Source: Prevotella sp.
GTDB taxonomy: Bacteria > Bacteroidota > Bacteroidia > Bacteroidales > Bacteroidaceae
Direction of reading: 5' to 3'
Length of the DNA: 44,515 nt
Assembly (NCBI GenBank): GCA_017428925.1
Contig: JAFRPY010000041.1
Location: forward strand, 1-44,515
Both the position numbers and the translations under genes were made by a program. The notes under the pieces are model-generated. The model made no database searches. It was not told the origin of the DNA and worked only from the letters and a program-made list of their open reading frames with translations. The first letter of the stretch is position 1. Each line of letters starts with the position of its first letter. Positions 1 to 44,515 of the stretch are shown here, in pieces.

Positions 1-102
1 GACAAGAAAATAGCATCAATACAGGCCAAAATCAACAGAAGACCAAGGGAAAAATTAAAATTCCTCACACCTAATGAGGTCTTTTTCAAACATTATGCCT
101 AA
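1..102 (+). CDS. IS30-family transposase, C-terminal end (5' part outside window)
   Basis: Reading from base 1 in frame gives about 33 residues ending at a TAA at 100-102, with the segment INRRPREKLKFLTPNEVFF. This resembles the C-terminal end of IS30-type DDE transposases, which close with an 'N-x-RPR-x-x-L-x-F-x-TP-x-E-x-F' stretch after the catalytic Glu. The catalytic residues lie outside the window. The insertion sequence should end shortly after the stop; its terminal inverted repeat probably falls around 105-150, but the other end cannot be seen to confirm it. Family by motif: fairly sure. Intactness: unknown. Confidence 0.75.
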   Translation, partial: DKKIASIQAKINRRPREKLKFLTPNEVFFKHYA

Positions 103-184
103 CTTTGCAGGAAACTTGCACTTGCTGGTTGACTCTATACACGTCAAAAAGTTGTGTGAAGAGATGCAAATAATCCTCGAAATA

Positions 185-216
185 TTTGGATATATCAAAA
201 TATATGTTTATCTTTG
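185..216 (+). promoter_or_regulatory. Bacteroidetes-type promoter without a downstream ORF
   Basis: TTTG at 185-188, a 20-base spacer, then TATCTTTG at 209-216: an exact match to the Bacteroidetes primary sigma consensus TTTG-N19-21-TAnnTTTG. Transcription would start near 222. No convincing ORF follows; the structured segment at 221-360 does. Confidence 0.75.
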
Positions 217-220
217 CAGC

Positions 221-360
221 GTGAAAGGTGGAACCAAGTAGAGCCACGATGTGCGGAACGGTGGCATCTGCGCGATGATGAGCAATTCGACCTTGCCGCT
301 TGGTTTCATTCACATTATAACTGACCGCTTGACTCTCAAAGAGTTGGCGGTCAGTCTATA
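221..360 (+). ncRNA. Candidate structured small RNA
   Basis: Starts at the expected transcription start of the 185-216 promoter. Long-range pairing closes the segment: GTGAA (221-225) with TTCAC (309-313), and GAACCAAG (231-238) with CTTGGTTTC (299-307). A 9-bp hairpin at 320-355 follows, then a weak T-rich run. Short reading frames across it have no recognisable protein features. I do not recognise the family. It could also be the leader of a lost gene or the flank of the IS30 element. Promoter and structure are visible; function is inferred. Confidence 0.5.
320..355. terminator. Hairpin, probable terminator
   Basis: ACTGACCGC (320-328) pairs perfectly with GCGGTCAGT (347-355). It lies immediately after the stop codon of the minus-strand gene at 356-808 and at the 3' end of the plus-strand RNA candidate, so it could serve either. 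Flanking T-runs are short on both strands, so efficiency is uncertain. Confidence 0.55.
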
Positions 361-808
361 TTTTGATGTATCGCCTGCCGTTGAATTCTTTCTTGTCTGT
401 GCGGCGGGTGGCAGTGATGAAGTTTACGAGTTTTACAATCTCTCGGCTAACCTTAATCTTGTAGTTCGGATGGACGATGAACTTTGATACGCCATTGGTG
501 TAGATGAAACATTCGCCGTCGTAGTACAAATCCATCTGATAGCGTTCTTTTGGAAAACGAATCAGTTCATCGCGCGAAACAACCAATCCTTTGGCATCTT
601 TTGACGCCCTCATGCAATGCTGTAGTTGCTTGGCACTTATATACAGACGGTCACTGCCCAACGTGACACCATTTGCTTGAGCAAATAACACCATACGCTC
701 TTCCACCTCACCGATGTCGAACGGTTGGATGGAAGAGTACCCCTTCTGCTGAATATCCGAAAGGACAGTGGCAATAAGTGTCTCTACTGATGGTGTTTCT
801 GCATCCAT
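356..808 (-). CDS. Conserved-looking hypothetical protein, 150 aa
   Basis: I chose the ATG at 808 (MDAETPS...). The frame is open further upstream, but that stretch crosses the promoter at 910-939 and is unlikely to be translated. The protein has no signal peptide or membrane segment. The second half is rich in beta-strand-like segments (YQMDLYYDG-CFIYTNG, then SKFIVHPNYKIK and VNFITATR) and ends RRYIKI. That pattern is loosely reminiscent of small BECR-fold nuclease/toxin domains found in phage and mobile DNA, but I see no decisive catalytic set and do not assign it. It stands alone between IS30 remains and Crp-gene debris, so it may be cargo of a mobile region. It is followed directly by the hairpin at 320-355. 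Confidence 0.65.
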   Translation of the reverse strand: MDAETPSVETLIATVLSDIQQKGYSSIQPFDIGEVEERMVLFAQANGVTLGSDRLYISAKQLQHCMRASKDAKGLVVSRDELIRFPKERYQMDLYYDGECFIYTNGVSKFIVHPNYKIKVSREIVKLVNFITATRRTDKKEFNGRRYIKI

Positions 809-909
809 TACACTTTGTCTATCGTAAACGGGTGCAAGGACGGTGCAAGCCGAATGCAGAGAGCTTGCTCTTTGCTGAGGCAAAGCCCGTTCTCGCAGCC
901 TTTTGGCTG

Positions 910-939
910 CAAAGGTACAAAAACTTATTGACATTCAAG
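910..939 (-). promoter_or_regulatory. Promoter for the 356-808 gene
   Basis: On the minus strand TACCTTTG (917 to 910) is preceded by CTTG (939-936) at an 18-base spacing, slightly short of the usual 19-21. It leaves a leader of about 95 bases before the ATG at 808. Confidence 0.5.
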
Positions 940-1028
940 CAGTCTGAGATAGAAATGTCACTTTCTGAAAGAAGTTTTTTATTCTCATTGAAGGGTTATG
1001 CTACGAAAGCATAAAAAGTGCCGAAATA

Positions 1029-1060
1029 TTTGGAGGTTTCAGAAAAACTTCTTATCTTTG
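1029..1060 (+). promoter_or_regulatory. Promoter firing straight into a terminator hairpin
   Basis: TTTG (1029-1032), 20-base spacer, TATCTTTG (1053-1060): exact consensus. The predicted start near 1066 lies only a few bases before the hairpin at 1072-1105. Confidence 0.7.
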
Positions 1061-1065
1061 CAGCG

Positions 1066-1116
1066 TTAATTCCTGGTAGTCCCTGAAGCAATTCAAACTA
1101 TCAGGTGTTATTTTTT
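1066..1116 (+). ncRNA. Candidate ~50-nt hairpin RNA ending at an intrinsic terminator
   Basis: CCTGGTAGT (1072-1080) pairs with ACTATCAGG (1097-1105, one G-U pair) and is followed by a T-run at 1111-1116. With the consensus promoter just upstream this predicts a transcript of about 50 nt that is nearly all terminator. A related unit lies at 8523-8605. It may be a real small RNA, an attenuator whose gene was lost, or a transcriptional roadblock. Confidence 0.45.
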
Positions 1117-1252
1117 AGGAAGGAGAACCCTTTAAGTCCCGACAGTCCCTAAGAAATCAAACTGCCGGGTATTGTTTTTTTATAAGACTTAACCCTGTTT
1201 TCTGCCTTCGAATGTGATGTCGCGGCGAATCTTGCTGATGGTGTTGGGGTGA
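1100..1252. repeat. Duplicated block, copy 1 (partner 8606-8758)
   Basis: From the right arm of the first hairpin through the second terminator and into the 3' end of the Crp-family gene, this block is nearly identical to 8606-8758 in the same orientation, with scattered substitutions. It shows the Crp-gene 3' end and its terminator were duplicated together. Confidence 0.75.
1138..1182 (+). terminator. Second tandem intrinsic terminator
   Basis: CCCGACAGT (1138-1146) and ACTGCCGGG (1161-1169) form a 9-bp stem (one mismatch) followed by a T-run to about 1182. The T-run is on the plus-strand side, so it terminates plus-strand transcription coming toward the minus-strand Crp pseudogene. The near-identical copy is at 8644-8687. 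Confidence 0.65.
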
Positions 1253-1256
1253 CGTT

Positions 1257-1289
1257 CTTTGCATGGCAAAGCGACCAGAGGTCGAGCGG
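1257..1289. repeat. Micro-insertion with double hairpin in Crp pseudogene
   Basis: Absent from the matching position of the copy at 8701-8864. It carries CTTTGC (1257-1262)/GCAAAG (1266-1271) and, directly adjacent, CGACC (1272-1276)/GGTCG (1280-1284). About 33 bp; edges good to a few bases. Confidence 0.65.
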
Positions 1290-1351
1290 AGAAACGAGGC
1301 GATGTCCTTCAAGTCGAGCCCAACAATGCCCGGGCAGCGCTGCATCAGCAG

Positions 1352-1383
1352 GATTCCCGAGCAAGCTCGCCTTACTCGTAGCC
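1352..1383. repeat. Micro-insertion, type shared with 1766-1797
   Basis: About 32 bp that the 8.7 kb copy lacks. It begins ATTCCCG, contains the palindrome GAGCAAGCTC and ends near CTCGTAGCCTTTCG. The insertion at 1766-1797 shares the ATTCCCG...CTTAC...CGTAGCCTTTCG frame, so the two are members of one dispersed family. Confidence 0.6.
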
Positions 1384-1560
1384 TTTCGTAGCGCTCGCAA
1401 GGCGTGGTGCGATGGAGGTCGATGTAGCGGGCACGATGCTGGTCGAGGATGTGCTCGGCGATGACGGCACGCAGTTCCGTTGTCTCCTTGCTCTGGTCGA
1501 AGTACTGCCTCATCTGTTCGCCCGTGACCCTGAGCATGCGGCTGGGCATCATCGCCACGA

Positions 1561-1606
1561 TTTGGTGCCCTCCACGAAACACTCGATAGTTTCGTGGACT
1601 CCTCCC
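1561..1606. repeat. Micro-insertion with 9-bp perfect hairpin
   Basis: About 45 bp absent from the otherwise matching copy at 3091-3318. CCACGAAAC (1572-1580) and GTTTCGTGG (1589-1597) pair perfectly around an 8-base loop. It shifts the reading frame of the pseudogene. Confidence 0.7.
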
Positions 1607-1765
1607 TCCTGCGCCGGACGCCCGTAGAGGAACGTCGGGTAATCGACCACAAACTCGCCCTCGAACGAAAACCATGTGATGTGTTCCCTGTCGTCGCTGA
1701 GGCCGTGCGTCACGTACTTGAAGCAACCCTCGGTGACATAAGCCAGCCACCGCGCCGGGTCGCCC

Positions 1766-1797
1766 ATTCCCGCTTACGCGCCTACCCGTAGCCTTTC
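1766..1797. repeat. Micro-insertion, same family as 1352-1383
   Basis: Interrupts the Crp frame between segments reading YRRGDQLER and GDPARW on the minus strand. Shares ATTCCCG...CTTAC-CG...CGTAGCCTTTCG with 1352-1383. No empty copy is present in the window, so the edges are inferred from the protein. Confidence 0.5.
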
Positions 1798-1887
1798 GCG
1801 CTCCAGTTGGTCGCCCCTGCGGTACATCACCGCCTCCCCCTCCCGCTCGCAGAATTCCCGCAGCGTCACCAGGTCAATACTCTCATT

Positions 1888-1957
1888 GCTGAAAATCCCG
1901 AGTAAGCGAGTGCAGACGAAAACTTGTTTTCAGTCAGCCGAGCGTGAGGGATTTATC
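1888..1957. repeat. Micro-insertion with palindrome, same family as 3227-3291
   Basis: About 70 bp separating the MEQRLD start of the Crp frame from FSNESIDLV. It contains the palindrome GAAAACTTGTTTTC (1918-1931) and ends with GCCGAGCGTGAGGGATTTAT. The 3.2 kb insertion ends with almost the same string. Confidence 0.6.
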
Positions 1958-1992
1958 CAATCTCTGTTCCATTTTGTGTGTGTATTATAGGG

Positions 1993-2886
1993 TCATTGCC
2001 ACAGCGGCTCGTTCTCCCAACCGCGGGGGAAGCCCATTTGCCTGGTGACGGTGTGCGGATAGGCTTTGAGAAGGCTTAATAGTCTGTCTTTGATGTGGCT
2101 GTTTGGCGTGATACTCTGTTCAAGATAAAGCAACGTACAAAGTTGAGCGTACAATTTCATCGGTCGTATATGCTGAGTATCAACCCACATAAACGGCAGT
2201 CGCCTTGGCAATTGAGGCATGGCGGGATAGCGGCGATTCCATGCACGGGCATGATGGGCACAGCAGTTGCGGAGAACGGTGAGACTACGCATCCAACTTT
2301 CCAGATAGGTGTACTGGGGCAGGCCGACGCTCTTTGCCACCTGCTTCTTCACCTCCACATCTTTCATGTTGGCATACAACTTCGAGAGATTGCCGAAGGA
2401 AACGACCTCCAGCGTCTTCCATACGGGAGGCATGGATGGGGTGTCGTACTTTGCAAAATGTTCCTGTAGGAATTCCTCTTTCGAGCGGCTGAGTTCTACT
2501 TGTATGCTGTCGAGGCAGGTCTGGAAGATACTGCGATTGTTGAACTGCGAGGCATCCATAAACCAGAATGCGCCATGTGACAGGGAGAAGAAATGAATGA
2601 TGCGTGTACGCAAGGCTACCTCTATGTCCTGTATGGCGGTGAAGATGATGGAACGCAGTTCGCGGTCGAATGTGTATAGCGAAATGACATCTTCGAGGCG
2701 AGGGCCGCTGGCAAATTGATGAGTAACCTCGTCTGTCTCGAAGATTCTCCAGTAACTTGCCAGACGGAAATAGCTGATAGAGGCGAGTTGCTTCAGAGCC
2801 GTGTCCTCATCATCGACGATGAGACCGCGTTGCTTCAGCATGGCAAGCTGGGTGGTGATGTCTGTTGGTTGCTTGTTATATCTCAT
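1993..2886 (-). CDS. abiF: AbiF-type abortive infection protein (Abi_2 family, two HEPN-like motifs), 297 aa
   Basis: The N-terminus MRYNKQPTDI..QLAMLKQRGL and the ISYFRLASYW segment (37-46) are hallmarks of Abi_2 (AbiD/AbiF) proteins. Two RxxxxH motifs are visible, R93-H98 and R206-H211 (LRNCCAHH), matching the two HEPN-like RNase motifs of AbiF; length is typical. Family knowledge: AbiF proteins are HEPN ribonuclease-like toxins tied to a conserved upstream non-coding RNA that acts as antitoxin, and they have been proposed as relatives of the Cas13 ancestor. That context is present here: a consensus promoter (2954-2985) and a structured leader (2888-2947) precede the ATG at 2886. The paralogue at 17160-18056 has the same arrangement. 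Toxicity of this copy is inferred, not shown. It sits within Crp-gene debris, suggesting recent movement. Confidence 0.85.
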   Translation of the reverse strand: MRYNKQPTDITTQLAMLKQRGLIVDDEDTALKQLASISYFRLASYWRIFETDEVTHQFASGPRLEDVISLYTFDRELRSIIFTAIQDIEVALRTRIIHFFSLSHGAFWFMDASQFNNRSIFQTCLDSIQVELSRSKEEFLQEHFAKYDTPSMPPVWKTLEVVSFGNLSKLYANMKDVEVKKQVAKSVGLPQYTYLESWMRSLTVLRNCCAHHARAWNRRYPAMPQLPRRLPFMWVDTQHIRPMKLYAQLCTLLYLEQSITPNSHIKDRLLSLLKAYPHTVTRQMGFPRGWENEPLWQ

Positions 2887-2887
2887 A

Positions 2888-2947
2888 CCCTTATAAATGA
2901 CGAAGTCCCGCCGTGGTACGCATTGTTAGGAGGCGTGGCGGGAACTG
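2888..2947 (-). ncRNA. Leader RNA of AbiF gene, abiF-RNA-like (copy 1)
   Basis: Between promoter and start codon the minus-strand transcript folds into an outer 7-bp stem, TCCCGCC (2943-2937) with GGCGGGA (2912-2906), enclosing a second stem GCGT/ACGC (2936-2933 with 2921-2918, written on the plus strand as ACGC...GCGT), with an asymmetric bulge that contains the conserved GGTAC string on the plus strand. The leader at 18060-18117 shows the same fold with different paired bases. The position and association match the abiF RNA motif known upstream of Abi_2 genes; the match to that family is by architecture, not by a covariance search. Confidence 0.65.
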
Positions 2948-2953
2948 TTGGTG

Positions 2954-2985
2954 CAAAGGTACTGCTTTTCTTTGGAATAGCCAAA
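2954..2985 (-). promoter_or_regulatory. Promoter for AbiF leader RNA and gene (copy 1)
   Basis: Minus strand: TTTG (2985-2982), exactly 20 bases, TACCTTTG (2961-2954). Predicted start near 2947, right at the structured leader. Confidence 0.75.
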
Positions 2986-3090
2986 CATTTTGATGGGAAA
3001 TGCTGTTTTGAGGCGTGTTTTTATGTCTTTTTTGCAGATTTCTCTAAAAAGGAATTGATTATGCCACTTTTTTCGTCGAAATAATCGACT

Positions 3091-3318
3091 GGTCGAAGTA
3101 CTGCCTCATCTGTTCGCCCGTGACCCTGAGCACGCGGCTGGCCATCATCGCCACGATGGTGGTCTGCGCCGGACGCCCGTAGAGGTGCGTCGGGTAATCG
3201 ACCACGAACTCGCCCTCGAACGAGAAAATCACTGTTTAGTGAGAGCCAAGCAAGCTCGCTTGCAATTGGCCGAGCGTGAGCGATTTATTCAACCACGTGA
3301 TGTGTTTCCTGTCGATTC
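3091..3318 (-). pseudogene. Internal fragment of the same Crp/Fnr-family gene (copy 3)
   Basis: Nearly identical to 1495-1690, covering only the middle of the sensor domain. It lacks the 1561-1606 insertion but carries its own 65-bp insertion at 3227-3291. The Crp similarity ends at about 3318, where the sequence switches to an unrelated lipoprotein fragment; on the left it ends at about 3090 near the AbiF-1 upstream region. There is no start or stop of its own. Confidence 0.8.
3227..3291. repeat. Micro-insertion with nested palindrome
   Basis: Absent at the matching place in copy 1 (near 1668). Contains GCAAGCTCGCTTGC (3250-3263), a perfect 14-bp palindrome flanked by GCCAA (3245-3249)/TTGGC (3266-3270), and CACT/AGTG at 3230-3241. 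Ends GCCGAGCGTGAGCGATTTAT, as the insertion at 1888-1957 does. Confidence 0.7.
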
Positions 3319-3319
3319 C

Positions 3320-3541
3320 CTAGGCGCGGATGTCGTTGAAGCTCAACCACGGCATGAAGAAGATGACGGTCTGTTCCGTCTGCTGTTCACGTATGGGTTC
3401 TTCGATTTCAAGCGAAGCGGCAGAGCCGATTACCTCTTCGTCGCCGCATGAGACAAAAACGATGAGGGTGAGCAGTGTGGTGATGATGTGGCGCCATTCC
3501 ACGATGTTATCAACATCGCAAAACCTTTCCTTCTTGTTCAT
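3320..3541 (-). pseudogene. 5' fragment of a clostripain-like lipoprotein gene
   Basis: From the ATG at 3541 the frame reads MNKKERF..., a hydrophobic stretch ending in the lipobox-like VSCG, then TVIFFMPWLSFND, which resembles the N-terminal strand (T-V-x-x-x-MPW) of Bacteroidetes clostripain-family (C11) lipoproteins. It stops after 73 residues at the junction with the Crp fragment, so the catalytic His and Cys are missing. The family call rests on a short match. It is a chimeric remnant at a recombination joint. Confidence 0.55.
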
Positions 3542-3573
3542 TGTTCTTTGTTTTTTATACGTTTTGTGCCGCA

Positions 3574-3666
3574 AAGTTACGAAAAGTCGCACAAATAAAC
3601 CCTCGGCAAGCCCGAAAATCGGATGCCGAGGGTGAAAGTCTCAACTTAGGTTAAGAGTTTTTGGGA
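3574..3666. repeat. 93-bp direct repeat, left copy (partner 7618-7710)
   Basis: Nearly identical, without indels, to 7618-7710 in the same orientation. It contains the terminator hairpin 3600-3632 and the last codons of the oxidoreductase gene. The two copies bracket about 4 kb holding the oxidoreductase, radical SAM, lipoprotein and sigma-barrel genes. Confidence 0.85.
3600..3632 (-). terminator. Intrinsic terminator after the oxidoreductase gene
   Basis: CCCTCGGCA (3600-3608) and TGCCGAGGG (3624-3632) form a perfect 9-bp stem with a small inner CCGA/TCGG stem. On the minus strand it is followed by TTTATTTG, and it lies 13 bases past the stop codon at 3646. Confidence 0.75.
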
Positions 3667-4731
3667 AGGAATGTTATTATGGTGCTCCAATGGAGTACTA
3701 TCTATGGATTGGAGAGCCTGTAACAATTCGTATGTACCTCTAACTGACATTAAGCCTGTGGTGACTTCAGCTTTTCCTTTTTCAACCTGGCTGATGAACG
3801 CTTCTATTTCGCTGTAGTAGCCCTGAGTGTAGACTTGGTTGTTCGCCAGAATGGGCGTGAAATTGTTGCGCTGAAAGAGGTATTCTACGGTGCGATTTTT
3901 CGTGCATAGTTTTTCTGCGGGGATGCCGAGAATGTTGGTGGGATTGGGCGTAAAGGTTAGTTCTTCCATTTGAGAGAGCCGGTAAATGCTGGAATGGGTG
4001 CAGACTTTCAGGGATTCTTCAGCAGTAGTCCAGGTGTATGCAGTTGAAAGTTCAAGGGTACCGACGATGTGCGGATGTTGGAGCATAAGGATGTAGGAGT
4101 CCTTGGTGACCTGTCGGCAGGCGAGGATTTCTGGCCTTCCGAACAGAAAACAAACGAGGTCGAGGGGATGGATGTAGAGATCGAGCAAAGCATTGCCTTC
4201 GGGATAGGTTCCAGTGAGATAATTCAGGTCGTAGTTGATAAGATGTTCTTTGCGGAGACGTTGCTTCAGTAGTTGAACGGCCGGGGCGTAGCGTTTCTGC
4301 AGTCCTGCCATTGCGACGGGCGAGCCATATTGCTGCTGTATGGCAATGAGCGTGTCGAGTTCTCCAAGTGTCTGGCAGGGTGGTTTCTCAATGAAAAGAG
4401 ACTTACCACTTTGCAGAAGTTGCGAGGCGATGGAGAAATGGGCCGACGGGGAGGCAGAAACGAATACGCCTTTAATGGATTCGTCTTTCAGAATCTCGTC
4501 AAGCGATGTCGTGCCTTTTACGCTTGGATATTTCCGCTCTATCAGCTTCGCCTTGCGCTCCGACGTGACGCAGATGTATTTCAAGGGAACGCCGAGGTAG
4601 TGCAATACTGGATAGAGATTGGTCAGCGAGTGTTGGCCCATACCCACGAAGGCATATTGATATTGGTACGTTTGGCGCAGGAAGCGCTCCGTGCGCATAC
4701 GCTTGAATCGGTTGATAAGTTCTTTTATCAT
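3646..4731 (-). CDS. Gfo/Idh/MocA-family oxidoreductase, 361 aa
   Basis: The start is the ATG at 4731, which overlaps the stop of the upstream gene as ATGA (4731-4728), so the two are translationally coupled; a longer frame exists but would run through the upstream gene. The N-terminal Rossmann segment YAFVGMGQHS, the FVSASPSAHF strand and the IEKPP motif are those of NAD(P)-dependent sugar/inositol dehydrogenases of the Gfo/Idh/MocA family. The C-terminal half is the alpha/beta substrate domain. The substrate cannot be read. Pairing with a SPASM-type radical SAM gene suggests modification of a sugar or envelope polymer, but that partner is now deleted internally. A strong terminator follows. 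Confidence 0.85.
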   Translation of the reverse strand: MIKELINRFKRMRTERFLRQTYQYQYAFVGMGQHSLTNLYPVLHYLGVPLKYICVTSERKAKLIERKYPSVKGTTSLDEILKDESIKGVFVSASPSAHFSIASQLLQSGKSLFIEKPPCQTLGELDTLIAIQQQYGSPVAMAGLQKRYAPAVQLLKQRLRKEHLINYDLNYLTGTYPEGNALLDLYIHPLDLVCFLFGRPEILACRQVTKDSYILMLQHPHIVGTLELSTAYTWTTAEESLKVCTHSSIYRLSQMEELTFTPNPTNILGIPAEKLCTKNRTVEYLFQRNNFTPILANNQVYTQGYYSEIEAFISQVEKGKAEVTTGLMSVRGTYELLQALQSIDSTPLEHHNNIPSQKLLT

Positions 4732-5129
4732 TGTATTGCTTTTAGATGATTTCGATATGTTTGCTTGGGGTCTGCCGTCCATTGATACGGGCCGTAGAAC
4801 TTTTCGACGAGCCACTTGGGCAGCAGCCGCTCGAAGTTGCGCACAAGGATGATGTCGTATTTGCGGTGGAAATTAATCCAGCACTCGTTGCAATGACGGG
4901 AGTAGCGACATTGGGTCTGACAAGTCGATGCTCCGTTGAAAATCTCGTCAAGCGATTGCTCATGGATATTCCCCACAGGTCGTTTCTGCCAGATGTTGCA
5001 GTGCTTGCACTTCGACTGACAGAGCGTAGTCGAGTAAATCATCAATTGCGATAGCCACTTGTGTCTTGGTCGCATCATGTTGTTCAGATAGAGCAGCCCG
5101 TTATAGGCATAATCATAAATACTATACAT
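4728..5129 (-). pseudogene. Radical SAM/SPASM protein with the core deleted (133 aa left)
   Basis: Residues 37-44 carry the radical SAM cluster motif CQSKCKHC. At about residue 52 the sequence jumps straight to GNIHEQSLDEIFN and the Cys-rich CQTQCRYSRHCNECW, which belongs to the C-terminal SPASM part of such proteins. Families of this layout are usually 300-400 residues, so about 200 residues of the TIM-barrel core (SAM-binding and active-site strands) are missing, while the frame remains open. It is most likely an in-frame internal deletion and enzymatically dead; a minimal two-cluster ferredoxin-like protein is a remote alternative. The stop overlaps the start of the oxidoreductase gene. 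A 17-bp inverted repeat sits just upstream. Confidence 0.75.
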
Positions 5130-5131
5130 AC

Positions 5132-5183
5132 CATTCGTTGCAATTTTGTTTTCTACTTATAAAGTCCAAAATTGCAACGAATG
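5132..5183. repeat. Perfect 17-bp inverted repeat upstream of the radical SAM remnant
   Basis: CATTCGTTGCAATTTTG (5132-5148) is repeated inverted at 5167-5183 with an 18-base A/T-rich spacer. It lies in the 72-bp gap between the lipoprotein stop (5202) and the radical SAM start (5129). No T-run follows on the minus strand, so it is not a standard terminator. It could be an operator, an mRNA hairpin or a scar of a small element. Confidence 0.8.
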
Positions 5184-5201
5184 ACTGCACAGGGCGGGAG
5201 G

Positions 5202-5753
5202 TTATTTCCTCAGTTTGCCTTTACTTTCCAAGTATTTCGTGAAGAGTTCCCAATGCACGGCGATCTTCAGGATGTTGGCCTTGACTGCATCGGAAACGAT
5301 GAACTGAAGGGGGTAGCAATCGTAGAGGTAGTAGTGGCCATCGTCGATTACCTCGCCGTCAATCTTCCCGCAGCAGAGTACAAGGTCGTCGAACATTTGG
5401 CTACAGATAAGACTGACGTGGGTGGCTCCACCGGAAAAGAGGTGTTTGCCACCGATATAGAAATCAATTCCGGCAAGCAACGGGATTTTTTCACGCAGCG
5501 GTTCCATCGTGTCACGGAAACGTATCTCACGGGTGGTGACGTTGAACCATTCAATATCATCCTCGGTAAAGAGGATTCCTGCGTCAGAGCGCGTTTCCGG
5601 CTGACCGATGCCACAGGCGTAGAGCGTACCTTCTGACACGGGACAAGTGGTAAAAGGTTTTTCGGGTTCGTTACCGTCGAGACTGCAGGCAGTCATCGTC
5701 ATGCTGGCTATGGCTATCGCCATCATCCAAGCGAAGGGTCTGTTGTGTTTCAT
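5202..5753 (-). CDS. Putative lipoprotein of unknown function, 183 aa
   Basis: MKHNRPFAWMMAIAIASMTM is a lipoprotein signal ending in the lipobox TACS (Cys about 23). The remainder is a small, mostly beta-strand-like globular domain with several cysteines (FTTCPVSEGTLYACGIG, SLICSQMFDDLVLCCG) and no motif I can name. It starts 70 bases after the sigma-barrel fusion gene and on the same strand, so the two are probably co-transcribed. By position it could be a surface or periplasmic partner of the barrel, which is inference only. Confidence 0.75.
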   Translation of the reverse strand: MKHNRPFAWMMAIAIASMTMTACSLDGNEPEKPFTTCPVSEGTLYACGIGQPETRSDAGILFTEDDIEWFNVTTREIRFRDTMEPLREKIPLLAGIDFYIGGKHLFSGGATHVSLICSQMFDDLVLCCGKIDGEVIDDGHYYLYDCYPLQFIVSDAVKANILKIAVHWELFTKYLESKGKLRK

Positions 5754-5823
5754 ATTCTTCAGAGTTTAAAATATTAGTCTCTCTATTTATATAGTCCGCC
5801 CGACATGGAAAAGACGGCATGGA

Positions 5824-7530
5824 TTACCAAGTAAATCTGATGCCTAATGGCAAAGAGAACGTGAACGGATGCACCGTGCGGTAGTTCTCGATGTCACTGC
5901 CCGTCGGGATGTAGTATTGCAGGCTTGGCTCGGCGAACAGCCCGATATTGGGTGTGAAATTATATTGCAGACCGAGACCTGTGCCTACTGACCACTGCCA
6001 TGGAGCGCGGAGTGTGGTCTTGTCGGTGGTTTCATACTGGCCATTCACGAAGTAGTCGGAACGTAGTGTTGACGATACGGGGATTTCCATCGTCAGACCT
6101 GCGCTGCTGTAGAGGCTCCACATCTTTTTAGCAAATATGTGGTAGATGCCCTTTACGGGGATGCCGATATAATGGATGGTTTGCTGTTCATTGATACTAT
6201 TGCCATTTGAACCCATCTCGAAGTCGGAGGTCAGACGATTGTAGCCCAGTCCCGTCTCTATGGCCCAGCGGTTGTCGAGCTTGTATTTCAGTGCCAGCGA
6301 CCACGTGATGGGCATGCGGTGATGGCTTGTGCGCAGGATCTTGTCGTTGCCCGGCTGGTTGGCATTGTTCAGGGCAATGCGCCTGATGATGCTGCATGTC
6401 CTGTCGCTCACGGCATCAGGATGGACGGCCAGATAGAGAGCGTAATCCGACCAGTTGTCGATACTGCTCGGTACGACTGGACTGGGGCCGGGACCTGGAA
6501 GCGACTGCGTGGCTGACGGCGCGGGCCGGTAAGTGTAAGGCTGGTTGTAGCGACTCTGTTCAGACAACTGCCCGGCGTATGCAAGTTCTACCGACCACTT
6601 TTGCCCGTTGCGGCTTCTGCCGGATGGCTTTTCAGAGAATAAATCGGCAATATCGTAGTGAAGCTGTTCTATCTTGCGTAACGTTTCTGTCGTGTCTGCC
6701 GCTATGGTGTCCGAGATAGCTTGCTCTTGTGCCATCATGTTTGACAGGGTGTCAGACGTAATAGAATCAATAGCCTGGACGATGACAGGCTGGAGCGTGT
6801 CAATTGGGGCATGATGTATGGGTATATGTACAATCAAAGGCTCCTGCGGCTGTTCCGTTAATGGCTCATTTGTATGTGGCTTTTGCTCTTGTGTATCATT
6901 CTGCTTGGCAATGGCTGGCTTCTCTTCGACAGCAGTATCACCTTTCCTGAGTAAAAAGAATGTGAGAGGCATGAGTAGCAACAGAAGCATGGCAGCCCAA
7001 TATTGCTGCATCATCTTGCGTAGTATCTTCTTGGCCCGCGCCAATTGCGACGATGAAGAATGAGGTTCGATACCCAGCATGGCGGCAATCTCTTTGTGTG
7101 ATAAACCATCAAAAACAGACAGCCGGAACACCTTGCCGTATCCCTCTGGCAACTTATCTATCAGCTTCAACACTTCTTCCAATGGAACACCTTTTATAGT
7201 GGTCTCTTCATTGGAGGTCACTAAAGTCTCCGCCTCCTCCAAAGGAACTAATGACAGACTATCCAAATGGTCTTTATATTTCGAGGCCACGTTTCGCGTA
7301 ATTGACATCATCCACGATTCTGCCTTTCGATTGTCTCGCAGTCGGTCAAACGAAGTGAAGATAATCACAAAAGCATCGTGCAATACATCGTCCACGACCT
7401 GTTCGTCACTGACATAACGACGGCATACACCCCTCATCCTATGGGCGTATGCCTTGTACAGTTCTCCGAGCGCATCTGCATCGCCCTGTCTGCACCGTTC
7501 TATCAGCCGCATAACTTCCATCGAAAACAT
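5824..7530 (-). CDS. ECF sigma factor fused to a membrane helix and an outer-membrane beta-barrel, 568 aa
   Basis: One continuous frame holds three parts. Residues about 8-88 are sigma-70 region 2 (ELYKAYAHRMRGVCRRYV, then DDVLHDAFVIIF and NRKAESWMMSITRN); about 118-172 is region 4 with the helix-turn-helix (LPEGYGKVFRLSVFDGLSHK, EIAAMLGIEPHS). Residues about 177-195 (YWAAMLLLLLMPLTFFLLR) are a membrane helix, with a basic end. A polar, Pro/Gln/Thr-rich linker (about 200-305) leads to a barrel of roughly 255 residues (KWSVELAYAG onward) that ends in LPLGIRFTW, the terminal aromatic typical of outer-membrane barrels. ECF factors are normally about 180 residues, with membrane partners encoded separately. 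Topology implied: sigma domain in the cytoplasm, linker through the periplasm, barrel in the outer membrane, unless it is processed. The lipoprotein gene follows directly. Starts at 7530 or 7521 are both possible. Confidence 0.85.
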   Translation of the reverse strand: MFSMEVMRLIERCRQGDADALGELYKAYAHRMRGVCRRYVSDEQVVDDVLHDAFVIIFTSFDRLRDNRKAESWMMSITRNVASKYKDHLDSLSLVPLEEAETLVTSNEETTIKGVPLEEVLKLIDKLPEGYGKVFRLSVFDGLSHKEIAAMLGIEPHSSSSQLARAKKILRKMMQQYWAAMLLLLLMPLTFFLLRKGDTAVEEKPAIAKQNDTQEQKPHTNEPLTEQPQEPLIVHIPIHHAPIDTLQPVIVQAIDSITSDTLSNMMAQEQAISDTIAADTTETLRKIEQLHYDIADLFSEKPSGRSRNGQKWSVELAYAGQLSEQSRYNQPYTYRPAPSATQSLPGPGPSPVVPSSIDNWSDYALYLAVHPDAVSDRTCSIIRRIALNNANQPGNDKILRTSHHRMPITWSLALKYKLDNRWAIETGLGYNRLTSDFEMGSNGNSINEQQTIHYIGIPVKGIYHIFAKKMWSLYSSAGLTMEIPVSSTLRSDYFVNGQYETTDKTTLRAPWQWSVGTGLGLQYNFTPNIGLFAEPSLQYYIPTGSDIENYRTVHPFTFSLPLGIRFTW

Positions 7531-7617
7531 AACGTCTCTATCTATTATGTCCGATAATTACGAAAAGACTGCATGAGAATAGTAACTTTTTTCATCGAAT
7601 GCCTCATTTTGCCAACG

Positions 7618-7710
7618 AAGTTACAAAAAGGCGCACAAATAAACCCTCGCCAAGCCCGAAAATCGGATGCCGAGGGTGAAAGTCTCAACTTAGGTTAAGA
7701 GTTTTTGGGA
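7618..7710. repeat. 93-bp direct repeat, right copy (partner 3574-3666)
   Basis: Carries the same terminator hairpin (7644-7676) and what would be the last codons of an oxidoreductase gene, but no gene is attached. It lies in the gap between the sigma-barrel start and the Abi-like gene. Its presence without a gene marks a duplication or recombination endpoint. Confidence 0.85.
7644..7676 (-). terminator. Orphan terminator hairpin (repeat copy)
   Basis: Same stem as 3600-3632, but with one base change (CCCTCGCCA) that creates a mismatch against TGCCGAGGG. No minus-strand gene precedes it closely. Confidence 0.55.
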
Positions 7711-7770
7711 TTATTGGCGGGAAATATCAAGAAAAGAAAGGCTGTAGGATAAAATATCTGAGGAAATGTG

Positions 7771-7778
7771 TAACTTTG
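7771..7778 (+). promoter_or_regulatory. Promoter -7 element for the Abi-like gene
   Basis: TAACTTTG, 24 bases before the ATG at 7803. No clear TTTG 19-21 bases upstream. The leader would be about 20 nt, with no room for a structured RNA like that of the AbiF genes. Confidence 0.55.
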
Positions 7779-7802
7779 CACCCAAACTTAAAAACTCACA
7801 AC

Positions 7803-8495
7803 ATGAGATACAACGAATTTGAAGAATTATTCTCAGCCAGGAGAATGCGGAAATATCTTGCCGCCTGCAATAACGATACGAGGCGAGCAATGACGCTTTA
7901 TCGTTATAACCTGAAGCTGTCGCAGGAATTGTTTACCATAATCAGTTGCTTTGAGGTAGTTCTTCGCAACCGTATAGACAAGCAGATGGTTGCCCACCTT
8001 GGCAATGATTGGTTACGGGATGCTATACTTCCTAGTGGTTCGCTGTATTATGACCGTCGTGTGGAGAATACGCGAAAGATTATTGAAAAAGCGTACAATG
8101 GTTTGATGAGGGAGGGTAACTATTCTCACTCGAAACTGTTGTCGGAGATGGAGTTTGGCGTATGGAAATATATGTTCTCAAATGCTGCATACGCCTTGAT
8201 GGGACAAAGGCTACTTCGCATTTTTCCCAACAAGCCGAGATCGTCTCGCCAGCATAGATATGACAATACGTACATCTTTCAAGAGTTGGACTACATCAAT
8301 AAACTGCGAAATAGGATTGCCCATCATGAGCCTATATGTTTTGCCCGTCCTAATGCGGTTACTGATACCTCATACGTTCTCAACCAATATGCTCGCATGA
8401 TGAAACTCTTTAATTGGATGGGTGTTGACGGGCCATCTTTGGTATACGGATTGGATCATGTGGCCTTTGTGAGTGGAAAAGTGATGTGCATTTAA
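7803..8495 (+). CDS. Abi family HEPN protein, single-motif type, 230 aa
   Basis: ATG at 7803 was chosen; an in-frame TTG at 7776 would overlap the promoter. The segment FTIISCFEVVLRNRIDKQMV (44-63) and the later KLRNRIAHHEPI, with R169-N-R-I-A-H174 as the HEPN RxxxxH motif, place it in the broad Abi_2-related group of HEPN proteins, of a smaller subgroup than the two AbiF genes in this window. No signal peptide or membrane segment. Likely role by family: RNase-type phage defence or toxin. It has no visible antitoxin gene or structured leader. It sits alone between the 93-bp repeat and a promoter-hairpin unit. Confidence 0.75.
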   Translation: MRYNEFEELFSARRMRKYLAACNNDTRRAMTLYRYNLKLSQELFTIISCFEVVLRNRIDKQMVAHLGNDWLRDAILPSGSLYYDRRVENTRKIIEKAYNGLMREGNYSHSKLLSEMEFGVWKYMFSNAAYALMGQRLLRIFPNKPRSSRQHRYDNTYIFQELDYINKLRNRIAHHEPICFARPNAVTDTSYVLNQYARMMKLFNWMGVDGPSLVYGLDHVAFVSGKVMCI

Positions 8496-8522
8496 ATTTT
8501 TCTGAAAATAATTCCTAAAAGA

Positions 8523-8554
8523 TTTGGAATATTCCCGAATTATTCCTATCTTTG
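8523..8554 (+). promoter_or_regulatory. Promoter firing straight into a terminator hairpin (second unit)
   Basis: TTTG (8523-8526), exactly 20 bases, TATCTTTG (8547-8554). It begins 28 bases after the Abi-like gene stop. Predicted start near 8560, just before the hairpin. Confidence 0.7.
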
Positions 8555-8559
8555 CACCG

Positions 8560-8605
8560 TTGATTCCCGGCAGCCTCTGAATTTCAAGCTGTCGGGTCTG
8601 TTTTT
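8560..8605 (+). ncRNA. Candidate ~45-nt hairpin RNA ending at an intrinsic terminator
   Basis: CCCGGCAGC (8566-8574) pairs with GCTGTCGGG (8588-8596, one G-U pair), then TCTGTTTTT. Equivalent to 1066-1116 in layout but different in stem sequence. Immediately after it lies a leftover right arm (ATCAGG plus T-run) of the other unit's hairpin at 8606-8622, showing that the two units recombined. Confidence 0.45.
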
Positions 8606-8758
8606 ATCAGGTGTTATTTTTTAGGAAGGAGTACCCTTTAAGTCCCGACAGTCCCCGAGAAATCAAACTGCCGGGTATTGTTTTTTTATAAGACTTAACC
8701 TTATTTTCTGCCTTCGAACGTGATGTCGCGACGAATCTTGCTGATGGTGTTGGGATGG
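8606..8758. repeat. Duplicated block, copy 2 (partner 1100-1252)
   Basis: Same-orientation copy of 1100-1252, covering the second terminator and the 3' end of the Crp-family gene. Confidence 0.75.
8644..8687 (+). terminator. Intrinsic terminator (copy of 1138-1182)
   Basis: CCCGACAGT (8644-8652) with ACTGCCGGG (8667-8675) and a T-run. Plus-strand orientation. Confidence 0.65.
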
Positions 8759-8864
8759 ACGTTGAGGAACGAGGCGATGTCCTGCAGGTCGAGGTGCTCC
8801 ACGATGCCCGGACAGCGTTGTAACAACATGTCGTAGCGCTCGCGGGCCGTGGTGCGATGGAGGT
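8701..8864 (-). pseudogene. C-terminal fragment of the same Crp/Fnr-family gene (copy 2)
   Basis: About 55 codons ending in TAA at 8703-8701. The minus strand reads the helix-turn-helix tail DIASFLNVHPNTISKIRRD without the insertions seen at 1257-1289 and 1352-1383. Similarity stops at about 8864, where unrelated sequence leading to the ATPase gene begins. No start; not functional. Confidence 0.85.
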
Positions 8865-8894
8865 CCGTGCAGGACGGGATTAGCTGTGGATATG

Positions 8895-10361
8895 TTAGAG
8901 GTTTTGTGAGGTCAAAAAGGCTTTGAACCTATTATAGCCAACAGTATACGCATAAATCGCAGACGGAACGAACTCTAATCTTACCGTTCTTAGTTGTTTT
9001 ACACCACGTTTAGTTAACGATGTTACCAACGCTCTTTCCATATGATTATTCTCCATGAAATACAAGAGAGACTTTAACTCTGCAGGTTTATCGAAATATC
9101 GGTCTGACCATTTTACCTCTACCGCCCAGTCGGCTTTTTGTTTTGCTATATCAATGCCTACAATATCTACTTCTCCAGGTGCTGTCCCCTTATTCCAATT
9201 GGCGTATTTTATTATAGACGTACGCGTTTGTAACCATTGTGCAAAGATAGCAGTTTCCACCATTCCTCCAATCGCCGGGTCGGTCTCTGTAAGTGGTGAA
9301 AAGAGTGCACAACGGAGTGAAGGATTAGTAAGATATATCTTAAACGATGTTATGCGCTGCATCGTTTTTGCATGAGCATCAACCTTATAAACTATGTTTA
9401 TGAGGAATGCCGCTTCAAGATACATCAAATACTTCTTTAGCACCTCTTTCTTGATTTCCGATTCTCTGGATATTACTTCGTATGAAAATTCTTCTCCGGA
9501 ATGATATGCGATATATATAAAAAGGCGGTTTAACTCTTGCGTGTCCTGTATACCGTACAAACTTGGAAGATCTCTGAGTAACACCTTATCTACAATATCG
9601 TGTCGGATATATTGACCTGGATCTTGCCTCATCTTTTCTGAAAATACGATTTCAGGATAACCGCCAAAATTGATATAGTCAATAAAATAACTGTTAAGTT
9701 TACCGATATCCAACGTATCAACATAAGAACTCAACGGATCTTCAACATATTTTGGCTTATTAATTATAATACCATAAAGATTAAGCAAATGTATATATTC
9801 ATTGAAAGTCAATGGAGGTAGCATAAAATTGGTAAATCGTCCGGCACCACTTTCATTGCTTTTCATCTTCAATGCTGCAGCTGCGGAACCTGAAGCGATA
9901 AACTTGGCGCTTCGGTAAGTGTCTATCATTGATTTTAAATGGACTTCCCAGTCTTTAAGATATTGTATTTCGTCATAGAATACATAATAGTCGTCTTGGA
10001 CTTTGGCACTATTCAATGCTTCTTTTGCCAATGAAAAGAGTTCTTCTAACGAAATATTATTGTAGATCGGAGTGTCAATAGACAGGTATATAATACGTTG
10101 TGCAGATACGCCCTCATTAATTAGTCTTTCAATGACATGATATATCATGACCGTTTTTCCTATACGTCTCGGTCCCATCAATATGACTCCACGACGAATG
10201 TCTCTATTGGTTACTTCTTGATAAAAACTATCCAGATAGAGTCTATGCCGCATCTCATGGAAATCTTGAGGAATGGCATTTGTTTCCCACCACGGATTGT
10301 CATTCCTCATCCTTTTTATAATCTGTTCATTCAAATACGGTGCTCTATTATTCATACGCAT
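8895..10361 (-). CDS. AAA-type ATPase with DUF4143, 488 aa
   Basis: Walker A GPRRIGKT (63-70) and Walker B YYVFYDE (125-131) are followed by the SGSAAAALK sensor region and a C-terminal DUF4143-like part. The end carries EVDIVGIDI...DWAVEVKWSD, a D-x(n)-E-x-K arrangement of the PD-(D/E)XK nuclease type common in this family. These ATP-binding proteins are abundant in Bacteroidetes, often near mobile or defence genes, with unknown role. Length is normal, so it looks intact. The first ATG (10361) and an in-frame ATG two codons later are both plausible. Its 3' end lies 31 bases from the Crp fragment, suggesting it was inserted at or next to that gene. Confidence 0.85.
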   Translation of the reverse strand: MRMNNRAPYLNEQIIKRMRNDNPWWETNAIPQDFHEMRHRLYLDSFYQEVTNRDIRRGVILMGPRRIGKTVMIYHVIERLINEGVSAQRIIYLSIDTPIYNNISLEELFSLAKEALNSAKVQDDYYVFYDEIQYLKDWEVHLKSMIDTYRSAKFIASGSAAAALKMKSNESGAGRFTNFMLPPLTFNEYIHLLNLYGIIINKPKYVEDPLSSYVDTLDIGKLNSYFIDYINFGGYPEIVFSEKMRQDPGQYIRHDIVDKVLLRDLPSLYGIQDTQELNRLFIYIAYHSGEEFSYEVISRESEIKKEVLKKYLMYLEAAFLINIVYKVDAHAKTMQRITSFKIYLTNPSLRCALFSPLTETDPAIGGMVETAIFAQWLQTRTSIIKYANWNKGTAPGEVDIVGIDIAKQKADWAVEVKWSDRYFDKPAELKSLLYFMENNHMERALVTSLTKRGVKQLRTVRLEFVPSAIYAYTVGYNRFKAFLTSQNL

Positions 10362-10377
10362 TTATGTTTATTGGTCA

Positions 10378-10385
10378 CAAATGTA
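10378..10385 (-). promoter_or_regulatory. Promoter -7 element for the ATPase gene
   Basis: Minus strand TACATTTG, 17 bases before the ATG. No clear TTTG partner; the region upstream is very A/T-rich. An imperfect TTATTTC...GAAATAA inverted repeat at about 10476-10499 could be an operator. Confidence 0.45.
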
Positions 10386-10538
10386 CACAAAAAAATCAGG
10401 AAATAAAAATAAAAATAGAAGGATTTGCACTTATTTCCGCAAATTTAACGAAAATAAGCTTGGGTACATGGGTTTATTTCTTCAAAATTGAGGAAATAAG
10501 CATAAAACTGCATAAAGAGCCTTCTTGTTTCTTGGCAT

Positions 10539-11531
10539 CTACATAAATTTGTCTGACAATACAATATACCCGCTTTCCTTTATGATGCCGTTGTGCTGAC
10601 CTGTGGCAAGCTGATAGAACAATTGGTATGCGGTGCTCGATTTGTCAGTGTCTGCGCGGACACTGGCCATTACATGGGTTACGTATGGATAACTGTCGTT
10701 TTCTATGGTCTGCTTGCTTGGTACGATTCCGTTTACGCCGATGACTTGTGTGCGCCCGTCGTTCACGATGGTATCGTAATAGTAGAAGGGTGTATAGGCA
10801 ATGCCGTTTTCGTCGTTCTCCAACTGGAAATAGGGAGCGAGCATTACATAACCAATCATTTCGGGCCAGTCAATCATCGTCAGTCCCGCCATCACGATGG
10901 TTTCCATCTTCTCCTGGCTACCTGAATTGGGATTGCGTACGTAGGGATTGATGGTTGCATCGTTGCCTCCTACTTCTCGCCAGTTACGTATCTCACCCGT
11001 GTATATCTTCTGAATCTGCTCAATGGTGAGGCTGCGGACGGGGTTCTTCGGATTGACAATGAATACGAAAGCGTCTTTTGCCACTGGACGTGAGAGCAAC
11101 TGGATGCCTTTCTCATCAGCGTACTTCTGTTCATCGCGGCTGATGCCTCGGGCCGTGATGATGATGTCGTTATCGCCGTCTATCAAACTGACGAACGAGC
11201 CGTGCGTGTTGCGGTTCCGAAGGATGCGCTGCAAGGCTTTATTGTCATCGTCATTCAACGTCTGGTATTGTGGAACGACGCACCACGTCGCATCGGTATG
11301 CAAGCGTTGCCTCCACTGGCAGTCGATGCCGAGCAGCCGGCACATCAGCAGGTTCCTTAGCGGCTCTGTGGAGTCGGAGCCGTCGATGAGGGGCGCATTC
11401 GAGAGGGTGAGCATGGTTGCTGCCGTCGGCTTTTCCAAACCGGTTTCAACGGTGTTATTGTCATCGTTGCTGCAAGCCGCCAGTCCAAGTAGGGCAATGA
11501 GGAATGCTGTGATGATGGTTTTCCTGTTCAT
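10539..11531 (-). CDS. PstS-like phosphate-binding-type lipoprotein, 330 aa
   Basis: The ATG at 11531 (MNRKTIITAFLIALLGLAAC) opens a lipoprotein signal with Cys20. The frame extends upstream into the Fic gene but that part is not a signal peptide and is discarded. The fold is that of type 2 periplasmic binding proteins of the PstS group: an early IDGSDSTEP (48-56), RGISRDE, IYTGEIRNWREVGG, and NPNSGSQEKM, the last being the usual anion-contacting loop. No PstCAB transporter genes are nearby; solitary PstS-like lipoproteins of this kind occur in Prevotella and may be surface or sensory proteins. It starts 19 bases after the Fic stop, so the two are probably co-transcribed. Confidence 0.8.
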   Translation of the reverse strand: MNRKTIITAFLIALLGLAACSNDDNNTVETGLEKPTAATMLTLSNAPLIDGSDSTEPLRNLLMCRLLGIDCQWRQRLHTDATWCVVPQYQTLNDDDNKALQRILRNRNTHGSFVSLIDGDNDIIITARGISRDEQKYADEKGIQLLSRPVAKDAFVFIVNPKNPVRSLTIEQIQKIYTGEIRNWREVGGNDATINPYVRNPNSGSQEKMETIVMAGLTMIDWPEMIGYVMLAPYFQLENDENGIAYTPFYYYDTIVNDGRTQVIGVNGIVPSKQTIENDSYPYVTHVMASVRADTDKSSTAYQLFYQLATGQHNGIIKESGYIVLSDKFM

Positions 11532-11550
11532 ATCCTTTGTTCTATTCGTT

Positions 11551-12591
11551 TTAAAAATACTCTCTAACCGCAAACTCAAACTGGTCGATGAAGATTTGCT
11601 TGAAGGCATAGAGATTGTTTTGCTCGTAGAAGATGAGCATGGCCTTCTTGTAGTCAATAGAATCAATGGAGCGAAAACTCAACGGACAATAGCCGTTGGC
11701 GATCAGTATGGCATTGCTGGTAATGCGGGCTGTGCGCTTGTTGCCATCAGAAAATGCCTGAATATATGACAGGAGCACAAGCGTCAGAAGTGCTTTCTCG
11801 AAGATACTTTCCTTGCTGTTTATCAAGTCGCATGTATCATGCATGGCCTCACGAATCTGAAATTCATTATCCAACGGGTGGTAGTTGGTGCCAGTGATAC
11901 CCACACGACGATGACGGATGCCTCTGTCAACCGAGAGCTCCTTGGTGAGCAACTGATGGATATCCTCAATGTGGCTGACCGTCAAGGTTTGCAGATAGTC
12001 AGGATTGTCGAGGATGAAGCGCAAGGCATCCTTATGGTTGAGCAGCATCACGGCTTCTTCTTTGGTTTTTCCGTCTGCGGTCTTACTCTCACGAAGCAGA
12101 CGCTCCGTCTCCAGCAAAGAATAGGTGTTGCCTTCTATCTGCGACGATTTCCAGCTGAGGTCGATGCCCAAACGCTCCATCTCCTTACGGTATTCGTTCT
12201 CGGTCATCTCGCTGACATGCTGGCGAAATTCAGCCTGTAACTCCTGCAGATGCGTATTCTCTTCGTCTGTAAACAGCTTAACGGCAGGCAACTGTTTACG
12301 GATCAGTTCAAAGTTAAAAGATGCCTGAACCTGTCTTTGGTCAATATCCTGGGCAAAATAAGTATCCAGATTAAGTGGCATCAGCAGATGTGCTTGATCA
12401 GAAAGGCGATAACGGGTGGCACGGGCCTTGCCTTCAACGACAATATCACCCTTCTGAACACCAGCCGCAATGAGACGCTTCAGGGTGGCATCGCTACCCT
12501 CGAAGGCTGTGCCCTTTGCTATTTCATCGCGCGAAGACAGCGGATGATAGTGCAGAAACTGTAGAATCTCTCTTGATATATCCATCTCCAA
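11551..12591 (-). CDS. Fic/DOC-family protein with winged-helix N-terminus; catalytic His replaced by Gln
   Basis: The first 65 residues look like a winged-helix DNA-binding domain (SSRDEIAKGT...ATLKRLIAAG). The Fic N-terminal inhibitory helix motif SSQIEGN is at 149-155 (S/T-x-x-x-E-G/N type). The Fic core motif, normally H-P-F-x-D/E-G-N-x-R, reads QAFSDGNKRTAR at 278-289: Gln instead of the catalytic His, Ala instead of Pro. The family transfers AMP or other phosphate-bearing groups to proteins; loss of the His normally abolishes this. The protein may be a regulator, bind nucleotide without transfer, or use another chemistry. Length (346 aa) and the rest of the fold look intact. Its promoter region carries a repeated inverted sequence suited to autoregulation. 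Confidence 0.85.
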   Translation of the reverse strand: MEMDISREILQFLHYHPLSSRDEIAKGTAFEGSDATLKRLIAAGVQKGDIVVEGKARATRYRLSDQAHLLMPLNLDTYFAQDIDQRQVQASFNFELIRKQLPAVKLFTDEENTHLQELQAEFRQHVSEMTENEYRKEMERLGIDLSWKSSQIEGNTYSLLETERLLRESKTADGKTKEEAVMLLNHKDALRFILDNPDYLQTLTVSHIEDIHQLLTKELSVDRGIRHRRVGITGTNYHPLDNEFQIREAMHDTCDLINSKESIFEKALLTLVLLSYIQAFSDGNKRTARITSNAILIANGYCPLSFRSIDSIDYKKAMLIFYEQNNLYAFKQIFIDQFEFAVREYF

Positions 12592-12609
12592 AAAACTTTA
12601 AAATCGGTG

Positions 12610-12617
12610 CAAATATA
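12610..12617 (-). promoter_or_regulatory. Promoter -7 element for the Fic gene
   Basis: Minus strand TATATTTG, 19 bases before the ATG at 12591. The -33 position falls within the first operator-like sequence at 12633-12643. Confidence 0.55.
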
Positions 12618-12632
12618 GTGACTATTATCCAA

Positions 12633-12705
12633 TTATCGGCTCATTTTGAGCTTAAAAATGCGTAAATCACACTAATGTTGAGCCGATTTAGCCTAATCGG
12701 CTCAA
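12633..12705. promoter_or_regulatory. Three copies of an operator-like half-site upstream of the Fic gene
   Basis: TTGAGCCGATT (12678-12688) and its exact inverse AATCGGCTCAA (12695-12705) form an 11-bp palindrome with a 6-base spacer. A third half-site, ATCGGCTCA, lies at 12635-12643 over the -33 region and is followed by TGAGC. The layout suits repression or activation by a winged-helix protein, plausibly the Fic protein's own N-terminal domain. Confidence 0.6.
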
Positions 12706-12752
12706 TATTTATCTATGGTCATCGGCATCGTCTGACATTTCAGTAACCATGT

Positions 12753-15590
12753 TTATTTGTTTTCTTTCTTTGGTTTCTGCGAGAAGCGGTAGGCGACGGT
12801 AAGGAGGGCGTAGCGGCGCATGGAGTTGGTCCACGTCTCGGTACGGCCCTGGGAACTGATGCTGTAGCGAAGGTTGGAAACCTGACCTAAGAGGTCGTAG
12901 CCGCGAAGTTTAACAACCCACTTTCCTTGTTGGAATGATTTTGTGAGCGAGGCATCCCAATAGAGACGGTTGTCGTTCATTTCCGCGTCAGTATATCCAC
13001 GGCGTGAATGCATCGTGATGTCGGTGTCGAACGTAAAGTCCCACGGCAGTTTGTAGGTGCCGTTCATACCATAGACGATGTCCCAGATATCAGTTGGCTG
13101 CTCGCCGAGCGTGATGTTTCGATGAAGATTGCGATAGGTGAAATCGCCTTTCAAGATCAGGGTAAGGTTGTCTTTCTGGTACTTGATACCTGGTTTGTAG
13201 TTCAAGCGAAGAGTGCCGACGCGGCTCAACTCCGATTCGCTGCTCCCCGTAGCAACGGCGAGACCCGTATTTTTGTTATAGCTGAAAGTGAATTCGTTGC
13301 CGATGTTCCAGATTTTCTTTTTGCCAAGCGCACGGTCCCAATTGGTGGAAAGACTGAAATACCAGTTTCCGCTGCTGATATTTTCCGGGCGATAGGTGCG
13401 AACACCAGTTGTCATGTCGTAGGTGTAGCCTTGTGTTCGTGCATTGTGAGTCAGATTGGCGTTGAGACTGATAGCAATGGTCTGGTTGATGCTGTCGTTG
13501 CGCAAACGGTAGTCGGCCATCCAGTTGTGCTGTTCACTCTTCTTCAGATTGGGATTGCCAAGATAGATGTTCAGTGGGTCGCTGGTAATCGGGCGGTCGA
13601 TTAGGTCGGTAACGGATGGGGTTGTCGGCCACATATAGTATTGCATATTAAGACTGTGCTTCTGATTCATGCTCATGAGATAGAAATACACGTTTGGAGT
13701 GAGCAACGTGTAGTGGCGGGTAAATGTCGTGCTGAGCGGTTCGCTGTCGTAATTCATCCGCTGTCGCTCGAAGTTGGCGCTAAGACTACTATACAAACCC
13801 AAATACCATTTCCCCATGTTTTTATTGAAGTCAATGCTCAGCTGTGAGCGACGCTCCAGATTCTGGGTGCGCTGTTCGTAACTGTTCTTGGCATCAAACT
13901 GGTAATCGATACTATCGCGCAGATACTCGTGACGGTCACTGTTATTGTCGCTTATGCCGACACCAACGGTAGGAGTAATTCGTATGCTTTTCGTCAGCTG
14001 ATAGTTGTATGATAAACTGCCCTGATAGTTATAGTTGTAAGATGGCGATTCCGTGCGGCGGTCGCGGTCATCTTGTGTGCCCAGTTTGTGATAGGTATAG
14101 TGATTTACGCTCGATGACTCTGGATTGTAGCTGCGGTTGAAGTTGCCCTGCACGTTGAATGTGAACGAGTCGCCCGACGGCAGACGATAGGCAAGATAGG
14201 CATAGCCACTGCCATTGAAAATATCTGACTTGCTGCGCGACCGATACCACGAACTGTTGATGCTGTCGGTCATCATGGCATCGGCTGTGCTTATGTTCCA
14301 TCCTTCACTTTCGTTACGATTGCGGTTATAACCGATATACGCCGTTGAATAGAAACGGAATTTGCCTGTGGCCCGCAGGGTGTTGCTCAGCGTGAACGAG
14401 GAAGGTTTGTTGCGGCTCCATCCTTCCGACTGTCCGAAGGTGCTGGCACCGTTCAGATAGGTTTCGCCGTTGCTTCGGTTTTCGCTGAAATCGTTGTTCC
14501 ATGTAGCGCTCGCTTCGGTCGAGTTGGTCAGTTTTTCCTCGGGTGCCTGATAGACGAACTGGCCGCCAATCTGCTTGAAGTGGCTGTCGCCCGACAGGTC
14601 TGTCTTATCCCTGTATTCAGAGTTCTCTCTGATATACTCCATTTTCTCGTTGATGTTGTTCATGCCGCCGAAGACCACGGCACGTGTGCGGTCGGAGAAT
14701 CTTAATCCGAAGCCCTTCAGTTTGTATCGGTCGTCAGTGCCATAGCCTGCCTCCACATTCGCTGAGCCACCGATGTTGTACTCCCGTTTCAGGATAACGT
14801 CCATCGTGTACTCCTTTTCGTCCTCGTCGTCGATGCCGAGGTATTTGTTCTCTTCAGTCTGCTTCTTATATACCTCGATATTCTTCACGGTGAAGTAGGG
14901 CAGGTTTTGCAGCATAATCTGATTCTTGCCCTTGAAGAAGTCCGCGCCGTTGAGCGTCAGGTTATCTATCTTCTTGCCGTTGACGAATATCTCGCCATTA
15001 TCTTTCAGCTCCACGCCCGGCAACTGCTTGATGAGTCCGTCGAGCATCGAACCCTCGGGCACGTTGAAGGCATCGGCGTTGAATACCAGCGTGTCGCCGC
15101 GCCATATCATCTTCACCTTCGTTGCCCTAACCACCACCTCGCCTATCTCTCCACCTTCGAAGTGGTTGGCCTGTGCCGTCTTCTTCAGATACACTTTCGG
15201 TCCCTCGATGTCCTGGCGGCGCTTGCCTATCCGCTTCATTTCGAAATCGGCGTATGCCGTTTCATAGTTGGGATGTTCCACCTTGAGGATATACCTGGCT
15301 GGTTCACGGCTTATCGGAAAATGGTATCGCGTTGTGCCCTGCGAACGCCCGAGGCCACTGCTCCAGCTATGACTTTCCCACACGGTGGTGGTGTCTATCA
15401 CGGTAGAGTCCCCGTGCATCAGTATGACTTTCGCATTGGGAATGACTGCCTTCGTAAAGCCGTCGGCAACCATTCCGTACATCGAAATCCTGTCTTCCTT
15501 CTTTTTCTTCACCTTCGTACTGTCCGCCTGTCCGTAAACCGCCATCCAGGCGAGGGCGAGCAATGCAGTGATGATAGTTTTCTTGCTCAT
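12753..15590 (-). CDS. Large outer-membrane beta-barrel protein with carboxypeptidase-regulatory and plug-like domains, 945 aa
   Basis: The signal peptide MSKKTIITALLALAWMAVYG is followed by a Lys-rich stretch, a carboxypeptidase-regulatory-like (transthyretin-type) domain at about 36-140, and a TonB-receptor-like plug (GEVVVRATKVKMIWRGDTLV; FNVPEGSMLDGLIKQLPGVE; NGKKIDNLTLNGADFFKGK) at about 148-260. The rest is a long barrel of alternating strands (SYNYQLTKSIRITPTVGVGI and similar). This matches the outer-membrane beta-barrel family 3 group of Bacteroidetes. No SusD-like partner is next to it, so it is not an obvious glycan-uptake pair. The terminus is YRFSQKPKKENK, with the barrel signature slightly before a charged tail. 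Substrate unknown. Confidence 0.85.
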   Translation of the reverse strand: MSKKTIITALLALAWMAVYGQADSTKVKKKKEDRISMYGMVADGFTKAVIPNAKVILMHGDSTVIDTTTVWESHSWSSGLGRSQGTTRYHFPISREPARYILKVEHPNYETAYADFEMKRIGKRRQDIEGPKVYLKKTAQANHFEGGEIGEVVVRATKVKMIWRGDTLVFNADAFNVPEGSMLDGLIKQLPGVELKDNGEIFVNGKKIDNLTLNGADFFKGKNQIMLQNLPYFTVKNIEVYKKQTEENKYLGIDDEDEKEYTMDVILKREYNIGGSANVEAGYGTDDRYKLKGFGLRFSDRTRAVVFGGMNNINEKMEYIRENSEYRDKTDLSGDSHFKQIGGQFVYQAPEEKLTNSTEASATWNNDFSENRSNGETYLNGASTFGQSEGWSRNKPSSFTLSNTLRATGKFRFYSTAYIGYNRNRNESEGWNISTADAMMTDSINSSWYRSRSKSDIFNGSGYAYLAYRLPSGDSFTFNVQGNFNRSYNPESSSVNHYTYHKLGTQDDRDRRTESPSYNYNYQGSLSYNYQLTKSIRITPTVGVGISDNNSDRHEYLRDSIDYQFDAKNSYEQRTQNLERRSQLSIDFNKNMGKWYLGLYSSLSANFERQRMNYDSEPLSTTFTRHYTLLTPNVYFYLMSMNQKHSLNMQYYMWPTTPSVTDLIDRPITSDPLNIYLGNPNLKKSEQHNWMADYRLRNDSINQTIAISLNANLTHNARTQGYTYDMTTGVRTYRPENISSGNWYFSLSTNWDRALGKKKIWNIGNEFTFSYNKNTGLAVATGSSESELSRVGTLRLNYKPGIKYQKDNLTLILKGDFTYRNLHRNITLGEQPTDIWDIVYGMNGTYKLPWDFTFDTDITMHSRRGYTDAEMNDNRLYWDASLTKSFQQGKWVVKLRGYDLLGQVSNLRYSISSQGRTETWTNSMRRYALLTVAYRFSQKPKKENK

Positions 15591-15723
15591 TTTTTATTGT
15601 TCCTACATATAGTTATACGACGACTATGCGGAAATATGACGCATAGGAACGTTAAACATTCTAAAAACGGGGCAAGTTGGCATAGTGATTCCCCGAACGG
15701 TCGCTTCAATTGATATGGCGAAG

Positions 15724-16518
15724 TTATTTCTTGATGTATTCCTTCTTATCATCGACAAAACTTTTGAGCACATACCATTCTTTGGGAACGCAATAATTGT
15801 TCTCAGTGTCTGCTATAGCCACGTAGTAGCCTCGGGGGGTGATGCCGAAGAGGACACGCGTCTCGGTATGGTCTTTACCGGTGGTTCCATTAAACAAAGT
15901 GCTTATCACACTGCTTTCTGTATATTGCATCACATACTCTTTTTTATTGTAAGTGTATGTGAACACTTGCTCCGGGTGTGTCTCGGTATAGTTGAGCGTG
16001 ATGCTGTCGATGGCAGTGAATATTTCTTCTGCCAGACGGGCTTTCTCTCGTGGAATGAAATACATTGTTCCCACGGTTTGTCCGGCATTTTTTGGCAGTT
16101 GTACTCTCGTAGCAGAATCAAATTCCTTGTCGTGATGGGCATCTATGTCATAGTCATCGCTTTGCGCCCACTTGAAACTCCACGATTTGATGTCCTTTCG
16201 CTTGAGAACGGGTGTTATCCTGTCCAGATATGGCTGCTTGTCGAAGTAGTAACTCTTTCCGCCCGGCAGGGGAAGCCTCTTGTTGTATTCTAACGTTCCA
16301 AAGCCTCTGATGTGCTTACCGCATGGTTTCGGACTTGCCGTAAAGTTGAAAAACACGGTTTCGAGTGCTTTGGGATAAACCATGGTGCCGTCGTTTGCCT
16401 TGATTCTCGCATTAGAATCTTCTCCGTTCTTCAGGCATAGTGAATAGGTGATGGTGTCTGTTCCATGACTATGCGACTCAAAGTGACCCGCAATATGTTC
16501 GAATTCTGACTGTGTCAT
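15724..16518 (-). CDS. Hypothetical protein, 264 aa
   Basis: Starts at the ATG at 16518 (MTQSEFEHIAGHF). No signal peptide or membrane segment is visible, so as read it is cytoplasmic. It contains a His/Asp-rich stretch DDYDIDAHHDKEFDS near the middle, then a beta-rich C-terminal half (VFTYTYNKKEYVMQYTESSV, RVLFGITPRGYYVAIADTEN). I do not recognise the family. It is 133 bases upstream of the large barrel gene on the same strand and may share its transcript, though the gap has no obvious terminator or promoter. Loss of an original N-terminal signal sequence cannot be excluded. Confidence 0.65.
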   Translation of the reverse strand: MTQSEFEHIAGHFESHSHGTDTITYSLCLKNGEDSNARIKANDGTMVYPKALETVFFNFTASPKPCGKHIRGFGTLEYNKRLPLPGGKSYYFDKQPYLDRITPVLKRKDIKSWSFKWAQSDDYDIDAHHDKEFDSATRVQLPKNAGQTVGTMYFIPREKARLAEEIFTAIDSITLNYTETHPEQVFTYTYNKKEYVMQYTESSVISTLFNGTTGKDHTETRVLFGITPRGYYVAIADTENNYCVPKEWYVLKSFVDDKKEYIKK

Positions 16519-16776
16519 ACATCTATAATACGCAACAACAAGTCAATTATTAAGTTGGAAAAAAGGAATTTTTTGAAACAGGGCGACTTTTTTCTTTTCA
16601 TTGTAATGTGTTTTTCATTCTGAGCGGTAAAAAAAAAGGCAGTCAAGCAAATGGGATTGCTGGGGCAGCAAAAAAAAAGTAGCAAAAGAGTCTATGGCCT
16701 AAACTCCTATACTACTCAACTACCAAACTCCTAAGAATTTGATGGAACCAACAATGTCGGGGGGAAATTCAAGAAC

Positions 16777-16839
16777 TTATTTCTTGATGATGGTCAGCGT
16801 GGTGTTCTTCAGAGCCACAGCCAACTGCAATACGACGTA
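16777..16839 (-). pseudogene. 3' remnant of a coding sequence
   Basis: On the minus strand about 20 codons read YVVLQLAVALKNTTLTIIKK and end in TAA at 16779-16777, like the tail of a secreted Bacteroidetes protein. Nothing coding leads into it. The whole gap 16519-17159 otherwise holds no gene: A/T-rich sequence, a 14-bp palindrome (16913-16926) and a small tandem repeat. Confidence 0.35.
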
Positions 16840-16912
16840 ATTCAAAATAATCATAATTCTAAACCTAAATAATCGTTATACCTGTAATCTTTTCGGGTGC
16901 AAAATTACTAAT

Positions 16913-16926
16913 TGTGTGCGCACACA
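16913..16926. promoter_or_regulatory. 14-bp perfect palindrome
   Basis: TGTGTGCGCACACA in an otherwise A/T-rich intergenic stretch; possible regulator-binding site, with no adjacent intact gene to assign it to. Confidence 0.35.
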
Positions 16927-16990
16927 GCAAATATTTTCCCCGTTATTCTCTGCAAAGCAATGTTTTCTTGACTTGCATCAAAATTCTCAT

Positions 16991-17023
16991 TTCAACACAA
17001 ATTTCAACACAGATTTCAACACA
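16991..17023. repeat. 12-bp tandem repeat, three copies
   Basis: TTCAACACA recurs at 16991, 17003 and 17015 with exact 12-base spacing, followed by a CACAGAGACACAAAG simple sequence. It lies 3' of the second AbiF gene. Confidence 0.7.
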
Positions 17024-17159
17024 GAGACACAAAGATACAGAGAATCGGCGAGATAACAAAACGCTTTTGGAAGATTAACGCGGTTTGACCTGTTAGAAAG
17101 AAGAAAGCGGTGAGGACCGGCTTTCTGAAATAGCCTGAACTTCTTACTATACTGCTCAC

Positions 17160-18056
17160 CTACATCTGCCAAAGGGGGTCCTGTCGCCAGTTAGAAGGGA
17201 ACCCCATCATGGCGGGATCTATTGACGGATTGCGAAGCAACAGTAGCTTTAGGTCGCCAACGAAAGTGTTGTTGGTATCGATGGCATTCAGCCAATAGGC
17301 GATACAGCAGAGTTGAGCATATAGTGACTCTTCCCTGAAAGTGAGGTTCGTAATCCACTTGTTGGGCATTACTTGTGGTGTGGCAGGTTTCAAAGGGTAT
17401 GCCCGATTCCATACTCTGGCATGATGGGCACAATGATTGCGTAGCGAAGTCAGACTCTCCAGCCAACTTGATAGGAACTTGTGGTGATTCAGCCCAAACT
17501 CATGTGCTACATCATGCTTCAATTGAGACTCGCTGAAGTTATTATAAAGTTTCGATAATTCGCCCAACGAAATCACTTCCAACGTCTTCCAAACAGGTGG
17601 AAGGTCTGGTTCGGTGTATTTGCGGAAATGCTCACGGATATACCGCTCCTTAGAGCGTCCTACTTCTTTCTTGATGGTGTCGAGGTTTGTCTGAAAGCGC
17701 TTTTGGTTTACGGCTTTCGTTGCATCCATAAACCAGAACGGTCCACATGTGGGGGCAAAGTGTTTGATGATTTTCGATCTGACAGCCACCTCGATTGTCT
17801 GAATGGCCTTGAAAAGCAGAGCCTTCAAGTCCTTGTCGAAATAGTAGCGTGAAAGCACATCTTCAAAAAGACTGTTGGGTAGGAATTGGTGTGTATGGTG
17901 GTCTGCCTCCAGATGATACCAGTAGTCAGCCAATCGGAAATAGCTGATGGCATCAAGGGCCAGCTCTGCCTTATTAGCGTCAGCAATCACCAGACCTCTG
18001 CTTTGTAGTGTCTGAATTTGCTGTGCCAGCGTCATCGCTTGTTTGGTATATCTCAT
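17160..18056 (-). CDS. abiF: AbiF-type abortive infection protein, second copy, 298 aa
   Basis: I chose the ATG at 18056 (MRYTKQAMTLAQQIQTLQSR) because it aligns with the start of the copy at 2886 and leaves the leader RNA untranslated. It is co-linear with the first copy over its whole length (ISYFRLADYW at 37-46, PPVWKTLEV at 153-161), but diverged, so not a recent duplicate. HEPN-type motifs: R93 with H99 (one residue longer than in copy 1) and R206-H211 (LRNHCAHH). It has the same structured leader and promoter design. By family it is a HEPN toxin-like defence protein neutralised by its upstream RNA; that remains inference here. Flanked by similar low-complexity CACAGAGA-type sequences at about 17019-17042 and 18294-18316. 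Confidence 0.85.
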   Translation of the reverse strand: MRYTKQAMTLAQQIQTLQSRGLVIADANKAELALDAISYFRLADYWYHLEADHHTHQFLPNSLFEDVLSRYYFDKDLKALLFKAIQTIEVAVRSKIIKHFAPTCGPFWFMDATKAVNQKRFQTNLDTIKKEVGRSKERYIREHFRKYTEPDLPPVWKTLEVISLGELSKLYNNFSESQLKHDVAHEFGLNHHKFLSSWLESLTSLRNHCAHHARVWNRAYPLKPATPQVMPNKWITNLTFREESLYAQLCCIAYWLNAIDTNNTFVGDLKLLLLRNPSIDPAMMGFPSNWRQDPLWQM

Positions 18057-18059
18057 GTC

Positions 18060-18117
18060 TATATACAAAAAATGTCCCGCTGGGTACGCTGTTCTTATGG
18101 GAAGCGGGCGGGATTTG
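18060..18117 (-). ncRNA. Leader RNA of AbiF gene, abiF-RNA-like (copy 2)
   Basis: On the plus strand TCCCGC (18075-18080) pairs with GCGGGA (18108-18113), and CGCT (18087-18090) with AGCG (18103-18106); the bulge again holds GGTAC. Compared with 2888-2947 the inner stem has changed from ACGC/GCGT to CGCT/AGCG while staying paired. Same length class, same position between promoter and ATG. Confidence 0.65.
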
Positions 18118-18123
18118 TCGCTG

Positions 18124-18155
18124 CAAAGATAGGCATATTTCTTTTATTTTCCAAG
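18124..18155 (-). promoter_or_regulatory. Promoter for AbiF leader RNA and gene (copy 2)
   Basis: Minus strand CTTG (18155-18152), 20 bases, TATCTTTG (18131-18124). Predicted start near 18117. Confidence 0.7.
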
Positions 18156-18536
18156 TTTTTTGAGGGTTTTCTTCCATTTTTTGCAAAAAAAAATAAAGAA
18201 AGATTGCAAATTCTTCCAAAGATACAGTGAATTTTAATTTTTCTAATTCTTCTCGGGAGTTTAGACAATGACATCTTTCACTTTAAAAATCAACTCTGTA
18301 CCTCTGTATCTCTGTGTTTATATTTCTATTTTTCCCTGTATTTTGTTTAATAATTTCTGAATTTTGGGGGTTAAAACTCGCGTTTTCGTCACGAAACGCC
18401 CAACGGGGTGCAAATACGCGAAATTTGAGCGTATTTCATGTAAGTCGTTGATAATGAGCGAGTTTATAAGAATTTTGGGGTTCCAAGGAGATGTTAACAA
18501 ACCTAAATCCCTGTTTTTTGCTGAATTTTCTCCATG

Positions 18537-18626
18537 AATTCCTTATCTTTTGCTCTTCAAATCCCTATCTTTTGCTCACCAATTCCGTATCTTTTGCTCA
18601 TCAATTCCGTATCCTTTGCTCAGCGG
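18537..18626. repeat. Four tandem 22-bp repeats
   Basis: TATCTTTTGCTC recurs at 18544, 18566, 18588 and 18610 with exact 22-base spacing; the full unit is about TATCTTTTGCTCATCAATTCCG. Short frames through it encode only low-complexity Leu/Phe/Ser peptides. The gap 18230-18788 otherwise has no gene; it also holds small hairpins near 18382-18401 (GCGTTT/AAACGC) and 18412-18435 (AATACGC/GCGTATT). Confidence 0.85.
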
Positions 18627-18788
18627 AAGGAAAAAATCGGCCGAAAATTCGCAGATTTTCCATTCCAAATTGCAAATTTTATGTTCTTCAACATGTCCAG
18701 ATTTCCAGATTGCAAAAACCCATTGTCCGATTTTTTTATTATTAGAAACTATATGGAAAACCGAAAAGAAACGAGGGGGACTTTCGGA

Positions 18789-19697
18789 TTACTTTTTGAT
18801 ATACAGTGAATTGTTGTCGTAGTCTAATACCAGTTCTATTTCACGAAGGAACCTATATCCAATGGCACCTGCATAGTCACCATGTATGCGGACAGGGAGT
18901 ACAGGCATCACTTTCTTCTCCATATTCACCTCTTTGCCCAACATTTCGGCAGAGTCCATTTTGAAAAAATAATAGGTTTTCCCGTTATGGATTCTCTCTT
19001 CAAGTTCGATGTTCTTGCTGGTTAGGAAAGCCGCAACCTTCTCATTCTTTCCATATAGAATAAAATAATTGGCGTTGCCAGTGTCGATAAAGAAACGTCC
19101 GACAATCTGGCCTGAGACATAGTCCTTGGTCAAGATGCGCAGGGGTGCGTCTGTGCCGACAAAACCTTGCTCGTCTAAGGTCATGATTCCCTTTCTGTAT
19201 TTCTTCTCGGGCAGTTCTTTCCTGCCATATTCCACATAGCCATCAGCAATATTGAGGGTCAGCATACGGCTCCCGTCATTTGCCTTGTAGCAACTACCCA
19301 TAAGAAAATTCACTTTTCCGAGCCCTGAGGAGAGTACCTTTGACAAGTCAGCCACATAAACAGGACGAGAATTGCGAAGTCCATCCACGGTCAATGTGTC
19401 TGTCAGCATATAACGGCAATGAAGAATCTTGCCCAGTGATGAAAAACGTATTCTGTGATGGCAGTCTTTAAGATTCAGTTTTAATCCGGAATCCGCAAGG
19501 AAAGTGCTATCAAGTATAGATACTGAGGCACCTGTGTCCATCAGGGTTCGTGCCTTGACATTTCCGTTAAGGGTGACCTCGGCAAACATGTGCCCATTCA
19601 CGTCTTTAAAACGTATCCGTTGTGCATGGATATTCTGTGCCAAGAAGGTGAAAAACATTAATTGCAATAACAGTATATTCCTAATCTGATGGGCCAT
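18789..19697 (-). CDS. Secreted retropepsin-like aspartyl protease, two DTG motifs, 302 aa
   Basis: A signal peptide (about 1-25, ending IHAQ) precedes an aspartyl-protease lobe with LMDTGASVS (D54-T-G-A-S) in the pattern of bacterial retropepsin-like domains. A second lobe carries FFIDTGNANYF (D205-T-G). Two lobes in one chain would let it act as a monomer like pepsin, whereas single-lobe relatives must dimerise. The second motif has Asn in place of the usual Ala/Ser, so activity of that lobe is uncertain. Location should be periplasmic or surface. The gene follows the carboxypeptidase-regulatory protein at 19730-20986 by 32 bases and is probably its operon mate. Confidence 0.75.
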   Translation of the reverse strand: MAHQIRNILLLQLMFFTFLAQNIHAQRIRFKDVNGHMFAEVTLNGNVKARTLMDTGASVSILDSTFLADSGLKLNLKDCHHRIRFSSLGKILHCRYMLTDTLTVDGLRNSRPVYVADLSKVLSSGLGKVNFLMGSCYKANDGSRMLTLNIADGYVEYGRKELPEKKYRKGIMTLDEQGFVGTDAPLRILTKDYVSGQIVGRFFIDTGNANYFILYGKNEKVAAFLTSKNIELEERIHNGKTYYFFKMDSAEMLGKEVNMEKKVMPVLPVRIHGDYAGAIGYRFLREIELVLDYDNNSLYIKK

Positions 19698-19729
19698 GTC
19701 TGTTTTCTCTTTTATGGTTTTGTTGTGTA

Positions 19730-20986
19730 CTATTTCGACTTGATAATGCGGTTGATGGCTTTTTCGAGCGTTTCGGTAGGCTCGATGATGTTGTAGTCCT
19801 TCCAGAAATTGTTGTCGCTGAAGTTGGTATGCTGGTCGTAGAGCGACTCGTGCTCGCTGAACGAATCCTTGCGGCGGATGGGGGTGAAACCGCTGAGGTG
19901 GCGGTCGGTTACCACCATTTCGTTGATGGCGGTGAAGCTGGTGGCAAACAGGTGCTTCTTCCAGTCGCAGTTGAATCGGAAGACGGTGCTGAGGTAGCTC
20001 AGGCGCGATACACCTTCATCGTAGGTGTAGTTGACGAGCAACGACAGTTCCCTGGGGCGGAATTTCACGCCCACGGGCTTCTTGACGAGCATTGCACGGG
20101 TGGCGTTGTCGCGGTTGCTCATGTCGAGCTGCAGCGAGATGCGGGTGAACGAGAGCGTTTCCTTGTCGATGAAGAGTTGTCCGTAGTAGAGGGCGTAGTC
20201 GGTGCGGTACTTCGGAGAGATGGAAATCACGTACTGCGGACGGTCGTCGATGCGGACGGGCTGTTCCATTTTCATGTCGTAGAAGAACAGTTCCTCGTCG
20301 CAAAGCAGGAACGGACGGTTTTTCACTACGTCGAGAATGGTGGCCTGTACAGGGCCTCCGATGACCTTCACGCTGAGTGTGTCGGATGCCTTTGGGCTCA
20401 CGATGCGGCGCCCGCGGTGGATGGCCACTCGGTCGGCGTTGATGTCGCGGTTGTAGCCCGTCTTGTACATGTCGGTGACGGCTTCGGCGATATAGATGAA
20501 TTTCTTGCGCTTCTGGGCGGTCTCGCGGTAGAAGCAGCGGTCTTGTTCGGCTTGCAGGCTGTAGTTGTCGGGAATCTTGCTGATGGCAATCTTCACGATT
20601 TTCTCCGGGTCGTCCATCATCACGATCACATCGTTGAGCACCACCGTGTTGGGCATAATCTTCACGGTCATGTCTTTGCCGTTGTCGGGAACGTTGCGGG
20701 TGGTGGTCTTATAGCCAATGTGTGAGAACCTCAGCTGCCTGGGCTTTTCGGCGGCCTTGATGCTGAAAGTCCCCTCCTCGTTGGTGACTGTTGAGATGTG
20801 GGTGCCGGGGATGCTGATGTTGACGGATTTCAGCGGACGCCCGCTGGAGGCATCCTTAACGGTTCCGTTCACCACGAAGGGTAGCGAGGGTTCCTGCTGT
20901 GCCCGTGCGATGACGGCACATGCAGCCAGTAGTATCAAGAGGCTGATGCTTTTCCTCAGCCAGGATATTATATAGTGGTCATTCAT
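19730..20986 (-). CDS. Carboxypeptidase-regulatory-domain envelope protein, 418 aa
   Basis: The ATG at 20986 (MNDHYIISWLRKSISLLILL) opens a signal sequence ending near ARAQ; an upstream in-frame ATG overlaps the promoter region. Residues about 38-125 are a carboxypeptidase-regulatory-like domain (VNGTVKDASSGRPLKSVNIS; FSHIGYKTTTRNV). The remaining 290 residues form a beta-rich domain (CFYRETAQKRKKFIYIAEAV; YALYYGQLFIDKETLSFTRI) seen in many Bacteroidetes periplasmic proteins of unknown function. Downstream is the aspartyl protease. A consensus-type promoter lies 31 bases upstream. Confidence 0.8.
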   Translation of the reverse strand: MNDHYIISWLRKSISLLILLAACAVIARAQQEPSLPFVVNGTVKDASSGRPLKSVNISIPGTHISTVTNEEGTFSIKAAEKPRQLRFSHIGYKTTTRNVPDNGKDMTVKIMPNTVVLNDVIVMMDDPEKIVKIAISKIPDNYSLQAEQDRCFYRETAQKRKKFIYIAEAVTDMYKTGYNRDINADRVAIHRGRRIVSPKASDTLSVKVIGGPVQATILDVVKNRPFLLCDEELFFYDMKMEQPVRIDDRPQYVISISPKYRTDYALYYGQLFIDKETLSFTRISLQLDMSNRDNATRAMLVKKPVGVKFRPRELSLLVNYTYDEGVSRLSYLSTVFRFNCDWKKHLFATSFTAINEMVVTDRHLSGFTPIRRKDSFSEHESLYDQHTNFSDNNFWKDYNIIEPTETLEKAINRIIKSK

Positions 20987-21016
20987 CGCGTTAAGTATTA
21001 TATGGTTATCTGCTTG

Positions 21017-21048
21017 CAAATATAATGTTTTTTCTTGAATAAGCAAGA
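21017..21048 (-). promoter_or_regulatory. Promoter for the 20986-19730 gene
   Basis: Minus strand CTTG (21048-21045), 20 bases, TATATTTG (21024-21017). Back-to-back with the gpmI promoter. Confidence 0.65.
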
Positions 21049-21063
21049 ATTTGCAGTTAAAAT

Positions 21064-21094
21064 TTTGCTATCTCCCTGAATCTTTGTACCTTCG
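21064..21094 (+). promoter_or_regulatory. Promoter for gpmI
   Basis: TTTG (21064-21067), 19 bases, TACCTTCG (21087-21094), one base off the consensus TAnnTTTG. Leader about 36 nt. Confidence 0.6.
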
Positions 21095-21136
21095 CACCCA
21101 AATTTAAACGTTTAAGGTAAAAAAGTATTTTGTATT

Positions 21137-22669
21137 ATGGCAAAGAAAGCGTTGCTGATGATCCTCGACGGATGGGGCATCGGAAAACAAGGAAAGGGAG
21201 ACGTGATTTTCAACACACCAACTCCTTATCTGGATTATTTAACGGCTACGAGTGCCCACTCGCAGCTGCAGGCCAGCGGTGAAGACGTCGGTCTGCCCGA
21301 CGGACAGATGGGTAACTCTGAGGTGGGTCACCTGAACATTGGTGCCGGCCGTATCGTATATCAGGACCTGGTGAAGATTAACCGTGCCTGCAAGGACGGC
21401 AGCATTTTGAAGAACAAGGGCGTTGTGGAGGCTTACACCTACGCCAAGGAAAACGGCAAGAAGCTCCACCTGATGGGACTGACCTCCGACGGCGGCGTTC
21501 ACTCCAGCCTCGACCACCTGTTCAAATTCATCCAGATGGGTAAGGAGTTCGGACTCAAGAACCAGCTTTTCGTGCACTGCTTTATGGATGGTCGCGACAC
21601 CGACCCCAAGAGCGGTAAGGGATTCATCCAGCAGGTGACCGACTGCTGCGCCGAGAACGATGCCGCCATCGCCAGCATCGTGGGCCGTTTCTATGCCATG
21701 GACCGCGACAAGCGCTGGGAGCGCGTGAAGGAGGCCTACGACCTTATCGTTGCCGGTCAGGGCCGCCAGTCTCAGGACATGGTGCAGGCCATGCAGGAAA
21801 GCTACGACGAAGGCGTCACCGACGAGTTTATCAAGCCCATCCACAACTCACGTGTGAACGGCGTTATCGAGGAGGGCGACGTGGTGATTTTCATCAATTT
21901 CCGCAACGACCGTGCCAAGGAGCTCACCCAGGTGCTCACCCAGCAGGATATGCCCGAGCAAGGCATGAAGACCATTCCCGCACTGAAATACTATTGCATG
22001 ACACCATACGACGCTTCGTTCCAGGGCGTGAGCATCCTCTTCCCCAAGGAGAATGTGGAAGACACCCTTGGCGAATACCTCTCGAAGCAGGGCAAGAAGC
22101 AGCTGCACACCGCCGAGACGGAGAAATACGCCCACGTGACGTTCTTCTTCAACGGTGGCCGCGAGAAGCCTTTCGAGAACGAGGACCGCATCCTGGTGCC
22201 CTCGCCGAAAGTGGCTACCTACGACTTGAAACCCGAGATGAGCGCTTATGAGGTGAAGGACAAGCTGGTGGGTGCCATCAACACGCAGGAGTATGATTTC
22301 ATTGTGGTGAACTTCGCCAATGGTGACATGGTGGGACACACCGGCGTATATAATGCCATCGCCAAGGCCGTATGGGCCGTTGACCACTGTGTTGAGGCTG
22401 TCATCGAAGCAGCAAAGGCCAACGACTACGAGGCTATCATCATTGCCGATCATGGCAATGCCGACAATGCCATCAACCCCGACGGTTCACCCAACACCGC
22501 CCACTCGCTGAACCCCGTGCCCTTCATCTACGTGACCAACAACAACTCGGCCACCGTGAAGGACGGCCGTCTGGCCGACGTGGCTCCATCCATCCTCCAT
22601 ATCATGGGACTGGAGCAGCCCGCCGACATGACAGGCGAGAACCTGATTTCGGACAATATTGCAGGCTAA
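21137..22669 (+). CDS. gpmI: 2,3-bisphosphoglycerate-independent phosphoglycerate mutase, 510 aa
   Basis: Interconverts 3-phosphoglycerate and 2-phosphoglycerate in glycolysis/gluconeogenesis using Mn2+. The start [14 protein letters not shown] gives the metal-binding D11; the phosphoserine nucleophile is S61 in [35 protein letters not shown] and the C-terminal IADHGNADN are further metal and substrate motifs of the alkaline-phosphatase-like fold. Length is the family norm. It has its own promoter and terminator, so it is a single-gene unit, and is the clearest housekeeping gene in the window. Its codon use is strongly biased (many C-ending codons), consistent with high expression. Confidence 0.98.
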
Positions 22670-22684
22670 ATAAACCATCAAGAC

Positions 22685-22724
22685 AGACTACCGGCACCTT
22701 CCCGTGTCGGTGAGTCTGTTTTTT
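22685..22724 (+). terminator. Intrinsic terminator of gpmI
   Basis: AGACTACCGGCAC (22685-22697) pairs with GTGTCGGTGAGTCT (22704-22717), followed by a T-run (22719-22724). Confidence 0.8.
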
Positions 22725-22818
22725 GTCCCAAAGAGTACACTTTTTCGGCCAAATTCCACCTTATATATTGCAAAAGAAGGGCAGAAGTAGCAGAAAACCA
22801 CACTTTATGACTTAAAAA

Positions 22819-22850
22819 TTTGGTTGTGTAAAAAAAAATAAATACTTTTG
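22819..22850 (+). promoter_or_regulatory. Promoter for the DUF4421 gene
   Basis: TTTG (22819-22822), 20 bases, TACTTTTG (22843-22850). The -7 element ends only 10 bases before the ATG, so the message would have almost no leader. Confidence 0.65.
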
Positions 22851-22860
22851 CCACATAATA

Positions 22861-23964
22861 ATGGTTAGATATCTACAAATCCTCATCCTACTAACAGTTC
22901 TTCAAATTGTACATGCAAGCCCAATGAACGCGTTAAGTTGGGAGAAGGACTCGCAGACAGAACCCCTGCAGACGCCCTCAGCCGACCATGCATCGGGGCT
23001 GTCGGGCATCAGTCAAGGTGACTCCCTCAACATCGAAAAGCCTTTACAGGCCAAGAGAAGGGCGTTTTACCGACGTATTGACAGTCTGCTGACACAGCGC
23101 TACCGGAAAGGCGGCATCGACACGGCCTATATCATCAGGCCACGAACCAAGTGGGTTTTCACTGGAAGGCTCAATGTGTCGGGGGCAACAATCGAGGCCG
23201 AGGGGCAGGAGAACGGGCATCACTTCATATCGGAGATGAATGCCGACTACAAGAGTACCGTCAGTGTCGGAGTGGGTTATCTGGGTTTGTCGCTCATGTT
23301 CTCGCTCAATCCTGCCAAGATGATGGGCAAATACAGCGACTTTGAGTTTAATATGAACTCGTATGGCAAGCGCTTCGGCTTCGACTTCATCTATCAGGAT
23401 GCCCACAACTTCACAGGATGGCACGAGGCAGAAGGCAAAGGGCGCATCACGCTTCCGGCCGACCTGCTCTCGCTGAAGACGCTGAACGTGAACACTTATT
23501 ACGTTTTCAACCACCGGCGATTCTCCTATCCGGCAGCCTTCACGCAGAGTTACATACAGCGGCGCTCGGCAGGCAGTTTCATGCTGGCCGTGTCGGGACA
23601 GGGACAGAAGGGCAAGGTCAGCGGTGAGAACGAAGCCCAGTTCAGCATGACCAATATAGGCATCGGTGCCGGATACGGCTACAACTACGTGCCTGCTCCG
23701 AAATGGCTGCTCCACATCTCGTGCCAGCCCACGTTCATCCTCTACAGCCACACCTCGCTCACCATGGACGACACGCGCATACCGCTGCACTATCATTTCC
23801 CCGAGGTAATCATCACCTCACGCGGAGCCGTGGTCTATCAGATGGGCAACAAGTTCGCCGGAATATCAATGGTGTTCAACTTCACCAATATCGGCAACGA
23901 GGACAACCTTGCCATTCATAACATCAAATGGCGCACCCGTGCGTTTTTCGGTTTCAGAATATAA
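22861..23964 (+). CDS. DUF4421 family outer-membrane-type protein, 367 aa
   Basis: The ATG at 22861 is required for the signal peptide (MVRYLQILILLTVLQIVHAS). After a variable stretch come RRIDSLLTQRYRKGGIDTAY and YIIRPRTKWVFTGRLNVSGA, then many short amphipathic strands (VSVGVGYLGLSLMFSLNP; YGKRFGFDFIYQDAHNFTG), ending in FFGFRI, an outer-membrane barrel-like pattern typical of DUF4421 in Bacteroidetes. No function is established. It ends 32 bases before the RND adaptor start with no terminator between, so it may be the first gene of the efflux operon. Confidence 0.8.
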   Translation: MVRYLQILILLTVLQIVHASPMNALSWEKDSQTEPLQTPSADHASGLSGISQGDSLNIEKPLQAKRRAFYRRIDSLLTQRYRKGGIDTAYIIRPRTKWVFTGRLNVSGATIEAEGQENGHHFISEMNADYKSTVSVGVGYLGLSLMFSLNPAKMMGKYSDFEFNMNSYGKRFGFDFIYQDAHNFTGWHEAEGKGRITLPADLLSLKTLNVNTYYVFNHRRFSYPAAFTQSYIQRRSAGSFMLAVSGQGQKGKVSGENEAQFSMTNIGIGAGYGYNYVPAPKWLLHISCQPTFILYSHTSLTMDDTRIPLHYHFPEVIITSRGAVVYQMGNKFAGISMVFNFTNIGNEDNLAIHNIKWRTRAFFGFRI

Positions 23965-23996
23965 AAATAAACTTAATAAATTTATTTGAAAGAACA

Positions 23997-25169
23997 ATGA
24001 AAACAAAAGCATTCATGTTTGCATCTATCCTCGGGATAGCATTTGGTATCACCTCATGCGGATTAGACATGCCTAAGGAAACAAAGACATCGTATGAGAC
24101 GATGACGGTGAAGAAACAGGATATCACGGTTCCGTTGAAGTTCAGTGCCAAGCTGAAGGGTCAGTCAGACGTGACGATCTCGCCTCAGGTGAGCGGACAG
24201 TTGATGAAAATCTGCGTCACCGAAGGTCAGCGCGTGAAAAGGGGACAGACACTTTTTATCATCGACTCGCGCAATGCCCAGCATGAAGTGGAAGCCGCAC
24301 GTGCCAACCTCCAGGCTGCACAGGCCAATCTGACGGCAGCCCAAGCACAGGCCAATAGCGCCAAACTGGAGTTTGAGAGCAACAAGAACCTGTTCGACAA
24401 GAAGATCGTGAGCAGTTATATGCTTGAGAACTCCCGCAACAGTTACAACCAGGCATTAGCCGCGGTCAGCCAGGCGAAGGCTTCCGTTACGCAGGCTCAG
24501 TCGGCCGTGAACCGCGCCCGTGTGAACCTTGGGTTCTGCACCATCACCGCTCCGGTAACAGGTGTCATCGGCGAAATTCCCGTTCGTACTGGCGATCAGG
24601 TATCACCTGCCTCCAACCTCACCATCCTCAGCGGCAACACCACGATGGACGCAGAGTTCTCGGTAACTGAGGCTCTTATCGAAGAATCGGTCTCGGCCGG
24701 AGCGACTCAAGCAGATAAGGACAAATATATAGCCGAGTTGCCGGAAGTGACGTTCGTGATGAAAAATGGCACGGAATACTCGCACAAAGGGCGCGTCACC
24801 AGTCTGACGGGTGTAGTGGATGCCGTCACTGGCTCATTAGGCGTTAAGGCCTCGTTCCCCAACCCTGACGGTCATCTCTTCTCTGGTATCCAGGGTACTG
24901 TGGTGTTGCCGATGACCGAGAAAGATGTCATGATTATTCCGCAAATTGCGGTGGTAAAACTTCAGGACAGACAGTTGGTTTATAAGGTAAAGGCCGACAG
25001 CACGGCAACAGCCATTACGGTGACTACTGCCGATACTGGCAACGGTAAGGATGTCATCGTCATCAGCGGCCTGAACGTAGGTGACAAGATTGTGACCACC
25101 GGTGCCAACAACGTACAAGAAGGGCAGCGGGTGCTTTACCCCGAAGAGGCGAAGAGTGAAAAGAAGTAA
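23997..25169 (+). CDS. RND efflux periplasmic adaptor (membrane fusion) lipoprotein, 390 aa
   Basis: The ATG at 23997 (MKTKAFMFASILGIAFGITS) starts a lipoprotein signal with Cys21; the frame is open upstream but overlaps the preceding gene. The lipoyl-like half motif (SPQVSGQLMKICVTEGQRVK), a long coiled-coil hairpin (EAARANLQAAQANLTAAQAQ...SQAKASVTQAQSAVNRARV), then ITAPVTGVIGEIPVRTGDQV and the beta-barrel/membrane-proximal domains are the standard order of AcrA/MexA adaptors. Anchored to the inner membrane, it would join the pump at 25212 to the channel at 32319. Substrate not predictable from this protein. Confidence 0.93.
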   Translation: MKTKAFMFASILGIAFGITSCGLDMPKETKTSYETMTVKKQDITVPLKFSAKLKGQSDVTISPQVSGQLMKICVTEGQRVKRGQTLFIIDSRNAQHEVEAARANLQAAQANLTAAQAQANSAKLEFESNKNLFDKKIVSSYMLENSRNSYNQALAAVSQAKASVTQAQSAVNRARVNLGFCTITAPVTGVIGEIPVRTGDQVSPASNLTILSGNTTMDAEFSVTEALIEESVSAGATQADKDKYIAELPEVTFVMKNGTEYSHKGRVTSLTGVVDAVTGSLGVKASFPNPDGHLFSGIQGTVVLPMTEKDVMIIPQIAVVKLQDRQLVYKVKADSTATAITVTTADTGNGKDVIVISGLNVGDKIVTTGANNVQEGQRVLYPEEAKSEKK

Positions 25170-25211
25170 TTTCGTTATAACGTAATATCGAAATAACGTA
25201 ATCCCGAAACA

Positions 25212-28200
25212 ATGAAGAATAACATTTTCATCAACAGATACGTGATGGCATGTGCCATCAGTATCGTTATTGCGATGGTGGGCTTCATCTGCATGAAGTC
25301 GCTGTCCATTGAGCAGTACCCCAGCATTGCTCCGCCGCAGGTGATGGTGGTGACCAACTACACGGGTGCCGACGCCAACACGATTATGAAGTCGGTCATC
25401 CAGCCGTTGGAGGAGAACATCAACGGTGTTCCCGGCATGACTTATATCACCTCGAAGGCATCGTCGTCGGGCGACATAAACATTTCTGTATTCTTCGAAC
25501 AGGGCACCGACCCCGACATGGCGGCGGTGAACGTACAGAACCGCGTGTCCAGGGCGTTAGCCTTGCTACCCGCTGAAGTGACACAAGTGGGTGTCCAGGT
25601 GATGAAGCTGCAGAGCAACATCCTGCGCATCCTTGCGGTGAAAAGTGCCGACGGCAAGTATAACGATGACTTCGTGTCGAACTACGTCGATATCAACATC
25701 AAGCCGCGCCTGCAGCGTATCACCGGTGTGGGCGACGTCCAAAGCCTGGGCAACACCTACGCCCTGCGCATCTGGCTGAAACCTGACGTGATGGCCCAGT
25801 ACGGTCTGGAGCCCAACGAGGTTTTCGCTGCCATCAGCAGCCAGAGTTTCGTTGCTGCCACGGGTTCGCTTGGCGAACAGTCGGAGAACAAATACCAGTA
25901 TTCGATGGAATACAAGGGCACGCTGAAGAGCGTCGAGGAGTTCAACGACATCGTCTTGAAGACAAGCGATGGTGGTCACATGCTGCACTTAGGCGATGTA
26001 GCCGAGGTGGAGATAGGTGCCCAGAGTTATAGTTTCCTGTCGAACATCAACGGCCAGCCCGGTACGATCCTCATGGTGTTCCAGGCTCCGGAAGCCAATG
26101 CCACGGAGGTGAATGCCCGCATCACGCAGATGTGTGAGGACATGAAGGCAACGATGCCCGCAGGACTGGAATTCGTCACCCTGCAGACATCCGACGACTT
26201 CCTCTTTGCGGCCATCCACAACGTGGTCGAAACGCTCATCATCGCCATCATCCTCGTGATTCTCGTGGTATTCTTCTTCCTGCAGAACATCAAGGCGACG
26301 ATTATTCCATCGATATCCATCATCGTGTCGCTGTTAGGTACGTTTGGCATCGTTGCGCTGGCAGGATTCTCATTGAACATCCTGACACTGTTCGCCTTGG
26401 TGCTGGCCATCGGTACGGTGGTTGACGACGCCATCGTGGTGGTCGAGGCGGTCATGGCCAAGATGGAGGGCGGCATTACCGATGCCAGGCAGGCCACCCG
26501 TGAAGCCATGAGCGAGGTGTCGGTAGCCGTCATCTCGTGTACCTTGGTATTCATGGCGGTTTTCATCCCTGTGACCTTCATGGGCGGCACGTCGGGAACG
26601 TTCTTCACCCAGTTTGGTGTGACGATTGCCTCGTCAGTCGGTCTGTCGTGTGTGTCGGCCCTGACGCTCTGTCCTGCCCTCTGCGCAATCATGATGCGCG
26701 TCCAGGAAGGCAAGAAGGAAGGCAAGGGTCTGACTTATTATACCAAAAAGGCCTACGTGGCCAGTTATAATGCTATTTATAATAAATATAGCAAGAGTGT
26801 GCAGAAGTTCATCAAGCACCCTGTGCTGGCATGGGGTCTGCTGGCTATTGCAGGCGTGCTGCTTGTGTTCTTCATGAAGAACCTGCCTTCGGGTCTCGTG
26901 CCACAGGAAGACCAGGGCGTCTTCCTCGCTGAGATTCGTGCACCGGAGGGCTATACCCTGAAGCAGACGCAAGAACTGACGAAACAGGTGGAGGCGAAGG
27001 TGAAGGAGATTCCCGAACTGGAGAGTTTCGCCACAGCATGCGGCTACGGTCTGATTTCGGGCAATGGTTCCAACTATGCCACACTTGTCGTCCGTCTGAA
27101 GAACTGGGACGACCGCCCTGGCATGAACCATCTCATAGACCTCGTCATTGGCCGTATCTACTATGCCTGCAAGGACATCAAGAACGTGCAGGTGCTGCCC
27201 TTCCAGTTGCCCCAGGTGCCGGGCTACGGTTCGAGCAACAGCGTGAGCCTCGTGGTGGAGGATCCCTCCGACGGCAACTTGTCGGAGTTTGCCAAACATA
27301 CCCAGAATTTCCTGAACAAACTGTTGGAGCGGCCTGAAATAAGCATGGCCATGTCGTCTTACTCAGAGCGTTTCCCGAAGTTCCAAGTTGAAGTCGATGC
27401 CACCCAATGCGACCGTGCCGGCGTGTCGCCCAAGACGGTGCTCAGCACACTCGGCTCTTATTGCGGCGGCTCGTACATCGGCAACTTCAACCAGTTTGGT
27501 AAGGTCTACCGCATCATGGCAGCCGCCTCGCCCGAGTACCGTCTCGACCCGTCGTCGCTGAACAACATCTTCGTCAAGGTGAAGGGCGACAAGATGGCTC
27601 CGCTCGCCGAATTCGTCTCGCTGAAGGAGATTGTCGGTCCGTCGAACATCGAGCACTTCAACCTGTTCCAGAGCATCACCTGCAACATCATGGCCTCCAA
27701 CGGCTGCAGCGAGGGTGAGGTTCACGAAATTATCAAAGAAGTGTTTGAGAAGGAGATGCCTAAAGGCTATACATACGAGTACAGCGCCATGTCGCGCGAG
27801 GTGGAGGAAGCAGCCGGCTCGAACACCACCGCCATTATATACATCATATGCGTCATCCTCATCTATCTCATCCTGGCCTCTCTGTACAACTCGTGGTTCA
27901 CACCGTGGGCAGTGCTGTTCTCCGTACCTTTCGGACTGATGGGTGCCTTCATCTTCGCATACCTCGGTTCGTTGCTCCAGTTGCCAGGCATGGATAATAA
28001 CATCTACCTGCAGACGGGTGTCATCATGCTCATCGGTCTGCTTTCGAAGACGGCCATCCTGATTACAGAGTTTGCCTCAGAGCGCCGTGCCCAGGGCATG
28101 AGTATTGTCGATGCGGCCTTTGAGGCCTGTAAGGAGCGACTGCGCCCCATCTTGATGACTGTGGCCACGATGATTATCGGAATGGTGCCCCTCGTCATCG

Positions 28201-28406
28201 AGGGCGGCGCCGGTGCCAACGGTAACCGTGCCCTCGCCTTAGGCGTCATCGGCGGTATGACTGTCGGCACCATTGCCCTGCTCTTCGTGGTTCCCGCCTT
28301 CTTCATCGTGTTCCAGAAACTGCACGAGAAGTATCAGGGCGGAAAGGTAGAAGAGGCTCCGGCCGTAGAAACAAGTGAAAAAGTAAAACCTGAAGAAACA
28401 AAATAA
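25212..28406 (+). CDS. RND multidrug-type efflux pump (AcrB/MexB-like, HAE1), 1064 aa
   Basis: Proton-driven inner-membrane exporter. The N-terminal MKNNIFINRYVMACAISIVI forms TM1, followed by SIEQYPSIAPPQVMV, and NGVPGMTYITSKASSSGDI of the porter domain. The TM4 proton-relay pair is in GTVVDDAIVVVEAVMAKME, and the second half repeats the six-helix unit (TGVIMLIGLLSKTAILITEF). These are hydrophobe/amphiphile-type (HAE1) features, not the heavy-metal-type Met/Glu features of CusA. Length is normal. It lies 42 bases after the adaptor; the next gene starts 12 bases after its stop, indicating one transcript. Confidence 0.95.
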   Translation: MKNNIFINRYVMACAISIVIAMVGFICMKSLSIEQYPSIAPPQVMVVTNYTGADANTIMKSVIQPLEENINGVPGMTYITSKASSSGDINISVFFEQGTDPDMAAVNVQNRVSRALALLPAEVTQVGVQVMKLQSNILRILAVKSADGKYNDDFVSNYVDINIKPRLQRITGVGDVQSLGNTYALRIWLKPDVMAQYGLEPNEVFAAISSQSFVAATGSLGEQSENKYQYSMEYKGTLKSVEEFNDIVLKTSDGGHMLHLGDVAEVEIGAQSYSFLSNINGQPGTILMVFQAPEANATEVNARITQMCEDMKATMPAGLEFVTLQTSDDFLFAAIHNVVETLIIAIILVILVVFFFLQNIKATIIPSISIIVSLLGTFGIVALAGFSLNILTLFALVLAIGTVVDDAIVVVEAVMAKMEGGITDARQATREAMSEVSVAVISCTLVFMAVFIPVTFMGGTSGTFFTQFGVTIASSVGLSCVSALTLCPALCAIMMRVQEGKKEGKGLTYYTKKAYVASYNAIYNKYSKSVQKFIKHPVLAWGLLAIAGVLLVFFMKNLPSGLVPQEDQGVFLAEIRAPEGYTLKQTQELTKQVEAKVKEIPELESFATACGYGLISGNGSNYATLVVRLKNWDDRPGMNHLIDLVIGRIYYACKDIKNVQVLPFQLPQVPGYGSSNSVSLVVEDPSDGNLSEFAKHTQNFLNKLLERPEISMAMSSYSERFPKFQVEVDATQCDRAGVSPKTVLSTLGSYCGGSYIGNFNQFGKVYRIMAAASPEYRLDPSSLNNIFVKVKGDKMAPLAEFVSLKEIVGPSNIEHFNLFQSITCNIMASNGCSEGEVHEIIKEVFEKEMPKGYTYEYSAMSREVEEAAGSNTTAIIYIICVILIYLILASLYNSWFTPWAVLFSVPFGLMGAFIFAYLGSLLQLPGMDNNIYLQTGVIMLIGLLSKTAILITEFASERRAQGMSIVDAAFEACKERLRPILMTVATMIIGMVPLVIEGGAGANGNRALALGVIGGMTVGTIALLFVVPAFFIVFQKLHEKYQGGKVEEAPAVETSEKVKPEETK

Positions 28407-28418
28407 GAATAATCATAT

Positions 28419-31400
28419 ATGAAAAAAACTATTTATTTAAAATCAATCATCCTGCTATGTACACTATTAGCAGGAGTTTTGAGTGTCCATGCAGACGATG
28501 TTGTCTATGAATGGCAAAAAGTGACAAACCTGTCGGATGTAGCCACTGGGGACGAAGTGGTCATTGTCGATGAAGGAGCAAATATTGCCCTGCCTAATAA
28601 CGACAGTGATTTTACGGGTGTCAGTGTAACCATCACCGACAATATGCTTACTGGTGATGTGCCAACGAACATACAGTGGACATTGACAAAGGACAATTAT
28701 GGTTACTTGACATTTGAAAGAAGTGACGGTAAAAAACTTCGTGGAACTTGCCAAGTATCTGGTTCACAGCTTAATGTGGGAAATAACACTGATTATTCTG
28801 ACCAGTTCCAATTTAGAGATTATGGCAGTTCAGGTGGTCAGTTAGCTAATGAAGGTGCCAACAATTATTTCTACGATTATGTTTATTGGTATAATAATCA
28901 GGCACGAATTACAGGTTCTTCTTCTCAGGCTGCCAGCCTCACCCTTTATAAGAAGGTTGAAGCACAGAAGATTGTGAAATGGAAGAAGGTGGATGATACC
29001 AATGTCACTCTCAGCAATGACGATGTTGTCGTGATTGTTGACCTGGCCACAGGAAGAGCCATGTCAAACGACAAGGGGACCAAAGACCCCGATGCTGTTT
29101 CCGTGGACCTGAACATTGACAAGGACCGAATTTTGGGCGATGTTGACGAGAAATTGCAGTGGACATTCACAAACAACGGAGGAAAGTATAAGTTTGCTGT
29201 CGGGGAAAATAACCTTTATGCCAACAGCGAGACATTGAAAGTCGGTACTGAAACCACCAACAATGAGTTCGACTTTTCCAACAACGATAATGGTCCTTAC
29301 ATGGGTATTACCATAGATGAGACTCAATATTTTGCTGGAGTGGACGCAAGCATGTTCAGCAATGTTTGGAAGTTAGTGAAAGGAGACGATGACAAGGCTA
29401 AGAATACCCAGCCAGCCATCTTCAAGAAAGTTGAGGATTATCAGATTATTGCCACTATCGATTTAGCCGAAAACTTCGCTGGAAACAAAGGTGATGTTTT
29501 GAATCTCAATGCTACTTGCACAGGAGCAGAAGTTTCAGAAATCCAGTGGACGAGCAGTAATACAGACGTGGCAACCGTCAACGAAAGTGGTGAAGTGACA
29601 TTGAAAAAGCGTGGTACTGTGGTCATCACCGCATCAGTGCCAGAGACCGCTTCTCACGACAAGGCTTCTGCCAAATGTACGGTGAGGATCGATGATCCGA
29701 ATTCGACAGAACCAGGCAGTATAAATAATCCGTTTACCGTTGCCCAAGTCCAGGAGTTGATAAAGAGCGAGGCCACCCCCAAACAAGTTACTATTGGTGA
29801 TGTAACTGTTACCTGGGAAGAAGGTGTAAACTACTACATCAAGGGTAAGGTGAGCAAGGTGAATTCTGGAATGATGGCCATGTTCGGCGACATGGATTTT
29901 GGTAGCATGGGTGGCGAATCTGGCAGCGGCATGGATTTTGACGAGATGATGGACGACATGGACTTCGACATGGATTCCATGGGCGATATGGGCTTTGATA
30001 TGTCATCCATGGGCTTCGACATGTCTGCCTTATTCGGTTCGTCCGATGCAGTGACCTATTATATCTCTGACGATGGCACGAAAGACAACCAGTTGAAGGT
30101 GCTCAATGGCCGTGGCGCAATGACAAGCAATGGCGATGCTGCGGAATATGAAGAAGCACCTAACATGAGCCCTGGCGATTGCGTGGTGGTCTGTGGCCCG
30201 CTGGTTGAGAGCGAAGATACAAATATGCTCTCCAGCCTGATGGGTGGCAGCGAAGACCCCAAGACATCGTGGAAGGTTGGTGAACTGAACTACCAGTATC
30301 AGTTTGACCCGACGTTACTTGTTCAGGATAAGGAGGTATATGTCAACAAGACGTTGGATGGCAAAGTTTCTGATACCAATCCATTGGAAGGCAGTGAAGT
30401 GTATAGTATAGACAATCTGTTTGATTTTTATAATGAAAATAAGATTGCTGACGTAACGAAGATACAGGCACCCACTTACAAGTCTTCCGACGAGGAGATT
30501 GCCAAGTGGGACGAAGATACCAAGAAAATAGTTGGCGTTCAGGAAGGCACAGCCAAAATCACCGTCAAGGTGAAGGTGATTGTTCAGGAAGCCGACGATA
30601 CAGCAGATCCCAAAGTAGAGGAGAAATCGTACACCATGAAGCGCAAGTTCAAGCTGACCGTGAAATCGAGAGACCTCGACCCCGCTGGATATTACGATGG
30701 TGATTATGTACTGACAACGAGCACCGATGACCTGGAAGCCGGTACACGCTTGATACTTGTTGGCACGAGAGTCAAGGACGACAAGGAAACCGACTACGTC
30801 ATGGGCGAAAACAACTCCATGATGGGAGGCGGCAAGAGTGGCAGCAAGTATGAGTTCAGCGACACCAGCAAGAAGAAGATTCCGTGTGAAGATGCTCCCG
30901 ACGGCACTCTGGAGGTTATTCTTGAAAAAGCCGATGACACCTCTTGGTATCTCAATGTAGGTGAAGACGAGAATGGCAATAAGCTCTACCTCTATGCCTC
31001 CGACACTTCTGAAGAGACTACTGAAGAGACTACTGAAGACCCAGAAGAAGATGACAACAAGTTCGACTTCAGTAAGATGATGGAAATGTTCAACCCAACC
31101 TCTGGCCTGAAGGTAGCCACTATGAGTGAAGCTATAGCTGACAGCTGTAAGGCAATAATTTCCTTTGAAGGTAACATTGCCACCATCAAGTACACCAAGA
31201 CTGAAGGCAAGAACAACACCATCATGCTCTCCAGTGCGTTCGATATGGAATCCATGATGAGTATGTTTAGTAGTAATGAAGAACAAACCGGAGATGAACA
31301 AACCGAAGATGAAAACACCTTCGACATGGGCTCTTTCGACATGTTCATGGCTTCGTTCAACACCAAGAAATCAGGCGATGAGACTCCAGAAGAAGGGAAG

Positions 31401-32042
31401 GCACAAAAGAATTTCATGCCACGCATTTACCGCTTCGTTCCTGATCCAACATTCGATATAAACATTGGCGCAACAGGCTGGAAGACCATCGTTACGTATA
31501 AAGACGTGGAGGTTCCCGAAAACGTTGAGGCTTACATTGTAACGAAGGTAACTCCAGATGGGAATAGGTACAAGGCAAGTCTGACAGAAGTTAAAAATAA
31601 ACAGCTGAAAGGCGGAGAACCCTATCTGCTCCATATAACTTCTGGAAACTCTGGAGATTACACAATGACCTTACTGGATACTGAAGTTTCAGCTTCCGAA
31701 AACTTGCTGAAAGTGAGCGACAAGAAGACCGCTGGCAACGATCAAAGTTCCTCTGTCTATGTACTTGCAAATAAGAGTCTGGGCGTCGGCTTCTACAGGT
31801 GGGTTGGCGATGATCTTGGTTCCGGACGTGTTTACCTCCCCATTGACGGAACTTCAGACAGCGGTGGCGGTTCAGCCAAGACGACAGGATTCTGCAATTT
31901 CCTGATAGAAACAGCGATTGATAATATTGAGAAACCTAAATCAGACGTGAAACAATATTACAACCTCAACGGTCAGCGTGTTGCAAAGCCCACTCAGAAG
32001 GGTGTGTATATCGTGAACGGAAAAACCGTCGTTGTGAAATGA
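28419..32042 (+). CDS. Large secreted multidomain protein with Met/Asp-rich loops inside the RND operon, 1207 aa
   Basis: Signal peptide about 1-25 (ending SVHAD). Two related beta-rich domains (about 27-185 and 187-340, each opening with W-x-K-V and ending TLYKKVE / IFKKVE) are followed by a BIG2-type Ig-like domain (about 343-427; IQWTSSNTDVATVNESGEV), then an OB-fold-like domain (YYIKGKVSKV ... YYISDDGTKDNQLKVLNGRG), another BIG-like stretch, further beta domains and a C-terminal tail (YYNLNGQRV...GVYIVNGKTV) like those on Prevotella secreted proteins. Inside the OB-like domain, residues 485-543 are an insertion with about 15 Met and 13 Asp (MDFDEMMDDMDFDMDSMGDM). Similar FD-x-x-x-MM-x-MF strings recur near 883-893 and 938-947, with Glu/Thr-rich spacers. 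The function is unknown. Position between pump and channel genes implies co-expression with the exporter. Confidence 0.8.
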   Translation: MKKTIYLKSIILLCTLLAGVLSVHADDVVYEWQKVTNLSDVATGDEVVIVDEGANIALPNNDSDFTGVSVTITDNMLTGDVPTNIQWTLTKDNYGYLTFERSDGKKLRGTCQVSGSQLNVGNNTDYSDQFQFRDYGSSGGQLANEGANNYFYDYVYWYNNQARITGSSSQAASLTLYKKVEAQKIVKWKKVDDTNVTLSNDDVVVIVDLATGRAMSNDKGTKDPDAVSVDLNIDKDRILGDVDEKLQWTFTNNGGKYKFAVGENNLYANSETLKVGTETTNNEFDFSNNDNGPYMGITIDETQYFAGVDASMFSNVWKLVKGDDDKAKNTQPAIFKKVEDYQIIATIDLAENFAGNKGDVLNLNATCTGAEVSEIQWTSSNTDVATVNESGEVTLKKRGTVVITASVPETASHDKASAKCTVRIDDPNSTEPGSINNPFTVAQVQELIKSEATPKQVTIGDVTVTWEEGVNYYIKGKVSKVNSGMMAMFGDMDFGSMGGESGSGMDFDEMMDDMDFDMDSMGDMGFDMSSMGFDMSALFGSSDAVTYYISDDGTKDNQLKVLNGRGAMTSNGDAAEYEEAPNMSPGDCVVVCGPLVESEDTNMLSSLMGGSEDPKTSWKVGELNYQYQFDPTLLVQDKEVYVNKTLDGKVSDTNPLEGSEVYSIDNLFDFYNENKIADVTKIQAPTYKSSDEEIAKWDEDTKKIVGVQEGTAKITVKVKVIVQEADDTADPKVEEKSYTMKRKFKLTVKSRDLDPAGYYDGDYVLTTSTDDLEAGTRLILVGTRVKDDKETDYVMGENNSMMGGGKSGSKYEFSDTSKKKIPCEDAPDGTLEVILEKADDTSWYLNVGEDENGNKLYLYASDTSEETTEETTEDPEEDDNKFDFSKMMEMFNPTSGLKVATMSEAIADSCKAIISFEGNIATIKYTKTEGKNNTIMLSSAFDMESMMSMFSSNEEQTGDEQTEDENTFDMGSFDMFMASFNTKKSGDETPEEGKAQKNFMPRIYRFVPDPTFDINIGATGWKTIVTYKDVEVPENVEAYIVTKVTPDGNRYKASLTEVKNKQLKGGEPYLLHITSGNSGDYTMTLLDTEVSASENLLKVSDKKTAGNDQSSSVYVLANKSLGVGFYRWVGDDLGSGRVYLPIDGTSDSGGGSAKTTGFCNFLIETAIDNIEKPKSDVKQYYNLNGQRVAKPTQKGVYIVNGKTVVVK

Positions 32043-32055
32043 TTATCCTCCCCAG

Positions 32056-32074
32056 CCCTCCCTGTGAGGGAGGG
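32056..32074. repeat. Small GC-rich palindrome between genes
   Basis: CCCTCCC (32056-32062) and GGGAGGG (32068-32074) around TGTGA, extended by further C/G pairing. Lies 14 bases after the stop of the 1207-residue protein. It looks like a dispersed palindromic repeat; it may also attenuate transcription into the last genes of the operon, although no T-run follows. Confidence 0.65.
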
Positions 32075-32107
32075 GGAGATTACAAATAACAAAAATAAGT
32101 GGATACA

Positions 32108-32311
32108 ATGAAAAAAGAATATTTGCAACCCCGTCTGAATATCATCGGTTATTCCATCGAACAGCCGCTGTTAGCTTTGTCGTTGACAGTAAATAGCGAT
32201 GAAGGTGACCCGAAAGTTGATGGTTTCGACGATCTCCTGGCCAAGCCCACCATTCTCTATGATGTGTGGGATGACGATAGTGAGAAACTGGACTTCCATA
32301 CGGATAATTAA
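32108..32311 (+). CDS. Small acidic protein, 67 aa, unknown function
   Basis: MKKEYLQPRLNIIGYSIEQP followed by LLALSLTVNSDEGDP and an Asp-rich C-terminus. The opening MKK-x-Y-x-x-P plus a short hydrophobic patch around residues 20-30 is a layout I associate with many small orphan proteins of Prevotella, usually beside large secreted proteins; no function is known. No signal peptidase site is obvious. The ATG at 32108 is preferred over an in-frame GTG at 32099. It sits 7 bases before the TolC-like gene and 65 after the 1207-residue protein, so it is embedded in the efflux operon. Possibilities include a peptide substrate, a chaperone-like partner or a regulator; none can be chosen from sequence. 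Confidence 0.6.
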   Translation: MKKEYLQPRLNIIGYSIEQPLLALSLTVNSDEGDPKVDGFDDLLAKPTILYDVWDDDSEKLDFHTDN

Positions 32312-32318
32312 TAAGAAA

Positions 32319-33725
32319 ATGAAGATAAAATCTATCCTTATTGCTGCAACGGTGAGCTTTGCTCTCACCGGTTGCGGCTTGTATGACAAGTATGAATCGA
32401 AGGGAACGATTCCTGCCGATGCTTTCGGCAACGATGTCAAACTGACCGAAACTTCACTGGGCGAGATGTCGTGGCGCGAGTTTTTTACCGACCCGTTGCT
32501 GCAGCAGCTCATTGATAGCGTTCTCGCACGTAATACCGACATCAATTCCGTACGCATTGCCATCGAACAGTCGGAAGCATCACTGAGTGCAGCCAAGTTG
32601 GCCTATCTGCCGTCGCTCTATTTCTCGCCGCAGGGTACGCTGTCGAGTTTCGACTTCGGTCCCGTTAGCAAGACCTATAACCTGCCTTTGCAGTTGAGCG
32701 TCGACATAGATGCGTTCGGTTCTATTACAAGTCAGAAACGAAAGTCGAAGGCTGTGCTTATGCAGGCACAGATACATGAGGAGGCCATGCGCTCCAACCT
32801 CATCTCGATTGTCGCACAGCAGTACTATATGCTGCAGGTGCTCGACCGCCAGATGGAAATCCTGACCGCTACCGACAGTCTGTGGAATGCTTCATTAGAA
32901 ACCGAGAAGACGCTATGGGAAAACGGCAAAATCTTCTCCACAGCCGTTAACCAGATGGAGTCGTCTTACCTGAACGTGAAGACGCAGATTGTTGACACGC
33001 GCCGAAACATACGCAGCGTGGAAAATGCTCTCTGTAGTTTGCTTGCACAGACTCCGCAGCACATCAATCGCAGCAAGTGGGGCAGTTCGGCCTTGCATCA
33101 TCCTGAAGCAAAAGGAGATACAGGCCAGCGTATGTTCGACACAGATTTTCTCAAGGCAGGTGTTCCCGCCCTGTTGCTCAAGAACCGTCCCGACATCCGC
33201 ATCGCCGACCACGCCATGGAGGAAGCCTTCTATAACGCGCAGGCAGCCCGCGCAGCTTTCTTTCCTGCCATCACGTTGTCGGGTTCTGGTGGTTGGACCA
33301 ATAATGCCGGGGTGATAGTCAACCCCGGTAAGGTGCTGCTCAATGCCGTAGGCTCGCTTACCCAGCCCATCTTTGCACGTGGCCGGCTGAAAGCAAATCT
33401 GAAAATAGCAAAACTGACGCAAGAAGACCTGCAGCGCAAGTATGTCCAGACTGTTATCGATGCCGGTAACCAGGTGAACGAGGCACTGGCCGATTGTCAG
33501 GCCGCTCGCGAGAAACATGCCTACTACCATCGTCAGGTGGAAGTGCTGCGTGAAGCCTATACGGGTACCCACGAACTGATGGACAACGGTAAGGCCAATT
33601 ACCTTGAAGTGCTCACCGCACAGGAGAGTCTTCTGAGTGCCCAGCTCAGCGAGGCCATGAACATGTATAGCGGGGCTCAGGCTGTCATAGCTCTCTATAT
33701 TGCGCTTGGCGGCGGAATCAAGTAA
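32319..33725 (+). CDS. TolC/NodT-type outer-membrane efflux lipoprotein, 468 aa
   Basis: The ATG at 32319 (MKIKSILIAATVSFALTGCG) gives a lipoprotein signal with Cys19; upstream frame overlaps the small gene. Two repeated outer-membrane efflux domains are visible: LIDSVLARNTDINSVRIAIE and PSLYFSPQGTL in the first half, LLKNRPDIRIADHAMEEAFY, SLTQPIFARGRLKANLKIA and YTGTHELMDNGKANYLEVLT in the second, the classic NodT/OprM signatures. It completes the tripartite exporter with the adaptor (23997) and pump (25212). In most Bacteroidetes operons this gene follows the pump directly; here two extra genes intervene. Confidence 0.93.
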   Translation: MKIKSILIAATVSFALTGCGLYDKYESKGTIPADAFGNDVKLTETSLGEMSWREFFTDPLLQQLIDSVLARNTDINSVRIAIEQSEASLSAAKLAYLPSLYFSPQGTLSSFDFGPVSKTYNLPLQLSVDIDAFGSITSQKRKSKAVLMQAQIHEEAMRSNLISIVAQQYYMLQVLDRQMEILTATDSLWNASLETEKTLWENGKIFSTAVNQMESSYLNVKTQIVDTRRNIRSVENALCSLLAQTPQHINRSKWGSSALHHPEAKGDTGQRMFDTDFLKAGVPALLLKNRPDIRIADHAMEEAFYNAQAARAAFFPAITLSGSGGWTNNAGVIVNPGKVLLNAVGSLTQPIFARGRLKANLKIAKLTQEDLQRKYVQTVIDAGNQVNEALADCQAAREKHAYYHRQVEVLREAYTGTHELMDNGKANYLEVLTAQESLLSAQLSEAMNMYSGAQAVIALYIALGGGIK

Positions 33726-33753
33726 TGAGGTAATCATTTCCCACATATCCTAC

Positions 33754-33856
33754 AACTGCTCCTTATTGGCAGTAAAACTGCTCCTTATCGGCATAAAAAC
33801 TGCACCCTATCAGCAGTTTTACTGCCAATGAGGAGCAGTTTGTGAGTTTTTTTGCT
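33754..33856 (+). terminator. Palindromic array of four ~22-bp units ending in a T-run
   Basis: AACTGCTCCTTATTGGCAGT begins a 28-base arm (33754-33781) that pairs with 33813-33840 with a single G-U. Between them lie two further units starting ACTGC, so the region is ACTGC-headed units of 22, 22, 22 and 21 bases, the last ones inverted. TTTTTTT at 33847-33853 follows the stem. It may end the efflux operon transcript; the internal repetition is more than a terminator needs. Confidence 0.6.
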
Positions 33857-33871
33857 TTCGCTGCTCCAAAA

Positions 33872-33903
33872 TTTGCATTTGTGCCCGATTATGCCTATAT
33901 TTG
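33872..33903 (+). promoter_or_regulatory. Promoter for the 33924 operon
   Basis: TTTG (33872-33875), 20 bases, TATATTTG (33896-33903); ATG at 33924. Confidence 0.75.
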
Positions 33904-33923
33904 CATTCTAAATTGGAACAGTT

Positions 33924-35039
33924 ATGAATTCGAAGAAGTTTTTATTGGCAGTTGCCATTGTAATGATGGCTGCAATGAACGTTCAGGCGCAGAAAATTCA
34001 GGTGGTGGACGACGATGGCAATGGCATTCCACTCGTCACGGTATTGACCGAGAACGGTGTGATTATCGGAACGACCAACCTCGACGGTGTACTGGCCGAT
34101 GTGAAGGGAGCAGCGAAAGTGGCCCTGACACATGTGGCCTACAAACCACAGCTGGTCAGCATCAGCTCACTTCGCGACGGCCGTGTTGCGATGGAGAGTG
34201 TGGACTACGGACTGGATGAGGTGGTGGTGAAGCCCAAACCCTATTTCTACGTGGAATACTATTTCCGCGCCTTTAGCTATATCGAAGACTCGCTGCGCGT
34301 CTTTACCGCCGGCATCATACCGGTGGGACACGAGATAAATAACAAATACAAAGGGAAAACTCGTGGCGTGTGGACATTCGGCGGCGCAGCCAACAAAGCC
34401 CTCACCTGGAATACGCAATTCTTGGCCGACGAGGCCGAAAAGGGGGCAAAAGACAATGCGATACCGATAGAGAAATCGTTTTGGGAAAACGAGACATACA
34501 AGAACTACTATAAAACGAGCGTTGAGCCAGATGGCGAGAACCGCTGGGTGATCAGAAATCCCGAAGGGGTGGTGGGGCATATTGTTCATGACGACGGTTT
34601 GTCTATAACTACGATTGATGGCGGCCAGACTCAGATTTATGCCAACAAGGCCAATGGTGAGGAAAAAAAGGCAAAACGCAGGGAAGAAAAGGATTACACC
34701 TATCAGTACACAGAGGTGTTCAAGCTTAACGAAGAGGGAAAGGTGCAAAACGACGGTTTTGTGATGGAACAAGACCATTGGGAGTACAATTCGAAGAAAG
34801 GCAGGAAAATAACGATTTTCTATCTGTATGCCACGGAAAAGAGCTATATGGACGAGGATGAGTTCAAGGCACGCCGCAAGGAGCTGAACAAAGACTACGC
34901 GGGAGACATGAGCCTCGACGAACTGGCAGAATACGTCCGCGCCCACAATATTCCAGCCCTCGCAGCTGAGCAGCAAAAGGCCATTCTGGAGTTGACGAAA
35001 CAGACGGGAAAGAAGAAAAAAGAACAGAATGAAAAATAA
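33924..35039 (+). CDS. Carboxypeptidase-regulatory-like periplasmic protein, 371 aa
   Basis: Signal peptide MNSKKFLLAVAIVMMAAMNV (cleavage near QAQ). Residues about 24-95 resemble a carboxypeptidase-regulatory/TonB-receptor N-terminal extension (VDDDGNGIPLVTVLTENGVI; LTHVAYKPQLVSISSL; YGLDEVVVKPKPY). The middle is a beta-rich region, and the C-terminus is highly charged (KANGEEKKAKRREEKD and the final KKKKEQNEK). No barrel is attached. Its last 11 bases overlap the start of the patatin gene, so the two are translationally linked and likely act together at the envelope. Specific function unknown. Confidence 0.75.
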   Translation: MNSKKFLLAVAIVMMAAMNVQAQKIQVVDDDGNGIPLVTVLTENGVIIGTTNLDGVLADVKGAAKVALTHVAYKPQLVSISSLRDGRVAMESVDYGLDEVVVKPKPYFYVEYYFRAFSYIEDSLRVFTAGIIPVGHEINNKYKGKTRGVWTFGGAANKALTWNTQFLADEAEKGAKDNAIPIEKSFWENETYKNYYKTSVEPDGENRWVIRNPEGVVGHIVHDDGLSITTIDGGQTQIYANKANGEEKKAKRREEKDYTYQYTEVFKLNEEGKVQNDGFVMEQDHWEYNSKKGRKITIFYLYATEKSYMDEDEFKARRKELNKDYAGDMSLDELAEYVRAHNIPALAAEQQKAILELTKQTGKKKKEQNEK

Positions 35040-37368
35040 ACTGCTGATAATTTTCTTGGCGGCCTTGATGAATGGTACGCTTTGCGCCCAGACCGACAGT
35101 ACGGAACTAAAAAGGAAGAAAGTGGCCGTCGTGCTGAGCGGTGGAGGAGCAAAGGGCATGGCCCACATCGGCGTGCTGAAAGTCTTGGAGAAAGCGGGCA
35201 TTCCCATTGACTACGTCACAGGCACGTCGATGGGCAGCATCGTCGGCGGACTTTACGCCATCGGCTACAACGCCCATTCGCTCGACTCGATGGTAAGGGT
35301 GCAGGACTGGAGCTACGTCATCACCGACAAGGAGGATATGCGTCGGCAGAGCCTTAGCGACCGCAAGAAACAGAACACCTATTTGTTCAGGACAGGACTG
35401 ACCATTGGAAAGAAGGACATGCAGGCCGGCGGTTTCATCAAGGGCAAGAACCTGGCCGAACTGTTCCAGCAGCTCTGTGTGGGTTTCACCGACTCGCTCG
35501 ACTTCTCCAGCAACTTGCCCATTCCCTTTGCCTGTGTGGCGACAAACATTATCGACAACAGCGAGGTGGTGTTCCATAGCGGAAGGTTGCCACAGGCCAT
35601 GCGTGCCTCGATGGCCATACCCGCAGCCTTCTCGCCAGTCAGAATCGACGGCAAGGTGCTGGTAGATGGTGGCCTGAAGAACAACTACCCTGCCGACATC
35701 GCCCGTGAGATGGGAGCCGACATCATTATCGGTGTCACCGTACAGGGTGCGCCGAAAGTGGCCGAGGACATAGGCGGCACGATGAGCATCCTCAGCCAGA
35801 TTATTGACGTGAACTGTAAGAACAAGTACGACGAGAACCTGGCCATTACCGACCTGCACCTGCAAGTCGATACGAAGGGCTATGGCTCGGCCAGTTTCTC
35901 ACAGGCTGCCATCGATACACTTATCCGTCGAGGTGAGGAAGAGGGCATGCGCCATTGGGACGAGATTGTCGCCCTGAAACAGCGTATCGGCATCGACGAA
36001 AAATACCGTCCTAAAAAATTGTATCCGCTGCGACCGCACGTGATGACGGAGAAGAAGCGTGTTCTCGGATATACCTTCGAAAACATGACGCCACAGGCTG
36101 AGCGATTCCTCCGCCAGAAGTTTCATCTGAAAAGTACGGAGGCCCTCCTGAACGGTAACGACAGCATCGATGCCCGCATGGCACAGGAACTGACCACGTC
36201 GATGCGTGTGGATTTGTTCTATCAGACCGCTGAATGCAGGATCGTGCCCGTGAAATTGCCCGGGACTGCTGTAAGGGATCTCAACCATTATTATGAGGAA
36301 GAAAAAAAGTGGAAAGAAGCCGACGGCGTGCGCGTCATCCTCGCGGCAGGCAACCGCAAGTCGGTACAACTGCATGCCGGTGTGCGCTTCGATACCGAGG
36401 AATATGCCGCCGTACAACTGGGCCTCGACATCCCGCTGAAGACGACGATCCCCATCTATAACGACATCACGCTGCGACTGGGCAAACGGCTGATGGCGCG
36501 TGGCGAAATCACCGTCCATCCCCGCAGTTTCACCCGTCCCACCCTCAGTTACACTTTCTGGCGCAACGATGTGGACATCTATATGAACGGTGACCTCGAC
36601 TACAATATCCGCTACAACCAGTTCCAGGCCGAATTCTTTCCCTTCAATTTCAACCTGCGTCACTTCGACCTGCAGATGGGGCTGCGATGGGACTTTATGC
36701 ACTACCGCAACAAACTCGGCTCTGACGGGGCGATGCAGGTCACACTTGAAAACGAACACTTCTACAGTTATCGTGCAAGGGCAGAATTCAACAGCGAAGA
36801 CGACTGGTATTTCCCTACCCGTGGTACGCGATTCAAGGCAGAGTACGCCTACGTGACCAACGACTTTGCCAAACTCAATGTGCGTGATGCTGACGGAACC
36901 AGGCAGGGCAAGACGGCAGGCATGAGTGAGGTCAATGCCAACTGGCGCATGTCGTTCTCGATGAACAGCCGCTTCACCCTACAACCTATGTTCTACGGCC
37001 GTCTGCTCTTCGGCTCACTCATACCCCCTGTCTTTGGCAACACTATCGGCAGCGAATGGTTCGGCCGTTATGTTGAGCAGCAGATGCCCTTCGCCGGCAT
37101 CGGCAACATGGAATATGTGGATCATCAGTTCGTGGCCGCCCAGATTCAGGCGCAGCAGCGTATCGGCAGCAACAACTACGTGCTGCTCCGCGTGGCCGGT
37201 GCCCAGCAGGCTGGTGAGTTGAAACAGCTTTTCGACCGCAGGACTTTGCTTGGTGTTCAGGCTGCCTACTATTATAATACGATGTTCGGTCCCCTCGGAG
37301 CAACCCTTGGCTATAGCAACCGTACAAAGAAGCCTTACTTCTTCATTAATCTCGGGTATGAATTTTAA
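35029..37368 (+). CDS. Patatin-like phospholipase with C-terminal BamA-type barrel, 779 aa
   Basis: Signal peptide about 1-20 (MKNKLLIIFLAALMNGTLCA). The patatin domain (about 31-330) has the oxyanion loop SGGGAKGMAHIG, the nucleophile in GTSMG (S67) and the dyad Asp in VDGGLKNNYP (D214), so it is predicted to be an active Ser/Asp lipid acyl hydrolase. A POTRA-like linker (about 350-415) and a barrel (about 430-779; YNQFQAEFFPFNFNLRHFDL, ending FINLGYEF) make up the rest, the architecture of type Vd (PlpD-like) proteins, in which the patatin part is presented or released at the surface. Overlaps the preceding gene by 11 bases. Convergent with the iron operon, 33 bases from CcsBA; no strong terminator seen between them. 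Confidence 0.9.
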   Translation: MKNKLLIIFLAALMNGTLCAQTDSTELKRKKVAVVLSGGGAKGMAHIGVLKVLEKAGIPIDYVTGTSMGSIVGGLYAIGYNAHSLDSMVRVQDWSYVITDKEDMRRQSLSDRKKQNTYLFRTGLTIGKKDMQAGGFIKGKNLAELFQQLCVGFTDSLDFSSNLPIPFACVATNIIDNSEVVFHSGRLPQAMRASMAIPAAFSPVRIDGKVLVDGGLKNNYPADIAREMGADIIIGVTVQGAPKVAEDIGGTMSILSQIIDVNCKNKYDENLAITDLHLQVDTKGYGSASFSQAAIDTLIRRGEEEGMRHWDEIVALKQRIGIDEKYRPKKLYPLRPHVMTEKKRVLGYTFENMTPQAERFLRQKFHLKSTEALLNGNDSIDARMAQELTTSMRVDLFYQTAECRIVPVKLPGTAVRDLNHYYEEEKKWKEADGVRVILAAGNRKSVQLHAGVRFDTEEYAAVQLGLDIPLKTTIPIYNDITLRLGKRLMARGEITVHPRSFTRPTLSYTFWRNDVDIYMNGDLDYNIRYNQFQAEFFPFNFNLRHFDLQMGLRWDFMHYRNKLGSDGAMQVTLENEHFYSYRARAEFNSEDDWYFPTRGTRFKAEYAYVTNDFAKLNVRDADGTRQGKTAGMSEVNANWRMSFSMNSRFTLQPMFYGRLLFGSLIPPVFGNTIGSEWFGRYVEQQMPFAGIGNMEYVDHQFVAAQIQAQQRIGSNNYVLLRVAGAQQAGELKQLFDRRTLLGVQAAYYYNTMFGPLGATLGYSNRTKKPYFFINLGYEF

Positions 37369-37401
37369 TCGCGGTAAGTGTTCCCGTGCGCTTATCCTCG
37401 G

Positions 37402-39636
37402 TTAGGCATAGCTATGCATTCCTCCCAATAGATAGTTAACCCCAAAATAAGTAATTACGACCGTCAGGAATGCCCCCACCATGTAGATGTGATAAACTCG
37501 TGGATTTCGGAAGATTCTTAAAGAAGTAGTGTGTAATGGTATGGCATAAACCATCAGTGTGATGAGTGCCCACGACTCTTTGGGGTCCCACGACCAGTAG
37601 TTTCTCCACGACACATTCGCCCATACGGCCCCAAGGAAGATGCCGATGGTGAGCAGGAAGACGGCTGGATAGAGCATCAGCTGCGACAGGGCGGTGATTC
37701 TTTCTATTTGCGGATCCTTCTTTGCTATCAATATAAGTGCCTGTACGCCCAACAGCACCTGAAGGGCAAAGATGGCGTAAGCACACATCACTGTCATGAC
37801 ATGGACAGAGAGCAATGGCGACTGCAGTACTGGCATCAGAGGGGTGATTTGTGAACTGCTGCCACCAAGCATGGCTACCAGCATGCAGAAAGAGCATACG
37901 AGCGGACCGAAGGCAGTAATGATGGGAGCACTTTTGTGTAGGTATAATGTGAGCAGAAGCAGTACCCATGCCATAAATAGCATTGTCTCAGGGCCATTGC
38001 TCACGGGAATATGACCGCTAAGCAACCATCGTAAGGCAAGTTGTAGCGTTATATAGACTGCAAGCAGGGCTACAAATAAAAGTGCCAATATCTTGAGCCA
38101 CTTCTTTTCTTTGGATATGAGCATTGTCAGGCACAGTAAAAGGCTGAAGGTGAGGGAAAAGAAAATAGGCCATTTCAGGCTTCTTAAGGTGTTATAGAAC
38201 AGCTCAGCCTTTGTAAAATTGCTTGTGGGCAACAAGTCGCCTATCATGTCTCGCTGGAAAAGTTTTATCTTCGCAATAATCTCAAACGAACGGTCGCGCT
38301 GACCTGTCACGATGCTTTCTGTGAGAAAGTCCATAGACTGCTTGATGAAGAATTGTTCCTTGACGGGCATTTCCCTTGGGAGCGACTGACTGCCAGGAGA
38401 ATACCAGGTTGTCTGATTGTTTGAAGACAGATGGTAGGGGTACATCTTGATGAACTCTCCGCGATAGAACATCTCCACCAAGTGGAATTTCTCATCGGCC
38501 TCCATCAGTGCCTTGCGGTTGATGCTTTCTTTGTCGGCAGAACCGCCGAGCACTCGGTTTACGGCATCTTTCAGTTTATATTCGTGATACTCATTCAGAA
38601 AATCGCTGTAGGACGCCCATTGCCCGCTGATACCCAATAATTGTTGCACATCGCGGTTCTTCACACGAATCAGTTTTTGCTGTTCCCATGGTGAGTAGTA
38701 AATCATCCAACTCGTGAAAATCTCATCGGCAGAATAATCCTTCCATGAAGCACTGCCAGTCAGTTTGGTCACGAAGTCGGTGGCAACCGTATTGAGTGGA
38801 CAGATGCGGTTGTTGTATAGCACGTTGATGGTGCCTATGCGGTGGGCGATGTCTTTGTCGACTAAAAGTGAAGAGTGAAGAGTGAAGAGTGAAGAATCAT
38901 TTTGGTTTGCGTTACAGTTGATGCTCACCAAGAGCAGTGCTGCCGTTATGGCTTTACGATAGAGGGCACGCATTTGAGTTTTGCGCGAAAGCAGTGTGGC
39001 AATGATGCCTATAAGCAGCAATAGATAACCCAAGTAGGTGATGGCGATGCCGTATGGGTCGTAGCTGATGCCCAGCGATACTCCATTTCCATCGGAGTCG
39101 TAGCTGGACTGGAACAGGCGATAACCATCGATATGGCCAATGTTGTTCATGGAAACAAGCACTTCCCCTTTATTGTCCATTGAATGTGAACTATTTTCCT
39201 TGAACTGTATTACGCTTTGATAGTCGAGTGGTGCGTCGGTGCCTGGATAGTTTACGATACGAAACTCTTTCAGCGTCAGCGAGAATGGCAGCCTCTCCAC
39301 CTTGCTAAATTTATCAATATATGTGGTCTCGGCAACGTTTGTCCTGAGCCTTATGGTGCCTCTGCGGGCAAAGAGGTGTGTGGTCAGCGCACCAGCCAGA
39401 ATCACCACGAACGACATGTGCAGCAACATCACTGCAAAACGCTTATACAGCCGTTGCTTCATGATATAGGCAAGTGAAAACACCGTGAGCAATGCCCACA
39501 GTGCTGAAAACCACCACGCTCCGTAGATGTGCTCACCGACAAACGTGGTGCCACGATATTTCTCAATGACAGTAGCAAACCCTATACACGCAATGACGAG
39601 CGTGTATAGGGTAAAGATGAGTTTCTTGTTCACCAA
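37402..39636 (-). CDS. ccsBA: Cytochrome c biogenesis protein, fused ResB/CcsA (CcsBA, System II), 744 aa
   Basis: Heme export and ligation to CXXCH motifs. The N-terminal part (about 1-230) has ResB-like helices (LIFTLYTLVIACIGFATVIE; FAVMLLHMSFVVILAGALTT), and the C-terminal half is CcsA, with eight or so membrane helices and the tryptophan-rich WWD heme-handling motif WANVSWRNYWSWDPKE at 672-687. At about residues 248-258 the protein reads DSSLFTLHSSL, encoded by four 7-bp repeats (38867-38896), just after a signal-like helix (ITAALLLVSINCNA). Gain or loss of one repeat unit would break the frame. It starts 6 bases after the di-heme protein gene, its evident client. Confidence 0.9.
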   Translation of the reverse strand: MVNKKLIFTLYTLVIACIGFATVIEKYRGTTFVGEHIYGAWWFSALWALLTVFSLAYIMKQRLYKRFAVMLLHMSFVVILAGALTTHLFARRGTIRLRTNVAETTYIDKFSKVERLPFSLTLKEFRIVNYPGTDAPLDYQSVIQFKENSSHSMDNKGEVLVSMNNIGHIDGYRLFQSSYDSDGNGVSLGISYDPYGIAITYLGYLLLLIGIIATLLSRKTQMRALYRKAITAALLLVSINCNANQNDSSLFTLHSSLLVDKDIAHRIGTINVLYNNRICPLNTVATDFVTKLTGSASWKDYSADEIFTSWMIYYSPWEQQKLIRVKNRDVQQLLGISGQWASYSDFLNEYHEYKLKDAVNRVLGGSADKESINRKALMEADEKFHLVEMFYRGEFIKMYPYHLSSNNQTTWYSPGSQSLPREMPVKEQFFIKQSMDFLTESIVTGQRDRSFEIIAKIKLFQRDMIGDLLPTSNFTKAELFYNTLRSLKWPIFFSLTFSLLLCLTMLISKEKKWLKILALLFVALLAVYITLQLALRWLLSGHIPVSNGPETMLFMAWVLLLLTLYLHKSAPIITAFGPLVCSFCMLVAMLGGSSSQITPLMPVLQSPLLSVHVMTVMCAYAIFALQVLLGVQALILIAKKDPQIERITALSQLMLYPAVFLLTIGIFLGAVWANVSWRNYWSWDPKESWALITLMVYAIPLHTTSLRIFRNPRVYHIYMVGAFLTVVITYFGVNYLLGGMHSYA
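38867..38896. repeat. 7-bp tandem repeat inside ccsBA
   Basis: Four copies of GAAGAGT (TCTTCAC-type on the coding strand) in a row. It lies in the periplasmic loop after the third or fourth helix. Seven is not a multiple of three, so slippage would switch the frame. Confidence 0.85.
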
Positions 39637-39642
39637 TACTAA

Positions 39643-41352
39643 TCAGATGGATTCAATGAAATAAACAATGAGGTCACGTTCTTTTTTCGACAGGTTACGG
39701 AACTTCGCGACGCTGTTGTAGGCATCGCTCGTTCCACCTTCGTTCTTGCAACCGTGCCACATAATGGCTTCCATGACGTTGCGGGCACGACAGTCGTGCA
39801 GACGTTCCACGCCACTGCCACACTTGGCGGCCAGTCCGCGTCCCCAGAGTGGGGTAGTGCGGCACCATCCTGTACGAATGTCGTTCTTCATCCACAGACG
39901 ATGCTGCACGAAGTCGGTGTAAGGCCAAATCTTCTGATGCGGATAGCGGGGCATGTCGCTGTCAGAGGTGAAGAACTTGGCAGGATCCTGGATATGGTCG
40001 TCGCCCGTCTGCCACGAGGGACGGTGACAGGCAGCACAGCCAATCTGGGTGAAGAGTTCCTTGCCTTTCTTGAAGTCGTCGGTGGTGGTGTTGCGGGCAG
40101 CAGGGACAGCCAGACCACGATGCCAAATCATAAGGTTCTTGTATTGTGCGTCGGTCATCTCGGCATCGAGCTGTTTGCTGGTCAGATAGGTGTAGATGTC
40201 GTTCTGCAGATTGCCGGTATGCCATTCGGGATGTGCCTTGTTGGGGTCTATGCGGTTGATGTACTCCGTGAAGCCAGCCTGCACCTCAGGGTCTTGCGAC
40301 GACTTCGTGGCATAGTAAATGCCGGCGAGGTCAAGATAGTGGTAGCGGCGGTCGGAGCGCGTCACATTGGTGATGTTCCAGATGGCATTTGCACCGGCAG
40401 CATCGAGGATAGGCCCGCGCGACAGGGCGTAGGTATAGCGGCGCACATACTTGGTGCCGTCGCCCTGGAGCGAGTTGCTGTAGTAGCTGTTCCAGGTGTT
40501 CGCGGCCTGATTCCACATGGCCGGGTTCAGCGCGTCGGTCTTACCTATGCTGTTGAAGTATTTGCTTTCCGACTCCCACTGTGCCGTGATTTCCTCGTCG
40601 GGGATGGCATCGGTCAGTCCTGTGCCGTAGATGCCGATGGTCGATTCCAGCAGTACACCGATTTCATTGTTATACTGCGTCTCATTCAGTGTCACATCAC
40701 TACCACCTCGGCTGACGACCACGGGCGCATAGTAGGCACTGTAGGGAATAGTTACCTCGGGGTAGATGAGCGAATAAGTTTCGCCGTCGGGGAACCGATT
40801 GCCCCACTCGTCGGTGTAGTTGTTCCATGCTATTTTGATCAGGTTCTCGTCGATAGGTGCCTTGAAAGGTTTCACGGCTCCCGTCTGAGGCATACCAGCC
40901 ACCGAACGGATATAGGCATTGGTGGTTTTGTCGTAGATGACGAGCAAGTAGCCGTTGCGGTGCATGTCGGCCTTGTATTCCGTCATGCGGGCACCATGAC
41001 CATAGCCAGGATGACAGTAGAGACAGCCGCGACGCACATAGACAGGTCCAAGTCCGTGGAATGCGCCTTCGGTGTTGGTGTTGAATTCTTTCTCAAACAT
41101 GTATTCGCCCTCATTAAAGGCAGTCATCATGCCGGCGTCTTCCACGGCTTTCGTGGGCTGTTCGAAGGCTGTGGCGGTGTTCACCGACGTGGTGCCGAGC
41201 AGTCCGCCGGCATAGTAGTCTTCGGGATAGTTTGTCGCTGTAGGGTCGCCAATCTCCCACGTGGTGGGATTAGCGGCATCATCACCGTCGGAGCATCCGG
41301 CGGTGATGATAGAACCCAACAGAACAAGCCCTAAAATTTTTGGTTTGTTCAT
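39643..41352 (-). CDS. Di-heme c-type oxidoreductase (DUF1111/DHOR-like) lipoprotein, 569 aa
   Basis: The ATG at 41352 (MNKPKILGLVLLGSIITAGC) gives a lipoprotein signal with Cys20. Two c-type heme sites are visible: C110-L-Y-C-H114 in GCLYCHPGYGHGARM and CAACH at about 439-443. The order and spacing, with a long region between the hemes and WGRGLAAKCGSGVERLHDCR near the end, fit the di-heme oxidoreductase (DHOR, DUF1111) group related to cytochrome c peroxidases. Such genes commonly accompany imelysin genes in iron-regulated clusters, as here (22 bases from imelysin). CcsBA immediately downstream would mature it. The electron acceptor or substrate is not known. Confidence 0.85.
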   Translation of the reverse strand: MNKPKILGLVLLGSIITAGCSDGDDAANPTTWEIGDPTATNYPEDYYAGGLLGTTSVNTATAFEQPTKAVEDAGMMTAFNEGEYMFEKEFNTNTEGAFHGLGPVYVRRGCLYCHPGYGHGARMTEYKADMHRNGYLLVIYDKTTNAYIRSVAGMPQTGAVKPFKAPIDENLIKIAWNNYTDEWGNRFPDGETYSLIYPEVTIPYSAYYAPVVVSRGGSDVTLNETQYNNEIGVLLESTIGIYGTGLTDAIPDEEITAQWESESKYFNSIGKTDALNPAMWNQAANTWNSYYSNSLQGDGTKYVRRYTYALSRGPILDAAGANAIWNITNVTRSDRRYHYLDLAGIYYATKSSQDPEVQAGFTEYINRIDPNKAHPEWHTGNLQNDIYTYLTSKQLDAEMTDAQYKNLMIWHRGLAVPAARNTTTDDFKKGKELFTQIGCAACHRPSWQTGDDHIQDPAKFFTSDSDMPRYPHQKIWPYTDFVQHRLWMKNDIRTGWCRTTPLWGRGLAAKCGSGVERLHDCRARNVMEAIMWHGCKNEGGTSDAYNSVAKFRNLSKKERDLIVYFIESI

Positions 41353-41373
41353 AGATTTCAATTATTTAATTCT

Positions 41374-42570
41374 TCAATTCTTGATCTTTACAATTGACTG
41401 ATAGAGCTTCTGGGCGTTGTCGGCCAGTGTGCGATAGGTGAGCAGTACGACGTTGTCCACATAGTTCTCGTTGATGACCTGGCACTGTGCCTGCACGGTG
41501 GCATCACTGGCATAGCCTTCCAGTGTTCCGCTCATGCTGCTGAGTGCATCGTCCAGTTCACCGAGAGCATCCATGGCCACTTGGCATGAGGCATCGCTGT
41601 AGTAGAGGGCAAAGGGTGCTTTCATGGCCTTGATTTTTTGCAGGGCGTTTTCGAGTTTTGTCTGTACGGCCTTTGCCTGGTTCGTCAGTGTGCTGTTGCT
41701 GGTGTTCAGGCAGAAGTAGATGAGCGACTTTGCGTTAGGTGACGTGGCACCGACAGCACCATAGAGGGCGTTTTTGCACGACACGATGTTGTCGTAGAAG
41801 TCGGTGATGGAGTTGTAGGCATAGGGTGACTCGATGTAGGAGGCATCCTGTCCGGTGTGGGGCAGTCCGATTTTCGAGTCGCCTACTTCGCCGATAATGT
41901 CCTGACAGCCGGAGATAATCTCCAGCGTGGCATCCAATGCCGTTGCCCAGTCGCCAGTGTCAGGATTCTTGAAGGCCTTGCCGAAATTCTGGAATCCTTC
42001 CAGTGCACCTTCCTGGTTACCGTCGTCGTCGATGGCCAGGTGGGTGGCCACATAGTTAAGTGCTATCTGGTGACGCTCGGCGTTGCTCTCTTTCGAGTCC
42101 CATGCAGCCTCCAGTGTCGATGTGGCATTGTAGAGGTCTTTGGCCACGGCGCAGATGTATTTATACTCCAAATTGGTGATTTGGTCAATCTTGCGGGGCT
42201 GACCTTCGCGGAAGAGCACATATTCCAGACCATGATAGCCCAGAATACCTGCATTGGCGGTCTTGATGAAGTTGTCGAGGTTGCCCATAGCGTTTTCATC
42301 GCGCAGCACTTGGGCCAGGTCGTTGGCGGCCACGGGCCATGTGTCGGTGTGCGGGTCGATAGAGTAGACATCGGCAGCGCCGAAGAGGAATGCCTCCGAC
42401 TGTTCCCAGTTGGCGCGTGCTGTCTTCCAGTCGGTGCAAGCCTGGTCGAGTGCAACCTGTGAACCTGTCACGGTTGTGGTGTCGGCATCGTCATCACTTG
42501 AGCATGATGCGAAACCCGTTGTGAGTACGGCAGCCAGTGCTGCCATTTTTAAAAGATTCTTTGTTTTCAT
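41374..42570 (-). CDS. Imelysin-family (M75) lipoprotein, 398 aa
   Basis: Lipoprotein signal ending FASCSS (Cys23). Carries the imelysin GxHxxE motif as G111-Y-H-G-L-E116 (GILGYHGLEYVLFREG) and the ARANWEQSEAFLFGAADVYS segment of the first helical bundle; the second half repeats the helical pattern. Family members (IrpA, ICMP, EfeO-like) are iron-regulated periplasmic or surface proteins thought to bind or handle iron; peptidase activity is doubtful. Neighbours: porin upstream, di-heme oxidoreductase downstream. The 75-base gap to the porin gene contains 8-bp tandem repeats. Confidence 0.9.
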   Translation of the reverse strand: MKTKNLLKMAALAAVLTTGFASCSSDDDADTTTVTGSQVALDQACTDWKTARANWEQSEAFLFGAADVYSIDPHTDTWPVAANDLAQVLRDENAMGNLDNFIKTANAGILGYHGLEYVLFREGQPRKIDQITNLEYKYICAVAKDLYNATSTLEAAWDSKESNAERHQIALNYVATHLAIDDDGNQEGALEGFQNFGKAFKNPDTGDWATALDATLEIISGCQDIIGEVGDSKIGLPHTGQDASYIESPYAYNSITDFYDNIVSCKNALYGAVGATSPNAKSLIYFCLNTSNSTLTNQAKAVQTKLENALQKIKAMKAPFALYYSDASCQVAMDALGELDDALSSMSGTLEGYASDATVQAQCQVINENYVDNVVLLTYRTLADNAQKLYQSIVKIKN

Positions 42571-42585
42571 TTTTTTTATTTTTTT

Positions 42586-42646
42586 GTTATGACGTTATGG
42601 CGTTGTGACGTTTGTGGCGTTATGGCGTTATGACGTTGTGGCGTTT
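42586..42646. repeat. 8-bp tandem repeat between porin and imelysin genes
   Basis: Degenerate units GTTATGAC, GTTATGGC, GTTGTGAC and so on, about seven in a row with one 9-base unit. They fill nearly the whole gap and end at the imelysin ribosome-binding region. Confidence 0.85.
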
Positions 42647-44046
42647 TATAAAAACCATCCTGTATAAGTCACGCCCAGACTGATGCTCGGCTCGTTGTTA
42701 TAGGGCTGTATATACATCGGGCTGTCGGAAGTGAGTCCGTTGTTGTTTGGCTTCTCGAAGAAACGATACGAGTACTCGCCCTTGATGGTAACCTGCTTTA
42801 GGGGTGAGTAGTTGAGGCCGGCCACACAGCGATATTTCTTGGTGTACTTATACATCGATGCGTATGTGCCCGAGGCCATGGTGTTGTAGTGCTCAAAGCG
42901 TCCGAACACGATCAGTTTCTCATTTCCCTTTTTCATCTTGGGAATCTGCGAGAATACATTATAGCCTGCCTCGATGGCATACGCCAGGGCATTACTGCCA
43001 ATGTTGCTGTAGTGGTGCGGATTGCCGTCCTGATATTTGTGGTGCGTCCAGTTGGCCTGGTTATAGGCTGAAATCTCGTCGGCATCGCTGAAGTGGGCAT
43101 AGTCGATGTTGCCGCGAACAATCCAGTTCCAGCGGTCCAGCGTGAAATCGAGTGCCACGATACCCAGTGCACCGGTCACGTCTTCGTATTTCGTACCGGG
43201 TGTGCGCAGGGTGTTGCGGAAGGTGTAGCCGTAATAGCCGCTCAGTCCGATGCGCAGTCCCTCGACGGAATAATTGTCGATACGCACGGCTCCGGCGAAG
43301 TTGTTGGCCACCTTGAACTCGTAGGGGCTTGTGGCTCCGTAGTGAACGAAATTCTCAGCCGTGAAACTTTCTGAATTCAGGCCTGAAAGGAACTGTGCCT
43401 CGTAGCGCCAGTCTTTCAGCCGTCCCCACAGTGATAGTCCCACCTGATGCCAGGTGTTGGGCATGATCGTGGCCTCACCTTCAGGTCGGTATACGGTGAA
43501 GAACTGGTTGGGCTCATGCCGGGCATTTGAATAGCCTACGGGCACGATGATCTCACCGGCCTTGATGTTGAACTTGCCGCCCCAGAATTCCTTGTTGATC
43601 CAGAACTGCTCGATGTTCACCTCGCCGCCTTTTTCCACCTCGGCCTCGTATTCGCCGGCCTCCTCAGCCTCAATCTCCACGGCAGTTCCATTGCCGCCGT
43701 GCTCAAACTCTATCTCAGATCCCATCGACCATCCCTTGCCGAAATCGTAGCCTATGTTCAGGCAGATGTGTGGCAGGTCGAAGCGTCCGTGGTTCTTGTC
43801 GTCGGCATAGTTCTCGGGTTTCTTGTAGCGGTTGAAGCTCTGACTATAGAAATTATAGGTCATCACGGCCTCGCCATAACCGCCTATGTGCAGGCGCGAC
43901 GGGGCCTTTCTCTCCTCTTTCCTCTCTCCTCTCTCTGCTTGTCTGGTGGCGCCTGTCGTGGCGTCCACCTTTCTGTCCTCTGCCTCCTGTGCCGTCGCAA
44001 AAATTGCCGACGTGGCAAGAAGCGCGGTGAGTATTATTGCTTTCAT
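42646..44046 (-). CDS. Outer-membrane porin-like protein, 466 aa
   Basis: Signal peptide about 1-19 (MKAIILTALLATSAIFATAQ). A charged Arg/Lys/Glu linker (RQAERGERKEERKAPSR) is followed by a barrel opening with LHIGGYGEAVMTYNF and continuing with alternating strands (DLPHICLNIGYDFGKGWSMG; GGKFNIKAGEIIVPVGYSNA), ending SLGVTYTGWFL. Resembles phosphate-selective-porin-like or general porins in Bacteroidetes. An acidic loop at about 125-145 (EIEAEEAGEYEAEVEKGGEV) could bind cations, which would fit the iron context but is inference. First gene of the operon with imelysin, the di-heme protein and CcsBA. Confidence 0.85.
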   Translation of the reverse strand: MKAIILTALLATSAIFATAQEAEDRKVDATTGATRQAERGERKEERKAPSRLHIGGYGEAVMTYNFYSQSFNRYKKPENYADDKNHGRFDLPHICLNIGYDFGKGWSMGSEIEFEHGGNGTAVEIEAEEAGEYEAEVEKGGEVNIEQFWINKEFWGGKFNIKAGEIIVPVGYSNARHEPNQFFTVYRPEGEATIMPNTWHQVGLSLWGRLKDWRYEAQFLSGLNSESFTAENFVHYGATSPYEFKVANNFAGAVRIDNYSVEGLRIGLSGYYGYTFRNTLRTPGTKYEDVTGALGIVALDFTLDRWNWIVRGNIDYAHFSDADEISAYNQANWTHHKYQDGNPHHYSNIGSNALAYAIEAGYNVFSQIPKMKKGNEKLIVFGRFEHYNTMASGTYASMYKYTKKYRCVAGLNYSPLKQVTIKGEYSYRFFEKPNNNGLTSDSPMYIQPYNNEPSISLGVTYTGWFL

Positions 44047-44065
44047 TTTTTACCTTTATATTTTT

Positions 44066-44128
44066 TTATTTTTTACTTTTTTACCCTTTTACTTTTTTAC
44101 TTTTTTACCCTTTTACTTTTTTACCTTT
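44066..44128. repeat. 8-bp tandem repeat in the porin 5' leader
   Basis: Units of TTTTTTAC and CCTTTTAC alternate about eight times (GTAAAAAA/GTAAAAGG on the coding strand) just upstream of the porin start codon at 44046. Changes in unit number would alter leader length or the spacing of the A/G-rich translation signal. Confidence 0.85.
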
Positions 44129-44319
44129 AAATAATTCGGATGCAAAGTAACAACTTTTAACTGACGTGGACAATACCCTAAAATCGGTGTTTCCCCAAAT
44201 GCAGGAAGCGTGCTGATACTCATATCTGACGAAATGAATACCAGATAGTGATGATTCTTTACGATGTTTTTTGATGTTAATACTTACAAATGTGGATTGA
44301 TGAAAACCAAAATATTTCG

Positions 44320-44327
44320 TACCTTTG
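44320..44327 (+). promoter_or_regulatory. Promoter at right edge (first)
   Basis: TACCTTTG with ATTG at 44296-44299, 20 bases upstream. Drives a leader containing two tiny overlapping ORFs. Confidence 0.6.
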
Positions 44328-44359
44328 CACCGGATTAGTTGTTTGGGGAGGCCAGAGAA

Positions 44360-44424
44360 ATGAAAAGAATGAAATGGTTCATCCGAGAAATGACGTGATG
44401 TGGAGCTGGTACATAAAGAAATAG
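44360..44424 (+). other. Two tiny overlapping leader ORFs (12 and 8 codons)
   Basis: After GGGGAGG (44345-44351), ATG at 44360 encodes MKRMKWFIREMT and stops at TGA 44396-44398. That stop overlaps the ATG (44398) of a second frame, MWSWYIKK, ending at 44424. The order promoter, SD-like sequence and coupled mini-ORFs suggests a leader peptide, but such short frames can occur by chance. Confidence 0.3.
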
Positions 44425-44436
44425 CTGGAAAAATCT

Positions 44437-44444
44437 TATCTTTG
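44437..44444 (+). promoter_or_regulatory. Promoter at right edge (second)
   Basis: TATCTTTG, 23 bases before the ATG at 44467. It is enclosed by the inverted pair AGCTGGAA (44423-44430)/TTCCAGCT (44475-44482). Confidence 0.5.
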
Positions 44445-44466
44445 TAGCGACCAAACTATAAATGAT

Positions 44467-44515
44467 ATGATTAGTTCCAGCTTTCTGTTATTTGCATTTG
44501 GTATCCGAGGATTCC
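44467..44515 (+). CDS. Possible gene start, cut by window edge
   Basis: ATG at 44467 opens a frame reading MISSSFLLFAFGIRGF to the end of the window. A promoter lies just upstream. Too short to assign; an earlier ATG at 44462 is closed at once by TGA. Confidence 0.3.
   Translation, partial: MISSSFLLFAFGIRGF

Follow-up and report, generated by a model that had tools for sequence, protein, structure and literature searches.

Dma3 of Bacteroides thetaiotaomicron was reportedly first described by Pardue et al. in PNAS in 2024. According to the available parts of a recent account of the Dma family, its members combine an anti-sigma domain, a helix, a disordered tether and a barrel, and ECF21 sigma genes lie adjacent to their genes (PMC13088901, J Bacteriol 2026). 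In the same text, Dma3 (bt_2778-2779) is stated to carry a sigma domain at its own N-terminus, to have no adjacent ECF21 gene and to be almost uncharacterised as of 2026 (PMC13088901). Deletion of dma3 did not undo the hypervesiculation of B. thetaiotaomicron dma1 and dma2 mutants, and the parts of the paper available to us give neither a phenotype of dma3 on its own nor the promoter and targets of Dma3 (PMC13088901); a literature search for BT_2779 found nothing relevant. The single-chain layout is, on the available text, already known from Dma3 of this gut Bacteroides, which overturns two statements of the original prediction made for the DNA studied here, namely that sigma factor and outer-membrane sensor are separate chains in the known ECF systems and that the layout lacked a characterised example (PMC13088901). 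Among systems with two chains, a split pair of Phocaeicola vulgatus, named ecfO-reo (PMC13114119, available in part), has been tied to toxin-caused envelope stress and a longer O-antigen, and the excerpts available describe the pair with its barrel-bearing anti-sigma factor as responding to envelope stress (PMC9308784). In Pseudomonas putida, according to a source available in part, the sigma factor IutY (ECF243) is fused to a membrane extension and is freed by Prc and RseP (PMC8999054).

The window analysed here, by which we mean the whole stretch of 44,515 nucleotides, is from a Prevotella-type bacterium whose habitat is probably the ruminant gut. It contains a gene with the following parts:

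5824..7530, minus strand: fused sigma/barrel gene (translation, Pfam, conservation across relatives)
7003..7530, minus strand: sigma-70 regions 2 and 4, residues 1-176 (Pfam, NCBIfam, ECF chains in the PDB)
6940..6999, minus strand: single membrane helix, residues about 178-197, directly after sigma region 4 (hydropathy)
6607..6939, minus strand: polar linker, residues about 198-308 (translation; dN/dS 0.33)
5827..6606, minus strand: predicted outer-membrane beta-barrel region, residues about 309-568 (PF13568; C-terminal G-x-x-F-x-W)

Translation of the minus strand gave an uninterrupted frame of 568 codons plus stop, and the plus-strand frame of 5824-7530 is not open but contains many stops. 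Pfam matches exceeded the curated cut-offs for Sigma70_r2 (residues 24-85, 38.8 bits, cut-off 24), Sigma70_r4_2 (residues 118-169, 50.5 bits, cut-off 25.7) and OMP_b-brl_2 (PF13568, residues 407-529, 43.8 bits, cut-off 27). ECF sigma chains in the PDB matched the sigma part of the family profile, and no PDB sequence matched the barrel part at E 0.01. The membrane helix contains a proline (Pro188), the polar linker is presumed to be periplasmic, and the chain ends in GIRFTW with Trp568 as its last residue, the G-x-x-F-x-W form of which we take to be a beta-signal. Assignment to the ECF sigma factors is indicated by regions 2 and 4 and by an own-promoter element 5' of the gene. Judged from its sequence, the gene product is an ECF sigma factor, a helix, a linker and a predicted outer-membrane barrel in a single chain; the predicted succession of sigma regions 2 and 4, helix, linker of ~105 residues, barrel of ~255 residues and aromatic end was correct in its lengths, and the frame is open as had been claimed. 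Like Dma3, which is known to us from its description, the window protein has an N-terminal sigma domain in the same chain, and the single helix, long polar tether and C-terminal barrel of the Dma family can be recognized in its sequence. The N-terminal cytoplasmic anti-sigma segment of that family is missing from it, as is an adjacent, separate ECF21-type sigma gene, the sigma domain being encoded in the same frame; a search with the whole protein found no second match on the contig.

The three-part order was sought in relatives and, the window included, sigma and barrel share one open frame in 135 distinct sequences, where distinct means non-identical and many are closely related. This count extends to locus L237, leaves out cut second copies from the loci of the promoter pattern search and accepts a gene as fused only if its frame was translated through or its match had no internal stop; split pairs can mimic the fused length across a stop, as in G237 (623 = 187 + 1 + 435). 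One or both halves were matched in 172 of 301 genomes of the family (E 1e-15). With the host genome included in both figures, 144 of 200 same-genus genomes were matched at 1e-30, and in at least 59 of the 200 a single match spanned 96% or more of the model; an in-frame TGA is present in one of these 59. From an order-level draw of 393 genomes, nine passed E 1e-60, five of which belong to other families, four of these with an uninterrupted fused frame and one (G963) with a broken one. A relative is encoded by 462 of 517 candidate stretches, the best 80 of which were kept. Those relatives that bear a name are metagenome-assembled genomes of Prevotella type, many of them apparently from ruminant guts, and metagenome-assembled genomes make up most of the relatives altogether. 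Tryptophan is the last residue in 132 of the 135 fused sequences, and an equal number, 132, have last six residues of the form G..[hydrophobic or T].[FW]. Median dN/dS was 0.11 for the sigma domain (38 pairs), 0.16 for the helix (29 pairs), 0.33 for the linker (40 pairs) and 0.14 for the barrel (42 pairs), so that the linker is the least constrained part; the low values at the sigma and barrel ends point to purifying selection at both.

Interrupted or start-disrupted fused copies were seen in single genomes (L025, L072/L218, L187, L189, L230, L275), and at least two of the 135 sequences (L072 and L230) have a disrupted start. The fused gene and the lipoprotein gene of L270 (G1017, a genome placed in another family) are very close to those of Prevotella, which would reflect either horizontal transfer or contamination. 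In four pairs of loci (L077/L127, L078/L082, L064/L066 and L067/L090) the barrel halves are 96-100% identical per 100 bases, apart from one 100-base window at 76% in L067/L090, and the sigma halves are 70 to 100% identical; in three of these pairs the near-identity extends into the lipoprotein gene or right across it. Barrel cassettes may have been exchanged, or the metagenome assemblies may be chimeric.

These few damaged copies, together with the draft state of the host genome (3.56 Mb, 122 contigs, completeness 85%), are what could be said for a fusion of two genes by sequencing or assembly, or for a decaying gene. Such an origin is hardly credible in view of 135 distinct fused frames, the at least 59 of 200 same-genus genomes in which one match spans 96% or more of the model and the low dN/dS at both ends of the gene.

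For comparison with split Das/Dma-type systems, 48 pairs were collected, three of which (L025, L187 and L189) are broken fused copies and were removed, leaving 45. One such pair is present in the host genome itself, on another contig, with 38% identity to the fused protein in the sigma part and 35% in the barrel (E 5e-24 for the barrels); a whole-protein search of the draft contigs found no second fused match in this genome. Hydropathy placed the helix start within -4 to +4 residues of the sigma end in the 135 fused sequences, whereas in the 45 split barrel proteins the helix is preceded by 46-64 residues, counted from the first Met, which often include a YSEP.P..W..LE stretch. The fused class therefore has no room for an anti-sigma segment, and neither does the window protein have room between region 4 and the helix for a fused anti-sigma domain of the IutY type; as far as sequence can tell, the fused class is without the anti-sigma segment of split Dma-type proteins. 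The C-termini differ as well: none of the 45 split proteins has a final W, and in 33 the last residue is Y or K. A helix proline, which would promote cleavage, was found in 113 of 135 fused versus 4 of 45 split proteins, but in only 5 of 21 members of the Bacteroides-like fused branch, and it may therefore reflect descent in one branch.

In the sigma tree, the fused rows (61, of which 12 are from loci L238 and up, with some cut copies) formed one clade with support 100/100, apart from the split Das/Dma-type pairs, and the fused proteins of Bacteroides-like genomes share this clade with the window's. Fused sigma domains clustered with Das-type split sigmas and apart from five other sigma factors of the genome. 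A barrel tree made by a quick method from 49 fused and 44 split rows, with the 12 later-locus rows and one short split row excluded, likewise gave one fused clade (SH-aLRT 91). The simplest reading is a single fusion event, followed by inheritance by several genera. Orthologues consistently split at the sigma/helix boundary, which by its own terms would have refuted the original prediction, were not what we found: the fused sigma domains form one clade apart from the split pairs, and the latter have an anti-sigma segment in addition. A split-gene artefact was rejected, as relatives keep the fusion and the fused sigma domains form one clade.

In 14 of the 45 split pairs (for example L046-L049 and L055-L057) the barrel frame is in register past the sigma stop or stops, with one or two stops between the frames. 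The idea that the fused gene is a split pair minus its stop codon was rejected as a full account because the anti-sigma segment is also absent and the fused class is one clade.

A promoter-like element is present at two positions of the window:

7537..7573, minus strand: promoter-like element of the fused gene, TGCAGTCTTTT-N9-CGGAC..ATA.ATAGA
5782..5819, minus strand: the same element 5' of the lipoprotein gene, TGCCGTCTTTT-N10-CGGAC..ATA.ATAGA

The form common to both genes is GTCTTTTC, a spacer of 8 or 9, CGGAC and then ATA.ATAGA; the element of the fused gene can be shortened to TGCAGTCTTTT-N-GGAC. The pattern matched twice in the window versus 0.00 expected from 100 shuffles, and a stricter pattern also had two matches in the whole draft genome, before the fused and lipoprotein genes only, with none for the reversed control, although more sites may exist because the draft is at 85% completeness. 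Because the pattern was derived from the two sites of the window, independent support was sought in relatives. A core match of the TGCAGT..TT type was present in 120 of 129 distinct upstream regions of fused genes, window included (0.4% in mononucleotide shuffles), and absent from nine. With a looser pattern, 20 genomes with fused genes yielded 36 matches in 19 genomes versus 3 in the control; G063, in which the fused gene is present, had no site by this pattern. Thirty of the 36 sites could be assigned to a locus: the gene that follows is a fused gene at 13, a lipoprotein homologue at 11, a radical SAM gene at two (one of them past a lipoprotein remnant) and an unrelated gene at four. The predicted target set in the host genome is very small and local.

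Upstream regions of split das-type genes carry a related TGCAGT core in 32 of 45 cases. The seventh base is A in 30 of these 32 (TGCAGTA), versus C in 96% of the fused matches. This similarity to the element of the split genes, and the derivation of the pattern from the window's own two sites, would be compatible with the TGCAGTC element belonging to another regulator, the fused protein having other targets. We consider this improbable, given that the TGCAGTC element accompanies the fused class across genera and families and that its seventh base sets it apart from the split form; the one-base difference between C and A is as expected if each sigma factor reads its own promoter. The C form, otherwise a mark of the fused class, was also observed upstream of the split pairs L153 and L154, which may share promoters with fused relatives.

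Downstream of the fused gene, three genes follow on the same strand:

5202..5753, minus strand: lipoprotein gene, 183 aa, lipobox ..MTAC (ORF); predicted partner and target
4728..5129, minus strand: shortened radical SAM/SPASM gene, 133 aa; probable next operon gene
3646..4815, minus strand: Gfo/Idh/MocA-type oxidoreductase (Pfam PF01408); probable further operon gene

The lipoprotein ORF begins 70 bases downstream of the fused gene, exactly as predicted, and its product matched no Pfam family. A homologue lies within 1.5 kb downstream in 76 of 131 distinct loci (those with at least 700 bases downstream), and the 62 distinct loci with at least 2.5 kb downstream include 44 with the lipoprotein, 47 with the radical SAM/SPASM protein and 43 with the Gfo/Idh/MocA-type protein. 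In other branches the next gene codes for a SAM methyltransferase, a family-2 glycosyltransferase, an acyltransferase, a radical SAM protein or another secreted protein. Among 29 sampled loci, 20 show a TGC.GT-type element no more than 1.5 kb downstream (within 170 bases in 19 of them), and nine have none in that interval, including those with an acyltransferase (L182) or a methyltransferase (L179 and L180). From their families, we infer that the neighbours are surface or glycan modification genes, which they resemble.

The suggestion that the lipoprotein is a partner of the fused protein has gained support from the shared promoter element and from the adjacency in 76 of 131 loci. The same two observations, the lipoprotein being the most frequent immediate neighbour in the loci examined and its gene sharing the element with the fused gene, could be read to mean that a separate factor, either this lipoprotein or an unlinked anti-sigma factor, controls the sigma domain and that the barrel only positions it. 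We give this reading little credence: none of the four neighbours scanned with Pfam matched an anti-sigma family, and the neighbouring gene is not the same in all branches (methyltransferase, radical SAM, glycosyltransferase, acyltransferase), so that no single partner is conserved. Since another gene lies downstream in many relatives, the system can do without the lipoprotein.

Two further observations concern the surroundings of the gene. The radical SAM/SPASM gene of the window has 133 codons versus 353 in L072, with both ends present and the middle missing, the result either of a genuine deletion or of faulty assembly. The divergent neighbour (7776-8495, plus strand) encodes an Abi_2-type protein (PF07751), of a family tied to phage abortive infection; the flanks of the 135 fused genes, 0 to 4 kb long, showed no upstream homologue of it.

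Taken as a whole, the evidence makes it fairly probable that the fused protein is a self-contained envelope sensor of the Dma3 type, the sigma domain of which is freed, probably by proteolysis, to drive transcription of the fused gene itself and of the operon beside it. Signal, off state and release are parts of the reading that we infer. With the barrel correctly placed in the outer membrane, the sigma domain would be held inactive at the inner membrane; disturbance of the outer membrane or of the barrel would lead to cutting of the linker, after which an RseP-type protease could cleave the helix and free the sigma domain. Transcription by the freed domain would then yield more of the fused protein along with the products of the neighbouring operon; the latter would repair or modify the surface, and newly made full-length protein would reset the switch. 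Proteolytic release is plausible by analogy with IutY. The host genome encodes two M50-type proteases, and at least one was found in 14 of 14 control genomes, so that these proteases show only that the cleavage step is possible. The dma3 deletion result, in which the hypervesiculation persisted, counts against a sensor of this kind.

The main rival to release is a sigma domain that works while tethered: it would bind polymerase and promoter at the membrane, as membrane-bound one-component regulators do, the barrel altering its activity by pulling on it via the linker and proteolysis playing no part. The fused class has no anti-sigma segment to hold the sigma domain off, and a tiny set of predicted targets beside its own gene would suit a membrane-bound regulator. 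In ECF holoenzymes, sigma region 4 reaches the -35 element and the polymerase, both of which would need to stay within its reach if the chain were anchored right behind it; moreover, the linker as the least constrained part of the protein is ill-suited to act as a mechanical rod. We therefore regard a permanently tethered sigma domain as unlikely and retain the self-contained sensor with release as the preferred reading. More speculatively, the released-sigma sensor might be a one-protein gauge of outer-membrane assembly, in which, there being no anti-sigma domain, nothing but proper insertion of the protein's own barrel keeps the sigma domain off, and each chain with a failed barrel is cut to give an active sigma factor for no more than its own gene and one neighbouring surface-modifying operon; the exchangeable neighbours would then be alternative outputs on the same private promoter. 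This extension is put forward tentatively.

Overall, the interpretation first given to this gene is partly supported. What is new here, as far as can be read from the sequences, is the promoter element, the small predicted target set and the missing anti-sigma segment of the fused class; the literature searched, in the parts available, contained no report of the promoter or targets of this class. Dma3 being the one described example that we found, a promoter-like element and predicted targets make a little-studied class testable, and together with the missing segment they render the question of a barrel-held sigma factor directly accessible to experiment. If release does follow barrel failure, a signal would pass from outer membrane to transcription by a strikingly short path.

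The outer-membrane receptor of the IutY system is a separate protein. According to the available parts of the source, IutY resembles the fused class as a sigma factor with a membrane-spanning extension, but the extension is an anti-sigma factor and serves iron cell-surface signalling (PMC8999054). The same excerpts describe ECF48, ECF52 and ECF53 as sigma factors with C-terminal membrane helices, SCO4117 having an extracytoplasmic part as well; unlike the fused class, these are actinobacterial, have a zinc-finger anti-sigma domain and lack an outer-membrane barrel (PMC8999054). Closer are Das1/Dma1, Das2/Dma2 and EcfO/Reo, which from the available texts share the ECF sigma factor, helix, disordered tether and C-terminal barrel (PMC13088901, PMC9308784, PMC13114119), and most of the split pairs sampled here carry a related promoter element. 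In the Das/Dma and EcfO/Reo systems, as described in those texts, sigma factor and barrel are two chains linked via a cytoplasmic anti-sigma segment, whereas the fused class is one chain. Dma3 is named a member of the anti-sigma family in the available text, in contrast to the fused class, which appears to be without the anti-sigma segment. It is counted there in the dual membrane-spanning family and has a two-gene locus, as does the window system; compared by its description only, Dma3 is like the fused protein in that the sigma domain forms the N-terminal part of the one protein, and no ECF21 gene stands beside it (PMC13088901).
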